Shown here: one piece after another, positions 1 to 64,000 of the stretch
Layout: each line of letters opens with the position of its first letter
How positions within the stretch are numbered: the first letter of the stretch is position 1
Assembly: GCA_015657535.1 (NCBI GenBank)
Contig: JADHZB010000125.1
Coordinates: 1-64,000, forward strand
Origin: Nephromyces sp. MM_2019
Lineage: Eukaryota; Apicomplexa; Aconoidasida; Nephromycida
Length of the DNA: 64,000 nucleotides
Direction of reading: 5' to 3'
The notes under the pieces: generated by a model
Databases searched by the model: none
What the model saw: the letters and a program-made list of their open reading frames with translations, nothing else
What the model was told of the DNA's origin: nothing
Position numbers and translations under genes: made by a program

Positions 1-146
1 TGTGTGTGTGTGTGTGCTAAATCTCTCTCTTCACTATGCAAGATTTCATCTTCTTCTACTGAAAAAGCTGCTGAAAGGTAGAGAAGAGGAAACAGCTAGT
101 TTCCCCTCTTCTTCAAGGCTTAGTTACTAGCTAAAATCTCATCCGC
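1..146. promoter_or_regulatory. 5' flank of the ATG101-like gene
   Basis: The window opens with a short (TG)n run, about 16 bp. It is followed by CT-rich sequence up to the first ATG of the ATG101-like gene at 147. No TATA box or other defined promoter element is evident. It probably holds the 5' UTR or proximal promoter, which is inferred only from position. Confidence 0.3.
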
Positions 147-2279
147 ATGAATAATTGTGCGGATTTCAACTGCCCAGAGCTTAGGCTGGGAATCAAGTTT
201 ATTAAGGATGCTTTAAGGTGTATTCTACACACAATCATCTTCTCTCGCTCTATAGGAGATGTGGGAGCTGTAGTGCCAATCAATGCCTGCTGTGAGCAGC
301 TTGATATTCACTACGTTAAAGTTAAAAATGATTTTATTGAATCAGAAGTTGAGGCGAAGATTCGGTGTTTCTTAGGTGGGTGGGGGGGTTGGAGGTGGGA
401 TAAGGGGGTGAATTTGGGTGTGTATGTCTGGGTGTGTGATGTGGTGTGGGTGTCTTTGGGTATCTTTGGGTGGGTTCGGATGTGTGTGTGTGTCTGGGTG
501 TGTCTTTGAGTGTGTGTGGGCGTGTACAGATCTGTGGGTGGGTTAGGGTGTGTGGAGATGTATGTGGGCATGTGTGGGTGTGTCCTGGTGCGTGCCTATG
601 TGTGTGTGTCTGGGTGTGTCCTGGTGCGTGCCTATGTGTGTGTGTGTGGGTGTGTCCTGGTGCGTGCCTATGTGGGCATGTGTGGGTGTGTGTGTGTGCG
701 TCCTGGTGCGTGCCTATGTGTGTGTGTGTGTGTGTGTCCTGGTGCGTGCCTATGTGTCCTGGTGCGTGCCTATGTGTGTGTGTGTGTGTGTCCTGGTGCG
801 TGCCTATGTGTTCTGGTGCGTGCCTATGTGTCCTGGTGCGTGCCTATGTGTGTGTGTGTGTGTGTGTGTCCTGGTGCGTGCCTATGTGTTCTGGTGCGTG
901 CCTATGTGTCCTGGTGCGTGCCTATGTGTCCTGGTGCGTGCCTATGTGTCCTGGTGCGTGCCTGTGTGTGTGTGTGTATATATATATGTGTTAAATTTTT
1001 GTTTTGGTGTGTATTGGCATGTGTAGCTCTGTGTGTTACTGAATGTGATTTTTTGCATTTAAAGGTGGGTAATGGAGGTTTTTGTGGAATTTCGGGTGAC
1101 GATGTTGTGGTGTTTTTGGTGTGCCAGTGATGTGGGTGGTGAGATGTGCTGAGAGTGTGGGGTTTTTTTGTGTTTATCAGTGTCTTATGTTAGCTAAATT
1201 GAAGCGTTGGGGTATGAGTATAACTTTTTCATGTAATAAAAGCTGATAGAGAAGCGTCTGGTGTGTCTTATCACAAAAGCATCTCACCTTCATGCTTTGC
1301 ACTACGAGAAGTATGATACGTCTGTTTCTTAGTTAAAAAAAGTGTGTAGTTAGTGTTTTCCAGAATGTGTGTGTGTGTAGCTGCGTTTAACGATTGGAAA
1401 CACTTAATTCGATGCCTTGAAGCATTTCTGTGTTGTTACTATACTTGGTAATACTGGGGTTGAGGAATTCAATCCAGAGAATCTTCTTTTATACCTTCAA
1501 TGTGCCTTATTTTAGATGTTTTTTGAGGAAATAGTAAAGTGCAAAAAGAGTCATTTTGCTTCCTCTTTTTACTTTTTTTCTGCTCTTTTTACTACTTCTT
1601 CTTGTTCTTCCTTTCATTTTTTTTTCTTTTTTTCATATTTTCTGGCCTCATCTTCATTTTGTTTCCCCTCGGCTTCTCCCTCTCCATCACACTCTCTTTC
1701 TTTTCTTTTTGCTCTTTTTCATCTCCCTCTCCATCTGCCCCCCCTCCCACTCATTGCTTCGATTCCCCCCTCTCCCCCCCCAGAAATGCTAGCTCGTGGA
1801 GTGACTGATCGAGCTCAAATTTCTCTCTCTTTCTACGAATCTCGGCCTGAAAGATCTCTGTTAGGTCTTTTCTCCCGGAAAGAAACCGAAGAGAAGATCT
1901 ACTTTGAAGCATGGCATCTTCCAGTCTTCTCAATGGATGGCTGCTGTGCTGTTATGAATCAGAATAGTGTTAAAAAGCCTCTTCTTCCCAACATCTATCC
2001 GCTTGGAGGAGAAAAAACAGCGAAAAATCATTTTCTTCAAGCGAACAAAGCTCGTCTTTCTGCATCAGTGAAGAATAGCTTCTTCGCTGCTCTTTACTAC
2101 CCTCTTCGTGGTGAGTCATGGTTTGGGTCTTGCTTAGAGGCGGGGAGGAGATGTTGGAGCTGAATAATAGGTGTATGTGTATTTGTTGGTGCTGTGTGTA
2201 TATTCGTGTGTGTACCTGTGTTGTGGAGCTTGGAGATGAGTGTGTGTGTGGTTGGTGGTGGAGGTTGAGTGTGGAGATT

Positions 2280-2317
<38 letters not shown>

Positions 2318-5300
2318 TGGTGTAGGAGGAGGTGCTAGAGTTTCGAGCTGAGTGTACGTTTGTGTGATTGTGTAGACGCTATATTTTGTGAATTTGCGCT
2401 TGTGTGTGAGGTGAAGATGCATGGAGAAGGAGCCGCTATACTATTGCCTTTATCTATTGGTGGCCAACTCAGCAATAAGCTTCCTTTCCTTTAGTACCAA
2501 TTTTTTTACTTTTTCTCCTCTTTCAAAGATTGAAGATGGAGGAGACGTTAAGAAGCTGTAAAACATCAAATCGGCTCTTCTTATCATGAGAATTAAATCG
2601 CTTCAGTCTGAAGCGGCTCCGCATTCATCTCTTCATAAGAATCTTCACGGTGTTAATACCAAGTTTGTTGCAGTCCAAAACAGCTTGAGTATTAATGAAG
2701 GTTATGCAAGACGGGAGCAAACTACTTAGAAACTCCATATGCCACTTTCACACACCTCCAACCCCCTCCCGCTTCCCACTCATCAAACTCAACTCTCACT
2801 CTACCCCTATGTGCTACCACCAATCCTACCAACCCCAACGCTACTACTCCCCAGAACACTACCCCCCTCACTAAGACTTTCACAAAAATATCTCGCCTCC
2901 TCCCCCTTCTTCATAACTAACACACACAACCAGACCACCCTCCTTTCTCTCTCTAGGAAAAAGCTCCACTGCCTCTCCAGTCAACACTCTTACTCGTATT
3001 CCAGCTACCTCCAGCGTAGGATCTTCGCAGTTTCAGAAGGAATTATGGGAGGAACACGCATACATAGCATCCGATGAAGGTTGCTCTGCTGCTGATATAC
3101 ACACACCTTATAGCCCAGACATCACTGCTTCTACCACAATCACCGCTGCTAACCTTGGAAAGGCAGGTGATTATAGAGCCTCAAGCCCCTCCTTCCGCCA
3201 CGATGAGCTCAAGCAGTCTAGCTATTGCTGCTCTCTGAGTCCTCTAGACTACTCTGAAGAGCTTTTAAGCTCTAGCGCCAATCGAAGTGGTGTGTTGCTT
3301 AACAGGAGTAATACTGGCTTTAATCATAGCAATAGCAGCGATTTCATTGACGTTTTAGTCTCTACACTTCCTCATGTAGTTTTCCCGCTAGCTAGGCAAG
3401 CTCTTGCGTTTAGAAATAGCATAAATTCAATGATTGAAGGCTATTATTACCCAAGATCTTCAGTGGGAAATCTCAGTCATTCATGCTATTTTCCCGACTA
3501 TTATCATCATCACCACCATCATCATCGTCGTCATCAACTTCATTACCCTCATGGGAGCTCGCAAAGGTCTTCTAGGAGAAGATCAAATCTTTCTGGGTTT
3601 AATCAACCTCACGCCACCACACACACACACACGCATAACTCTAAAAGAGATTTCTGCAATGCTTCAGAGGCTGAAGATTTAGACCAAACGCTGCAGCTGC
3701 TCCTGTCTTTGCAAATTGCGAAGAAAAATAGAGAGTTACTGCCCTCATCGCTGCCTTTACACAGACCTCCCATGCAGCTAAGAAAGCGAGTTTTTGAGGG
3801 AAGCTGCAACCGTTTTGGTGGAGAATGTGGCTATACAGTAGCTTATCCTCAGGAATCTCTATATGAAGAAAAATGTGAGTTTATGCAGTCAGAAACGACG
3901 GAGGTGGAAACTAACGGAGATTTTAGCTTGAAAACTGATGGATTAATGAGAGCTGAACATCACAGTATAGAGATTTCATCGTGTTTTTGTGGTGAAGAGC
4001 CGAAAGATTTGTCGCTGGAAGGAGCGTTACCCTATGAAACCACGAAGACGGAAGGAGCAAAGACTGATAGCCTTGCTATGATTTGCTTAGAAGGAAGAAA
4101 TTCAGCGAAATCCGCCTTTTTTCCACCAAAAAATGAAGTATCTAGTAGAGAAATGAGCATATTATCGCACAAAGATTCAGAGATTGACTGTTTTTCTGAT
4201 AAAAGTGGCGAAGAAGATGTGAAATATGAAGCTGATTGGAGGAATAGGATGGGGAGGGGGGGGGTTTGTGACAGTTGCAGCGTTAGCAGTGGTGGGAGTT
4301 GTAGGAATAGTAGCAACGCTATCAGCAACACCGCTTCCACCACCAACCCCTCTGCTACCTACGCTGCCTCCACCAACCCCTCGACCACCTCCACCGCCAC
4401 TGACCCCTCCACAACCACCACCTATGCCACTACCTACGCCACTACCTACGCCACTACCACCACTACCCCATCCACAATCACCCCCCCCTTTACCACCGAC
4501 ATATATAGTAAACAGCAGAGGCGCCCGCACTCCGATTCCAACTGTATAGATATCTTATATCAAAATACTATTGATTTACAGGGCTTTCCAGCTACCGATT
4601 TGCTCTTTCCAGAAGACGAAGAGGAAGTATCAAACTTCACCAAAGAGCTTGATCCACCCAAGCGATTGCCAGTTGATAATGTCACTAGCTTTGATGGCTT
4701 TATAGATATAAACTCGCTAGTTGGGATAGAAGGTGGCTTTGCTGCTCATGATTTGGAAGCTCTCTACCCTGAAGGCTTTGTTTTGGTTGAGGATAAGCCT
4801 TCAGAAGCCCCATGCAGCACTGAAGAAATCCCTAGTAGTAATCTCGGTGAAGAGGCTTTGATGCTAGAAACAGGGGTTACTGATGATGATTCTCTTGGAG
4901 AAGATATCTCTAGGCAAAGCCTAGCGATTTCTGCTTCTCAAGCATCTTCATGGCAAGAACCAGCTCATCATACACTCCCTCCAGACACTAGTTTTTATTT
5001 TCTAGTTTCTCGGCTAGTTTTTATGAAGGAAAACGCTTTTCCACACGATTTAACTGCGAAAATGTCGGTTTTACCAACACAAACAGGTGGTGGTGGCAAC
5101 CGAAGGCATACGAAGCGTTGCTACAGTCCGTCTTCATCACGTAACGAACCCGTCTCGCGAGTTTTTGGTTCCCCGTTTTTGCTTGTTGAAGATCGAGTAA
5201 ATAGGAATCACTTGAGTTTGAAGTTTGAAGGGGAAAACACCACCATGGGGCTGGAAATGAAGAGCTCAGGAAATGCTGGAGGCTCATTTACGTCGCAATG

Positions 5301-6438
5301 TGTGTTGAATAAACCTCTTTTGCTTGAAGATATCTCTGCAGTCCCACGCTGTAATGCTGCTTTATCGCTTTTAGATGAGGAAAATTCACCATCTTTTTCC
5401 CGCTTTAATTCCAGGTCAAATGTGAGTTTTTCTTTGTCATCTTCAGCTGGTTTTTCTTGTGAATCTTTGAATGCTAGCAGGGGACTAGCTAGTTTGAAGT
5501 CTTCAAGTCCTGAAGCTTTTCAAAGTTTGAAGAATGAGGAGGGAGTAGGTAGGGATGAAACGGCTTCGTTGCTTTCGCTGTGCAGGTCACGGAAAGAGGG
5601 GGACAGATCTTCCTTGTTATCTCTAGGGGAAGCCCCCACTCCAACTGAAGGCTGTTCTTCTCTGAAAGAAGCTAGCTTTTCTTTAGCTGCTGCTCGAGCT
5701 GAAAATCATTCCCTTCTCCAACAGGCGAGCTGTTCTTTCTTTTACCCTGGCAGCCTTGAAGACGCCAGCCACATAGAATGCACAGGAGGAGATGATTGGA
5801 GTGGTGGAATCGACTCAAACCCCTCCTCAAATTATCACGCAACACACGAAATTTTGCCGACTTTTTTCTCTCGGAAATGGCCTCAAAGCCGCCCTTTTTT
5901 AAAGGAAGAAGTTATTCGCGGTAGTGCGTGCTACTCAGCACCAGGAAGTAACACACGAGAGGAAGAAGCGAGTGCTTTTTCTGGTGATAAAGCTTATAAA
6001 AACGTGATTTCACCTCAAACTATGAGCGCTGCTGGTACAAGAGCGAGTGAAGCTGAAGATGAGAAAATTTGTGCGTTATCTGCTGCTCGGAAGGTTAAGG
6101 CTACATCATCATCTCTAGGCTCCACACTACCCACCGTTTTTTGGAAAGAAGGCTCTTTTTGCTCATCTTCAGCTGATACGGAGTTGCTTTTATCCAAGAA
6201 AGATCAGTTTTTTACAGATGGATGTACTGATGTTTGCTATGAAAGAAGAGGAGGAGAAGGGCTAGGCGAAGGAAGTTATCTTGAAGATTTCTCGAGCACC
6301 GTGACGAAGGAGGTATTGCTCCGAAAAGAAGCTGATATTCATATTAGAACTAGCTTACTTTATATCTTGGAGAAGCTTAATGAGATGCAAGACCACCTTC
6401 CACCTCCTTCTTGCAATGGAAGTTTGATGCATAGGTGA
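147..6438 (+). CDS. ATG101: ATG101-like autophagy protein with a giant insertion
   Basis: Likely ATG101, the HORMA-fold partner of ATG13 in the ATG1/ULK autophagy-initiation complex. Four exons join in phase: 147-375, 1784-2110, 2614-2700 and 2957-6438, about 1,374 residues with a stop at 6436-6438. The usual family length is about 220. Exon 1 encodes a near-canonical N-terminus, with IKDALRCILHTIIFSRS around residues 18-34 and then LDIHYVKVKNDFIESEVEAKI. Exon 2 continues with AQISLSFYE (about 87-95) and KIYFEAW (about 114-120), the conserved ATG101 strands. The last codons of exon 4 encode LLYILEKLNEMQDHLPPPS, matching the family's late helix and its DHxPP motif. Between these ends lie about 1,200 Ser/Glu/Thr-rich residues with no recognised domain. 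The Trp of the 'WF finger' seems absent: GLFS stands there, near 104-107. Exon 3 (29 codons) is the least certain. A GTGAGA donor at 6435 suggests that a further 3' exon may replace this stop. Confidence 0.75.
577..970 (+). repeat. 20-bp GT-rich minisatellite with TG microsatellite
   Basis: I count fourteen copies of a core CTGGTGCGTGCCT. Where tandem, the period is 20 bp, and (TG)n runs of variable length separate some copies. Two copies carry TTCTGG instead of TCCTGG. The array lies within intron 1 of the ATG101-like gene. Because 20 is not a multiple of 3 and the unit lacks stops in any frame, all three forward frames stay open through it. The resulting Cys/Val-rich reading frames are a by-product, not genes. 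Confidence 0.9.
1541..1783 (+). repeat. About 240-bp polypyrimidine tract at the intron 1 acceptor
   Basis: An almost uninterrupted C/T tract ends in CCCCCCCAG, immediately before exon 2 of the ATG101-like gene. It is far longer than a normal splice-acceptor pyrimidine tract. Its translation is Phe/Ser/Leu/Pro low complexity and is not considered coding. Confidence 0.7.
2111..2956 (+). other. Introns around the small third exon of ATG101-like gene
   Basis: GTGAGT opens the first intron at 2111, which includes a (TG)n run at about 2280-2310. An in-phase 29-codon exon can be placed at 2614-2700, with donor GTTATG. The second intron ends in CTCTCTCTAG at 2956. The stretch at 2740-2956 is C-rich with a Pro/Tyr-biased open frame. 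I read it as intron, but a retained version cannot be excluded. Confidence 0.5.
2957..6330 (+). other. Low-complexity insertion inside the ATG101 fold
   Basis: This part of the fourth exon carries no recognisable ATG101 sequence. It is Ser/Glu/Thr/Ala-rich and has a poly-His run encoded at about 3506-3530. A Thr/Pro/Tyr repeat (YATTYATT pattern) is encoded at about 4320-4500, over a CCACTACCTACG-type DNA repeat. Many SSS and SxxE patches look like phosphorylation substrates. No catalytic motif or transmembrane segment is seen. It separates the FEAW strand from the DHLPPP helix, so the HORMA fold would have to tolerate it as a loop, or it must be processed. Confidence 0.7.
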
Positions 6439-7171
6439 GAAGTGGGGAGGATAATTTTTGGGTTTTTTTGCTATTTTTACGGTGTTTTTGCTGTGTTTTT
6501 TACTGGTTTTTTGAGCAGCGATTAGTTTTAGTAGGGAGTGTGTTGGGATGTGCGTGAGCATCAGGTGAACATGGAGTAGTCGGTTGCTTTTCATTTTTTG
6601 TGTAGTTGAAGGCAGTTACGGGACTGCAGGCTTAAGGGTGTTTTGCGTATCTTTTGTTTGAAGAGAAACGGTTTTTTGGGAGGATTTTGCGGAATTTTTA
6701 AACTAATGTGAGCGAAGGTATGTATGGGTATGTTCGCGTTGTTCTCTAGAGATATATATATATAGAGATATATAGATGCATACAATTATATGCATCTATA
6801 GATATGTATTACTGGAAGCAGTAGATTAGGATAAAGCACCAAAGAGTTGCCTCTTTCCAAAGCTTTTTGATGGAAGTTTTCTGCTTTTTTTGCCTCCTAA
6901 AAAATCTAAATGAGTACTGCATTCCGATATTTTAACTTTATTCATTCCTTTAAGCTTCTTCTTAAATCTCTCCACGGTAGAAGTACACACACACACGCTC
7001 TAAGCTTTCTTTTTCATTCTTTTTGCTTAATTTTTCTCTATATCATTCGGTCCCATATGGTGCGTATGGTAGTTTACTATCTCGGCTCTCGCCAGGTTGA
7101 ACTTTTGCGTGCGTATAGATTCCACTTTTCTCAAAGAGAAAACAACTTTAAGCTTCTATAATGATACTTTT
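6439..7171 (+). other. 3' region of ATG101-like gene with candidate last exon
   Basis: If the GTGAGA at 6435 is a donor (phase 2), a last exon could follow. One candidate starts after CTCTCGCCAG at 7096 and gives LNFCVRIDS, spaced from HLPPPS like the final ATG101 strand. It then runs open to a TGA at 7250-7252, antisense to the end of the neighbouring gene. An alternative starts near 6909 with FRYFNF and ends at 7161. I cannot choose between these and the simple stop at 6436-6438. Nothing else is seen here apart from a small inverted repeat at 6771-6800. Confidence 0.35.
6771..6800. repeat. AT-rich inverted repeat (12-bp arms)
   Basis: The arms tatagatgcata and tatgcatctata are perfect reverse complements across a 6-bp spacer, caatta. 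A (TA)n/GATATA microsatellite sits next to it. It lies downstream of the ATG101 stop and could be a hairpin in the 3' UTR or simply AT-rich microsatellite sequence. Confidence 0.6.
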
Positions 7172-10100
7172 TCATATTTTTTTCCACTTTTCGCTTTTCC
7201 TCTTGATTTTTTTGATTATTCCAGTCGCTTTTTCTTCTGCCGATTTCTGTGAGGCGAATCTTTCTCTTTGAATTTTTCGCTTTCTAATTTTTTCGCTATT
7301 CCATTGGGATAATAGCCTTTTTAGCTCTTTTATTGAGTTGTTTTTCTGCCATTTTTCTCTATCATCACGCCATTTTTCAAAAGCTTTCATCACTCTTGTC
7401 TCTTTTTCTACTAAAGACTGCAGTTATACTTCATGTTTTCTCTAGTGCTGAAAAGGCACCTTTAAGAATTAAAGTGTTATATTCATGTCATCTCAAAAAT
7501 TGTGAAAATGTACTTTTTTCGTTTCTAGTGGGATTCAGTATTGCTTCTATTTTATCCTCAAACTGCAACAAGTTGTGTGTGCAAAAACGGCCATGAAATG
7601 ATTCTCTTTTTTCCAGGTTTGAGATTTCTTTCGAGGGGATTGGAGGTAATGCTGATTGGTTTCCTCCTTCCCTATTGAACTCTACAATGAGAAATTTCTG
7701 GTACCTAACATAAATCCCCTTCTTCTCGCTCATATTTTTCTCGCTTAAGAGCTTATCTTATCTAGAGAAGTGGTCGAATATCACCATTGAGATTAAAAAT
7801 TATACTTTCTCAAAAAAAAAGCAGTTTATATAAATCTTTCGGTTATTTATTTCCTATGTAACAAGAAATATATAAGAAGCATTTATATAATAATATTCTT
7901 TTTTTCCTCTGCTGATCAGCTGTTTTCAAAAAATATAGAAGAATTGGTAGAGTTAAAGTCAACATCAAATTACCCGGAATTGTTTGTTCTTTGAATATTA
8001 GCGAGATTTGTATAGGATTTTTTTTGCGATTTTATGCCTAAAATAAATGCTTTCCGCTATGAAAAATTTTTTGGAGAAAAAAATGCGATTTCTTTGGAAG
8101 GATCAGAGTGTTGAGGAAATATGAAATGTTTGAAGAAGTCGATACCATTGATAAAAAGGAAAATTTGCTTGAAAAAATTTGCTTGGAAATTTGCTAATTT
8201 GGGAGTACCTCGAGTTTCCAAGTTTGCTGCTAATTTTTTTGATGCTCTCGGGCGGGCGCTTTTTCAAGGACTCGACTGAGGGCAAAATGTTTTATATTAA
8301 AGAATTATGAAAATACTTTCTAAGTTAAACTTGCCAACTGTCACTCTGCTATGCGGTTGCATACCGAAGCATAATTTTCTGTTTGTTGGGCGAGCTCTTC
8401 TTCTAGTCTTTCGATGGAGAAAAGGGGCTGTCTATATATTTTGATTCATACGACTAGGCAAATCGTCGGGAAAAGCTGTCTTTTCTCCAAGTTTTACGCT
8501 TTATGCATCACACTTTTGCGTTTAGTTTCGATAAAAAAATATAGGAAAGCTTTGCCTTGCTGCCGCAGTCTATATGGGTTTATATAGCGGGAGAAGAAAG
8601 CATTGTATTTTTTTCTCAGCTAAAAAGGCATGATATTTTTCTTTTCTGTACCATGTGAAATGCTTTTGCTAACGGGGTATTTTTTATTCGCGCCCTTGGA
8701 AACCGATTTTTGATTCTTTATCCTTTTTAAGCCCCGTCATATATTCTGTTGCTAGTCAGATTGAGAGCTTTTGTAGGCGCATTTTGCAAAACCGCTTGAA
8801 AATATACCCGCGATACCGATATGCGCCGTTTTTTCGTGAGCTACAGTTTTATATTTCTATAATTTTGTAACGTATAACAGCATGCATTAGAATATTTTCG
8901 AAATGGTCACTGTGACTCCGTGGTACCTAGAGTAATATGCGAAGGTTCAGTAAATTTTCACTTCAATCTTGTTATTAAGGTTGCAGAGCAATAGTTTGTG
9001 CTTATTTTTGTGCTGAGCAAGATAGCAAGTGTTTAGGAGCTGAAATTGGGGGTTGGATGCGATAGTGTTACTTACCTGCCCCCCAAATGTGGAGTTTTTG
9101 CAAGGGAAATGGGTAAAATATGGGCCCAGAGGAGGATGTGACATTTACTCTGTAATTGGAAGAGTCACGCGCCATTTTAGGTGTTTCTAAGGATTTATTG
9201 GGCTCTTGAACAAAGTGGATTAAAAAGAGTTCTTCCAGTGACGGCCGGTAGTGCAATTTTTCGTTTTGAGATAGGTTGCGAAGAAGGAAACTTTGAGAGA
9301 TTATTCTCTAACGCTCTTTAGCTATGGTAATGCTTCGTAAATTTCATGCTGATGTTTAATATGAGAGGGAATTTTCCAGCGCTACTTATGCGCCTAATTT
9401 CTACTGTAATTGGGTGCTGCCACTGCTATTCAGCTTTTCACAAGTTCGTTCATTCTTTTGCTCTATTTTTTGGGTATTACGCTATATACCCGGAAAGATA
9501 TTTCACTCAAAGTTGCTATGGAGATAAGTACCTTATCGAACGGTTTCAACTGCTTGTTGCGATGGGTTGTATAGAAGTTTGCGTAGCTGAATGGGAGGAT
9601 AATTCGCAACGAGTTTCTAGCCTCGCACATGAGATAAAAAAATAACACTTTGATTATTACAGTCACGAACAAAAATTTGAAATCTATTTTGATGAAATCA
9701 AGCAAATTATGTATCCCAGATTTTTGGGAATTAAAGCACTCTGTTAGCAGCACCAAAGAGAGCCGTGGAACCAGAACGAAACATAGCAATTACGACAAAT
9801 AGAGTGTAATATTGTCAATGCTGCATTCATTCCTGTTATTGGCAACCACTGAGATTGAAAAATCAGCAGCTCATATTAAAATGCTGCGGATTCCAACCAC
9901 AAGTAGTTATTTTTAGCGTTGGCTTCAGGAGGTAGTTTTATCCTTAAACAAAGAATTGCAAATTTTTTTTGTTTGCTTCTAAGATGGTTGATATACAACA
10001 AATAGGGTACCCTAAAAAAAATGGATCAATTTTCCAATGCTTCTTATGTAGCTACAAGTCTTGGCAAACAAATTGAATCTACTAATGCTGCAAAAATATT

Positions 10101-10482
10101 AAACATTTATTACTAAAGGATATTAAAACTAGAAATATTATAGCAGTGAAATTATTAGAACATGCTGCTACAGCTTTAATCAGTTTAGGAGTGTCGATGA
10201 ATGCAGTATTACACGTAATTGCAATAACTAAATCTGCCAAAATTTACAATTGAATATTTTCTAATACGATCTTCGTGACCTTGAGCAAGTACAAGTCACG
10301 AGGGTGTATACTGGTCGCTCTTGAGTTGAAAAGTGATTATATTTGCAAGTATGGAAGCAAGTGTTGCGAGGCAGTAGCTGTGATTCATTACGGTTTACAT
10401 ACTTTTCCACTGGACTGCTTGAAATTAGCGAATACTCCCGCAGGGGGAATGTTTGAATCTTAGTTGATGGGACCTCACGCAT
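7172..10482 (-). CDS. Unrecognised basic protein with C-terminal coiled coil
   Basis: I do not recognise this gene. Seven minus-strand exons join in phase: 10482-10312, 9621-9532, 9307-9076, 8427-8365, 8275-8209, 7704-7514 and 7410-7172, totalling 350 codons plus stop. The best splice sites are the GTAAGT donor after 9076, TTTGCCCTCAG before 8275 and the GTACTC donor after 8209. Readable segments include LHYRPSLEELFLIHFVQEP, a strongly basic HRKTRRRARPTNRK, then SLKKRPPESIKKISSKL. The last 75 residues are a Lys/Glu/Arg-rich helix (KAFEKWRDDREKW...). The overall character is a small, very basic, partly coiled-coil protein, such as a nuclear, ribosomal or mitochondrial factor; this is a guess from composition. 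The first two exons are the weakest. The start ATG at 10482 lies 397 bp downstream of the VPS13 stop, and the gene converges on ATG101. Confidence 0.5.
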
Positions 10483-10879
10483 TAAGGCTACGGTTGTCTG
10501 GCCGGATGCTGATCGATAGTGAATTTTAGATATATATGAGCGGGAATTTTGGTACTCTATAAGCTAAATATATAGCATTTACTGCAAAGAAATTATTTGT
10601 ATATAGGAATTAGAGATATTTCCCGAAATGTATAAAACAATGCTGTATTAAATGAATTGAACACTCTAATCATGCGAGCTATTGATACTATAGAAAAAAC
10701 TAGATACGTTTAATGTGGTGTTTGCACTTTAGTAGCTTTAGCTACTTTCTTGGCAATTTACCCTACTCAAAGGTATTTTGGTTGCCTCATTACTGTGCAG
10801 CTGCTAATTCATCCCCTTTTGTGAATATCCATCCTTCTTAAATAGACTATACTGCACATACTTAAGATTTTGCTTATTT
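10483..10879. other. Intergenic spacer between VPS13 stop and next gene
   Basis: About 400 bp of AT-rich sequence lies between the VPS13 stop (10880, minus strand) and the next minus-strand start. It must hold the VPS13 3' UTR and the promoter of the downstream gene. I see no distinct element beyond A/T-rich runs. Confidence 0.4.
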
Positions 10880-11871
10880 TCATTGATTATTGGTGGCTCG
10901 CTTTGTGGAGGCCGATTTTCCTCCTGGACGGTAGTTGAGGTATTTTGCTGCAGTTTTTTTTATACCAGTCGAAACTAGCATGTTATGAAGTATTTGCTGA
11001 GCCGTAGTACAGGACAAGTTTATTTCAGTTTGCTCACCCCCCTCAAACTGCAAGATTATGGATTGCGTTGGATTTTTGTTTGAGCTGCATTTTGAGAAGG
11101 ACACTATCTTCCATAACTCCACATTTAGCTTAATGCTCTTCACTGGCTCTATCTCGACTTCCAAAAGATGCGAGTCGCTGATGATGACAATTATGCCTTG
11201 CAAGATGTCGTGCAGATGCTCCATAAAGGCTATGTTTGACCTGAGCGATAACTTTGTGGACCATTATACGCTATTGAATTGACGTAGTGAGTGGGGCACA
11301 AGAGAAAACGACGAGAAAGCGGGAAAAGTAGTTTCTGTTACCAGTACTGCTGCAGGCAGTAATGCACAAGAAAGTGCCACAAGAGGTAGGCAAGCAGAGC
11401 ATGCAAGTTGAATGCAATATCTACCCTATGAAAATAAAAGGAGAAACTATGCATAAAGGACGAATTGGGTGCTCCTCATGAACTAGAAGCTACGATTCTA
11501 GAAAAAAGCAGCCTGTTAGCGGACCCCTCTTGATTGAAATTTTCTCTTTTGGTACTTATGTAAAATCTAAATTGTAACTCTTCGAGAAATCTAAATATAT
11601 CTGCTTTTTTTCTTGATTTTTTTGAAAATAAATTTAGCAGATCACAATAGGATTGAGGACAAACATGCATGCAGTGCATATTAAAAAGAATAGGACAAGA
11701 AATGATTGCACAAAGCCCAAAGAATTACCAGCACTTTGACTCAATTAGAGCTAGAGTATCCTTTATTATGGCATGCTCGTTATTGTACGATCTGATTATG
11801 CGATCCGACTTGTACATCATTCTCGGTAATCTCCTCCGCATTCGATTAGACCTATTTACCTCGTAAGACTC
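10880..11871 (-). other. VPS13: VPS13 C-terminal exons 29-30: RLPR motif and PH-like domain
   Basis: Exon 29 (11871-11729, acceptor TTTATTTCAG) encodes RMRRRLPRMMYKSDRIIRSY, the conserved VPS13 signature 'R-R-PR...iiRpY'. Exon 30 (11240-10880) encodes the terminal PH-like domain. A conserved-looking strand pair, DILQGIIVIISDSHLLEVEI, is followed by ELWKIVSFSKC and SIILQFEGGEQTEI, then a basic tail (GGKSASTKRATNNQ) and a TGA stop. In characterised VPS13 proteins this region contributes to targeting the C-terminus to membranes. The junction makes a Trp codon (TG plus G), in phase. Confidence 0.85.
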
Positions 11872-14800
11872 CTGAAATAAAAAGATTTTATAACAATGAA
11901 TTTTGACTGCTCATTAGATCAAGAAGTTAATTTATTGTTAGGCTGGAACAGTCTGAGACCCTACAAGACACTCGTTTATCGTTGAAATTGTTTAACTAGT
12001 TGCCGTGAAATGAAGTTTTTTTCACTTTTGAGCTTCATAGAAGGGCGCGATGCTATCATGTTATACAGGTATATGCTATATATCTGAGTGAGCTTTTTTA
12101 GCATTTTAGCTTTTTTTGCTAGCCTGCATGATGTAAGCCACCGTAGGAATTGGGGAATGTCGTAAATATACAGGGAAGACATTTCCCTGTAACGTTTCTT
12201 ATAGAAAATATTGCTGCAATTATGGCCACTATAGCTCAACATATATTAGATGACAAATGAAGGTGCTCTGGATTATTCGTTCTCACGATATACATTCTGC
12301 AGGAAGAATAACACCTAAATGCAATACATCCTAGCGCATGCCAAAATAAAAACCTGTGTTTTGAGCACATAATTTACATTTTTTTCGATTCAAATTTAGA
12401 ATCTTCAATGTGCTATTAAGGAAGTTTAATCGCCTGAGCTAGTTCTAAACTATAAGGCGTGCAAGTGTCACAAGGTAGTGTAACACAAGACTAGTGTTTT
12501 CGGCTCTTTGATGAAAAATATTATTTTTTTTATTTTGCCTATGCTTTAACATTTCTATATACCAGGGGACCTCGTAAACTAAACTTACTGCACTACTACT
12601 AGCTCAGAAAATCAGAGTATCGATGGAGGATCATGCTGTACGTTCTTAAATATCGCAAAAGAGAGACCCCGCGTAGAGCTATGTCATGAGGCATGACTCA
12701 TACCTGCTTATACTGCAGATAGCAATGTATGCAGAGCTATCTTCCTCATGATTATAGCCCCCTCATAAAATAAAAAGCACTTTGGCAAGAGTGGTTAATA
12801 AAAACTTATGGTTGAAATTTTCTTCACAAGTGAGGAAAGGAAAAAAATGCTTTAACCCTAATTTTTTTTTAAGTTAAGATCCCAGCATTTTTTTTTCTTA
12901 AGAAATAAAATTTTTTAAGCTATCATGCCTTTAATTCTAAAAAAAGAGAAGCAACTTTTGAAACTTGCTTAATTTTTCAAATTTAAATACCATAGGAGGA
13001 GCAAAGACAAATGATCAGCTAAAAAATTGACTGGTCAGCAAATAATTGCATTGTCAGGAATCTATAAATAACCTGTATTCCTTCACTAGTTTTGTGTGCA
13101 AGGTCCAAAACTCCGGTTATCGGCTTAAAAACAGCGCCCATAAGGCCTCTACCAGTACCTTTGAAAAAGCCTTCGACTCCCTCGCTCTGAACCCCTTTTA
13201 TAGGATCATAAATAAGACCTAAAGTAGTTTGGAAAATTTTTTGTTTGTAGTTTCTTTTGTCGCATACAACATGATAATGCTAAAAAAAAATTCTATCAAG
13301 TGGACTCTCAGCTTCATCTGCTACGGATATAGCAGTCTATATATCCATTTTTTTTAAAATGCTAATCTGAATACTATTCTTGAATCCTTAATTCTAGTAG
13401 CGAGAAAATGGGCATGTTCTTAAAGGCTAAAAAGCTCCAAAATTTCTTCCTATACAAAGTAATTACTTTGAGGTTTAAACTATGAAAAAGTTTACAAACG
13501 CTATAAGCAAGTGAAGTTGACGATATAAGACGCTTAATAACATTGACCTATAGCAATAAAATCAAAATGACAAGTGTTTGAAAATGAAGGTTCTGTGTGT
13601 AAATACTTTTCAAGCTACAAAACTAAAATTTTTAGCTGTAAGAGGAAAGACCAATGTTTTCCTAGTTAAAACCCCTTTTCAAAGAAATTACAATGCAAAA
13701 CTTCAGCGTGCTACTAAGGATTTTATTAAAACCTCATAGTCCAACAATAATGGAATCAATGGAAATAAAGCTGCATCCAAAAATAATGCTTAAAACGCTG
13801 CCTAAACACTCAGTTTTTATTACTTTATCATTTTCAGTGAATTTTTTATCCATTCAAACACACTTTATACAAATTTGAAATTTTTTGAGCTGTTAAATCT
13901 GAACTTTACTTTACGTTTGCATTAAATTATTTTTTAGATAAAATTTTGTCTATGCAAACTAAAGGTTACTATTCTCCCCAGCGCACACTTTTTTTTCAGC
14001 AAATACAATTAAATTACAAGAATATTCTCCTAAAAAAGTTTTAACTATGGTGGCTTAAAAAGCAAAAAAATTTGTCGTGAAGCACTTGTTTCATTATTGC
14101 TGCAAAGAATAACTCTCAATTGTTCCTAGCAACCTCGAGAGATTTGCAAATACGTATAGCATTAAGGAATGAGAACTTTTTTTGTGCTGAATATAAAAGC
14201 GAAGAGAACTCACCTAGCTGAGTCAGAGACTAAAAGACTCAACCATTTTTTATATTTTCATGGGTATTTGCTATAGTTAGTAGAGATTTCATGCATTTTG
14301 TCTCCTTACTGTTTCAACTAAAATTGCTCGATACCAAATTTTATTTATTCCAACACATTGTTACAATATGAACATGTTTTTGCTTAAAAAAAACACGTTA
14401 ATATTGCATTCAATACAGGCTTCCTGCAACCAGGTACTTAGTAACCAAACAAAGCTCATATACGTGCGTTTATAGTTAAAGGCATGGTAAATTACTAAAC
14501 AAGTAATCGTATGCTTAGTTTAACACTAAAAGCAATTTAAAGAGACGCTTAGCCCCCTTACTTTTTTAAAGTTTAGGATACGATCTGCGCACCCTACCAC
14601 TGTGAATTCCTTCAAATATCGTGCAAGATCGACTGATCCTCAAGGCTGTACTAAGCCCGTGCAAGGCAATGCTAGCGCTATCTTTGATTTTGGCCCCTAA
14701 ACCACATATTTATGACTTTTTTCGAGAAAGCTATACAAATTCTTTCCCTTAAATGTAAATGCTGTGGTCGGACATAAATGCGCCCCAAAAAAAACCCCAA

Positions 14801-17800
14801 AAAAAACCCCAAAAAAAACCCCAAAAAAATTTCTTTCTAACCACTAAATCCACCTAAAAAGGCTTTCCCCAGAGCTTCAATTCCGTAAACAAACCCCTCC
14901 CCAATTCCTTTTGGTTTCATTCTAATGGAATAATCCTTTTGCTCCTGAATATATCCCTCGTCGAGTGTCAGTACACCAAGGCTTAGCGACGCAGCTCCCG
15001 CCATTTTAGATATTCCCCCAAAAAAGCCATATCCAGCACCTCTAATAAAAGAGTCAGTTCCTCGGGCAAAACCGCTAAAAAAGTCCAGTCCTACGTAGCT
15101 GGCATATAACGATTCTATGGCTATATCTCTAATACCCGCTAAAAGATGCTCAAAAGATCTTAGTGGAGTTCCAAATATTTCAATGTTTCCTATAAATGTA
15201 GGCAATTGGGCCTCTGCCTCGGCTATGTAAGCCTTTCGCATTGCGCTCATTATGTTTTCTAAGTTTTCCGTTTTATCTTTTATCATAAAAGCGGAAAAAA
15301 AAATTGGAGCCTCATCGATAGCAGACAGAGGAAGAAAAGACCTTTCTAGGAAATTTCTTTCTACTTCTCTATGAGCTGATGTATTGTAACTAAACGATAT
15401 TTTCACTATGGTGGGATGAATGTGCATGTTTGATATAAAAATTTTTTCTGTAAATACTCGTTTCGACTTTTGAGGCTTAATATCTGGTATCTTTATTTTT
15501 TCGCCTGTATTAGGGGTAGGAGATTGTATTGAGCTTTTCATAATATCCACGCAAAGTTCTGTAAGGTTTTCAATAAATTCTATGTCAACCTTTAGTGACA
15601 TGGCCTGTATTAAAGTGAAAAAGAGCAACTTTTTTTTTAAAAGTAGAGTAATAACTGAGGTTGAGCAAAAAATCTTTTTTTCTGCTCTTTTTTCTGTTTT
15701 GATATAGCAGTTATGAAAATAACATCATCACGAAATAAAAATTCATTTTTGCTAAAACAGCAGATTATATGCTTGTAGTTGGATTTACCAGCCAATTGGT
15801 GGCAAGCAAAATTTTCAAAATTCGGCAGCGCTTAAAAAATTTTGCGTAGGATCATTAAGTTAGATTCTTTCTAATTTTATATAAACTCGCAAATTATTTA
15901 TGAAAAAAGCCATGAAAGTTGCATTTGAACCTGCTGCATAAAAATTTGATTGCTAATGTTATATTTTTCCTGATTTTGTATGTAAAAATTGAAACTTTCT
16001 TGACAGAGCACTAAAGGGGGAAGAATATTAGGAAATTTCCACTTTAGGGTGGGGAAATATGTATCTGTAATGAGAGCAAGCCAAATTTTTAAAAATAAAA
16101 ATTTTTATTGCTAAGCTTTAGTTGCACTGACCATGACAATTAATCTGCAGTTTTCAACAAAAAAGTTTCCTTCTATTGTGCGTCTCCCTTTGAAGATAAA
16201 ATCTATAAAAGGAGAATTTTCATAGTCAATCTTCACTTCGGTGCCTCCCTAAAAATTGATAAATTCAGTTTTTTTTTGCATATTTGGCATATTTTTAATC
16301 CAAGTTTAAGAAAAATTCATTTGAAAAATATGCAACGCAAAAATGAATAATAACACTCTGAGCTTTGAAATTTTTCAAAGTAAAAACACCGATTTTTGCC
16401 ATTGGAATATTATAATAAATTAAAAGAGAAAATTCTTTAAAAAATTGCTTTCTTAAAAGGCTTTAATCTCATCATTGATAAGCGCACGCAATTAGCTTTA
16501 TTTGGCTTTATCACGGAGCTTCCTTAAACTTAAAAAAAGTAAATATTCCCTTTTCTTCAACCCAAAAAAATAAGTGCCATGAATATTCAAAGAGAAAAAA
16601 GGATTATTTTCCGTTTGTACTTTATCTTCTATATTTTATGAAAAAATAATGAGAAACTTATTGGAAATGATATTGCCATTATTCAAGAATTAGAAACTAC
16701 CAAATACCATTTGATTTTAGTTTTATTGAAAAACCAGAAAGAACTAATATATACCAAAGAACTATCTTATTATTAAGGCATGCTTCAATAAAAAAAGCTT
16801 TCATATTAAAAGTCTTGCTTTAGCATATGGAATCGCTGCCTGATTTTTCATCAAATATCTTAGCATAGCTATTATTGCATAAAAATTATGTAAAGCTGGG
16901 ATTTTAAAGATATGCAATATTTTACCAAATACTTAAAAGCATTGGAATGGTAGGTACCAGCATGACTATTTTTTAGCGCTGACCATGATTGATATTCTCA
17001 ATGTAACAAGCATTTTAAAATACTTATTTGCTCCAACGAAAATAATAGTTTTCTCAATTTAACTACTTTTCGTAGACTCTGCTATAACATTTTCATAGTT
17101 TCCAAATAGTTTCTGCGTTATTAAAATACCGCCTATTAAAAATATAGCATTCTCCCTCCATGTTTTTTCCGACAATCTTACGGTCAAATGAAGGTATTCC
17201 TGCTGAGCAATTGATGGACTATGAGGAAATGTTAATCGTTGAAGAAGTACTGGATAAACAGCGTCATGTCTCTGATTATCAATCTGAATGTCATTAATGG
17301 TGCATGCGATAGTTTCTTCTTCTAATGATCTTGCATAAAGAAATTTTAGTCGGTCTACAGAAATAACTGCAAATTCTGAGGGTACTTTTTCAACCTCATC
17401 ACTAAAGGGATTCTTTTGAATAATAGAGGTTATTACAGACACTAAGATATTTCCAAAAAAGCAACGAATTTCAAAATTAGGTAGCATTTCCGTTGGATGC
17501 TTAGTAATCACGCTATTTTCTTGCTTTGTCGGAGACTTTGAATTATCTTCTTCAATGCCAGTAATATTTTTTTCACTATGGTGAACTTCAGCCAAATGTT
17601 TTTCGGTTAAAGTTTGAACTTGATCTTGGCTGCCTGAATCTAATTCAGAAATACTTTGATTTCTTTTATACTGAGGGTTCAAGTTGTGATTTGAAAAAAA
17701 CTTTTTTCCCTGCGTTTCGTTTTCTGATAAGGCCTCCAAAGTCCATAAATAATTTTCGTTGCTTTTGCTTCGCGAACTAATAAAATGCGGGGAATTTTTT

Positions 17801-20800
17801 ATTTCTGGCTGCCATATTGGAAAATCATATACCCTGCCTCCAAGGGAAGAGGCAGAAAATACACCATCTGGGCTGCTACCAATAATATCACCACCGCCGG
17901 GAAGAAGTTGAGCCGCCAATTTTTTGGAAAGCTGACCCTCTCCGTACTGCTTTAATAAACTGAGTAAAGCTTTTGACTTCTTTCTAGAAATATCTAAATC
18001 ATCACCAATTCCTAGCACACCACTTTCCCTGCTACTAGCATTCCTAAAATCTTCTACTTCAAAAAGGTATCTGAGCAAATTATTTTTTGGACCAAGAATA
18101 TAGGAAGCAAAAAAGGGATTGGCAATGTACTGAATGCTGGTGATGCTCCTGATAGATTTGTTAAACCGCTGTTGCTTAAGCAAGGAATCTATATAGTTGA
18201 TGTAGTTATAATAATGATGATTAAAGGCAGATTCCTTTTTATTAGGTAATGCTAAAGCTCTGGGATCATGCGAGTCATATGCGCAATAATCTTTTTTTTG
18301 TACAAAATAAGGCAAAACAGGCATTCTACCATGAGAATAAACCTGTTTTATAGGAAATAGATGTATGACGGTTGCTTTTCCGGTACTAACTATCTGGTAA
18401 AGTATATTAAAGCCCTTGTTTGGAACCGCTGGATCAGTTAAAGTTAGTACGGTTAGCCTCGTGTGATAGCAAAACGGTATAACTCCCTGGCAGCCGAGAT
18501 TCTAAAGATAAAATTGAATCAAAGCAAGGTCAAAAAAGTTTGAGATTAAGTTTTGAATATGCGCTTTTAGCTGAATTAATAGCTAATAAAGTATAAGCAG
18601 CTAAAAAGCTTATAAAATCAATAAATCCACAGGTTTCTTGAGATTAAAAAAATTAAACGTTTTTAATGCATTATTTTCTTTGCAAAGAAACCAAACAATA
18701 ATTGAATTTCTTCATTCTTTAGCTACGACTAAGAAACCCTCCATCTAGCCGCTAACTTTTTAAGCAGAATTCCAAGCAAACAAGCCAGAAAAAACATTAA
18801 AGCGTATAGATAAGCTTTTTATCTATACTCCAAAGCTTGTCAATGCAGAATACTTTTTTTTGCAATAAAGCTAATCATTATTCTGCTCCTTTTGTTTCTT
18901 CTGCACTTTTTAAAAAGCACCAACAAAATACAGTTTGCAGAAAAAAAACCTCCAAAAAATCTCGTCAAACCAAACTAGGCTCAAACTACCGCAAAATAGC
19001 AAAAATTTGCTTCACTAAAATAAGTGTATTGAGTATTTTTAATTAGCACTACGCAAAAATTCAATTCGAAATTTCAGTTACATAATTTTGCAGCAAATAC
19101 AAAAGCAATATATAAATAAATGAACTCCAAATAATCAAAACAAGTCTCTTCTATGCACATCAATAGCTCCAACCGTTTAAAACGCTCTTTTACTAAAATC
19201 ATAAAGTTTTCAACTCCAAAAAAAATTTTTTTAAAGGAAATAAAACTCTTCATCAAATGAAAAAAAAGAAGAAAACCTTTTCACTATGATATTGATACTA
19301 TAATTATGTATAAAACGCTATTTTTGTACCAAAAGTCAAGCTTGTACAGCATTTTAAAAAGATTCATCCGCAATGAATTTTGTTCTAACAAATTCAAGCT
19401 TACAATTGCTTCACAAAAATTGCAAATATTCTTCAATTTGGTGTGCTACTAGAGATTTTTTGATTTTTTCTAGACAATGAAAATTTTTTAAAAACATATA
19501 TATGCATATATATACCTCGCTGTAGTTTGACTCCAATCTAATTTCTCTTTCTACAGTATACTGAAACCAGGCAAACTCCACAATTCTCCCTGGTAATAAT
19601 TGCCTAGAGCAATTTTTTGCTGCTTTTTGACTAACTGAAAAACTAATCCCTAAATGATTAAAAATCTCAATTCGCTCATCAAACTCAGTATTTAAGGCAG
19701 CAAAAAAGATAAAGGTAGAACCATAAGCTGACTGTCTTAAGCTAATTTTTACAGTAGCAGCTTTTCCTTTGATTTTTCCACGCCCTGAAGTTGGTATGTA
19801 GCACATCCAATCATCCATTGGAGATTCTATAGGAAACCTACCAGACCATTTCCATACTGAACGCTGATATTTTGGCTTTGCATCAACGCTACCATCCGTT
19901 AAAAATTCATCTTCTACCTTTCTTATTTCTACCGATTTTTCTTTGGAGTTATCTCCCCAGTAAAAAGGAACTGTGCAGCCTCTTTGAAGAAATATGCTTT
20001 CGGATGTTCCTGTTTGCCGTACCAACAAATTGATATTACCTTCATTAACTAGGTAATATCGAGAAGATAATGTTATTATTTTTACAGCTTTGTTAAAGTT
20101 AAATCCTGTAGGGATAAGTGTTATGGTAGCTGCCATTTCATACTTTCTTTGCAGCACTCTTTCTGAGTTATTGACATCTGCTTTTTTGGATAGAAGTTCA
20201 AGAAAAACTGGAATATTTTTTGCCTGGCTTTGAATATCCAGGACTGTTGAAAAATTTTCTTTAAAGCCTACAGCCAGGCTTCTAATCTGCAAAAAAAACC
20301 AAATTTGAGCACCTAAATTAGCAGAAGCAGGTGTGTGTCTTGACGAAAAAAAAAACATTTTGAGGTGTAGATTTAGAGCAATCAATAAATGTTACATGGG
20401 GATCATGGGAGGCTTTAGTTACGGAAATTTACAAATACAGGCTCTGGAAAAAAATTCTAAAAAAAATATATGCGAAGCTGGCATGAATATAAGTTTAAAG
20501 CATTTCAAAATAAAAATTTAATACTTTTTTTTTCAAAGTGTACAATTTTTTTAAGAAGCCATTATATATAGCAAAAAAGCAAACAAAAATGGATTAACAA
20601 GAGATAAAAATACTGTTGCAGCTCCTTTATTATTATTATTAAAATTTAAAAGATTTTGCAACGGTCAGAACGTAAAAAATTTCATTGTGAAATTTTTAAA
20701 ACAAAAGCGCAAGCAGAGATTCATTAAATAAAATTTCTCAGAATTAAAAAAAATTAATTTTGAAGATTTTACCAAAAAATAGCCTCTAAATTTTTTTAAA

Positions 20801-23800
20801 ACTTATTCAAGTAGATTTTTTATTTTTGCAATTTTTTTTTTTAAATTGAGTCTTTTAAAATACTGAAAGATTGGTAAAAATAAAAAGAGGGTATCTCAAA
20901 AAGTTTGTAAAAATACTAATCAAATCCAAACTAATTTTAGAATCAATTTTAATATATATCCTCCAAACAATTTTCTTTTTTAACACAAAAAAAACCTTGC
21001 TTTCATCACTGGCAATATGCTAAGAAATAAAAAAACACCAAAACCTCACAATCTTTGGGTTTTTTTTTAAATTGAGCTGAGGCCTAAATAGTAGTTTACG
21101 CCATTTTTGTGTATTTGAAAAAAAACTTAAAATGCGCTTTAAATTTAAAGTATTTTTACACCAAAATAATCCAGAACACACTATAAAGCCAATAACTCCC
21201 TATTGAAACAAAAAAATAATCTCATGAAATCCTCTTCCCTTGCTTTTATTCCTAACAAAATTTGCATCTTTTTAACCTCTGAATCTAATGGGTAAACCTT
21301 TGCCAATTGGTTATCTTTTTCTGTATTGCAGCTCCTAATTCCTTTAGTTGCAAGCAGCTGTATTCCCCCTTTTTGGCCGTACCGGTGGTATTCTTCAGGA
21401 CTACTTTTTTTTCTATGAAAACCAAATCTTAAACCTCCTTGTAACCAATCTGCATGAGGGTAGCTAACTAGCCAAAAAGGAGTATGCAATACAATATCAG
21501 AAGGAAATTCTAGCTTAAACTTTAAAAAGGCTTTGATAATGACTTCATTCCCAATTTCATCTATGCATTTTATTAGGCGAACGGTAGGAAACTCCGAATC
21601 TGATGTCTTTAGCACGGAGTATATAAGCTCTGGTTGACTCCAATTCTCGGAAAAAATTGAAATCTTCAACGTAGCTCTTTGTACAAAAGCAACTGAATGT
21701 ATATGCTGCACCTCGTTAAAGTTTATTGAAGCCTCGTAATCTTTGGTGAAAACAGAAAATTCTTCTCTTAAAGGCCTTATGCTAGAAAAAGGAACATTGC
21801 TTCGAACGAGAGGTTGGACTGATTCTATTCTGTAACTAAAGATAACGGAAAATTTAAAAAATTTATTAGTTTAGTTCTTTAAATTTTGAATAAAATTTGA
21901 TAGCTATTTTGCTTATCTAAAATCATCTTGACTTATAGTTTTACACTACAAAATTAAAGTTTTTTATGTAAAAGGCAACCATTTTAATTATTTTAATGCC
22001 ATTAGATTTTTTTTTTTTTTTATAACTTTTTTTTTTTGAGAGCTTTTTTTTTTTATTTATGGTTCTGAAAATGTGCTGCATTTAATGTTATTTTGTTAAA
22101 GAGCTCGGACCGAAAACTTTTTATAGGCAATGCTAAACATTTTTCTATGCGTTAAAAAATGCTTTAGAAACATCTTATAAAAATCAAAATCGCTAGAAAA
22201 TGATTTATTTTCAAGCCAATTGAACTTTGATGGCACAATGACGTATTTTTAGTACAAAAATGGAACATTTTAAGAAAAAAACAAAATAAAAAAAGATGTT
22301 GATAGTTTCAGTAATTTCAGCACCCTTTTTAAAAGCATTATAAAGCACAGGTTTTCTTGAAAAATTTATATGCTGCAAATTTTTTCCAAAAAAATTGCCA
22401 GAAGGTGCACAACGCCAGTTTATTCGGAATTTTTTTAATAGTTGAAGGGATTAAATCTCTTTTTCTTTTTTTAAATAAAAACAGGATTTTTTGAAGCTAT
22501 AAATTGCATGGTTAATAGCAATTTGGCAACGATGATATAAGCTTGCAAATTCATGATTAAATCACTTATAAAGGCTCTAATTTTATTACATTTTTGACTC
22601 AAAAAAAAAAACAAAAGGTGATGTAAACGTCTCAAATTATAAAAAATGGGGAAAAACATTTTCTATAGTGTCTACTAAACCAAAAAATAAAAGAAAGATA
22701 TATCAATATTTTTGCTTTAATAAATATACTTTTTGGATTCAGCAAAAACATTCCTCAACATAAACCTAAAAAAATGTTTCTCAAAAACTCCAAATCCTCC
22801 CATTATTTCCCCCAAAAACTATAAATACTTACGCAACCAAGCAAGGTAACGTGCTTCTGATGGTTAAAGGAGCTCTTAAACTTAGATGCAGCTGTACGCA
22901 AGAGCTCTTTCGAAAATTAAGCTTTTTTGCAACTGTTAGAAGATTGAAAAAAAAATGCTGCAAAATCTGATTTTCTTTAGCTATGCTGCTGCATAGTAAA
23001 ATATTAGACTCTCCCAAACACCCAGAAAGTAGAAACTTCAACCAAAATGATTCCAAAGATATTTTTTGTGACCAAGTATTCCAGTTGTTTGCATCACTCA
23101 CGGGTCTCCAGGCAAGGCTGCCATTACCGCATGCTGTTGAAAATTGTAGGAGGTATAGCAGATATTATTTTCTAGTGAATTTTAGCTATTAAAATATTAT
23201 AATATACTTTTTGATACAAGAAAAGGATTTTTTGCCTTTTTAGCCTTTTTGATTTAAAATTAGATGAAAAAAAATTTTATGAAAAATATTATTCTGAGTT
23301 TTTTTTTGCAGTAAATTTCCGTTAATAAAATGAAATCTTTATTCTGTGGATTAAAAAAATTCGAGAGGAGCAAAGCTTTTAATAGCAGCTTCAGAAAATC
23401 ATACAAAAAGTAGCTTTTCCCCTATTTTTTTATTGGTATTTTTCTAAATAACATTTTTAAAAAATTTTCAATGTAAAAAGAGTTTTAAATAAAAATTTTT
23501 AATGCCATAAAATTAAAGTTTGCTTGAAGAATAAAAAGACCACCACTAGTCAACTATAAAGGCGAATTTTTACGTTTTTCTTCTACACTATGAAAAGTAG
23601 AAAATATTAATTAAATAGTAAAGCTTTTGTATAAAAATAATTGCAGTAGCAAAAAAAAACCAATAAATTTTTCCCACCTCCCTATGATATAAAGCTATTT
23701 TTAATCAATTTTTTTACTTTTTTTTAAGGAAAAAAAAAATTCGTTAATAACAGCAATAGTATAAAACTCATACGTGAGATTGAAAAAATAGCTTTTCAAA

Positions 23801-26800
23801 AGCCAGTATCTGGAAACTTCAAAAATTCCAGTATATTATTGGCTTCTGCTCTTCTTTTTTAAATTTATTAGATATACCGAAAAACAAAGTTTACATCAAT
23901 TTGAAATAAGGTGTTCAAAATATTTAAAATTTTACAAAATATACTCATAAAATGCATTATATCAGCATATTCTAACAGCTGCAATGCTTATAATTCTGCG
24001 CAATAAATTATCAAAAAAACTTTAATCTCGTACCTAAACAATTTTTTTATTCAAAATATCCAACGTTTTAAGCTCAAGCATTTAAGCTATCATAATAACG
24101 CACACTAACTGCATAAAATTTTTTTCTTTTTTTATTTCCTAAATATTTTAAGTTATCAACTTTAAAGCTCTTTTTGACTAGTCACGCAGACATAAATAAC
24201 TCATACCTGTTACTGGAATGGCTACACACTGTCCTGGACTTATTCTGCTAATACCTGAAACTCCTGGAGACTCACTGTGCAGCTTCATTTCCATTGTTGT
24301 GGCAAATAAATTTATTATTAAAACTTGCGATTGAGCTGTCAAAATCTTATGGCCTCCTTCAGAGTGTACATGGCAAACTAAAAAAGTTCCTCCAAATTCA
24401 TCTTTTGCAGTGTGCTCAGTCATTCTCTTTGCAGAACCGTCTTCAAAAACTTGATGATACCTCCTTGACGGCGGATTTTTAGGGGATAAACTCGTCAAGT
24501 CTAAATCTGTAACTGTTCTATTGCTCTTCCTCTTGATTTTTTGTGTAGAAATTCTATTCTCATTTGTTGACTCGTTTTTTTCTACTTGCTGCTCGGAATT
24601 TAAAAAATCTTTGGATATGCTCTTGTGCTTGCTATAAATACTATTTTGATTTGTCTCCTGAATTTTCTGAAGTCCCTCGTAGTCATCACTTGCTTCCTTA
24701 AATAAAGCAAGCAATTAAATGCGTTAAAATACAAAAATTTTAATTTTGCTGTTCAAAGCATATGCTGTATATTATGGCAAAGGAAAGGTAAAATAAAAGC
24801 AAAAATTTCATAATAAATACTTTTTTTTTATGCTAAAATTCACCAGATTTGATTGTAAAACATTTTGAAAATTTGGAAATCAACAAAAAAAATTGGGAAA
24901 AACTTAAGCCGTTTACTAAAAAATTGAAATAAATCAAAATCAATAGTCAACTTAAATAACTTTTATCATAATAATCCGGTGTAATTATGATAAAAGAACT
25001 TTTTTCTACAGAGTAAACAAGTGTACGTACACAATTAAATGGACATTCAATGATTTTGACTTTAATTTTTGCTAGAAAATATTTCCACTAAGCAAAAAAG
25101 TTTTTTTAAATTTAAGACAAACCAGTTTTTGAGCTTCAAAGCTGACGCTCGATTACTTAGAAATGAATTTACTTTATTTCAAAAAACTTAGCGTGCTAAA
25201 ACAAAGCTTTAGCCTTAAACGTTAGAATAGCTGCCTTTTATTACTTTTTTTGAATATTCCAAATTAAATATTTAACAAAAGAATAGGAGAATAACCTCAA
25301 TTGGTTTTATTCAGAGAAAAAAATCAAATTCAAAATAATAATGAAAAAAACGAGAGTATCTTTAAATTTTCACGGTAAAATGTGCAAGATAATCTACCTT
25401 ATAAAATTAATTGCAGTTTTCCTTTAGGCTCAAAAAATAAAAAATTTTATTTATTATATATACTCCTTTAACCAACAGAAAAAATTATTAGTTTAACATG
25501 TTTTTTTCTGAAATTCCAAGAAACACTGCAAAAACCCCAGCTTTAATGCTAAAATATTTTTCTAAATACTTTAAATTTTCTACAATTAAACAAAACAGAA
25601 ATTCCTTTATAAAAAAACACCATTTTTTACCAAAAACACACATACACTAAAAAACAATTTATTTGCTAACATCCTGCCTTTCTTTAATTTTTGTCATCCG
25701 GCATAAAGTTAAACCAATCCTCTCAATTTGCACCGGGTAGTCCGGAAGAAGGTACTCTGAAAAAGGCTTTTCCTTGTCATTTTCAATAATCGCCTGCATA
25801 CAGGTTAAATTCTACTCTTTAATTCCCAAATTTTTATAGTTTAATTCTAAATTTCAATGAGCTTTCCGCATTTTTTTCAAAGCTTACGCAATAATTGCAA
25901 CAAAGCTTATGAAAAAATTTTAAATTTAACCTGTAATACTATCAACAAAATCGTGAATAAAATACATCATCACGGGGCCTGCTTCATAAGACTTTACTAG
26001 AAGATGCTAACAGCATGAAAATTCAATTTTTTCCGATATATTTGATGATACTAAAGATGAAATTAAAAAAATTTTAAAATATCTCAATTTTTCATGAAAT
26101 TAAATATTAATCTATAAATTTGTTTTTTATTAGAATAATAATCTTTACAACTTTCTGGAACTGAATACCTTTAATGATACTATATTACAAACTTCAAATA
26201 TGGATTTGAGCAAAAAATTATTCCATTCTAAAATTCATAAAAGCATAACTGATTTTTTGGCTAAACTGTAGCACAATTTATTTGATAATTGATATTCTGC
26301 TTTATATTGAAACCAACGCTTTTTTGTTATTGAAATAAAAATTCAGCAGTTCATCAAAAAAAATTTTTGATAAACTGCTGAATTTTTAACTTTACCATCA
26401 TATAAACCAAGTAAACTGCTCGAGTCTTTTCTAGTGTTCCTCTAGTCACGTTGGTAAAGTAGTTCAGCTTCATAGAAGGAATTTCAATAGCCTCATGCTT
26501 TTGCAAAATGTCTCTTAATTGACCTTTTTTTTTGTTTTGGTTCCAGTGATTCTGTTTGAAAGACTTCTGGTCGAAATGCAAGTTAGCAGTATCTTCAGTG
26601 GTATTCTGCACACACTGAGCAATAATATCATGTCCAGTTTCGTTTCTAATTGCAAACGGATGAAACTGAGCAGATTCACTTGTTTTTGCAATTTTATCTA
26701 CTTTTTCAAACTCTTTTTCTTTTTTTTGCGCATTAAAAGCGGTGGTCTCCTTTTTTTGACCTCTGCGCTTCAAATACAATTTTTTGTCGGATTCATGGCC

Positions 26801-29800
26801 GTTTCCAAAATTCCAACTACCTTTCATCCTATTAGCTGCAAGCGCTGGTTCAAAAAAATACTTTTTACAGTTTTTTCTCTTCATTTTAAGAGCAGGATGC
26901 TTTGTTTGACCCATAATTTCACTTTTAAAAGCATCAGAAAAAAAGTACAAGTTCCGTTTCGATGAGCCACAATCTATTTTGCGAAAGCCGCGCTTGGCTT
27001 TACTTAAAGTAATACTAGAAGCTTCATTTGAACCAACATTACTCTTTGTAGTCCTAGAGCCTGCTTTTTTACTAGAGTGACATAAGTCTACAATTCTGTA
27101 CTCTCCATCTGTCCACGGGATGGTTTCAGAGAATTCCGCTTTTTCTTTTTGTTTCGCTTCTTCAAAGCTGCGGATTTGTTGCTTAGTTATTCCGTGGTTA
27201 TAGCTCCTTGGATAGCCTGAACATTTGAAAAGCATTTTAAACTTTATCAAAATTTCTAAACTAAAATATAAATTACAATTTGAAAATAATAGTTACCTGC
27301 ATATTTTTTTAGCTTTTTCTTTCTTAAGAATTAGGATATCTTGCTAAGTTAATTACTCAAAAACTCTCAAACATACATACTCTTTAGCTTGCATAAAAGA
27401 AAATGCTTACCGTAAAAATATTTTAGCATGCTGCGCAAGCAGCAATGTATTTAAAGCTATGATGGACTTGTATATTTTCTTGAGTAGACTCCCATACACT
27501 TGATTATTTTTTTAAAATCTAAACTTTTTTAGTTCATTTCAGGAGCAAATATATTTCGCAAATAAAAAATCCTCTTGCTACATAATCACCACAATGCGAT
27601 TTCACCAGATAGCTCACCTTGCTCAAATTCCTGCATGCCAATTTTTTTTGCGAATTTGTTATGCATCTCAAAGGGTAAAATCAATTGCGTATCCTCCTTC
27701 TCGAAATTACTTTTGCCACGAGGTAGCAAACAGGCAGATTTTTCAGGAATTTTTTTTTTTAGTCCAAAATTTTTTTCCCAACTGCGAATGTTTTTTGTTA
27801 ACGTATCAACAAAGACGTTTGATATGTTAGCAACAACTGGATTATTCCGCTCAGATACTATCTCAACTCCCAAATAATTTTCTTTACCTTGAAATTAAAG
27901 CAAACTTTGAAAATTTCTTTTTTTCATTTTTATGTTTTAAAATTTATTTTTTTAACCTTTATACGCAGCTTAACACTCTAGAACTTGCAACTCTTTAAAA
28001 ACCTGCTTTAATTTTTCTAGTAACCTTTATACGTAGCTTAATACTCTAGAACCTGAAACTCTTCAAAAAATTACCTTTTAAGTTAGCACTAGAAATGGCG
28101 AAGCCTTCTAAAGATCGTGGAAGCTCGTTTCTTCGTAAAACCTCCAAGTCAAGTATATCAGATCTTTGAGAACTAGAAGATGGGTACGGCAGCTTGATGG
28201 TGTATTCGGAAAGTTTCTTTTTTGCTTGAAAATACTTTCTTTCATGAGCGCTGTCAAATTTGCAAGTATCATCAAAAAAAGATTGATTACTGCCGGAGTC
28301 ACTTTCATCAATGACTTCGCCTAGCTCCAGATCATCCTTGCATTTTTTAGATGCACCTGCTAACGGTTGATTTTTCTTCCTCAGGGCAAAATTTATTCTC
28401 GAAATTGGAATGCTAGTAATTCTAAATTTTACTAAAAAGTTTTCAATAATGGGCTCAAAAGCAACAGCCACTGGATTAAAAAATGAAGCAATAAGGCAGA
28501 GCTCTACAACATGGTCATGGCAGCAAAATTCATCTCTAGTGCCATTTAAGGCTCCCTTAGAGACAAAAAGCTCAATAAAAGGCAATGCATCTACTTTAAA
28601 ACAATCACTTAACAATGTAAGTCGGAAGGCAGCCACGTTAAATGAAAAAGCCGTAAAGGTAGGAGGTACCAATTTTTGAGTGGTCTTTGAGCGGTACTTT
28701 GACAAAGCAGTATTGCGATCTTTTAAAGCTTTATTACTCGAATAGGCCTCGCCATATTCGGCTGTATTACAGCTATCATATATTTCGGATATCTCAGATG
28801 AATTCACAATTGTATTCAGATTTTCTTCCGAATCCTTCGGAGGGTTTAAAAAGTCTACACTCTCAGTTGAATCTACCGCAGAAAGATTTTCGGATGCTAA
28901 AATCAGTGGATTACCTTGGTAGATACGATTAAATTTATTTTGACTCATTTTCTCAACTGGTCCTGGCATGCTTACTTCATCTTGGTGAACCCTAAATTGC
29001 TGCGACTCAGAGTCTAATTTCGCCGATTTTTGTTCACTTTGGCATGTTTTTAAAACTTTTTCTTCTTTAGAACTACTATAAAATTCATTAACTTGCCATA
29101 TCAAACAGTTTTTTAAGAGCCACCCATCCTCACATAAAAGCTCTACTTTTGGTTGGTACAAAGACCCTGATATTTTTCTTGAGACTCTTTCAACATTATC
29201 TGAATAGGGATTATCAAAAACTCGAGTTTCAACCATTTTAAACTGAAACTCAATGTTACTGCATATTTCTTTTATTTGTAACTTTGATACTTCCACAGAA
29301 GAATCCTTGTTATACTCGCTCGAGTATGAGCAACGCCCTGATTTTTGTTTAGCCTCAATTTCTTCTTCATAGCTTCCAGAAGATAACAGAAAAGGGGCTT
29401 TACCGGCCTGCTCTTGCTCCAAAACTATGCTATGATCCTGCTTGTGAGAAAAGGGTCTTTTTTCGGATAATTTTGAGCAAAGATTGTATCGAGGGATTAG
29501 TAGGAAGCCTTTTCGATCCTCAGGGTAAGAAGGGTAATGCTTTTTGGCTTCCAAGTTATGCATTTTTTCCGAATCTTTTCTAGAATTAATACTAGGCTGC
29601 GCTGCAGATGCTAGGAGCATAGACTCAAGATTATTGCTTACGTATGCGCACATCCTATTTAGATTTACTGTTAAAAGCCGTTGAGAGCCTCTCTTTGTCT
29701 TTTGATATATATTTAAACTTCCTCGAAAAATGATCGCCCGCCCATTCGGTTCGCTAATGTCTTCGGGAAATACTATGATAGCCTCATTAAGTTGTAGATC

Positions 29801-32800
29801 AATAGCAATCGAAGGTGAAGTTTTTGAACTGGTATTCAAAGTGGCGAAGCCGTAGGTTTCTTGCCTTTTCTGCACTTCGCTAGGTATTTGCTTGGTTCTA
29901 CCCTTTAAATGTGGATTTCTTTTATAGTCACGGCGTGTATCTGTAAAGATAGAGCTATGCTTTACATTTTCAACATCCTCAATATTTGCGTGATGATAAT
30001 GTGTACTAGAGCCTTTTCGTGAGATTTCAAGTTCAGGCATGAGCTCTGCGCTATCTATATCTAGCAAAGGAGGGGCAGAAAATTGATCAAATTGGTTCGC
30101 GGATAATAGCGAATGAGAACTATCAGACATATCATCCTCGGTGACTGCCTCATCATCAAAGTTTTCCTTACTAAAGGGATGCTTCTGTCGATCATCTTTG
30201 CTGGAATTAAATTCCTCGCTTTGAAAAAAGAATTCGTATAGCTTTTTTATCGCCTGAACAGAAAAAATTACTCTAGGATGCAAAATCTTTACTTTTATCT
30301 TGATTTCACCTTCAGGCTTCTTTTCGTAGATTATCTCTAACTCCGGAAAAGCTTGGCTCAGCGAGTCTGAGCTCTTACTAAAGGGAATCTCTTTCAAACG
30401 GCTCTCTTCAGTATTGCCCTTGCTGCTAGAATCCTCCAAATGTGTTCGTATGCCCATATTTTCTTCCTTACAAAAGCCTTCTTCAAACATTTGTACCTCT
30501 GTTCCTTCCTTCTTTAAAAATTTTTTTTTTTTGGTAATATTTCTTATCTTTTCAAAAAGAATATCTAACGGGTGCATCTTTTCATTACTATGAAAATTCT
30601 TGCCTGCAACGCTCATTCTGCTGCGCTGCAAACGTTTAGGGCAAGCACTCAAATCCAATGGTTTAGTCCTGATTTCTCCAGCACTTTGTTGAAGATTAAA
30701 ATTCTGCTTCATGCAAGTTTTGCCTATAGTATCTTCTTTTTTGGCATGCCGTTCTGTACCTTGATATATTTCTGATATAAATATACAATTTTTTATATTT
30801 TGGCAATTTTACCACTACTTCAAAAAAGACACGTTTGCCTATATTCTTTGATAAGTTATATTCAGTCTTTTTCATGATAATTTCTACCATGAACATGATA
30901 TTTAAAGTTTTACATAATAAATTCTACTGTGATCAATTTTTTGAAGAATATTTGGCTTAAGCGTACCATCTCGATCAGTTCTAGTCAATAATGAGCTGTC
31001 CGTAAGATTTTCTACTGAAGAAAAACTTGCTGGAAATACGGGAGCATCGTATCCTTTTTGTTGAAAGCGCTTCTCAGCGTCATCGTAATATCCAGATATT
31101 CCCCAAAGACTTTCAAAGGCTCCGGAAAGCACCGTATTGTATGGTCGAGGGTATGGCGTATAAAAAACATGTGCAGTATCTACTGAAATACGTGTCCTAT
31201 TGTCTCCTGAGTTGTAATGATTCATTGAGAGCTGCAGAATACAGTTTTTTCTCCAAATTAAAACTTTTTTTATAAAAGAAAATGGAATTTTTGGAAAAAA
31301 AATATTTTTGCTTGTTATCAATCAGATTTGCAAAATGCTGTGAGATCAGAAAAATCTTGCAAAATAACCTGCTGCCAATCTTTTTATAAACACAGTCGTA
31401 CAGTCTTCATGCTTAAAAAATTCCAATACCAATTTTCCGATTAAATGAAGGCAAAAAAAATGCATAAGACGGCTACTATACCACATCCAGTCTAAAATCA
31501 CAAAAAAAATTAGCATGCCCCCTAGAATAACACAGAACGATGAAAAAACTCGTAATATAAGTTGAATTCTATAAAATTAAATCCGCTATCTCCTTAAATT
31601 TAAAAATTTCGGAAAGATGCCAGGTTCTTACCAAAAGCTTTTTTGCGTGAAATAAAGCGAAATAATTCTGCTTTAAAACTTCATTAAAGCTATAAAATTC
31701 CCTTTTAAAGGAATTATTAAAAAAAAGAAATTCAGTTTGCGAATCAGTATCTTCTTCTAGATAAACGCTGACACCATCCAGAGTTATGTTCAGTCTCGTT
31801 GAAACTTGCATATCACCAAGCCCAGCTTTATTTGGTTGAAGACTTCCTGCTGAATATTTTTTTTTTTTCTGTGAATTTTCCATTTCATTGGCAGCGCTAG
31901 TCAGAAATTCTTTATCCTTTTGAAAATTTTCCAATGAGCTCGTGTCTTGTAGTGTAGGAGTATCACTGCTTTTTCTGCTTCCTAGTATATTCTGCAGGTA
32001 TTTTTGAAGAACGTTTCACAAGTCAACAGCTAAAGGGTGTTTATCAAACATTTTTTGCTATTTTTTCTACAAAACGCGAGTAAATCCAAAGTTTCTTGCT
32101 ATTTTTTCCTTATAATTTATTATTTTCAGAAATTTTTCAGCTTATCGACAAAACTACATAGTTTTTTTGTGTAACACACAACCCTTTTTTATTCTTAACC
32201 AGCTTGACTGTATTTTATAACGTTTGCCTTTTTATATAACGATAACTGCATAGTTATGGCAAAAGAAAAATTCAAATCTGCAAAAAACATCAAAAATTTG
32301 TTGGCTAAAATGCTATCAATCAATTAAAAAAGAGGATTAGCTCCTAGCACTAGAGCGATTACAGTATCTTGAACCGTATAATGAATATGCGAAGAGTAGC
32401 AAGGAGAATAACTAATAACTGGAATATATATTTATGGTATATACAACACGCGAGGAAAAAATTTGTGTGTGTGGCCTCTATAATTAAAAGAGGCAAACGC
32501 AGTGATATATTTCTAAGCTAAATACTATTAGAATATTCAGAAGCTAGTGCAGCATAAGAAATGAGAGACACATCGATAGCAATCGTATAAATTCACTAGT
32601 AACTGCAGGAAAACTGTATAGATATTCGAGTCGTAGCTCCGCTGCAGTCTGCTGAATAATGCGATTAGCTAAAATTTTGATGAAAAATTAGTTTGGGAGA
32701 TAATTTTTACTAAATTAAGATGAGTGTTGGTTTGTGTGGGGAGACGAACACACACGGGATGATTGTTGGCGCGTGTAGAAAGGAGAAACCTTACACTAAC

Positions 32801-35800
32801 AATGTTTAGGCATAGGGATTGAATCATGTAAAATCCTCTGCAGATGGTCTTCCTACTATTAAAAAACAGACATCGGCACCTACTATGTATACTCAATTTA
32901 ATACTATACTATGAAAACTAACCTTGTATAATATTGAATGTAACAAATTAAGCTTTTCGATATCTAATAATATGGGAATATCAGAAATCAAAATATTTAT
33001 CCACAGTGCTGGAATTTTTTCTGTCCCGTCTGCAATTTTAAATATTTTTTGAAAAATCAGAGTTTTGGGAATAAAAATAATTCTAAAAAAAATATAAGTT
33101 TTCTATGAAAACATAAACCTCTTATAGAAACAAAGTCGCTTTTCAGCAATGATACGTAAATTCTCCTTGCAGTTTGCAAGGCTTTAAATGGTTAAATAAT
33201 TCTTCTATTAACGTTAAAACAGCGTTTTGTAACTAAACTTTTTCCAAGTCTTTAAAATTCCATACAAACAAAAACAAAGCTTTTATTCGGGCGCCAAAAA
33301 TTACATTAAAGCTTCTTTACAGCCAAAATAATTAAAATTCCCCACAAGACATCCTTTTAGAAAATATTTTACATAGAATAAAACTGGGAACGAATCATAC
33401 AAAAGTGAAAATCTGCAATTTTATCTGCCTCTGAAGCGTAAAAAAACATATTCAATTGAAAAAATATTATTTGAACTTTTTTTACAGCATTAAAACCGCA
33501 TATTCAAAGCTTTTTTATCTCCATTTAAAGGTATTAAAATTCCACTTCATGTTTCATCCATATAAACTGAAAGAACTAGATCACACTTCTTTCAAAAATT
33601 TAGCAGTAAAAAAGCTTGCTAAACAAAAACTCCTAAAGCAAAGATTAGAAGCTGAAAAAGCTTCATATTCTGACACATAATCTCATCGGGCTTAACTCTT
33701 TAGACCGCATTTTTTCAATGTCTTTTTTCCATTCTTTACGATCTATACCAGTCATTTTTCCAAGAAAAAAAGTGCCAAGCCATTTTCAATAGCGGTGGCT
33801 TAAAAAACTCTACCAATCTCATGCTTTTTGTTGTTAATTTTTTCAGTTTCTTCCCGAATCTTCTAGCCCCCTAGAAATCGTCTCTTTAAAAAACTAGTCT
33901 ACATAAATCAGGCCAATATTTTGCAGCAAAATAAAAAACAAGAGAAACCATAAAACATGCTTATCTTGACTTTAATGAATATATTTACAATATATATATG
34001 CACACCTACACCTAAATTTTTAGGCATATATAATATATACATATGGGATATCATTTTCTGTTTAGATGGAATACTAGGGAGTAAGAAATTCGCTTTTTTT
34101 ATGAGCAAGCCATTTGGCATAATCTAAAATTACTGATGCTTTATAGAGCTGTCACCTGTGCTATGAATCTATTCTTTAAATAATACTGTGTGCTTTCTTC
34201 ACAAGGTGCTTACCGAGAAATTTTTGATAAAGATGAAAAACAATGTCTGATTCTTCCATTACTCGTTTATGATTGTCGGTAGTCCACTTTATGTTTTTTG
34301 CCTTGATTTTTATATCATCAAGAAATCCGTATTGTAGGTGATAGTCTAGGTTACTTGATACTTCCAAGCTTTCTATATTCATAAAAAGATGCTGCGATGA
34401 ACCTGAATAAGCTGGTACATAAACTATAGGTTCTTTAAATTTAACATTGTAGCGATATAGCCTCGGTAACTTCTGATCAATTTTATAATCTGTGTGTGCG
34501 TAATGGCCTCCAAAAATCTGATTTACACGTTTTTGCCCGATATTTCTGGCGTATTGCGATTCTTTTTTCGCACCTTGCTGATTAGTAATTTTTTCATCTG
34601 AAAAACAAATCAAAGCTTTATCTAGGATTAAAAGCCACCTTTTGAAATAATATAAAACTCTGGGAAAAAAATGGACTACAATATATTCTTAAACTGTTTG
34701 CTTAAAATTATCTGAAGAAGAATTTTTTGACAGATTTTGTGATTCATAGTTTTTTCAAAATCATCAAGGCAAATTTCTGGGAAATTTTCAAACAAACAAA
34801 TTATAAATTCCAATATTATAAAAGAAAAGACGTTTAGCGTTTTTTAAAAGAGGTAAATTACTAATAGAATCATAGCGATTATATAGTTTGATATGTTTCT
34901 TCTTTGATTTTTTTGGGTTGAAATACGAAATTTTATGCGCAAAAAGTTGTAAATTACTTTCCATTGCACTGAAAAAAAATCGAATCTTTAAATATACAAA
35001 GAGCTTAGTTGTGATTGCTTAGATCAGTTTCAGAGAGAAACAATACAGGCTCTCGTGAAGTCTATATCCTTCAGGAAACGGAACATTAGAGGTGATATTT
35101 TGGTTTATTACAGCCTATTTTACTAGAAAAAAAATTCTCTTCGTTGAAAAACTGGTAGAAGCTTTTTGAAAAAACAAAATTTTGCACGAAAAAGTGGCTT
35201 TTATTTCACCATTAAAATAAGTAAATTTAACTGCAATCTTCAAGCATCTCAAAGCAGCTGCTAAACACCAAAATTTTCCGCAAAAAGCTAGGATTATTAC
35301 TAAAATAGACGGAAATTTACCGTTTTTACCTTCATTATTTTTCTTCCAAGGAGATAATTGCAGCTTTTGGTCAGAATCATTGGTTTTTCCAATTTGATCT
35401 TCAGTGGGTTCTGTGTTATACGTAGTCAGAGTCTTAATGAAGCTAGAAAAAATCCACTTCAAAAGCCTTAAAAATTTCTCTTGTAAATAAATAAATTCGA
35501 TGGAGCCAAAAGACACCTTAATATCAACCTCAAACCCCTCAAAATCTTCAGCGAAAGGATGGAAGGTCTCGATATCCACCCTTAATAAATACTGCTGGCC
35601 AAACTTCAAACCCAAAATCTGCTGCATTTCAGAGCTAGTCAAATCCTTGATAGTAAAATTTTTCATTATAGCAGAAAGCAGTATTTTTTGAAAAGAAGAA
35701 AACAGTTCAATTTGAGTAGACTCAAAATTCGAAACTGCTATTGGATACGTGTCTGCTTCTTCAACCCATAATAAAGCAATTTCTTTGATAAAAATAACTA

Positions 35801-38800
35801 GTTTCCAGTCATAAGGAAGATTCTTGTGTTTGCCTAAAAAAAAGAAATATATTACTAGATTCAGTCACTAATCATAGATCAATAGCAGGCTGAAAATTTT
35901 TAAAAATCATCTGAAGCGTATTAAGTTTGGGTTTTTGCAGCATTCTTCCAGTGCACGTACAGGGGATTTCGTTTAAAATTTTGAAAATTTTGATAAAAAG
36001 TAAAGGAGAGGCTTTTCAGAACTAAGCTTGAAGACACAAATTTTTAAAATACGCTTCTTCAAACTTTTTTTCCTTTAAAGCCAGTAAAAAAGGCTTTTCA
36101 TTACAATATAGTTTAGAAACTAAGCCTGCTAAAATTGCTGCCCACTTTTCAGTCAATATGAAGTATATCAATATTTTTGTTGACTTTGGAAATACTTGAA
36201 ACTCTCAAAGTTTTGAAAAGTAAATTTCACAGCAAATGAGCATCGAATTTCGAACCCAAATTTAAAACTAGAAAGACAGACACAACGTTAAACACAGCAA
36301 CCAACAGGATGGCCAAAAAATCATCACCAAAAAAAATGCTTTAAAATGCATATAATTTCATCGTGATGCAGCATTAGCAAACCAGAATTTCCTATTATAT
36401 CAGAGTGTAGGATATTTTGATCCTTTTGAAACTTGAAGTAAGAATTGTCTTTTAATTCAGATTTAACGACTCTGCTTGGCCTCTTGCCAAAAAACTTCAA
36501 TAACTCCCTCAAAATCAAAGGAGAAAAAATGACTTTTATAGGACGTTCAAATCTAACATCAACAAACAGAGAATTTCCAGAATTTTCCTAAAAAAAGAAA
36601 TCCAAATCTGTTTCTATTGCAAATGATAAAAAATGAAGCAAAAAAAATCTTCAAAAATGCCGTCTCTAATTCAAAATTATAGAGATTTAAACTTTCTTTA
36701 ACTCGCAATACAAAAAATTCCTACTATATTCAAACCTCGACCATATATATTTAAGAAAGAAAAAAAAACACGTCAATAAGGAGAAGCTAATTTAAAGCTT
36801 AGGCTCTTCAAAAATAAAATTTCATCAATTTTTAATGAGACGCACCTTACAATTTAGATTTACCATGAAATTTACTACTTTATTTGCCAATAGTTACCCA
36901 CTAGATTAGCGTGCGTGCAAGAGATTAGAAAAGCATCAAACTTTATCAAAATTCCAAATTCAAAGTATTTCTCAAAATCCCAAAAAAAACCCTGCTTCTT
37001 CCTCATACTTATGAAAGCATACTGGAAATTAAAGCCAAAAATTCTTTCCAGGGCAGCTAAATTTGCTTACTTCAGCATCTTCGCTAGCGTTGGACTCCAA
37101 GCATATTTTTAATCGAATGAATTTTAAATCTTCAAAACCTTCACTCTGGCGAAATTCATCTCCTTGAGCAACATCTGAATGGCTGAGTAGCGAATCATCC
37201 ATACAATCAAGCCCAAATTTGGTACTTCTGCTCGACAAAATATTTCTTTCGACGTCTTCTTCAGCAGCTGCACAATTCACAATACTTAAATGTCCTACCA
37301 ATGCATTCATTTCCATATTACCATGCTGATTCAATAAAAGGTTGTAAAGCATTTTATCAGTGCGGATCTCCAAGGGTGAAAACAAGTTTTTCTCATCTTC
37401 AAAACAGCCTAGAAAATCACTCCTCTGACCGGCAGGTGTGGTATTTTGCTTTTTCTCCCCAAAACTTGCCTCCATAGAATTACCACCATCAGCTAGAATT
37501 GAAGCTGGCAAACAATAGACTTTGAGCGACACCAAGCCAACGGAAATATTTGCAAAAAATAAGACGTTTCCCACCTCTTCAGGCTGTAATGAGCTGGCTC
37601 CCTTTAAAAACGTCTGTTCGTAGGAAAATTCATCACCACTTATATATCTATTAAATCTGGCCGTAGCAGCTTGAGGACTAAAACTTTGAGAGCCCTTCAG
37701 CAACTTATGGGATTTGAGAACATCAAAGTCACCCTCATTTTTACTTGAATTCACGGCTTCCTCGTTCAGGGTGCTATCTAACTTCATACTTTGAATGTTC
37801 ATATCGCTATCAGAACTTTGAAACGGGAAGGAATCATGCGAAAAAGCTTTTTTTACTGTAAAGTGTGAGGAATTATTATTTTTTGTTGAAGGAAGATTAA
37901 AGTCGGCCGCAGGCGAATCATTTTGGGAGCCCAAATCGTCTATTGCAGGTCGATTTGCTCCTTTAGATGATAAATTAGTGATACACCTGTATAAATGCAA
38001 TTTTTCAACATACATTACCAGACTTTGGAGGAAATTTGTATATACATCGCTCTCAGATAATTTTTTCATCCTCCTTCTTTAAAACTGTTATAAATAGATA
38101 TCCAGCTTAATTTTCCAAACATCAGGATTTAAACCAAAACAAATCTTCCCAAAAAATATATTCCTATCAAATATATATAAACTACAGTACTTCTCTCTAA
38201 TCAATTTGCTTCATTCTTTACAAAAAAACTGCAAAAAAACCAATAATTAAAAAGTAAAAATATCTATCCCAAAAAAATTTTTTTCTCACGTTAGCAAAGC
38301 CCTGTAGGTACTAGGATAGAGCGTAACACAAAATTCTGACATTTCACCGAGAATCTCAATATGAGTTAATAGCTGTGAGCCATTTTCCAAACACTTTAAA
38401 GCTTTTCGGGGAAGCATTTTTTGCTTCCGAGCCTGCTGTGGCTCCAAAACATCTTTATTACGCTGGTCTTTCAGGCTATTAAATTTAAAATCTTCAAGAT
38501 ACTCCCTGACGTTACAATAATCTGCTTTTTTGCTATTGCCCTTGTCTTTAATTAGACATTCAAGACCTTCTGCCTTGTTCTCTTGCTGTATTTTAGTAAT
38601 ATTAACCAAGACATTTATAGACAAGCTCTCTATCATGCAGTTATCTTGATTCTGCAGTAATTTTTTGGAGCTGCAATATAAATCATACGAACTGTAGTGC
38701 TCCAAATTAGTGCCTTGCAAAAACAGCTGATAATGGTAAGTATCGTGAAAACCATTTACAATATCGCTCCGCAGCATTTTTTGAGCCTTGCTGTCCTCTG

Positions 38801-41800
38801 AAATTCCTTGACCTGGTGAAAAATCTTTTCTAGGTCCTTCCGAAATTTCTGAATCAAGCTGAAAACACAAGCAAACACGCTTTAAGTTTTCTTGAGATTC
38901 TATATATTCATCATCTCCTTCACCATATGCTTCATTATATGCTTAATCTTCTTTATCACCTTCATCTTCATCTTCATCCTCATCTCCTTCACCTTCTTGA
39001 TCTTCTTCATCTTCATAGCAGCCGTAGGTTTTTAATAGTAATTAATCAAAATTTTTTGAAAACAAAAAATCTAAAGCTACTATAAATCAGTTCATAACAA
39101 AGATTATTCTTCTTATCCAAAGAATATTTTTCTGAAATGAAAGCGATTTTTTTTTCCCTTCATTTCAAAAATCTCGTCAATTCACTTCTTTTTATTCAGT
39201 TTATATGGTAGTGCAATACTTTAAACTACATTTTTGCGCCTGAAGAGAAAGATGCCAATCTTTCAATACTTGAAAATCAAACTTTTATCTTTGATTGTTC
39301 CCTCCTTTAAAATATATCCAAAAACTATCAATAAAAACGTCCAGCAAGCTGCTCAAAAATCTTCTCAGCGTATTTATATTTACCAGTAATTCACCAAGAT
39401 TAAGAACCAAGATTTCCGTATCTCCAAAGATTTCTAGACTTGAAACTGGAAAGACAAGTGTTGGAGCCGCGAAAAGCAAACGAATTTTTGTGCCCGTTGC
39501 GTTGATTATGCGGGCAGCGGATAACCTTGCTTTAGACTTCCTTCTAAAAACAAAATTTCAAAGATTTTTTTCAGTTTTCCGAGCATAAAAACCTACTATA
39601 ATCGTCATAAATCTTCACAAAAAAATCTATGCTCATTTTAATGAGACTTTCTCACGTTTTATTTAAAATAATTCTTCATCTTTGTATCACTTTTAGGTAT
39701 TTCACACGCGATATTTTTCAAATTATAGGCATCATTTGTGCTTATTTTAAAAAATAGAAATTTATTAGCTGAGATTCCCGATGCTTTTAAATAGTAAAGC
39801 GTGGAAATCCTCCCTAGAAGGCTGAATACTTTATCAAAAAAAATTTAACGTAAAGCTCAAGCTGACCAGTAAAATCTCACACATAAAAGGGGATATTTAA
39901 CCAAAACACAATTTGGGCACACACACGAAGCATACACGCAAGATGGCTACATCACTCCAATTATCAAATACTGCGAGTGTGTTTACTAACTTGACAATAA
40001 TCAAAAAATAGCATAAACTCACTTTTTCATTCAAAAATTGAATGAACAAAAAATTCCCAAAGCAAGTTTTCTGGAGGATATTATACTTAATCTATTAAAC
40101 ACGAAAAAATTTGCAAAACTCCCATTTTCAGCTCTAAATAAGCAAATTATTACTGAGCATTCTAAAAGGTTAAAGTTATTTTCAAGAGAAAATTTCTCTA
40201 ACAGCTATGAACATTGAAGAAAAAAAAAATTCTGAAAGAGCGCAAAAATGTAAATTTTTTTAATAAAATTTGAAACGATGGAAAATACAAATTTTAAAAA
40301 TATAAAAAATCCTTTTCTAAGCCATTTCACACAATAAGGGATGGCACTAGGCATCTAAATCATTTTCTCCTAAATTCTAGCTGAATATCAAGCTTTTATG
40401 CAGTAGCTGAACATAAAAATCACTTAAAAGCATTAAAAAACTTGTAAACTGCTACAATCTGGTAGCACAAAAACAATCACATTTTTCTGCTTATCTTAAT
40501 AACTATATTTTAAGCAATATAACGTGTATTTTGAACGATTTTATCAACTGATATTTATGAAAGCAAGAGCGAAACCAAAAAAAAAATCCCAAAGCTATTC
40601 TTCGGTCAATGATTTAATTCCAGCTCTTTTAAGCCTCTTTTATATGATTTGTTCACTAATTTCTTGGAAATATATCAAATTTGTATCACAGTCCACTTTA
40701 AAATTGAGTATTTCGAAAATAAACCGCCAAAAAATATCATCAAAATAGCTTAAAAGCAAAAAAAAGCGATAACGAAAATTGGCCATAAAATCCAATATAC
40801 GTATCTTCAAATAAAACAGACAAGTCAATTATTTTCGAAAAATCCCTCAAAAAAAGACGTTTTCTCTCTGAAAATTCATGACGAGGGAGGCATTTGGCTT
40901 TTCATAACGCTGTGTACTCCTAAAAGGTATGAATCAACAAAAGCATGAAAAGCAAGCAAAAACAACTTTTTATCAAGAAAATTGCACTTTAAAACGATAA
41001 ATTTCACATTTTATTTAGAAATTAAAAAATAACCGGTGAATTTTGTATCCTTCAGGATATAATTTTCTGCTTCTATTTCGCTCCTCTAAAGCGTAAAGCT
41101 TTCTGCTGTTGCTATAATTTCCTTCAGCCGTTTCAGAAAATAAAAGCTTCGCAATATCATCCCAAACGTTGCATTGATAATTGAAAATGATGTGATTTAT
41201 CTTCATAGAAATTTCGGGACTACAAATTGGGCTGCCACTATTGAAGTAGCCTTCAAAAATATTCGCTTTAATATCCTTGTCTCGAATTATCAGAGGCTTT
41301 ACTGGACCTACCAAGCGCTCTAAAGTCATAAAAACGTTACCAACTTGTAGGTAATAACGGGTAGATTCCAAGTAATGCAAAGCATTAAACGCAATCTTTG
41401 AGAGACCACCACTTAGTTTCGATCCAGAGGAAGTCTCTACAGTTAACGAGACTTCCCTAAAAATCAAGTTCAGTCCATAAATTGGGCTGGACCTTAGATC
41501 ATCCTGAATTTCATCTACTCAAATTGATTGCAGACAAAACACAGATATTATTATGTGTGGAGTGGTTTTGTGTGTTTTTTTTTTAACTATAAATGGAAAA
41601 GTATAGTTAAAGTGTGTGTTTGAAATTGTATTCTGGGGGCTTCGGACTGGCATTTTTTTAAGATAAAAACGACATCATTTGGAGCTCATCTTCAATAGCA
41701 AAGCGATTAGTCCATCATTTTTATGTTGACAAGATAAAATCATTCATTCTAGCAGTTTACACACAATAATCGTGATTCTCTTTTTTGAAATTTCGTAGGC

Positions 41801-44800
41801 ATAATCTGCAATTCATCAGCTGCATTGAGGTTTAATTCAAAGCAACAATTAGGCAAATAGTCGCTAATTCACTTCCAAATAATACAGAAAGTAATATAGT
41901 AACAGCAGAAGCAAGAAAAAATGAAATGCCATGATAAAGCGACAATTTCCATCATCAAAACAAACTTTCAATTGGGAAAAATAAAATTTTCTGAAGCTTT
42001 GCAAAGAAATACTGCATCCAACGAGGCTCTGCCACAGTAAAACGGATATCTACTACTTAATCGGACAATGCTGACACAGCTTACCTTAATTTTCTTCAAA
42101 AAATTCTAAAAATTCTCGTATTATAAAAACAGCATAGCAGCGAAAAAACATATATCAAGCTGCTAAAGCTACCAAATTTCTTATACTTAAATTTCAAAGA
42201 AAAAGAGCCTAAATAAACACTTTTTTACAAAATATTAATGCTTTTTGCAGAGTCCTTCATTAAGATGGGCAAAATACTCTCTAATTTACCACACACATTA
42301 AGACCTTGGCAACCACCTAGAAAATTTTTCAATAATGGAGATTTTGATATTTTCATCACAAAAATTCTTCAAAAAGCATAATTCATAAAAAAAAATAATT
42401 ACACATTATTATCAACAGCTTGTATAGTAATTTTTTTCTACCTCGAGTTTTATTAAATTCATTTTCCTTGATTCCAGAATTTAAAACATTGTCGTCAAGA
42501 CAGTCGTAAAAAATAACGCTATCGCTATCCTCAGATTCTTCTTCATGCGTAGCATTATCCCGTTCAAGCGAGTTTGGCATGGAAGGCTGAATTTTTTTTT
42601 CATTCATCATATCATATGTTTTTTATAGGGATTATGCTTAAACATTTAACTGCCATTTCTCACATAAGAAGGCAAAAAAGGTAGCTCCATTAAGTTAAGA
42701 TTAGTTCCAAAGCAGAAAAACAGTTTTTTAAAAGTGCGAGCAAATGCTGAAAAAACCGTATTTTTCATCGTGTTTTCGTCTATTTTTTTGGAGTCTAAAA
42801 TCATGTCGACTTATTTTATCAAAAAGACTGAAATCTCACCAATAAAACGGCATATTTTTCATGAGCCATCTTTAGCAAAAATATAAGAGGGAACAGAAGC
42901 AACTAAAATTCAAAACTATAAGCTTGAATCTGGGTTTAAAGCTGCTTTATATGATTTTTAAAATTATAACAATGCTCTAGGAACTATTTTTAGAGATACC
43001 TACCGTTTGACACTATTTTTTGGTTTAGTAAAATCACAAAGAATAGCGGCTCAAAGCATTCAAAGAGCCTTTTATGCATGCTTTATAGGCTGAAAATCCT
43101 CTATACTCAATCCAAAAAAGCAGGATAAAAAAAAAGCTATTAAAATGGCTATACAATCTAAAGCGAAAATTGAACCTTTAAGTACAGACACCTGGAACTT
43201 TTTAAGATTTATTATGAAGTTTTCTTATACTTTTATTGCAAGTATTAAATAAGATCATTTTAACTCGCTAGACTTCAATACTGCCCATACCAAAAAAAAC
43301 TCTCATCATACTTACTAGTAGTGCTGGAAATTCTGGACTATTCTTAGGAGGCTTATTATTCGGAGCCTTTTTGATGCTCGTCGAGGTTAAGCTTGATTGA
43401 TTCGATCTGCTATTATTCGCAGGGCTATTGACGCTCAGGTTTTTATTTTGCAGCAAAGATGAGTAGTTCGAGTAACCTAATCCCCAAACAATCCATGACC
43501 TCCATCCTATATTACTTTGCTGCACAGAAGCAAAATATAGGTTTTTCCGTGTAAAACGCTTGTATTAGCACCAAAAGCATAAAAAAAGTTTTACAATCGG
43601 CGTTCAATGCCTAAGAAACCCACTTCCTCTTCTTAGATAAAAACACTGATTTCTGTAAAAAATCTAGAAAACTTGAAGGAAACTGAGTTAGCCGTCATAA
43701 AAGAAATCTTCAGCGTTGGAACTTGACAAGGCTAAAAGATGCAAAAACATAAGCAAAAAATAACAAAGCAATACTATTAGCTGCTATTTTCTTAATTCGT
43801 AATTTCTATGTTGCTAAAATTAAATTTTTTTATCAAAAAACGTCCAAAAATACGCCATTTTCAGCATGCACTATAACAAAAGAAACTTCAAATGTGGATT
43901 CAAAGTAAATTTTCCATCTGGTGCTATAGTGTCAATACATTGAATTTCATCACAAACTCCCAAGGATTTTTATAAACGTTTAAAACTAAAATTATCTCAA
44001 CCAGCGGTTTGAACCATACTTTATCAGGTTAAAGTTAATGAATAAAAAAAATTTGAAATTTTTTTTATTCATTAAAAAATTCCTCTTTTTGAGGTATACA
44101 GAGCATTTTCTGTTGTTGATTTTTCAAAATGTGCTAACAATGAAGCATCAAGCCCAGCACGTTTTTTTAACCTTTTTTTTCTGCTGAGAAAAAAATTCTT
44201 GCCTCCCTTCTATGTGGCTCCTAAAGAACGCAAAGATATTAACGTAAGTTTTTGTTCTCAAGCACCAGCTTCATTTTCCTTAATTAATTTTTTTCAACTG
44301 TAAAAAAATACTAGGTTAGTTATTCAAATAAGCCAAGCGCTTTTTTCAATTCAGAACGATTTTTTGAAAAGCTAAGCAGCACACCTTCAGCTTTCCATGC
44401 TGCAAAAAGTTACGGCAACAAATTTTTTTTCGCGCGTGTCAAAAAAGGGCATTTTTCCACATTAATTTTCACTTTTTCGCTTTCAATTATAATTAAAGAT
44501 AACCGGATCAAATCTTTTTTTGGAAGGGATTCCTTTAGGCTTTTAAGTTCTTCTTTAGAGTAACCTTGGCTTTCAACATCAGGATCTTGGCTTAGGAATG
44601 TCTTATATTTTAAAGCGTTTTCCAGCATTTTAAGTTCCTGAAAATAATTAAACACTCGAAAAAAGTACCGTAAAGTAGAAGGATTAATCTTTTTTTATGT
44701 TATACAATGAACCATTCCCTCATTCTTATTCATTTTAAGTAACTACAGCCACTAAAATCTGAATAACATAGAAATAACAGAGTGCAGTTCTCCTCACATA

Positions 44801-47800
44801 ATCTAAGCAATAATTTTTTTTAGGCTTTAAAAAATAATTGAATTTAAATCACTTTCCTAAACATAATGCTTATTAAGACGAAAATGAAATACCACGGCTG
44901 AAGGCATGAGTATCTGATATTAGCAAAAAAAAATAATTTTTTGGCGCAAGAAAATAAAGTCATAAAATTATTGCGTTTAAATATTATTTACATACACAAA
45001 TATACCCTCGATCGCACTTTAAAAATTATATAACTTCTATTGCTGATCTTAGTCTGTATCTACCTAATAGGAGTTCACTAATTGAGAAGATATTGATGTA
45101 GTGATTTCTTTAATATTCTTTTTAAAGTTTTTTTCTAAATAGTGGATAGATCGTAGAACGCTAGATTCTGCTTCTTCTAGATTTGCTGTTTGCTTACAAA
45201 AATTAGACGCTTCAAATTTATATTGATTTTGTAATTTACAAATAAGAATTCTCATCCGCATTCTCACCCCTTAAACATCTGAAACTCTGCAATACTCTTA
45301 CAAATTAGATTATCACAAATTGAAATTTTTTTTAAAGAATGCACTCAAACTGAAGGCGAACTCCACCCTTTAAGCAATAATTTTAACATAAAATCAAGCC
45401 TCAAGCGTACTTAAGAACCAGCAGACTGAAATATCACTGCAAACCTGATTTTTTTCATGAGAAGAAATAGTTAGAGGCCCAAAATGACCGGGAAAATCAA
45501 GCCTCAATCGACGTCGAACACATCCGATAGCGTATTCCCACCAAACTCTAGGGTTTTCAAGTGGTGAACAGCTTGGGCGAAAAGGAAAATATATGTCATA
45601 ACGCATAGCAACGCTATTAAAGCCCTCCTTGTAATCTTGCAGGACTTTGCTAAGATGCAAGCACTCCCTGAAAAATTATAAAAAGTATATCATCAGCTTG
45701 GAAACCTATTGAATGTAGCAGTTATAAGCAGCTAGGCGAGGTAAAACCCTAGCATACATTTACTGGACTTTTTCATTTTTTTTTCGTATAGCATTGGCCA
45801 AGCTTGTTCTAGCTAACGGCTTAAATACAAGCATCTAATGGTTATGGTATTTTCATCTAGTAAAATTGCCTTGTAAACATGCATCGCTAAAGCATAATAA
45901 AGAACTCTCCTGGTGGCTGCATTAGCTACGTATTCAAATAAGGTTCAATTCGTCAGGATGGAGTTCAGATAGTTTTAATCCAAACAAGACTCTCCATAAA
46001 ACTCCCAAAACTAAAGATAAACTAATTTAGAACAAGAATGGCAAGAAGTGCTCCACAATTTTTCAAACTCTGACGCAGTGATTATCTAACGCTATTATAT
46101 CCTTCTTTAATAATCCTTAACGGAAGAGCTAGGTAGCTTCAAAAACCAACCTCATACCCTCTTACTCGGTCTGCAAGAGTAAACTCATTCTGCTACGTCA
46201 CTAGAATCAATAGAACTTTTTTTAATGACACAATTACTTGTTTAAAGATATATACACCTTGCATAAACTTGCATAAGAACCTGAAAAATCCAGGCATTAA
46301 ATTTGCGTTGATTTTAAACAGTTCCCCGCTCATGGAGTATAAAGGCACTTCTTTTCCCCTTTCTTTGCCATGTTGTTTGAGAAGAAAGGAACCAGATATG
46401 GGATAGAGGAGATAGGATAGTTCGTCCTGCTAAAGTAAAAAAAAATGCATTATGTAGACTTTGCTGCATAGCTGGTAATATTGGCAATTTAATAAGACTT
46501 TATTTATATGAATTCCATCTGTCTACCCTTTAGAGTAACTTTTTCAAAGTACATGGAGCTTCGCGTTGCTACTCTGTTTACCTCCTGTGCTATTTTCTCC
46601 ATAATAGCATGAATTTCCTTCTCTGGTTTCATTTTGTGATGCGTAAATATTAACGACCGATCATTAGAGTTCCAGTAAATAGCTAGCTTTTTAACTTCCA
46701 GTATCCTCGTGCCCTCTATGCACTCTTCAGTTTTTAATAAAGAACTTAAAGGTTTTTCCATCTCTGCAGTTATCAGACTCGAATGAAGCCTGCCACGCTT
46801 TTCCGAATCTTCAAGCTTAAAAACTTCAAGGCATATCTTTTCGGTAGCGCTTTGAAAAGAACTCTGTGGTATAGCATCAGAGGCTCTTGCTGAAAGCAAG
46901 GATATTTTTTATCCATTTTCTCGATTAAAAAATATTTCTATCTTATTTTACTGTTGAAAAACTATTTTTTCCACATTTAAGATCTACTTAAATTTGGGGA
47001 GATATATTGCTTATAGAATAATGGAGTACTTACCATTCTCGGATTCATTATCTGGGACTTGAAAAACCTGGTTATCATTTGAGTCAGCAGCACCTTGCAG
47101 TCCGCCATGGCCTGAGCTTTCCGAATATGTTTTACCGAATTGAAAATAGCATTCATCGTCACTAGGTGTACGTATTCTCAAACAAGACAAAGTGACTCCA
47201 AAGGAAAAAGGCCTCGGGCTCAACTGATTATCTTCAAACCTAATATGAATTGTCTTTACATTAACAAGAATATCACTCGCAATTCGTGATATCCACCTAC
47301 TCAGAAATGTAGCCTTGGACGCCTGCTGCTCAGAATCTGCCTGCTCCGCGAACAATTTCATGTCATATCGATCTAATGCACCTTGGCGCTCAAGAAACAC
47401 TCTCTCAATAAGCTGCTCCTCAGTCCAATCAGCTCCATGCTTAGGCCCAAATACAAGAAATAGCTTATCTAATTGTAATTTTAACCGCTCTTCTGAAATC
47501 CCAGCGAGTTCGCTGGCGTCCGCTTCATTCTTTTTCTCCTGTAATTGAGGCTCTCCAGGGTCATTTGAAAACTTAGTACCGGGAGCCACATTATTTGTTT
47601 TCCTGTGGCTTAAGCCTTGCCATAGCAACTTCCGATAAGGAAGCGAAATCTTAACTTCTCCGACCCAGCCATAAAGAAGTTCTAGAGGTAGGTTTAGAGC
47701 TTCAAACGCCTCACTGTTAACGGCGACATTAGTGAGGCTCACATTTAATGAATCGGAAGTTGAAATTGAAACCGAGTCTTTGTCAAGGCCTTTTAAGTAT

Positions 47801-47868
47801 TTTCCAACATAATCATGCGTTATGCTCACTATCAACTCCCTAATCCTATTTACTGGATAGAAATACAT
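10880..47868 (-). CDS. VPS13: Giant VPS13-family lipid-transfer protein (30 exons)
   Basis: VPS13-family bridge-like lipid transporter acting at organelle contact sites. Exons 5'-3': 47868-47034, 46889-46540, 46429-46281, 45667-45438, 45269-45079, 44637-44473, 43519-43316, 42586-42442, 41514-41034, 39543-39384, 38858-38290, 38076-37071, 36587-36383, 35833-35330, 34597-34214, 31981-31632, 31231-30967, 30771-28075, 27887-27618, 27216-26396, 25793-25671, 24696-24207, 23133-22833, 21829-21277, 20286-19516, 18501-17182, 15628-14842, 13218-13073, 11871-11729, 11240-10880. All phases agree, giving 4,991 residues; many family members have about 3,100-4,300. Landmarks in order: chorein N-terminus (DYVGKYLKGLD), WWEYAI, GWRSWIVWG, IHPTIV, QIDNQ, GFFKGTGRGLMGAV, RLPR, PH-like end. 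Least certain: the start codon, exon 4-6 borders, the exon 24 end and the exon 26-27 junction. An upstream exon may extend the N-terminus. Introns are AT-rich, the longest about 2.2 kb. Confidence 0.88.
13073..15628 (-). other. VPS13: VPS13 C-terminal domain exons 27-28 (ATG2_C-like)
   Basis: Exon 27 (15628-14842) encodes KIFISNMHIHPTIVKISFSY, then DEAPIFFSAF, FIGNIEIFGTPLRSFEHLLAG and the Gly-rich FFGGISKMAGAASLSLGVLTLDE. Exon 28 (13218-13073) continues in phase with YDPIKGVQSEGVEGFFKGTG and ends HKTSEGIQ. This matches the C-terminal amphipathic-helix (ATG2_C-like) region shared by VPS13 and ATG2 proteins. The intron between them begins at 14841 with GTTAGA and contains a (G4T8) repeat on the sense strand. 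Confidence 0.9.
14783..14829 (-). repeat. (GGGGTTTTTTTT) repeat, potential G-quadruplex
   Basis: On the plus strand four CCCC blocks at 14783-14786, 14795-14798, 14807-14810 and 14819-14822 are each followed by about eight A. The minus strand, which is the VPS13 sense strand, therefore has four G4 runs spaced by T8 with a 12-bp period. Four G4 tracts are enough for an intramolecular quadruplex. The array sits only about 20 bp inside the intron downstream of exon 27. Confidence 0.85.
16132..16248 (-). other. Candidate 39-codon cassette exon of VPS13
   Basis: Between exons 26 and 27 a minus-strand segment starts after a good acceptor (ATCAATTTTTAG). It stays open for exactly 39 codons (GGTEVKIDYENSPFIDFIFK...) and ends ATG|GTCAGT. 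Both borders are phase 0, like the flanking exons, so it could be included or skipped without changing the frame. It matches nothing I recognise in VPS13. The codon content looks protein-like rather than intronic. Confidence 0.4.
17182..27887 (-). other. VPS13: VPS13 adaptor-binding (VAB/SHR-BD) region, exons 19-26
   Basis: These eight exons encode the repeated beta-rich region that in VPS13 binds organelle adaptors. Recognisable repeats include FHPFAIRNETGHDI (exon 20), GGTFLVCHVHSEGGHKILT (exon 22), LHTPFWLVSYPHADW (exon 24) and SSRYYLVNEGNINLLVRQ with LQRGCTVPFYWGD (exon 25). Exon 26 has NDIQIDNQRHDAVYPVLL, the highly conserved QIDNQ element just before the C-terminal domain. Exon 26 either ends at a strong GTAAGA donor (after 17182, LHLT) or reads on to a stop at 17059. 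Exon 24 likewise has two possible in-phase donors, at 21277 and 21298. Confidence 0.82.
26341..26383. repeat. Long hairpin just inside VPS13 intron 20
   Basis: Two 20-bp arms with a single mismatch are separated by 3 bp. The left arm begins attcagcagttcatc and the right arm ends gataaactgctgaat. On the sense (minus) strand it begins about 12 nt downstream of the exon 20 donor (exon ends at 26396, intron GTAAAG). Confidence 0.85.
28075..30771 (-). other. VPS13: VPS13 exon 18: 899-residue middle segment
   Basis: This is the largest exon. It starts with EIYQGTERHAKKED after TATATCAG and ends before GTAATT. Only parts resemble VPS13: RVIFSVQAIKKLYEFFF (chorein-repeat-like helix), IAIDLQLNEAIIVFPED, VELLCEDGWLLKNCLIWQ and, near the end, FFNPVAVAFEPIIENF, the conserved 'YN..l..WEPliE' element. 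The intervening Ser/Glu/Lys-rich stretches are probably disordered loops inserted between beta-strands of the groove. No internal stop or frameshift is seen over 2.7 kb. Confidence 0.85.
31982..34213 (-). other. Longest VPS13 intron (intron 15, about 2.2 kb)
   Basis: Exon 15 ends at 34214 with a GTAAGC donor and exon 16 begins at 31981, with phases matching directly. The intron is AT-rich with homopolymer runs. Short open frames inside it, for example around 32669-32896 and 33456-33680, lack convincing splice contexts or VPS13 similarity. I see no gene within it. Confidence 0.55.
35330..41514 (-). other. VPS13: VPS13 middle repeat exons 9-14
   Basis: Six exons with VPS13 groove signatures. 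Exon 9 has LNLIFREVSLTVE. Exon 10 has AAPTLVFPVSSLEIFGD followed by LVLNLGELL ('P..i.Pe...vLDLG'). Exon 11 has LGEMSEFCVTLYPSTYRALL. Exon 13 has DVRFERPIKVIFSPLILREL. Exon 14 has VSFGSIEFIYLQEKFLRLLK, typical of the 'v..iGt+rivfl.rfl' repeat. Long Ser/Asn-rich loops sit in exons 11 and 12. Junction codons are all in phase, for example CG plus A between exons 9 and 10. Confidence 0.85.
38930..39025 (-). repeat. GAA/GAT-rich acidic-coding tract in VPS13 intron 10
   Basis: On the VPS13 sense strand this part of intron 10 is almost pure GAA/GAT/GGT triplets and would encode DEDEDE-type residues. A TAA closes that frame. After it, the same frame stays open for about 30 codons straight through the exon 11 acceptor (TTGTGTTTTCAG at 38859). 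It may be a purine-rich splicing enhancer or a degraded exon extension. Confidence 0.6.
45079..47868 (-). other. VPS13: VPS13 N-terminal chorein exons 1-5
   Basis: Exon 1 encodes the chorein domain: DYVGKYLKGLDKDSVSIS, NLPLELLYGWVGEVKISLPY, then VKTIHIRFEDNQLSPRPFSF. It ends at a GTAAGT donor after 47034. Exon 2 (acceptor CTTTCAG) gives ILEVKKLAIYWNSNDRS. Exon 3 gives ELSYLLYPISGSFLLKQ and is too short to stand out as an open frame. Exon 4 contains FRPSCSP and VWWEYAIGCVRRR, the family's 'RP...WW.YA' motif. This end of VPS13 typically faces the ER. The chosen ATG (47868) puts the conserved Gly of the YVGKY motif about 7 residues later than usual. An acceptor at 47846 would place a splice junction exactly where the family normally starts. 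Confidence 0.88.
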
Positions 47869-48225
47869 TTCTGAGCGAAACGTATGCAAATTTCTATTCA
47901 AAGCCTCTCGTCAAGTTATGATAGAGCTCGCAAACTTTTTTCATCATCTAAATTCTGCGCAATAAGATAGAGCTTTCTTTAAGCGCTAATTTGGTGCCTA
48001 CGATACCTATCATGGGCTTTCTCCAGCAATCAAAATGGGCGGATCAACCCCTCAAAAATCCTTGCTCATCAAGTAAAAGAAAGGTTGAAAACTTTTCTAC
48101 ACTACTTGCGCCCACAGAATGGGTAAGAAGTAGCAGGTATTATAGTTCATGTATTCTTTATGTGTATAATTTATCCATTGTTATAGCGTTTTAAGAGTAG
48201 CGGAAGGTGTAATTTCACTTAGTAC

Positions 48226-48527
48226 CTGCCTTTATGCGTGTTAAAGCTGATAAAAATAAGCAGCAAAACCGCTGTCTCCTGATGATTTTTTCTTATTTGC
48301 TCATATCCATTGAAGTTCTCGGCGTTTTGATCGAACTTACAGCTATTTACGCATTGCCTACTCGCACAATTTTCTCGAACGATAAAATTGTCACACTGGC
48401 AATATAGCGCTCTTCTGCATCGTTGTTCGAATAGTTGCGTGCTGTCAACCGTGGATCCCAGCGAACTCCCTACTGGTGCACCGATACCAGCATTTTTCAA
48501 TCTTTTTTCTGTTAACCTTGGGAGCAT
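48226..48527 (-). other. Possible upstream first coding exon of VPS13
   Basis: An ATG at 48527 opens a frame of about 100 codons (MLPRLTEKRLKNAGIGAPVG...). It contains a Cys cluster (CQCDNF, NCASRQCVNSCKF) and a short hydrophobic run, TAVLLLIFISF. It ends AAAGGCAG|GTACTA in phase 2, which matches exactly a possible acceptor at 47846 (CCAGTAAATAG) just before the chorein motif. If used, VPS13 gains a 100-residue N-terminal extension. Alternatively it is a separate small gene or chance. Confidence 0.4.
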
Positions 48528-49525
48528 TGATATTCACAGAAATTCCATTGCATTAAAATTTTGTGTAAGTTTCCGACTTAGTTTAACCACTCATCATAGT
48601 GCTGCAAAGATAAGTCAGTGGCATGTATCAAACTTGTCTTATACGTTATTTTTGTTGCTATTCAGAAAAGTCCGCGAATTAGAATTTATATTTGCTATAA
48701 AAAAGTTTTTTAGGCTTCACTTAGTAAGAATATGTGGTAAAGCTTTTTTTCCTTGGATGATAGCTAGTTAGGAAAATAATTCCAAATTTTGAACTTTGAA
48801 TTAAAATCCTTTGCATTCTTGATGTTCATGACAAATGAAAAAGAAGCTCATATGCGTCACAAGCAATAGACCCCTTGGGGTTTAAAAAGAAAGGAAAGCA
48901 TTTAAGATGGATATACCCGTCGCTTGATCATGCAAAGACAATTTAGGGTATAGGTCATGTTCATCGTGCCTGCAAAAGTGAACGATGCGAATAACTTCAT
49001 CCGCTGGTTTTGTACATTATGTGGACCAAATGTATTTCTAGAACTAGTTTGTAAATTCAGGTAGCACTTGCTTATTTTTATTTCCTACAGAGTACTCCAC
49101 GGATACGTCGTAGGTTAGCGTCATACCACTTTCACGGTGGCTGAAAGCTCAAGTCTTGGAATCCTTACTTTTGCTTGTAGAATTGGTACATGCCTTCTGT
49201 AACCCCCTATACTAGGTGATAGGCATTTTTTCCAAGTATAGGCATCCGCAGTTACTGCATAGTCGCGTAACTGATGAAGCGCTAGGTTGCTTTATATCTG
49301 GAATAAAATTTGCTTTGAGCTATACAGTATCTTATAAAACACGCTCACTTTTGAACAGCCGTAAGTTAATATTCCACTAACGTGCCTGCATTATTTGGTA
49401 GCACCCACAAGTTACTCCCCAAAATTGACTCTCTCACACCGATATTCATAGACCTTACTCCGTAGAAAGGAGTGCCACTGACAAAACAAGGCAAATTTGT
49501 TTTCCAGCATATCTAAGGATAAAGT
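48528..49525. other. Spacer between VPS13 and the upstream gene
   Basis: About 1 kb without a supported exon. There are a few minus-strand acceptor-like sites, such as TTATCTTTGCAG near 48605, but no open frame I can attach. It presumably contains the VPS13 promoter and 5' UTR, and the 3' UTR of the neighbour. Confidence 0.35.
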
Positions 49526-50971
49526 TTAAGTATTAATGTGTGCTCTACTCCTTGAATCAAAAATACTGCTATATTTCGGGCTATTGAGGTACTGCCCTGC
49601 GATTCTAATACTTAAGGTATCATATGCCGTTATGGCCTCAACAGCATACAGGCAAAATGCTTCCACTTTGCTCAATGTAATGCTTGCTGCAGGATAATAG
49701 GGATTTATTAGATTACACCTTACTAACCTGCAGGATCGTTTATTCAAAAAATCTCCTTTTTACTTTTCTAATGAATTTACCTTTCTGGTAAAGCCTTTTT
49801 TTCTGGTAACGCAGTTTATCGTGCAGACCGCCACCGAATGACATGCTGCCTACTAGACAAGCAGAATGCTTAGCAAGCTGTCGGAATTTTTTGCAATCCA
49901 CTGCTTTTTTTATCGACCAGTCGACTAAATAGTGATGAAGCTTCTCAAAATCTCTGCAATGGTAGCAAAACTCCGGAATTAATTCCTAACACTCCCTTTT
50001 TTTGGCGATTGAATACTGCAGGGCAGAGATAATCTCGTAGCCCTCTTCAATTACACGCTTCGAAAAACTAGCTAAATTGGAATGAGCATCTATAAAACCA
50101 GCAAAAAGCTTTAATAGCGAAATATTGAGTGGTACTCGAAGTTTAAAAAAACTTAAAGTATTGAGCAACGCACACTGCTCAAGAAATGGTTACAAACTCT
50201 TTATGAGTCAAATCAAGTTCAGCTGTGTGATTCGGCAAGATGGCAACGGGAGCTACTGAAATATCCCATGTTCAGATAGAAGGAATCATAACTTGCCAGA
50301 AGCAGCGAGTTGCTAGGGCCCTACAGGAAATATTGTCACCTGAGCTACGTGCTCATGCACTATTAGCCGTATGAAGGTGTGGTCACTGCGCTTTCAAGAG
50401 CTTTCCTTCTGCTAGCGGTAGCCGGTCCAAGCTAATGCTATGCAGCTCTTTTCAGAGTCTTAAGCGGATTCTTTTTAAGCATGTCCTAAGAATATAAATA
50501 TTTAAAGGAATCGACCATAGATGGAGTTTAGTCTCCTTTTAAAAGAAAACGCAGATACCAAGTATTGCTGGTTGCCGCGTCTTTAATTTTACGATGCGGC
50601 GCTGTTATGCCGCATGGCCTGTCTTCCAACGCCAAGTGCTGCAGCACCTTCTCCGGGTAGGTAGACCAAGTGCTGACACCGTGAAGACCTGACGTTAGTA
50701 GGCCGAAAAACAACAGGCCAGCGGAGGCACGTGTCTTCCCAGTGGCTTCCTTGTTACTTTCGCCGTCTTACGAGTGAAATCTTTGCTCGATCCTTCCAAT
50801 CTCTGTTTTCAATTCTTCAAGTATAGAATTGAACTCTTCCCAGACAAGCGAACAAGCTATTTGATCAGGTGTAACTCGTGCTTTCTGGCGCAATCCCTTA
50901 ACTAGTAGTGATGCTTGAATCGTTTCCTGCGAAAAGCCGGATTCACCGTAAACTGCTTGTTGAGGACACAT
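49526..50971 (-). CDS. Unrecognised helical protein, about 271 residues
   Basis: No family is recognised with confidence. Six minus-strand exons join in phase: 50971-50772, 50688-50593, 50320-50293, 50174-50017, 49953-49781 and 49686-49526 (stop TAA), 816 bp in all. The first exon begins MCPQQAVYGESGFSQETIQA and contains the helical EEFNSILEELKTEIGRIEQR. Later segments (LFAGFIDAHSNLASFSKRV, FEKLHHYLVDWSIKKAVDC, SKVEAFCLYAVEAITAYDTL) are long amphipathic helices, so a BAR-like or other helical-bundle fold is possible, but this is a guess. Good donors are GTAAGA, GTAAAA and GTAAAT. The 28-bp third exon is the weakest link, and exon 2 has an alternative acceptor (50672) with a different frame. 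The gene is transcribed away from the BRCT-Tudor gene, head to head. Confidence 0.5.
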
Positions 50972-51163
50972 CAATCACTACAAAAACATTCAGTGTCCAT
51001 TTCCTCCATTCACGGATATAAACCAGAAGTGCCAAGCTTCTATTCTGGTGGTAAATTGGAGGGTTTAAAAGGGCATTTTAATGCAGTAACAAATTTCATA
51101 GTATGAATACTACACTGGATCATGCAGAATATCTAATTTTTCGTTCATCTCCATAGATGCGGA
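50972..51163. promoter_or_regulatory. Likely bidirectional promoter region
   Basis: Only about 190 bp separate the inferred start codons of two divergent genes (50971 minus, 51164 plus), so both promoters must lie here or overlap the genes. No TATA box or repeated operator-like motif is obvious. If either gene has an upstream non-coding exon, the real promoter lies elsewhere. Confidence 0.35.
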
Positions 51164-54100
51164 ATGAGCTTCATGAAGTGGCTGAAAGAGCATGACGGAG
51201 AGGGGTCTCAGGTGAGTAGCAGTGATTATCAGGCCACATTACTGGTAATGCTAAGCGCTATACACTCCTGCACGTATCGAGCAGGTCACAAACATGTAAG
51301 ACCATGCGGAAAATATGATGTTTAAGTCAGTGCACTGATATTTAGGCATGTATTAGGTGCTTTGCACTATTCTATTTTAAAATTTGATGCTTGAATATAA
51401 TTTTTACTTTTTTCGAGCTAAGCGCAGCCTCCCAATTAACTCTGTTATTAGAATTAAAGGGACTGCCGAACTGTTTTCTTTGTCATGCATTCCTTAATTT
51501 TTAATACTGTAGGTCTTCGTTTCGTTGCAGAGTCTCGATAAATTATCCCTGCCGCTGGACAATGATGAGTCTCGGGAGCACGCGCTGTTCTCTACACCCA
51601 AGGGAAGAAGCGAGTTCCGGCATTCCTCAGTATCACTGGAGCTTGAAAGTGGATACACAGACACTCCTATATTTGTAACCCCACCAGATTCAGGAGGTGC
51701 TTTTTTTTGCTGGTGAAATTTTTTTGGTATTGAGATACCGTGCGCTGCATTCTCGTTAATCTAAAGAGTTAGATAGTAAAGAACAGGAGTTTCAGGAATG
51801 GTACAAATAACTTTACATAAATTTTATCCTTATATTTTTGTTCAGCGCTTGAAGGAACCAATCTCTTTCTTGTTGCTGGTTTTGAGGAGTCAAAAACTCT
51901 CTCGGTAAGGGATGCTTTTATGAACAAGGTTCCTTCCAACCAGCACAACTTTCTACGGTTGCCCTCGATGCTTTTTTTTCTCCCTTCAATCAAGCGAATG
52001 CTGTTTGTCCATGCTCTAGATAGAAACATCACCATATCCGTTGGTTCTATGCTTTGAAACTGGAATATTCATATTGGGTTCGGTCGGTATTAAAAAACCA
52101 CAATACCTGCCACTTTGCAATCTATTCTAGCTCCCTTCATATTTCTGTTTAGTCATTTTTTTAATATAAGGGGATCTCAATATCATTTTTTTTTGGCAAT
52201 AGTAAAAATCCAGAAATCTGGGCCCAATATTTTTACATTCCTAACAATTTTAGCAGCTGAGCTGTTCAAGTGATTAAAATTATATGATCTGTCCATATTT
52301 ATTCAGTATTTTAATACGTTTTATTTAATTTTTGTAAATTTTCTATTGGATCATTAGTTGAACCTAAACTTCTTTTCGTTGTTTCTTAGGCTAAAGCTTG
52401 CTGTCTAGGAGCCACAATTTCCGACAGTTTCTGCTCAAATTTAACCCACTTGATTGGTAAGCACAATTTAGTTAAATTTTCCCAATGCTTGCCCCGCCTA
52501 TGCATTTTCTAGGATAAAAAGCAAGCTACTTTTATGAAAATTATGAAAATCCACATTATTGCTTGGCCCTCAAGCTGCAAAGCCCTGCCGGCACCTGTGT
52601 TGTTTCCTCCACCCCTGTCCCTGATAGAGTATGTGCATTTTGTAACAAGAAAGTTTTATTCCTAGGTTTTATATAGTATCCAGGTTGGACTTGAAAATTT
52701 ATTATCAACTCTCTTAATTTAATGTTTAGTGGCGAATTTTCCAACTGGAGACCCAGATCAAGTGTTACCAAAACTTGATTCCATTCTGGTGTCTTTAGAC
52801 ACGAAGCTGGAGCTGTCTCCTGCTTCCTTTGAGCATCCCCTGGTTGGATTGGCAATAGTAGCTAACTTTAGGGATCCCGATACTTCGCAGCGATGCAAGG
52901 TATCACGACGAAAATTCTGCATTGTTTTTATGAGATGATATTTTTTTGATATATAGTTCGGCATTCTATTTTTTTTTCTGTGGAGCCTTCGAGGAAATTT
53001 ATGTTCCTACAGCATAATTTAATGTGCACTGACTTAATCGATCTATCGTCTTCAGATTTTATCAATCGATTAGTTGAAAGTATCTGCAAGATTATCGCCA
53101 TAAAAATATATTATCTTGGTCTTATTACCGCGTTGTGAGCCCTAAATATTTTATCGGATACAAAAGCTGTCCTTGCTGTCAATTTAGGCGTATGTCGTTT
53201 CCAGTGGTTGGTTGGAGGATGCCCTATTGCTCAACTACAGGCCTTCTGAAGCTTGTTACATCTCAGCTTCTTTCTGTAAAATAAGGCTTGGCAGCATTCA
53301 AAATGCTATGGTAGGTCCCTATATTCCTGCCCTCAATTTTCTCGATACCAACATATATTGTACTTTTTTGAGCTTAATTATTAGTCAGGAATACTACGCT
53401 TATCTGAAGGTTTAAATGAGCAGCAGACGAATAAGAACTACTTAGACCACAATTCTGACGCTTCTACTTGCACTGCCAGCGATGAAAAATCAAAGGGTAC
53501 TCGTATACTTTTTGTATTTATGTCATAGCTATATCTGAAGCTGCATGTTGTGCATTTTATGCATATCTTATTCATATCTCCTTCTGGGAAGTAATGAATG
53601 GAACTTAGCATATATTTCTAATTTTGCGAATAACCTCATTTCAGCGCTTATTTTATCACTTTTATTAACTTTTACGACTTCTGAAGCTGCTTCAAATAAA
53701 ATAAGTATAATTTCAGAACTTGTTTTTGCGTTTGAGTATGACTACTCATATTTTCCTTCATTATTTCAGAAGAAGAATATTCTTCCTTTTTAGAAATGGA
53801 GAGGTGCATTCCCCTTGCCAAGGTAAAGTTTTTTCATTCATGCTGTTTCCCAATATTTTGTTTAAATGTTTTTTGCAACCTTTAGAGTGTCCTAATTTCA
53901 TTCCTTCTCCTTTATCTGGTTTTTCGATGCTTCCTTATTGATATTTTTTTTTTCGGATTGTTTTTCTGTCTATAACTTATTTTCCTATTTCCAGTTACCA
54001 TTGCCGAAAGTCGGGGACATGGTTGAATCGAAGTCTGCACATATTGATGCTCAGATATTCAAGTGAGTTGCTTGTTACAGCTTAATCATTTGAGTTGATT

Positions 54101-55483
54101 TTTTTTTCCATTATTGAAGTTAAACTAAAACGAGTACGGGTAGTCACGTCCCGCTTGTTAACAGCGTGTATCATGAAAAAAATTGCTATATTTTTTTGTC
54201 TACTTCTCGTTTGCAAGCTTCTTAGTTATATAAAAGCGACGTGATTAAAACTAACAATTTTGAAACTTCATTAGAAGCGAAATATTCACTGCTTTGAGCT
54301 GAAACATATGCAATTATCTTATTTTGAGCACGTGCATTGCCATTTTTTAACTTATTGGCAACCCTGCGCTATTGAGAGATTAAAGATGCTATTAAGTTGA
54401 TTATTAATAAACTTTACTATCCCGAAACTAAATATCTTTTTAGAGCCAGAGTGCTAGAAAGATGGATTTGCGATGGAACTTGGGTGCTTAGATTAAAGTC
54501 TTCTGACCTTGGAGCTGCCTACAATGAGCCCCTTAAGGTTTTTCCACTTCATTGTTCGTACAGCGCGCGCTAACATGGGTGGAGAGTGCTTAGTAAAATA
54601 GTGTATTATTTACCTATGCACACGAATTAAAATATCTTTCAATTGGAAGATATAAAATTTTTTGTAGACCTAATTGCTTTCGTTGTCTCTTTGACTATCC
54701 CGTGTATTTTTTTCTTCCTTTTGGTTCGTACGCTTTTAACGATCGAGAATGTCATTTTTTACCAAATTATGCACCTTGTGTCTACTTCAGAACGTAAGAA
54801 TGAACAACGCTTGGAGCACGGCACAATTGCTTGATATATGCCAAGGGGTACGCTTAATATTTTTATTTTTTGCCTTTTATATATGCTAAGTAAAAGTCTG
54901 CCCACTTTGTATTAATGATTTTGCATGCCTTTTTCGCGGTGTATGTGCTGCTGGTTATCTTCATTCTATTCATGAATCAATCCATGGCATCCAAAATTAC
55001 CCACATCAGAGACGTACACGAAAATTAAGAAAATTGCCAGATAACAATTCATCGAAGAAGAGGCTGCTTTCGCAGGTGAGTGTTTGTGGAGGCTGTGGTA
55101 ACAGGCTCTCTCTTCTCTTAAAGTAAGACGCTTTATTGTACGAATAATTTTATCCCTATTTCGAGGATACGGCCACGATGGACAGTCAATGAATCTGCGA
55201 ATTTTACATTCAGGAATCGCTTGCAAGCAATCGCTGTGGTTCTAGCGGAAACGCGCCACTTTTACCTCGGAAATCTTACCAGTTGGCCTCTAATTTAGAG
55301 AGCGCATCAAAGTCGCTGAGCCCGGTAAAAGCATCAGTTTGCCTTTTGCCTCTTACCTCTCCTGATATTAAAAGCGATATTACTGATAAATTGCTCTCCA
55401 TAGCAGCCATTATGGACCCCTCAAAGTTTCCGTGTTCTCCCAATTTACATAGCAATATTGATTCATTTGGAGTATATTCCTAG
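51164..55483 (+). CDS. BRCT-like plus Tudor-like domain protein
   Basis: Thirteen exons join perfectly in phase, giving 438 residues: 51164-51211, 51531-51696, 51846-51904, 52390-52456, 52730-52899, 53188-53310, 53421-53496, 53770-53822, 53995-54062, 54444-54537, 54791-54847, 55010-55075 and 55214-55483 (TAG). Residues about 72-195 look like a BRCT domain: NLFLVAGFEESKTLSAK, SNLTHLI, then CKAYVVSSGWLEDALLLNY with the hallmark Trp and an acidic/Tyr follow-up. An insertion of about 50 residues sits after THLI, and the usual Gly-Gly is Leu-Gly-Ala. Residues about 257-327 resemble a Tudor/Agenet fold (VGDMVESKSAHIDAQIFKAR, GTWVLRLKSSDLGAAYNEP). A basic segment RRTRKLRKLP (328-337) is NLS-like, followed by a Ser-rich tail. 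A nuclear chromatin or DNA-damage role is inferred. No individual family member is recognised. Donors include two GTGAGT and one GTAAGG. Confidence 0.75.
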
Positions 55484-55873
55484 TGCTAGCTATGCATGCA
55501 TATTATCGCATCTCAATCTGAGGCGGAGATAATCATTTCTAGTTTTATGATATTCGATGTAAATTTCATATGACGAAGAATATTCCCCGCGTACATAATG
55601 CATTAATACGGTAACCTCGAAAACTGAAGCCTTTGTTTTTGCATAGCTGAGTAATTTTTTAAATTGCTTGTGTCATGCTCCATTGCCGCTTTCGCTGATT
55701 AGATGAGCTCTTTCAGGTAGAGGTGCAAGTTTGTTTTAAAGTCCAGTTTTAATTCGAAGTAATTTTTGAGCGGATTAAGTGGATATGCCTGCGCTTGGGT
55801 CAATAATCTTATTTCTTGTCACTCCGCTGTCATTCGTCTCACTACTGGTTGCCCTGCTTTCCTGCTGAAGTTC

Positions 55874-56185
55874 TTAAGCCTTCAGAATAAACAAAGATAA
55901 TTCAAAGCTTAAGAGGAAGGTGAATCGGATGCTCATATTGATATAGCTGTTATCAAAATGGGGAGTAAAGCAACTGGAGGGTATGGTATCTTGTTTCTGA
56001 AGAGATTGGAACTCTGCAGGTTCAACCTTCGCTTTGCATTGAGCTAAGCTTACTATTTGCGTATATCCTATTCTGGCCACTAACTTTGTCGTGCTGAGAC
56101 TGCCCTCTCTTCTTAAGGGACTAATACTGAGGGGGCTTGTGCACGTTCTAATTAAACCCGCGTTATCTATGATGTTTATTTTCAT
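55874..56185 (-). CDS. Hypothetical 103-codon open frame
   Basis: It opens at an ATG (MKINIIDNAGLIRTCTSPLS) and stays open for 103 codons, mid-GC with mixed codon use, ending in a hydrophobic stretch (FTFLLSFELSLFILKA). No splice partners or homologues are recognised. A possible donor, GTTGAA, lies inside. It could be an exon, a small gene or chance. It converges on the BRCT-Tudor gene. Confidence 0.2.
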   Translation of the reverse strand: MKINIIDNAGLIRTCTSPLSISPLRREGSLSTTKLVARIGYTQIVSLAQCKAKVEPAEFQSLQKQDTIPSSCFTPHFDNSYINMSIRFTFLLSFELSLFILKA

Positions 56186-58927
56186 TCTTTGGGAGTCAAT
56201 TAAGGGAATATGGTAATTGGCATGTACGGTATTATTCAGAGCACTATGTTTGAATCCATGGCTGGACTATCACTTATAGCTATTTAGAATAATTTTAAAT
56301 GGTTAAATTAATATCTTGCAGCCAGCCTTGACTTATTCTCTTAATTTTTCATCAAATGTAAAGAACGGATGAGTAGCTCAGCCTTAATCTAGAATCATGA
56401 TCTTGAAGCCCTTATTTTAGTTTGTGTGCCGTGTTAGAAGCTTAAAAGCTTGAAATAGAAAAATAAGTAATAAGGTAATCTTATTGCGATTTCCCTATAC
56501 CTCAGGGTTATCTTTGTATTGCGAACTCAAGCCTATAGCTGCTCTGCTACGTAGCTTAAACTGCAGAACCCTCTGGTAGTCTTTATCAAACAATTTAACA
56601 CAATATTTATCTATTCCTGCAGAAAGACCCTACCCTGTAATCGTAGCAGCATTAATAACGTCTTTGCCACTCGGGCCCTAAGCCACTATTTGTATTGATG
56701 TAAATATGGCTATTACCGTGATTGGAGCCTTATATATGTCCCTGTACCACTTTACCCTGACAGAACATTTTCCAAATCCGATGTGAATGGAGTTTAACAG
56801 CTATACTGCTTGCGCAGGACTATTGTTAAGCTTGCCAATGCTTTGCTGGCTCTTGAAAAGCGTCACTAAGCAAGCTATCGCTGTATCGTAGAACTCAATG
56901 TTTAATTCGGAAAATTTTTTAATGCTAGCCGTGTAAGACTATCAGCGTAGCCGAATTTAGTCGCCCTCGCATGTAATTTCCGTAGTCTTTGAAGGTTTCT
57001 GCACTTATTCAACTTTTAGGGATTCACTTAAGGTTACAAACTTAATGAATGTAAAGCTGCTGTAATCATGCCCTAATCTCGAAGCCAACTTAAAATCAGC
57101 TTACCCATGGACCGAATTACCTGCCCTTGCACGGCACATTTCCCCACTCTTTAAATTGAATTAACCTTTGACACTTGGAATGAAAATCCACTTGCTCAGA
57201 GCATCTACAGCAACGAAGCCATCCCTGATTGGCCTGGTGGGTGTTGTGAACTGGATATACGGGTTTAATTAATTTAAATCTCAGGTATGCAGTAGATTGG
57301 AGGTATAATAACCAAGAGAGATATTCCCCGAGGAACCTGAGGCACGTACGCTAAAATGGCAAGATAGGATTCAATTAGGATTCAAAATGTCACCACGCAG
57401 TAGAGCGAAAAATTAAGCTGAAAACTAAGTTAGAATGATACATCAAGACACTGCTTGCTAGAAGTTTTATTACTAAGATGGAAATATTTTCCCCCGGAAT
57501 GAGTTGCTGCTCTAAAATTACAATTTTTTGTACAGGAATTTTTTAATTCTAAGCTTACGCAAGAACTCAATGCTACTCGGAGTACATCGCTATGGCGTGT
57601 ATGCGTGGCAAAACTGATGTATTATCCAACACGTTTTTATTTTAAATAGCCTCATCGTAGAGCAGAAACATTCTTTTTCTTTTTGATGCTTTGATATGGT
57701 TGGCTATTGCAAAAGGAAATTAATATAGGCTTATGTGGGAACTGAACATATCGCATCGGTAAACACTATCGAAATAGCCAGCTTGCAGCTATTCATGCTA
57801 TAATCAGCAATAAGTCTAGCTTGCAAAATACTTGGGGCTGCTATAATAGTAGCACGAATCCGACACCAAACTCTTTTTTGCTTGATGGAATAGTGCTGAA
57901 GTCCTAATCGAAAATGCTTCATCTAGGTGGACCAACAAAAAAATTTCTAACGTGGATATAAAAGGCGCACGGAACCTCAAATAAGGTCTCAGCAGCTAGG
58001 CGCGAAAAGATTAATGGCGTTTTGGGGTGAACACTTTATTATTTCAAATATAAGTTGTTTGAACGCCCATACTGGCAGAAAATCATTTTAAATAATAAAA
58101 AAACTATCTGCTCAAAGCCAAAAACCGTCAGAGCAGTGCCTCGATTAAACAAATGAAAGAAGTGATTCACTGAAATTTCTTTGCTACATCTCATAGTCAA
58201 GGCACATTTTTACCCGTTAGAATTATCCTTGAAACAAAAAATATTTTTTAATACGCTCTTTCCTTTCGATCTGCTTTCATGAGGTGCAACAATGAGTTAC
58301 CATAAAATATTTTTATGATAAGACACTGTGATCTTATCCCATACGCGTGCCGAGTAAATGTTTGATTATCTTTTCACTCCCAGAGAACTTGCTAGTATCA
58401 ATGGATGTATCTAAGTTAATTGAAAAATATACTCTTGCCGTAATTTATTTGCATAAATTAGGGGATTTCGATAGTAAGTCATTTTTATGATAATTTACAT
58501 TCACTATTTTTTGTGTATTTTTTGTAAATCCTGTCGATCGCTTAATAGGAATCACAATTATTTTTATTTAGTAGCTGTTTCGCGCATAGCCTTTTGTATT
58601 ACAAGTCACGTACTTTCATCTCAAATGATCAACAGGTAGCATACTGTTTCTGGGTAAAAAGCTGTTTTGAAGCTGAAATCAAAATGCCCTTCTGACATGA
58701 GCAATTCATATTTTTACAATTGAAATGTAATGGATTAAAGTAGATTACTAAACAAATCATGCGTAGTGAAGAAAATTACCCAAACGCGTTATTACATTTC
58801 CAGGCGGTAAGAGCATTAATTTAAAGCCTTAAGTCCCCCTTACAAATAAATAAATTTTTTTTCCATATTCTTTTGGCATAACAAGCGACTAGTGCTTTGT
58901 GTACTGACACGAAGTTGTTCCCCTGGA

Positions 58928-59127
58928 TTAAGGGAATTTAGTATAAAAAGAGCTACATAGCCTTTTTTGAACCTCTTTCTTCAAAGCAGCATCAAATATT
59001 CTCTTGGCGACATGATTTACTGGGCAAAGTGATGATAAAAATATTTGTATGACTTCCATAATGATAATTTCTCCAGCAAAATCACTTCTTAAAAAGTTAT
59101 GCGCTAAAATGAATTGATTGGGACAAT
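58928..59127 (-). other. Orphan exon-like open segment
   Basis: After a textbook acceptor (AAATTTTTCAG) a minus-strand frame encodes APGNCPNQFILAHNFLRSDF, then EVIQIFLSSLCPVNHVAKRI. It either ends at a GAG|GTTCAA donor or reads to a TAA at 58928. The residue mix looks protein-like, but I found no adjoining exons. Confidence 0.25.
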
Positions 59128-60484
59128 TGCCTGGGGCGCTGAAAAATTTGTTCAAAGCAATTCAGAAAATAACAAGGGAAATATATTCCCAATTTTATAG
59201 AGTAGTGCGGGGCTTTCAAGATTAAATTTAGCTGCTAAAGTTTTCTAGCAATTCGTTTCAAAGTAAGCCAAAGAATAGTTAGCACCCTATTGTAACGCCG
59301 GAAGCCAACCATTACATGCTTTATGTATGGACTTGAAGGTATAAAAGGTTGCTATTTTCTGCGTCTTTTTGCTCCCTTCACTAACTAGCGGTACACTTTT
59401 CATGGAATATTCGCGAGAGCTTCGTAAAAAACCCAAAAAATTTTAAGGCGAGTTACTATGACGCTATGGAAAAGCAGAGCTTCGAAATGGGCCGCATAAC
59501 CCCAATGGGGGTAGCTGAGGGTTGTCGTGATAAAGCAAGCTTACTTTGTATTGGAACTTCTGCTGATGCAAGCTAGTAAATTATGAACCTTTTTAGATGT
59601 AAAAGAATAGGGAGATGAATAGCTCTCTTAATGTTTTATTTAAAGAAGCAGACTGAGAACATGACGCATAGCTGGGAAACACATGTACAGCATTCCGAAA
59701 TTGTAACTAGCATAAAATACTCTTGAGGTAGTGCTAGTGATAATTTAGCCCACCTTTTCACATTGGCTTGCTGGGTGTAAAATTTGATATTATCTGCCAA
59801 AATAAGAGAAAAGCGAAATTGAAATTTCCTCCCTCCAATGCTATTTTTGATTAGGTGTTGAATTTTTAGCCAGTATTAAATGCCACTAATTGCTAAAAAA
59901 ATGCTTAGAATATGGGGCAACGCTATCTCATGACAATGTGCTCGACTCTTCACAGGTACATAAGTCGCCGATAGAAAAGACGCAAAAGTATGGGGTCTAG
60001 ATAAAAGCAGCAATGAATTAAAAGTTTAACCTTAAACTTATTTGATGAGCATATATCTTCAATATTGAATTGGCTGTGAAAGGTTTCATAAAATTGAAGG
60101 TACCGCTAACTAGAGCCCAAAAAAGGGGAGTTGCAACAATATGATACTATGCACTATAAGCTGCGTTAGACACGCATGAAACCCTCTATTCACACCTTCA
60201 ATGATCAGCCCAAATTGTTTGTATATTAGAATCTTGCTGCTCGTTATGGTATTGCAATGGGCAACCATTCATGCTATGCTAAAGCCATGAAAACAAGTCT
60301 TACTTCTTTTATTGAGCTCTAAAAGTATGCTTTATTTTCACACTAGGAGTTCTTTGCTGTGAATTGAGTCTCAAAAAAATCGTTTGTTAAAATTTCCTGC
60401 TCGTACTAAGCTGCAGTGCCCCTCACGGCATGATATGAGAGACATGAAAGTGCGCGAATATTTTCTTATCGCTACGTTACAAAG

Positions 60485-63400
60485 GAAATTTTCTCTACCG
60501 ATAAAGACTTTAATAATACAGCATCGTTGACTTTCATTTCACATGTTGAACTACAGAACAATTTGGAATCATTGTGGGTTAAGCTGCACTACAATGACCA
60601 CGCCTTTTCGCTGTGCCTGTTTTCGAAAGATGTACTTGAATTTCAAATTATAGCAAGTAGCCTCATTAACCCCACCTGCGAAGTTTTCCTACTTTGATTG
60701 ATAGCTAGATAGTACTCTGAACGTACAGCAGCAAACTGGGGGGTTCATAACATTAGCCGTATCTCATATAAAGTCGAAATATTTTCGTAAGACTATTCAA
60801 TCGATGAATATTAATCATAGGCAACATTTACGGGCGAATCGATTGCTCAATGCGCGCTTTTTGCAATTGATGTGCTTTCGACATAAAAAGCAATGCTCGT
60901 TAAATTGGAATGTAATACTTTGCCATTATGCTGCGAAAAAAAACAGAAATTTTCAGCGTTAATAGGCACCCATGATGAACCGCTTGCAGAAAACTCTAGA
61001 AACTGAGGTACTTCTGCTTTTATATTTATTCCAGTATAGCTTGTTCATCCGTAACGATGAGCTCGACATTCTAGTGTCAGTGTAAGTCAGTTATTGCAAG
61101 GCTGAATCTCAAGGCTTCTTAAGTGGACACCTCGTAGTAGTGCCCTATATTCCAGGGCCATACCAAAAATTTCCTTGCATAGAGTAAACTTGAACTCAAA
61201 CGCTCCATTAATGCTTTAAGTTGAAACTAGAAATAGTTCTCATTCCTTGGGCGAATTATCCTTCATTATACTTCGGCGGTATATATTTCGCGACATGCCA
61301 GTTGCACAACCGCCACGCCTGGCTTTACCTTAGATTTGTCCCCAATATCGCAAATGAATAGCCTAGGCTACGGTGTGGAGCCCTGCCATGATAATCTTCA
61401 CCAGTCACAGCAAGTTAAGGCGACTAGATGTTCTAGTTAGTCAATAATGCATAGTAGGCAATGCTTCCAGCTACAATATAATCGTAATACTCATAGAAGC
61501 GTTATCAATGTAATTTGCTATCAACTTCAAATGTACTTGCAGCATTTCTGCTCCTCTTTTTCTTGAAAACGTTTCATATACTATTGCTAGCATTATTATG
61601 CATAAAAAGTAACTCGAGAAATATACCTCCTGCATTATGGAATGCATTGCGTAATGATGATCGCTCGTTTCAGAAAGGATTGTGCGTATATTAAATAGTG
61701 AAATATCATAATGTGCTTGTGATGACACCCTTTAAGCGCTGCTGCTCATTAGCTATTATTTGCTGCAGCACGAGCAATTTTTAGTTTACCGATTAAAAAA
61801 TTCCATGTACAACTATTCTGGCTATCATAATTCGATCAGTGAGCTTTCAAACGGTAAGTTGCCCATATATTGTGATGCACTTAATTTGTTAGAATTTTGC
61901 TAATAAGATGTATTTTATTTCCCTACTTGGTTTGAAGTGCACTCGTTCTTAATTTTTTTGTGTAGAGGGCATTGCAGATGCTGTTTTGTTACACTGCGCC
62001 TTTAGGGCGATCAAAACCACCTTCATAGGTAGAGGCTTGCCATCTCTACATAAGAGATGATGGTTATGTTCCCGTAGTAGCTAGTTCAGCAAAGCACTTC
62101 GTTTTAATGAAGCATTGCTAGTATAAAACTGTATAGTTGCAAAATAATATTATTATTCAAAGGGTGTAAGCTATCAGTAAAACAAAAAAATCTCCTTTTT
62201 AGGTCCAAAAATGGTGCAACACGTGAGCTTCACGGCTACGTTTCGCCGGGGCACTTTGCTTTGCCTATTGGGATGCTTCCTTGGTGAGTTGCTTGGCTTT
62301 GAATATTAACGTAAGACGGTGTACGACAAAAAATTACGATACTCAACCTCAGAATACTTGCGGGTTTGCCTGTGTTCATCGGTAGACGTATGTCACCTCA
62401 TACTTCTACGCATACTTTCCGGCCACAGCAACTTGTTTTAGAATAGTGTACATTTGATAAAGCTAACCCTAATCGTCAGATAAAACTGTCAAATAAAAGT
62501 TTAATAGCCAATTCCTTTAATAGTGGAACTGGTACTAAAGAGAAGGCTAGTAAATAATTCATATGTGCCGAATCACTGATGCCCACAGTACGGCCAGGCC
62601 CTTTCACAACTGATGCCCTTTTCAGCGAATCAACAAGAATATTTATTATTTGTAGATGCTGCCTTCTGAATCTTACATGAAAATCTTTTCGCGCATACGC
62701 ACAACGCTGCACCGTTGGGCACGTTAAATATTTTTTGTTTGTAGCGAATTTTCTGGCACTGGGTAAAGAAGATGGAAGCAGAAGTTTTGCAGTTATGAAC
62801 GCTAGGACTGCTCCAATACGCCCTCTTGGCGAATCTTTACTAGAAGGTAATAGTAATATTTGCAAGCACACATAACAGATTAAGAGTGCAATTTTTTTGG
62901 CGTATTTCCTCTTTATAAGCTTCAATAAAAAATAATTGCCTAGAGAATGCTTGTACGCAAACTTTGTTTTAGTTTCAGCTTCAACCACTTGGGGTGGGAC
63001 GTACGTGAGCGTTCCAATGGATAGGTCGTACACCGTGAAGTTCCAGTCTGCACCGACATCCTTCACTATTAGCCTTGGAGACTGTCTAGTAGCAACAGTG
63101 AACACTGGCGACAAGGCAGATATTACATATACTGTGAAAGGCAAAGAATCCCAAAAGGAGCGCCTGAACTTCAACTTAATCTATAACATATTGGTGGAGC
63201 GGCTGGCTGATGAGTATCGCCTACGCTTCAAAGCGTTTGGTTCGGGAGAGTGTAAGTCCCAGGTGCTGAAGATTAGCGCAAAAGGTGGTTCCTCCTGTAA
63301 AATGCAAGATATTATTGTGAAGCCAACCGCAGGGGAATCAGAAACTTTTAAAAGGCTGGAAATCAGTCGTGCTATGAAAACTAAGCACAATCTCCTGGTT

Positions 63401-64000
63401 CCTAACAATAGTTAGTATAGCTCGTAGTGATATGGGTAAAATGGGCCGTATCATTTAAGACAACATCCGCATCTTGAAAATTGGATTGGATACATTTTTC
63501 ATGATCTGCAATGGCGGCTTTCCTGCTGTGAAGGTTATTTTATTTATCTTCCCTTCTAATGTGTTCAGTAAACTCGGCATGGCGTCAAAGCGTCTTATCT
63601 GCGCCTACGGTGCGCCAGCATCACGCAGGACTAGCGGTAGACGGAAAATGGAATGTCAAGGGCAACACGTCTAACTGCTTTAAAACCAAAAAGGTGCGCT
63701 TTCTGCGATAGCAACTTTGCCAGTGGAGCATCCCCCATTATTGATGTGTATATTCAACAAGATAACCCACATCTGAACAGCTACATCATTCTTTCTTGTG
63801 GTAAAGAGCTATGGTACTGATTATTGGTTTTTTTTAACTGGTAAACGCAGTAGCGGCATACGACATCACTGGCCATAGGGAATTTACTTGGTATCCAAAG
63901 ATATATCTTTGTGCTGGTGCTCACTTTCTCTTTTTTGCAGCAAGGGAACCCGTGGTTGGTAGTGCGCTACTTCGAGGGAGTTCATGTCAACACAGTGCGC
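60485..64000 (+). CDS. Multi-exon protein with F5/8C (discoidin)-like module, 3' truncated
   Basis: Plus-strand exons that chain in phase: 60485-60682, 61035-61081, 61302-61372, 61785-61853, 61966-62028, 62203-62283, 62745-62846, 62973-63410, 63569-63693 and 63941 to the window edge; 398 codons before the last. Strong signals include donors GTAAGT (after 61081 and 61853) and GTGAGT (after 62283), and acceptors TTTATTCCAG, GTTTGTAG and TTTTTTGCAG. The N-terminal parts are unrecognised, with a hydrophobic run, TLLCLLGCFLANFLAL. The middle is beta-rich (TTWGGTYVSVPMDRSYTVKF). The end resembles a galactose-binding F5/8 type C or fucolectin module: GLAVDGKWNVKGNTSNCFKT, then NPWLVVRYFEGVHVNTV, like the family's 'A..AvDG...sCf.T...PWW.VdL'. 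A secreted or surface adhesive role is inferred. The 5' end is not found and the first exon border is uncertain. Confidence 0.6.
63569..64000 (+). other. F5/8C / fucolectin-like module (two exons, incomplete)
   Basis: Exon 63569-63693 (after GTGTTCAG) encodes SAWRQSVLSAPTVRQHHAGL, AVDGKWN and NCFKTKK. The exon starting at 63941 encodes QGNPWLVVRYFEGVHVNTVR and runs off the window. Joining them directly is phase 0 on both sides and reproduces the order of conserved elements in discoidin/fucolectin domains. A further open stretch between them (about 63711-63815, NFASGASPIIDVYIQQ...) does not fit the phase and is read as intron. Confidence 0.55.

Follow-up and report, generated by a model that had tools for sequence, protein, structure and literature searches.

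Results

The window analysed here is a 64 kb stretch of DNA, the first part of contig C56 in a 48.3 Mb assembly of 1,127 contigs. Its forward strand carries a four-exon ATG101 gene model (147-375, 1784-2110, 2957-6434 and 7617-7713) encoding 1,376 residues. Splice phases are consistent across all three introns (1, 1 and 2), and the acceptors of introns 1, 2 and 3 have pyrimidines at 15, 15 and 13 of 15 positions, respectively. Exon 1 (147-375) encodes residues 1-76 (MNNCADF...EVEAKIRCFL), with a start that aligns with the start of relatives. Intron 1 (376-1783; donor TAG/GTGGGT) contains stops in all three frames; it is also TG-rich, with a 20-nt tandem repeat inside 579-977. Exon 2 (1784-2110), in phase 1 on both sides, encodes residues 77-185, comprising the core as far as PVF (residue 125) and then the first 60 residues of a long insert (residues 126-185, at 1930-2110), a segment excluded from alignment because relatives have no counterpart to it. 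Intron 2 (2111-2956; donor GTG/GTGAGT) lies inside the insert-coding region and likewise has stops in all three frames. Exon 3 (2957-6434; 3,478 nt) encodes residues 186-1344 and most of codon 1345. The bulk of it, from 2957 to 6303 (up to residue 1301), is the second segment of the insert, followed at its end by the last ATG101 core helix (TKEVLLRKEADIHIRTSLLYILEKLNEMQDHLPPP..., 6304-6434). After intron 3 (6435-7616; donor TAG/GTGAGA at 6434/6435; 19 stops per frame), exon 4 (7617-7713) joins with a phase 2 match and supplies the end of codon 1345, residues 1346-1376, which form the C-terminal strand and tail (RFEISFE...MRNFWYLT), and a TAA stop.

This structure revises the original prediction, which placed the end of the gene at 6438. 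An open frame of more than 3 kb does lie between the ATG101 parts (2917-6438, 1,173 codons), but it does not run unbroken from 147, being preceded by the introns at 376-1783 and 2111-2956, whose phases match. The in-frame stop at 6438 falls within intron 3 and does not end the gene; the exon that had been missed, exon 4, aligns to the C-terminal end of the relatives.

The full 1,376-residue model matches the Pfam ATG101 family (PF07855) at 9.6e-22 (77.9 bits). With the insert left out the match improves to 9.6e-25 (87.7 bits) over profile positions 5-153 of 158, and both forms are above the curated cut-off of 26.5 bits. The earlier suggestion that helix LLYILEKLNEMQDHLPPP and the N-terminal region resemble ATG101 is borne out. 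The PF07855 profile ends before the part encoded by exon 4. Exon 1 is the sole Pfam ATG101 match in the assembly (one of two candidates scored), and the gene at 147-7713 is predicted to be complete and the only copy found in its assembly.

Three of 95 candidate relatives (P0001-P0003) are compact ATG101 proteins of 219-235 residues, 32-33% identical to the window protein with 99-100% of its compact form aligned, and all three are above the Pfam ATG101 cut-off. We built a profile from these three sequences and human ATG101, leaving out the window's own sequence, and ran it on the 2,833 ORFs in the window that have 15 residues or more. The top four ORFs were exon 1 (profile positions 1-80, E 5.4e-17), exon 2 (90-130, E 0.012), the end of exon 3 (153-176, E 0.062) and exon 4 (180-217, E 1.7; next ORF E 2.7), ranked 1 to 4 in genome order. 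A helix-only profile placed the last core helix first of 2,833 (E 3.4e-4), and tail-only profiles ranked exon 4 second when made from the three relatives and first when human was added. Because exon 4 alone reaches only E 1.7, its support comes from rank, order, phase and acceptor, and not from its E-value; furthermore, the query that found P0001-P0003 held exon 4, so the profile test of this exon is not fully independent. In the alignment, exon 4 columns I, S, F, R and T are invariant across the window protein, P0001-P0003 and human. The parts of the HORMA core, including the C-terminal strand, are all present and collinear, with exon 4 weak when taken alone.

A low-confidence structural model of the compact relative P0001, not of the window protein (pLDDT 50.3), had as its best 14 PDB matches only ATG101-ATG13 crystal entries, with TM-scores of 0.35-0.48. 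Aligned by eye, the WF-finger region of the window protein has Gly in place of the Trp of relatives and retains the Phe. P0001-P0003 keep the W and not the F, and all three still pass Pfam; the WF finger is a functional motif that does not define the ATG101 family, and the compact size of ~220 residues is usual and likewise not defining. Contamination from the tunicate host was considered as a source of the gene and rejected. The ATG101 core and human ATG101 share 25% identity, which we judged too low for a tunicate, as a tunicate ATG101 is expected to be closer to human than this.

The insert spans residues 126-1301 (1,176 residues), is coded by 1930-2110 and 2957-6303, and has no counterpart in relatives. 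An insertion of roughly 1,200 residues in the HORMA fold had been proposed; it holds as a large in-frame insertion, with its size now set by these boundaries. It enters after the PVF strand in exon 2 and ends before the last HORMA helix in exon 3. In the alignment, the loop that bears it also differs in length among relatives, and in the low-confidence P0001 model (pLDDT 50.3) this loop lies between strand 116-126 and the long helix 137-170. About 60 insert residues are coded upstream of intron 2, whose strong ends are at 2110 and 2956. Since an intron already sits inside the insert-coding region, failure to splice an intron does not by itself explain the insert, and the simple undetected intron once offered as an alternative is disfavoured.

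The insert scored above the cut-off of no family in Pfam or in NCBIfam, the latter with prokaryotic models, and an EFR3 Pfam match (E 0.28-0.29) was under its cut-off. The best match of exon 3 to PDB sequences had an E of 0.075, and Rfam gave no match on positions 1-9000 at gathering scores. Protein and DNA searches of the insert's own assembly found no second copy; apart from the gene itself, they returned only DNA matches of 54 and 41 nt to a CAT-type repeat, and an origin of the insert by duplication or from a repeat was set aside on finding no second copy in the assembly. Internal protein repeats were also considered and rejected: the best self-matches lie in a Thr-rich low-complexity stretch, and the top one, which at 77 exceeds 12 block-shuffled maxima (44-65), is that stretch against itself.

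The insert is rich in serine (15.0%) and threonine (7.1%), with 4.8% asparagine. TOP-IDP gives it a higher disorder propensity than the core (0.136 compared to 0.046), and by charge-hydropathy, where negative values indicate disorder, it is near the border (0.043; core 0.195). Disorder of the insert is therefore plausible as a prediction. Kinase-type motifs occur at the level of shuffled sequences (SP/TP, 13 compared to 13.9; RxxS/T, 11 compared to 12.8; S/TxxE/D, 34 compared to 32.2). A disordered, possibly phosphorylated regulatory region, as originally envisaged, is thus not supported in that form: the insert is Ser/Thr-rich and its TOP-IDP value is above that of the core, but its charge-hydropathy value is 0.043 and, with motifs no commoner than chance, the regulatory claim is unproven. 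Separately, a hydrophobic-hydrophobic-acidic motif was spotted by eye and tested afterwards. It gave 10 regex matches, some of them overlapping, at 6 places, compared to 1.7 expected by shuffling and 3.2 under a Markov control (at least 10 in 11 of 2000), and as a pattern first noticed and then counted it was given no further weight.

No open frame in the window is longer than that of exon 3. It also exceeds every frame in a sample of five other contigs (184 kb of read bases), where the next reaches 1,066 codons and sample edges and unread bases may shorten frames. If bases follow the order seen in exon 3, a run of 1,126 open codons has a probability of ~10^-27 by chance; with the base order of the window or of the three introns, the values are 10^-20 to 10^-32. 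We scored coding potential with a weak codon model; of 37 other ORFs collected for its training, 3 were removed as low-complexity and 34 retained. The score of the exon 3 frame was positive in 10 of 11 intervals and the best of six frames in 8, failing to be best in the other 3, and its mean was 0.126 bits per codon compared to 0.078 for the training set. Exon 2 scored 0.08 and exon 1 about zero (-0.01), while intronic sequence and the region following the gene were negative in all frames. Of the six longest open frames in the sampled contigs, three match Pfam families and three do not, and two of the latter are Ser-rich (17.4% and 19.7%). Two other HORMA loci in the same genome, which we take to be Hop1-like, span 695 and 873 bp. 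Thus, long Ser-rich frames are not unique to ATG101, and the other HORMA domains found here are compact.

We next considered splicing within exon 3. An acceptor-like site was defined as an AG with at least 12 pyrimidines in 15 positions, and as frame-keeping if its phase is in frame with the exon 2 donor. Ten such sites lie on the forward strand of exon 3 (2980, 3247, 4612, 4984, 5005, 5374, 5446, 5626, 6172 and a tenth) and are candidate alternative 3' splice sites. Their number exceeds the 2.65 expected from codon shuffling (0 of 300 shuffles reach 10) and the 4.3 expected from synonymous resampling (11 of 2000), and the other two phases of the exon contain 1 and 2 acceptor-like AGs. Two more synonymous settings agree (12 and 7 of 2000), and the codon-shuffle excess holds for most tract lengths and thresholds. 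This excess means that shorter ATG101 splice forms are possible: the exon 2 donor at 2110 might join several in-frame acceptors within exon 3, giving forms with graded insert lengths, down to ~103 residues with the site at 6172. We regard this as unlikely. The measure was picked after the sites had been seen, and the strictest settings weaken the excess (at 16/20 and 17/20, 129 and 400 of 400 block shuffles reach the count). In the same phase, the 34 other ORFs have a milder excess at the first setting (31 compared to 21.1 and 23.1 expected) and none at two other settings (25 compared to 23.9; 141 compared to 136.6). One of the other phases is short of such sites throughout this genome (102 compared to 127.6), and the acceptors in the gene model are equally strong or stronger (15, 15 and 13 of 15). 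The further proposal, that ATG101 here may be an isoform series in which in-frame exon 3 acceptors set the length of the insert and splicing adjusts how far a docking arm extends, is quite improbable on the sequence at hand. Were it true, the autophagy-initiation complex, most of which is believed to be lost in this group, would carry an arm tuned by splicing.

It is very unlikely that the insert-coding region is normally removed, leaving a compact mature protein and an open frame that is a by-product. The last strong in-frame acceptor-like site, at 6172 (13/15 pyrimidines), would allow it, and the three relatives found are compact. However, an open frame of 1,160 codons with a coding signal would have no reason to persist if it were always removed, the 15/15 acceptor at 2956 would be useless, and exon 2 holds 60 insert residues before its donor.

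Another reading, to which we attach very little weight, is that the insert replaces the work of a missing partner, for example the disordered tail of ATG13 in ATG8 docking and kinase binding. Scored with a pattern that we take to be xLIR, the insert contains three matches (SDFIDV at 313, DGFIDI at 765 and EGFVLV at 791), but this count is not above chance (3 compared to 1.24; 243 of 2000 shuffles reach it). Pfam searches of the assembly for ATG13, ATG9, ATG11 and Atg1-MIT gave no match, as would be expected if partners were missing, and one review reports that ATG13 and ATG17 homologs were undetected in parasitic protists (PMC8161075). However, none of the four family searches brought any control genome above the cut-off and the assembly may be incomplete, so nothing follows on the absence of these families.

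Other searches of the assembly returned one AMA1-like match (71 of 470 positions, E 8.4e-5), 20 matches to the alveolin family, which also matched one bacterial control, and uricase matches, with two prokaryote controls matching too. Uricase is listed for Nephromyces, Cardiosporidium and chromerids; the table concerned marks it as absent for Toxoplasma, Plasmodium and Cryptosporidium (PMC6320678). From these matches the source is likely, though not proven, to be a nephromycid, a sea-squirt-infecting relative of Plasmodium, perhaps Cardiosporidium cionae. The GC content is 35.5% in the window and 38.7% over the read bases of a 200 kb sample, and that of the published C. cionae assembly is 34.4% (PMC7737231). 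An assembly chimera, or two genes wrongly joined in a mixed-sample assembly, is highly improbable: the assembly may indeed be mixed (two Hop1-like loci, uricase on three contigs), GC content splits the sampled contigs in two (31% and 40-41%) and the window begins right at one terminus of contig C56, but phase is kept in all four exons, the insert spans an intron and the same exon ends in ATG101, which a random join would not produce, and exon 3 codon usage fits the model from other ORFs.

Discussion

The gene structure, splice phases, coding signal and insertion point described above are observed in the DNA. Taken together, they probably represent the complete ATG101 of a nephromycid apicomplexan, whose coding sequence has grown by ~1,176 codons at the loop between the PVF strand and the last HORMA helix. 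The protein resembles known ATG101 (PF07855; human and fission yeast; PDB 5c50, 5xuy and 4yk8) in its start, its ordered HORMA core, its last helix and its C-terminal strand. It differs in having 1,376 residues compared to about 220, in the 1,176-residue insertion ahead of the last helix, and in the change from Trp to Gly in the WF-finger region. With P0001-P0003 it shares 32-33% identity and a loop that varies in length, whereas the large insertion is present only in the window protein. In a search for long ATG101 relatives, none of 581 candidates of 757-2,408 residues scored at E <= 10, and it revealed the insert in no further species.

We propose that the insert is translated and would be extruded from the HORMA fold as a long Ser/Thr-rich arm. 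Because the insertion sits at a loop that is already length-variable among relatives, the HORMA core could still fold and pair despite it. The likely effect would be to give the autophagy-initiation complex a flexible tether or an arm for docking, to which we assign no specific binding function. The most likely history may be a lineage habit of long loop insertions. Plasmodium WD-repeat proteins offer a comparison, as their insertions are reported to lie mainly in loops and to leave the modelled fold intact (PMC4456382). Loop insertions are common to both, but the ATG101 insert is 5.9 times the length of its core and is rich in serine and poor in asparagine (S 15.0%, N 4.8%).

Conservation of the ATG1 initiation complex is described as extremely poor in many protists in one review (PMC8161075). 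For Plasmodium, one paper states that an ATG101 orthologue appears to be present (PMC3962217), and this is contradicted by a statement in another that none seems conserved (PMC3416769). For Toxoplasma, a further paper describes the proteins of the initiation complex as yet to be discovered (PMC11588310). In our literature search, which lay mostly outside subscription papers, no title or abstract on a long ATG101 insertion was found. ATG101 itself is a known protein; what is new is a complete apicomplexan ATG101 with a predicted 1,176-residue loop. Its structure suggests that such genes could be missed by length-filtered or single-exon searches.

As predicted from the gene, this is a striking change in size for a normally small protein that starts autophagy, and the insertion provides a measure of how much one HORMA loop may carry. 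A complete apicomplexan ATG101 would support the presence of remnant initiation machinery in the phylum, and would also serve as a query for finding the rest of it.

Sequence patterns in and around ATG101

Within exon 3 of ATG101, acceptor-like AGs were over-represented between 2980 and 6172 in the frame-keeping phase, that is, at positions that would preserve the reading frame with the exon 2 donor (2110). The same exon carries six clusters in which hydrophobic residues precede acidic ones (LLFPEDEE, FVLVED, FLLVED, LLLED, LLDEE, and FLKEE) at 4603-5910, corresponding to model residues 735-1170; these were more common than in shuffled sequences, for a pattern that was picked post hoc, after inspection. 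Elsewhere in the assembly, two sampled stretches, L023 and L013, are long Ser-rich open frames of 1,066 and 614 codons, for which a Pfam search found no family.

ATG101 intron 1 contains a 20-nt tandem repeat, GTCCTGGTGCGTGCCTATGT, within 579-977, with about 14 copies at 700-969 and TG-rich surroundings. A similar TG-rich stretch was also seen in L014, on a contig bearing an alveolin match.

A large VPS13-type gene on the minus strand (about 14837-47910) appears to be convergent to ATG101. Its VPS13_N match in a Pfam profile search (47011-47910; E 4.5e-22) scored 78.1 bits, below the cut-off of 80, and its C-terminal end, placed from sequence features, presumably lies near 14837-15724.

Composition of the assembly

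Uricase matches were detected on three contigs (L041-L048), compact on C548 but extended over longer stretches on C1090 and C1018, a hint that the assembly may be mixed or contain duplications. The GC content of five sampled contigs (L013-L032) splits in two, at 31% (C494 and C467) versus 40-41% (C1044, C876, and C754). The assembly also holds two clearly different HORMA loci (L033-L037), on C212 and C1051, which we take to be Hop1-like; these could be either paralogues or the product of a mixed sample.
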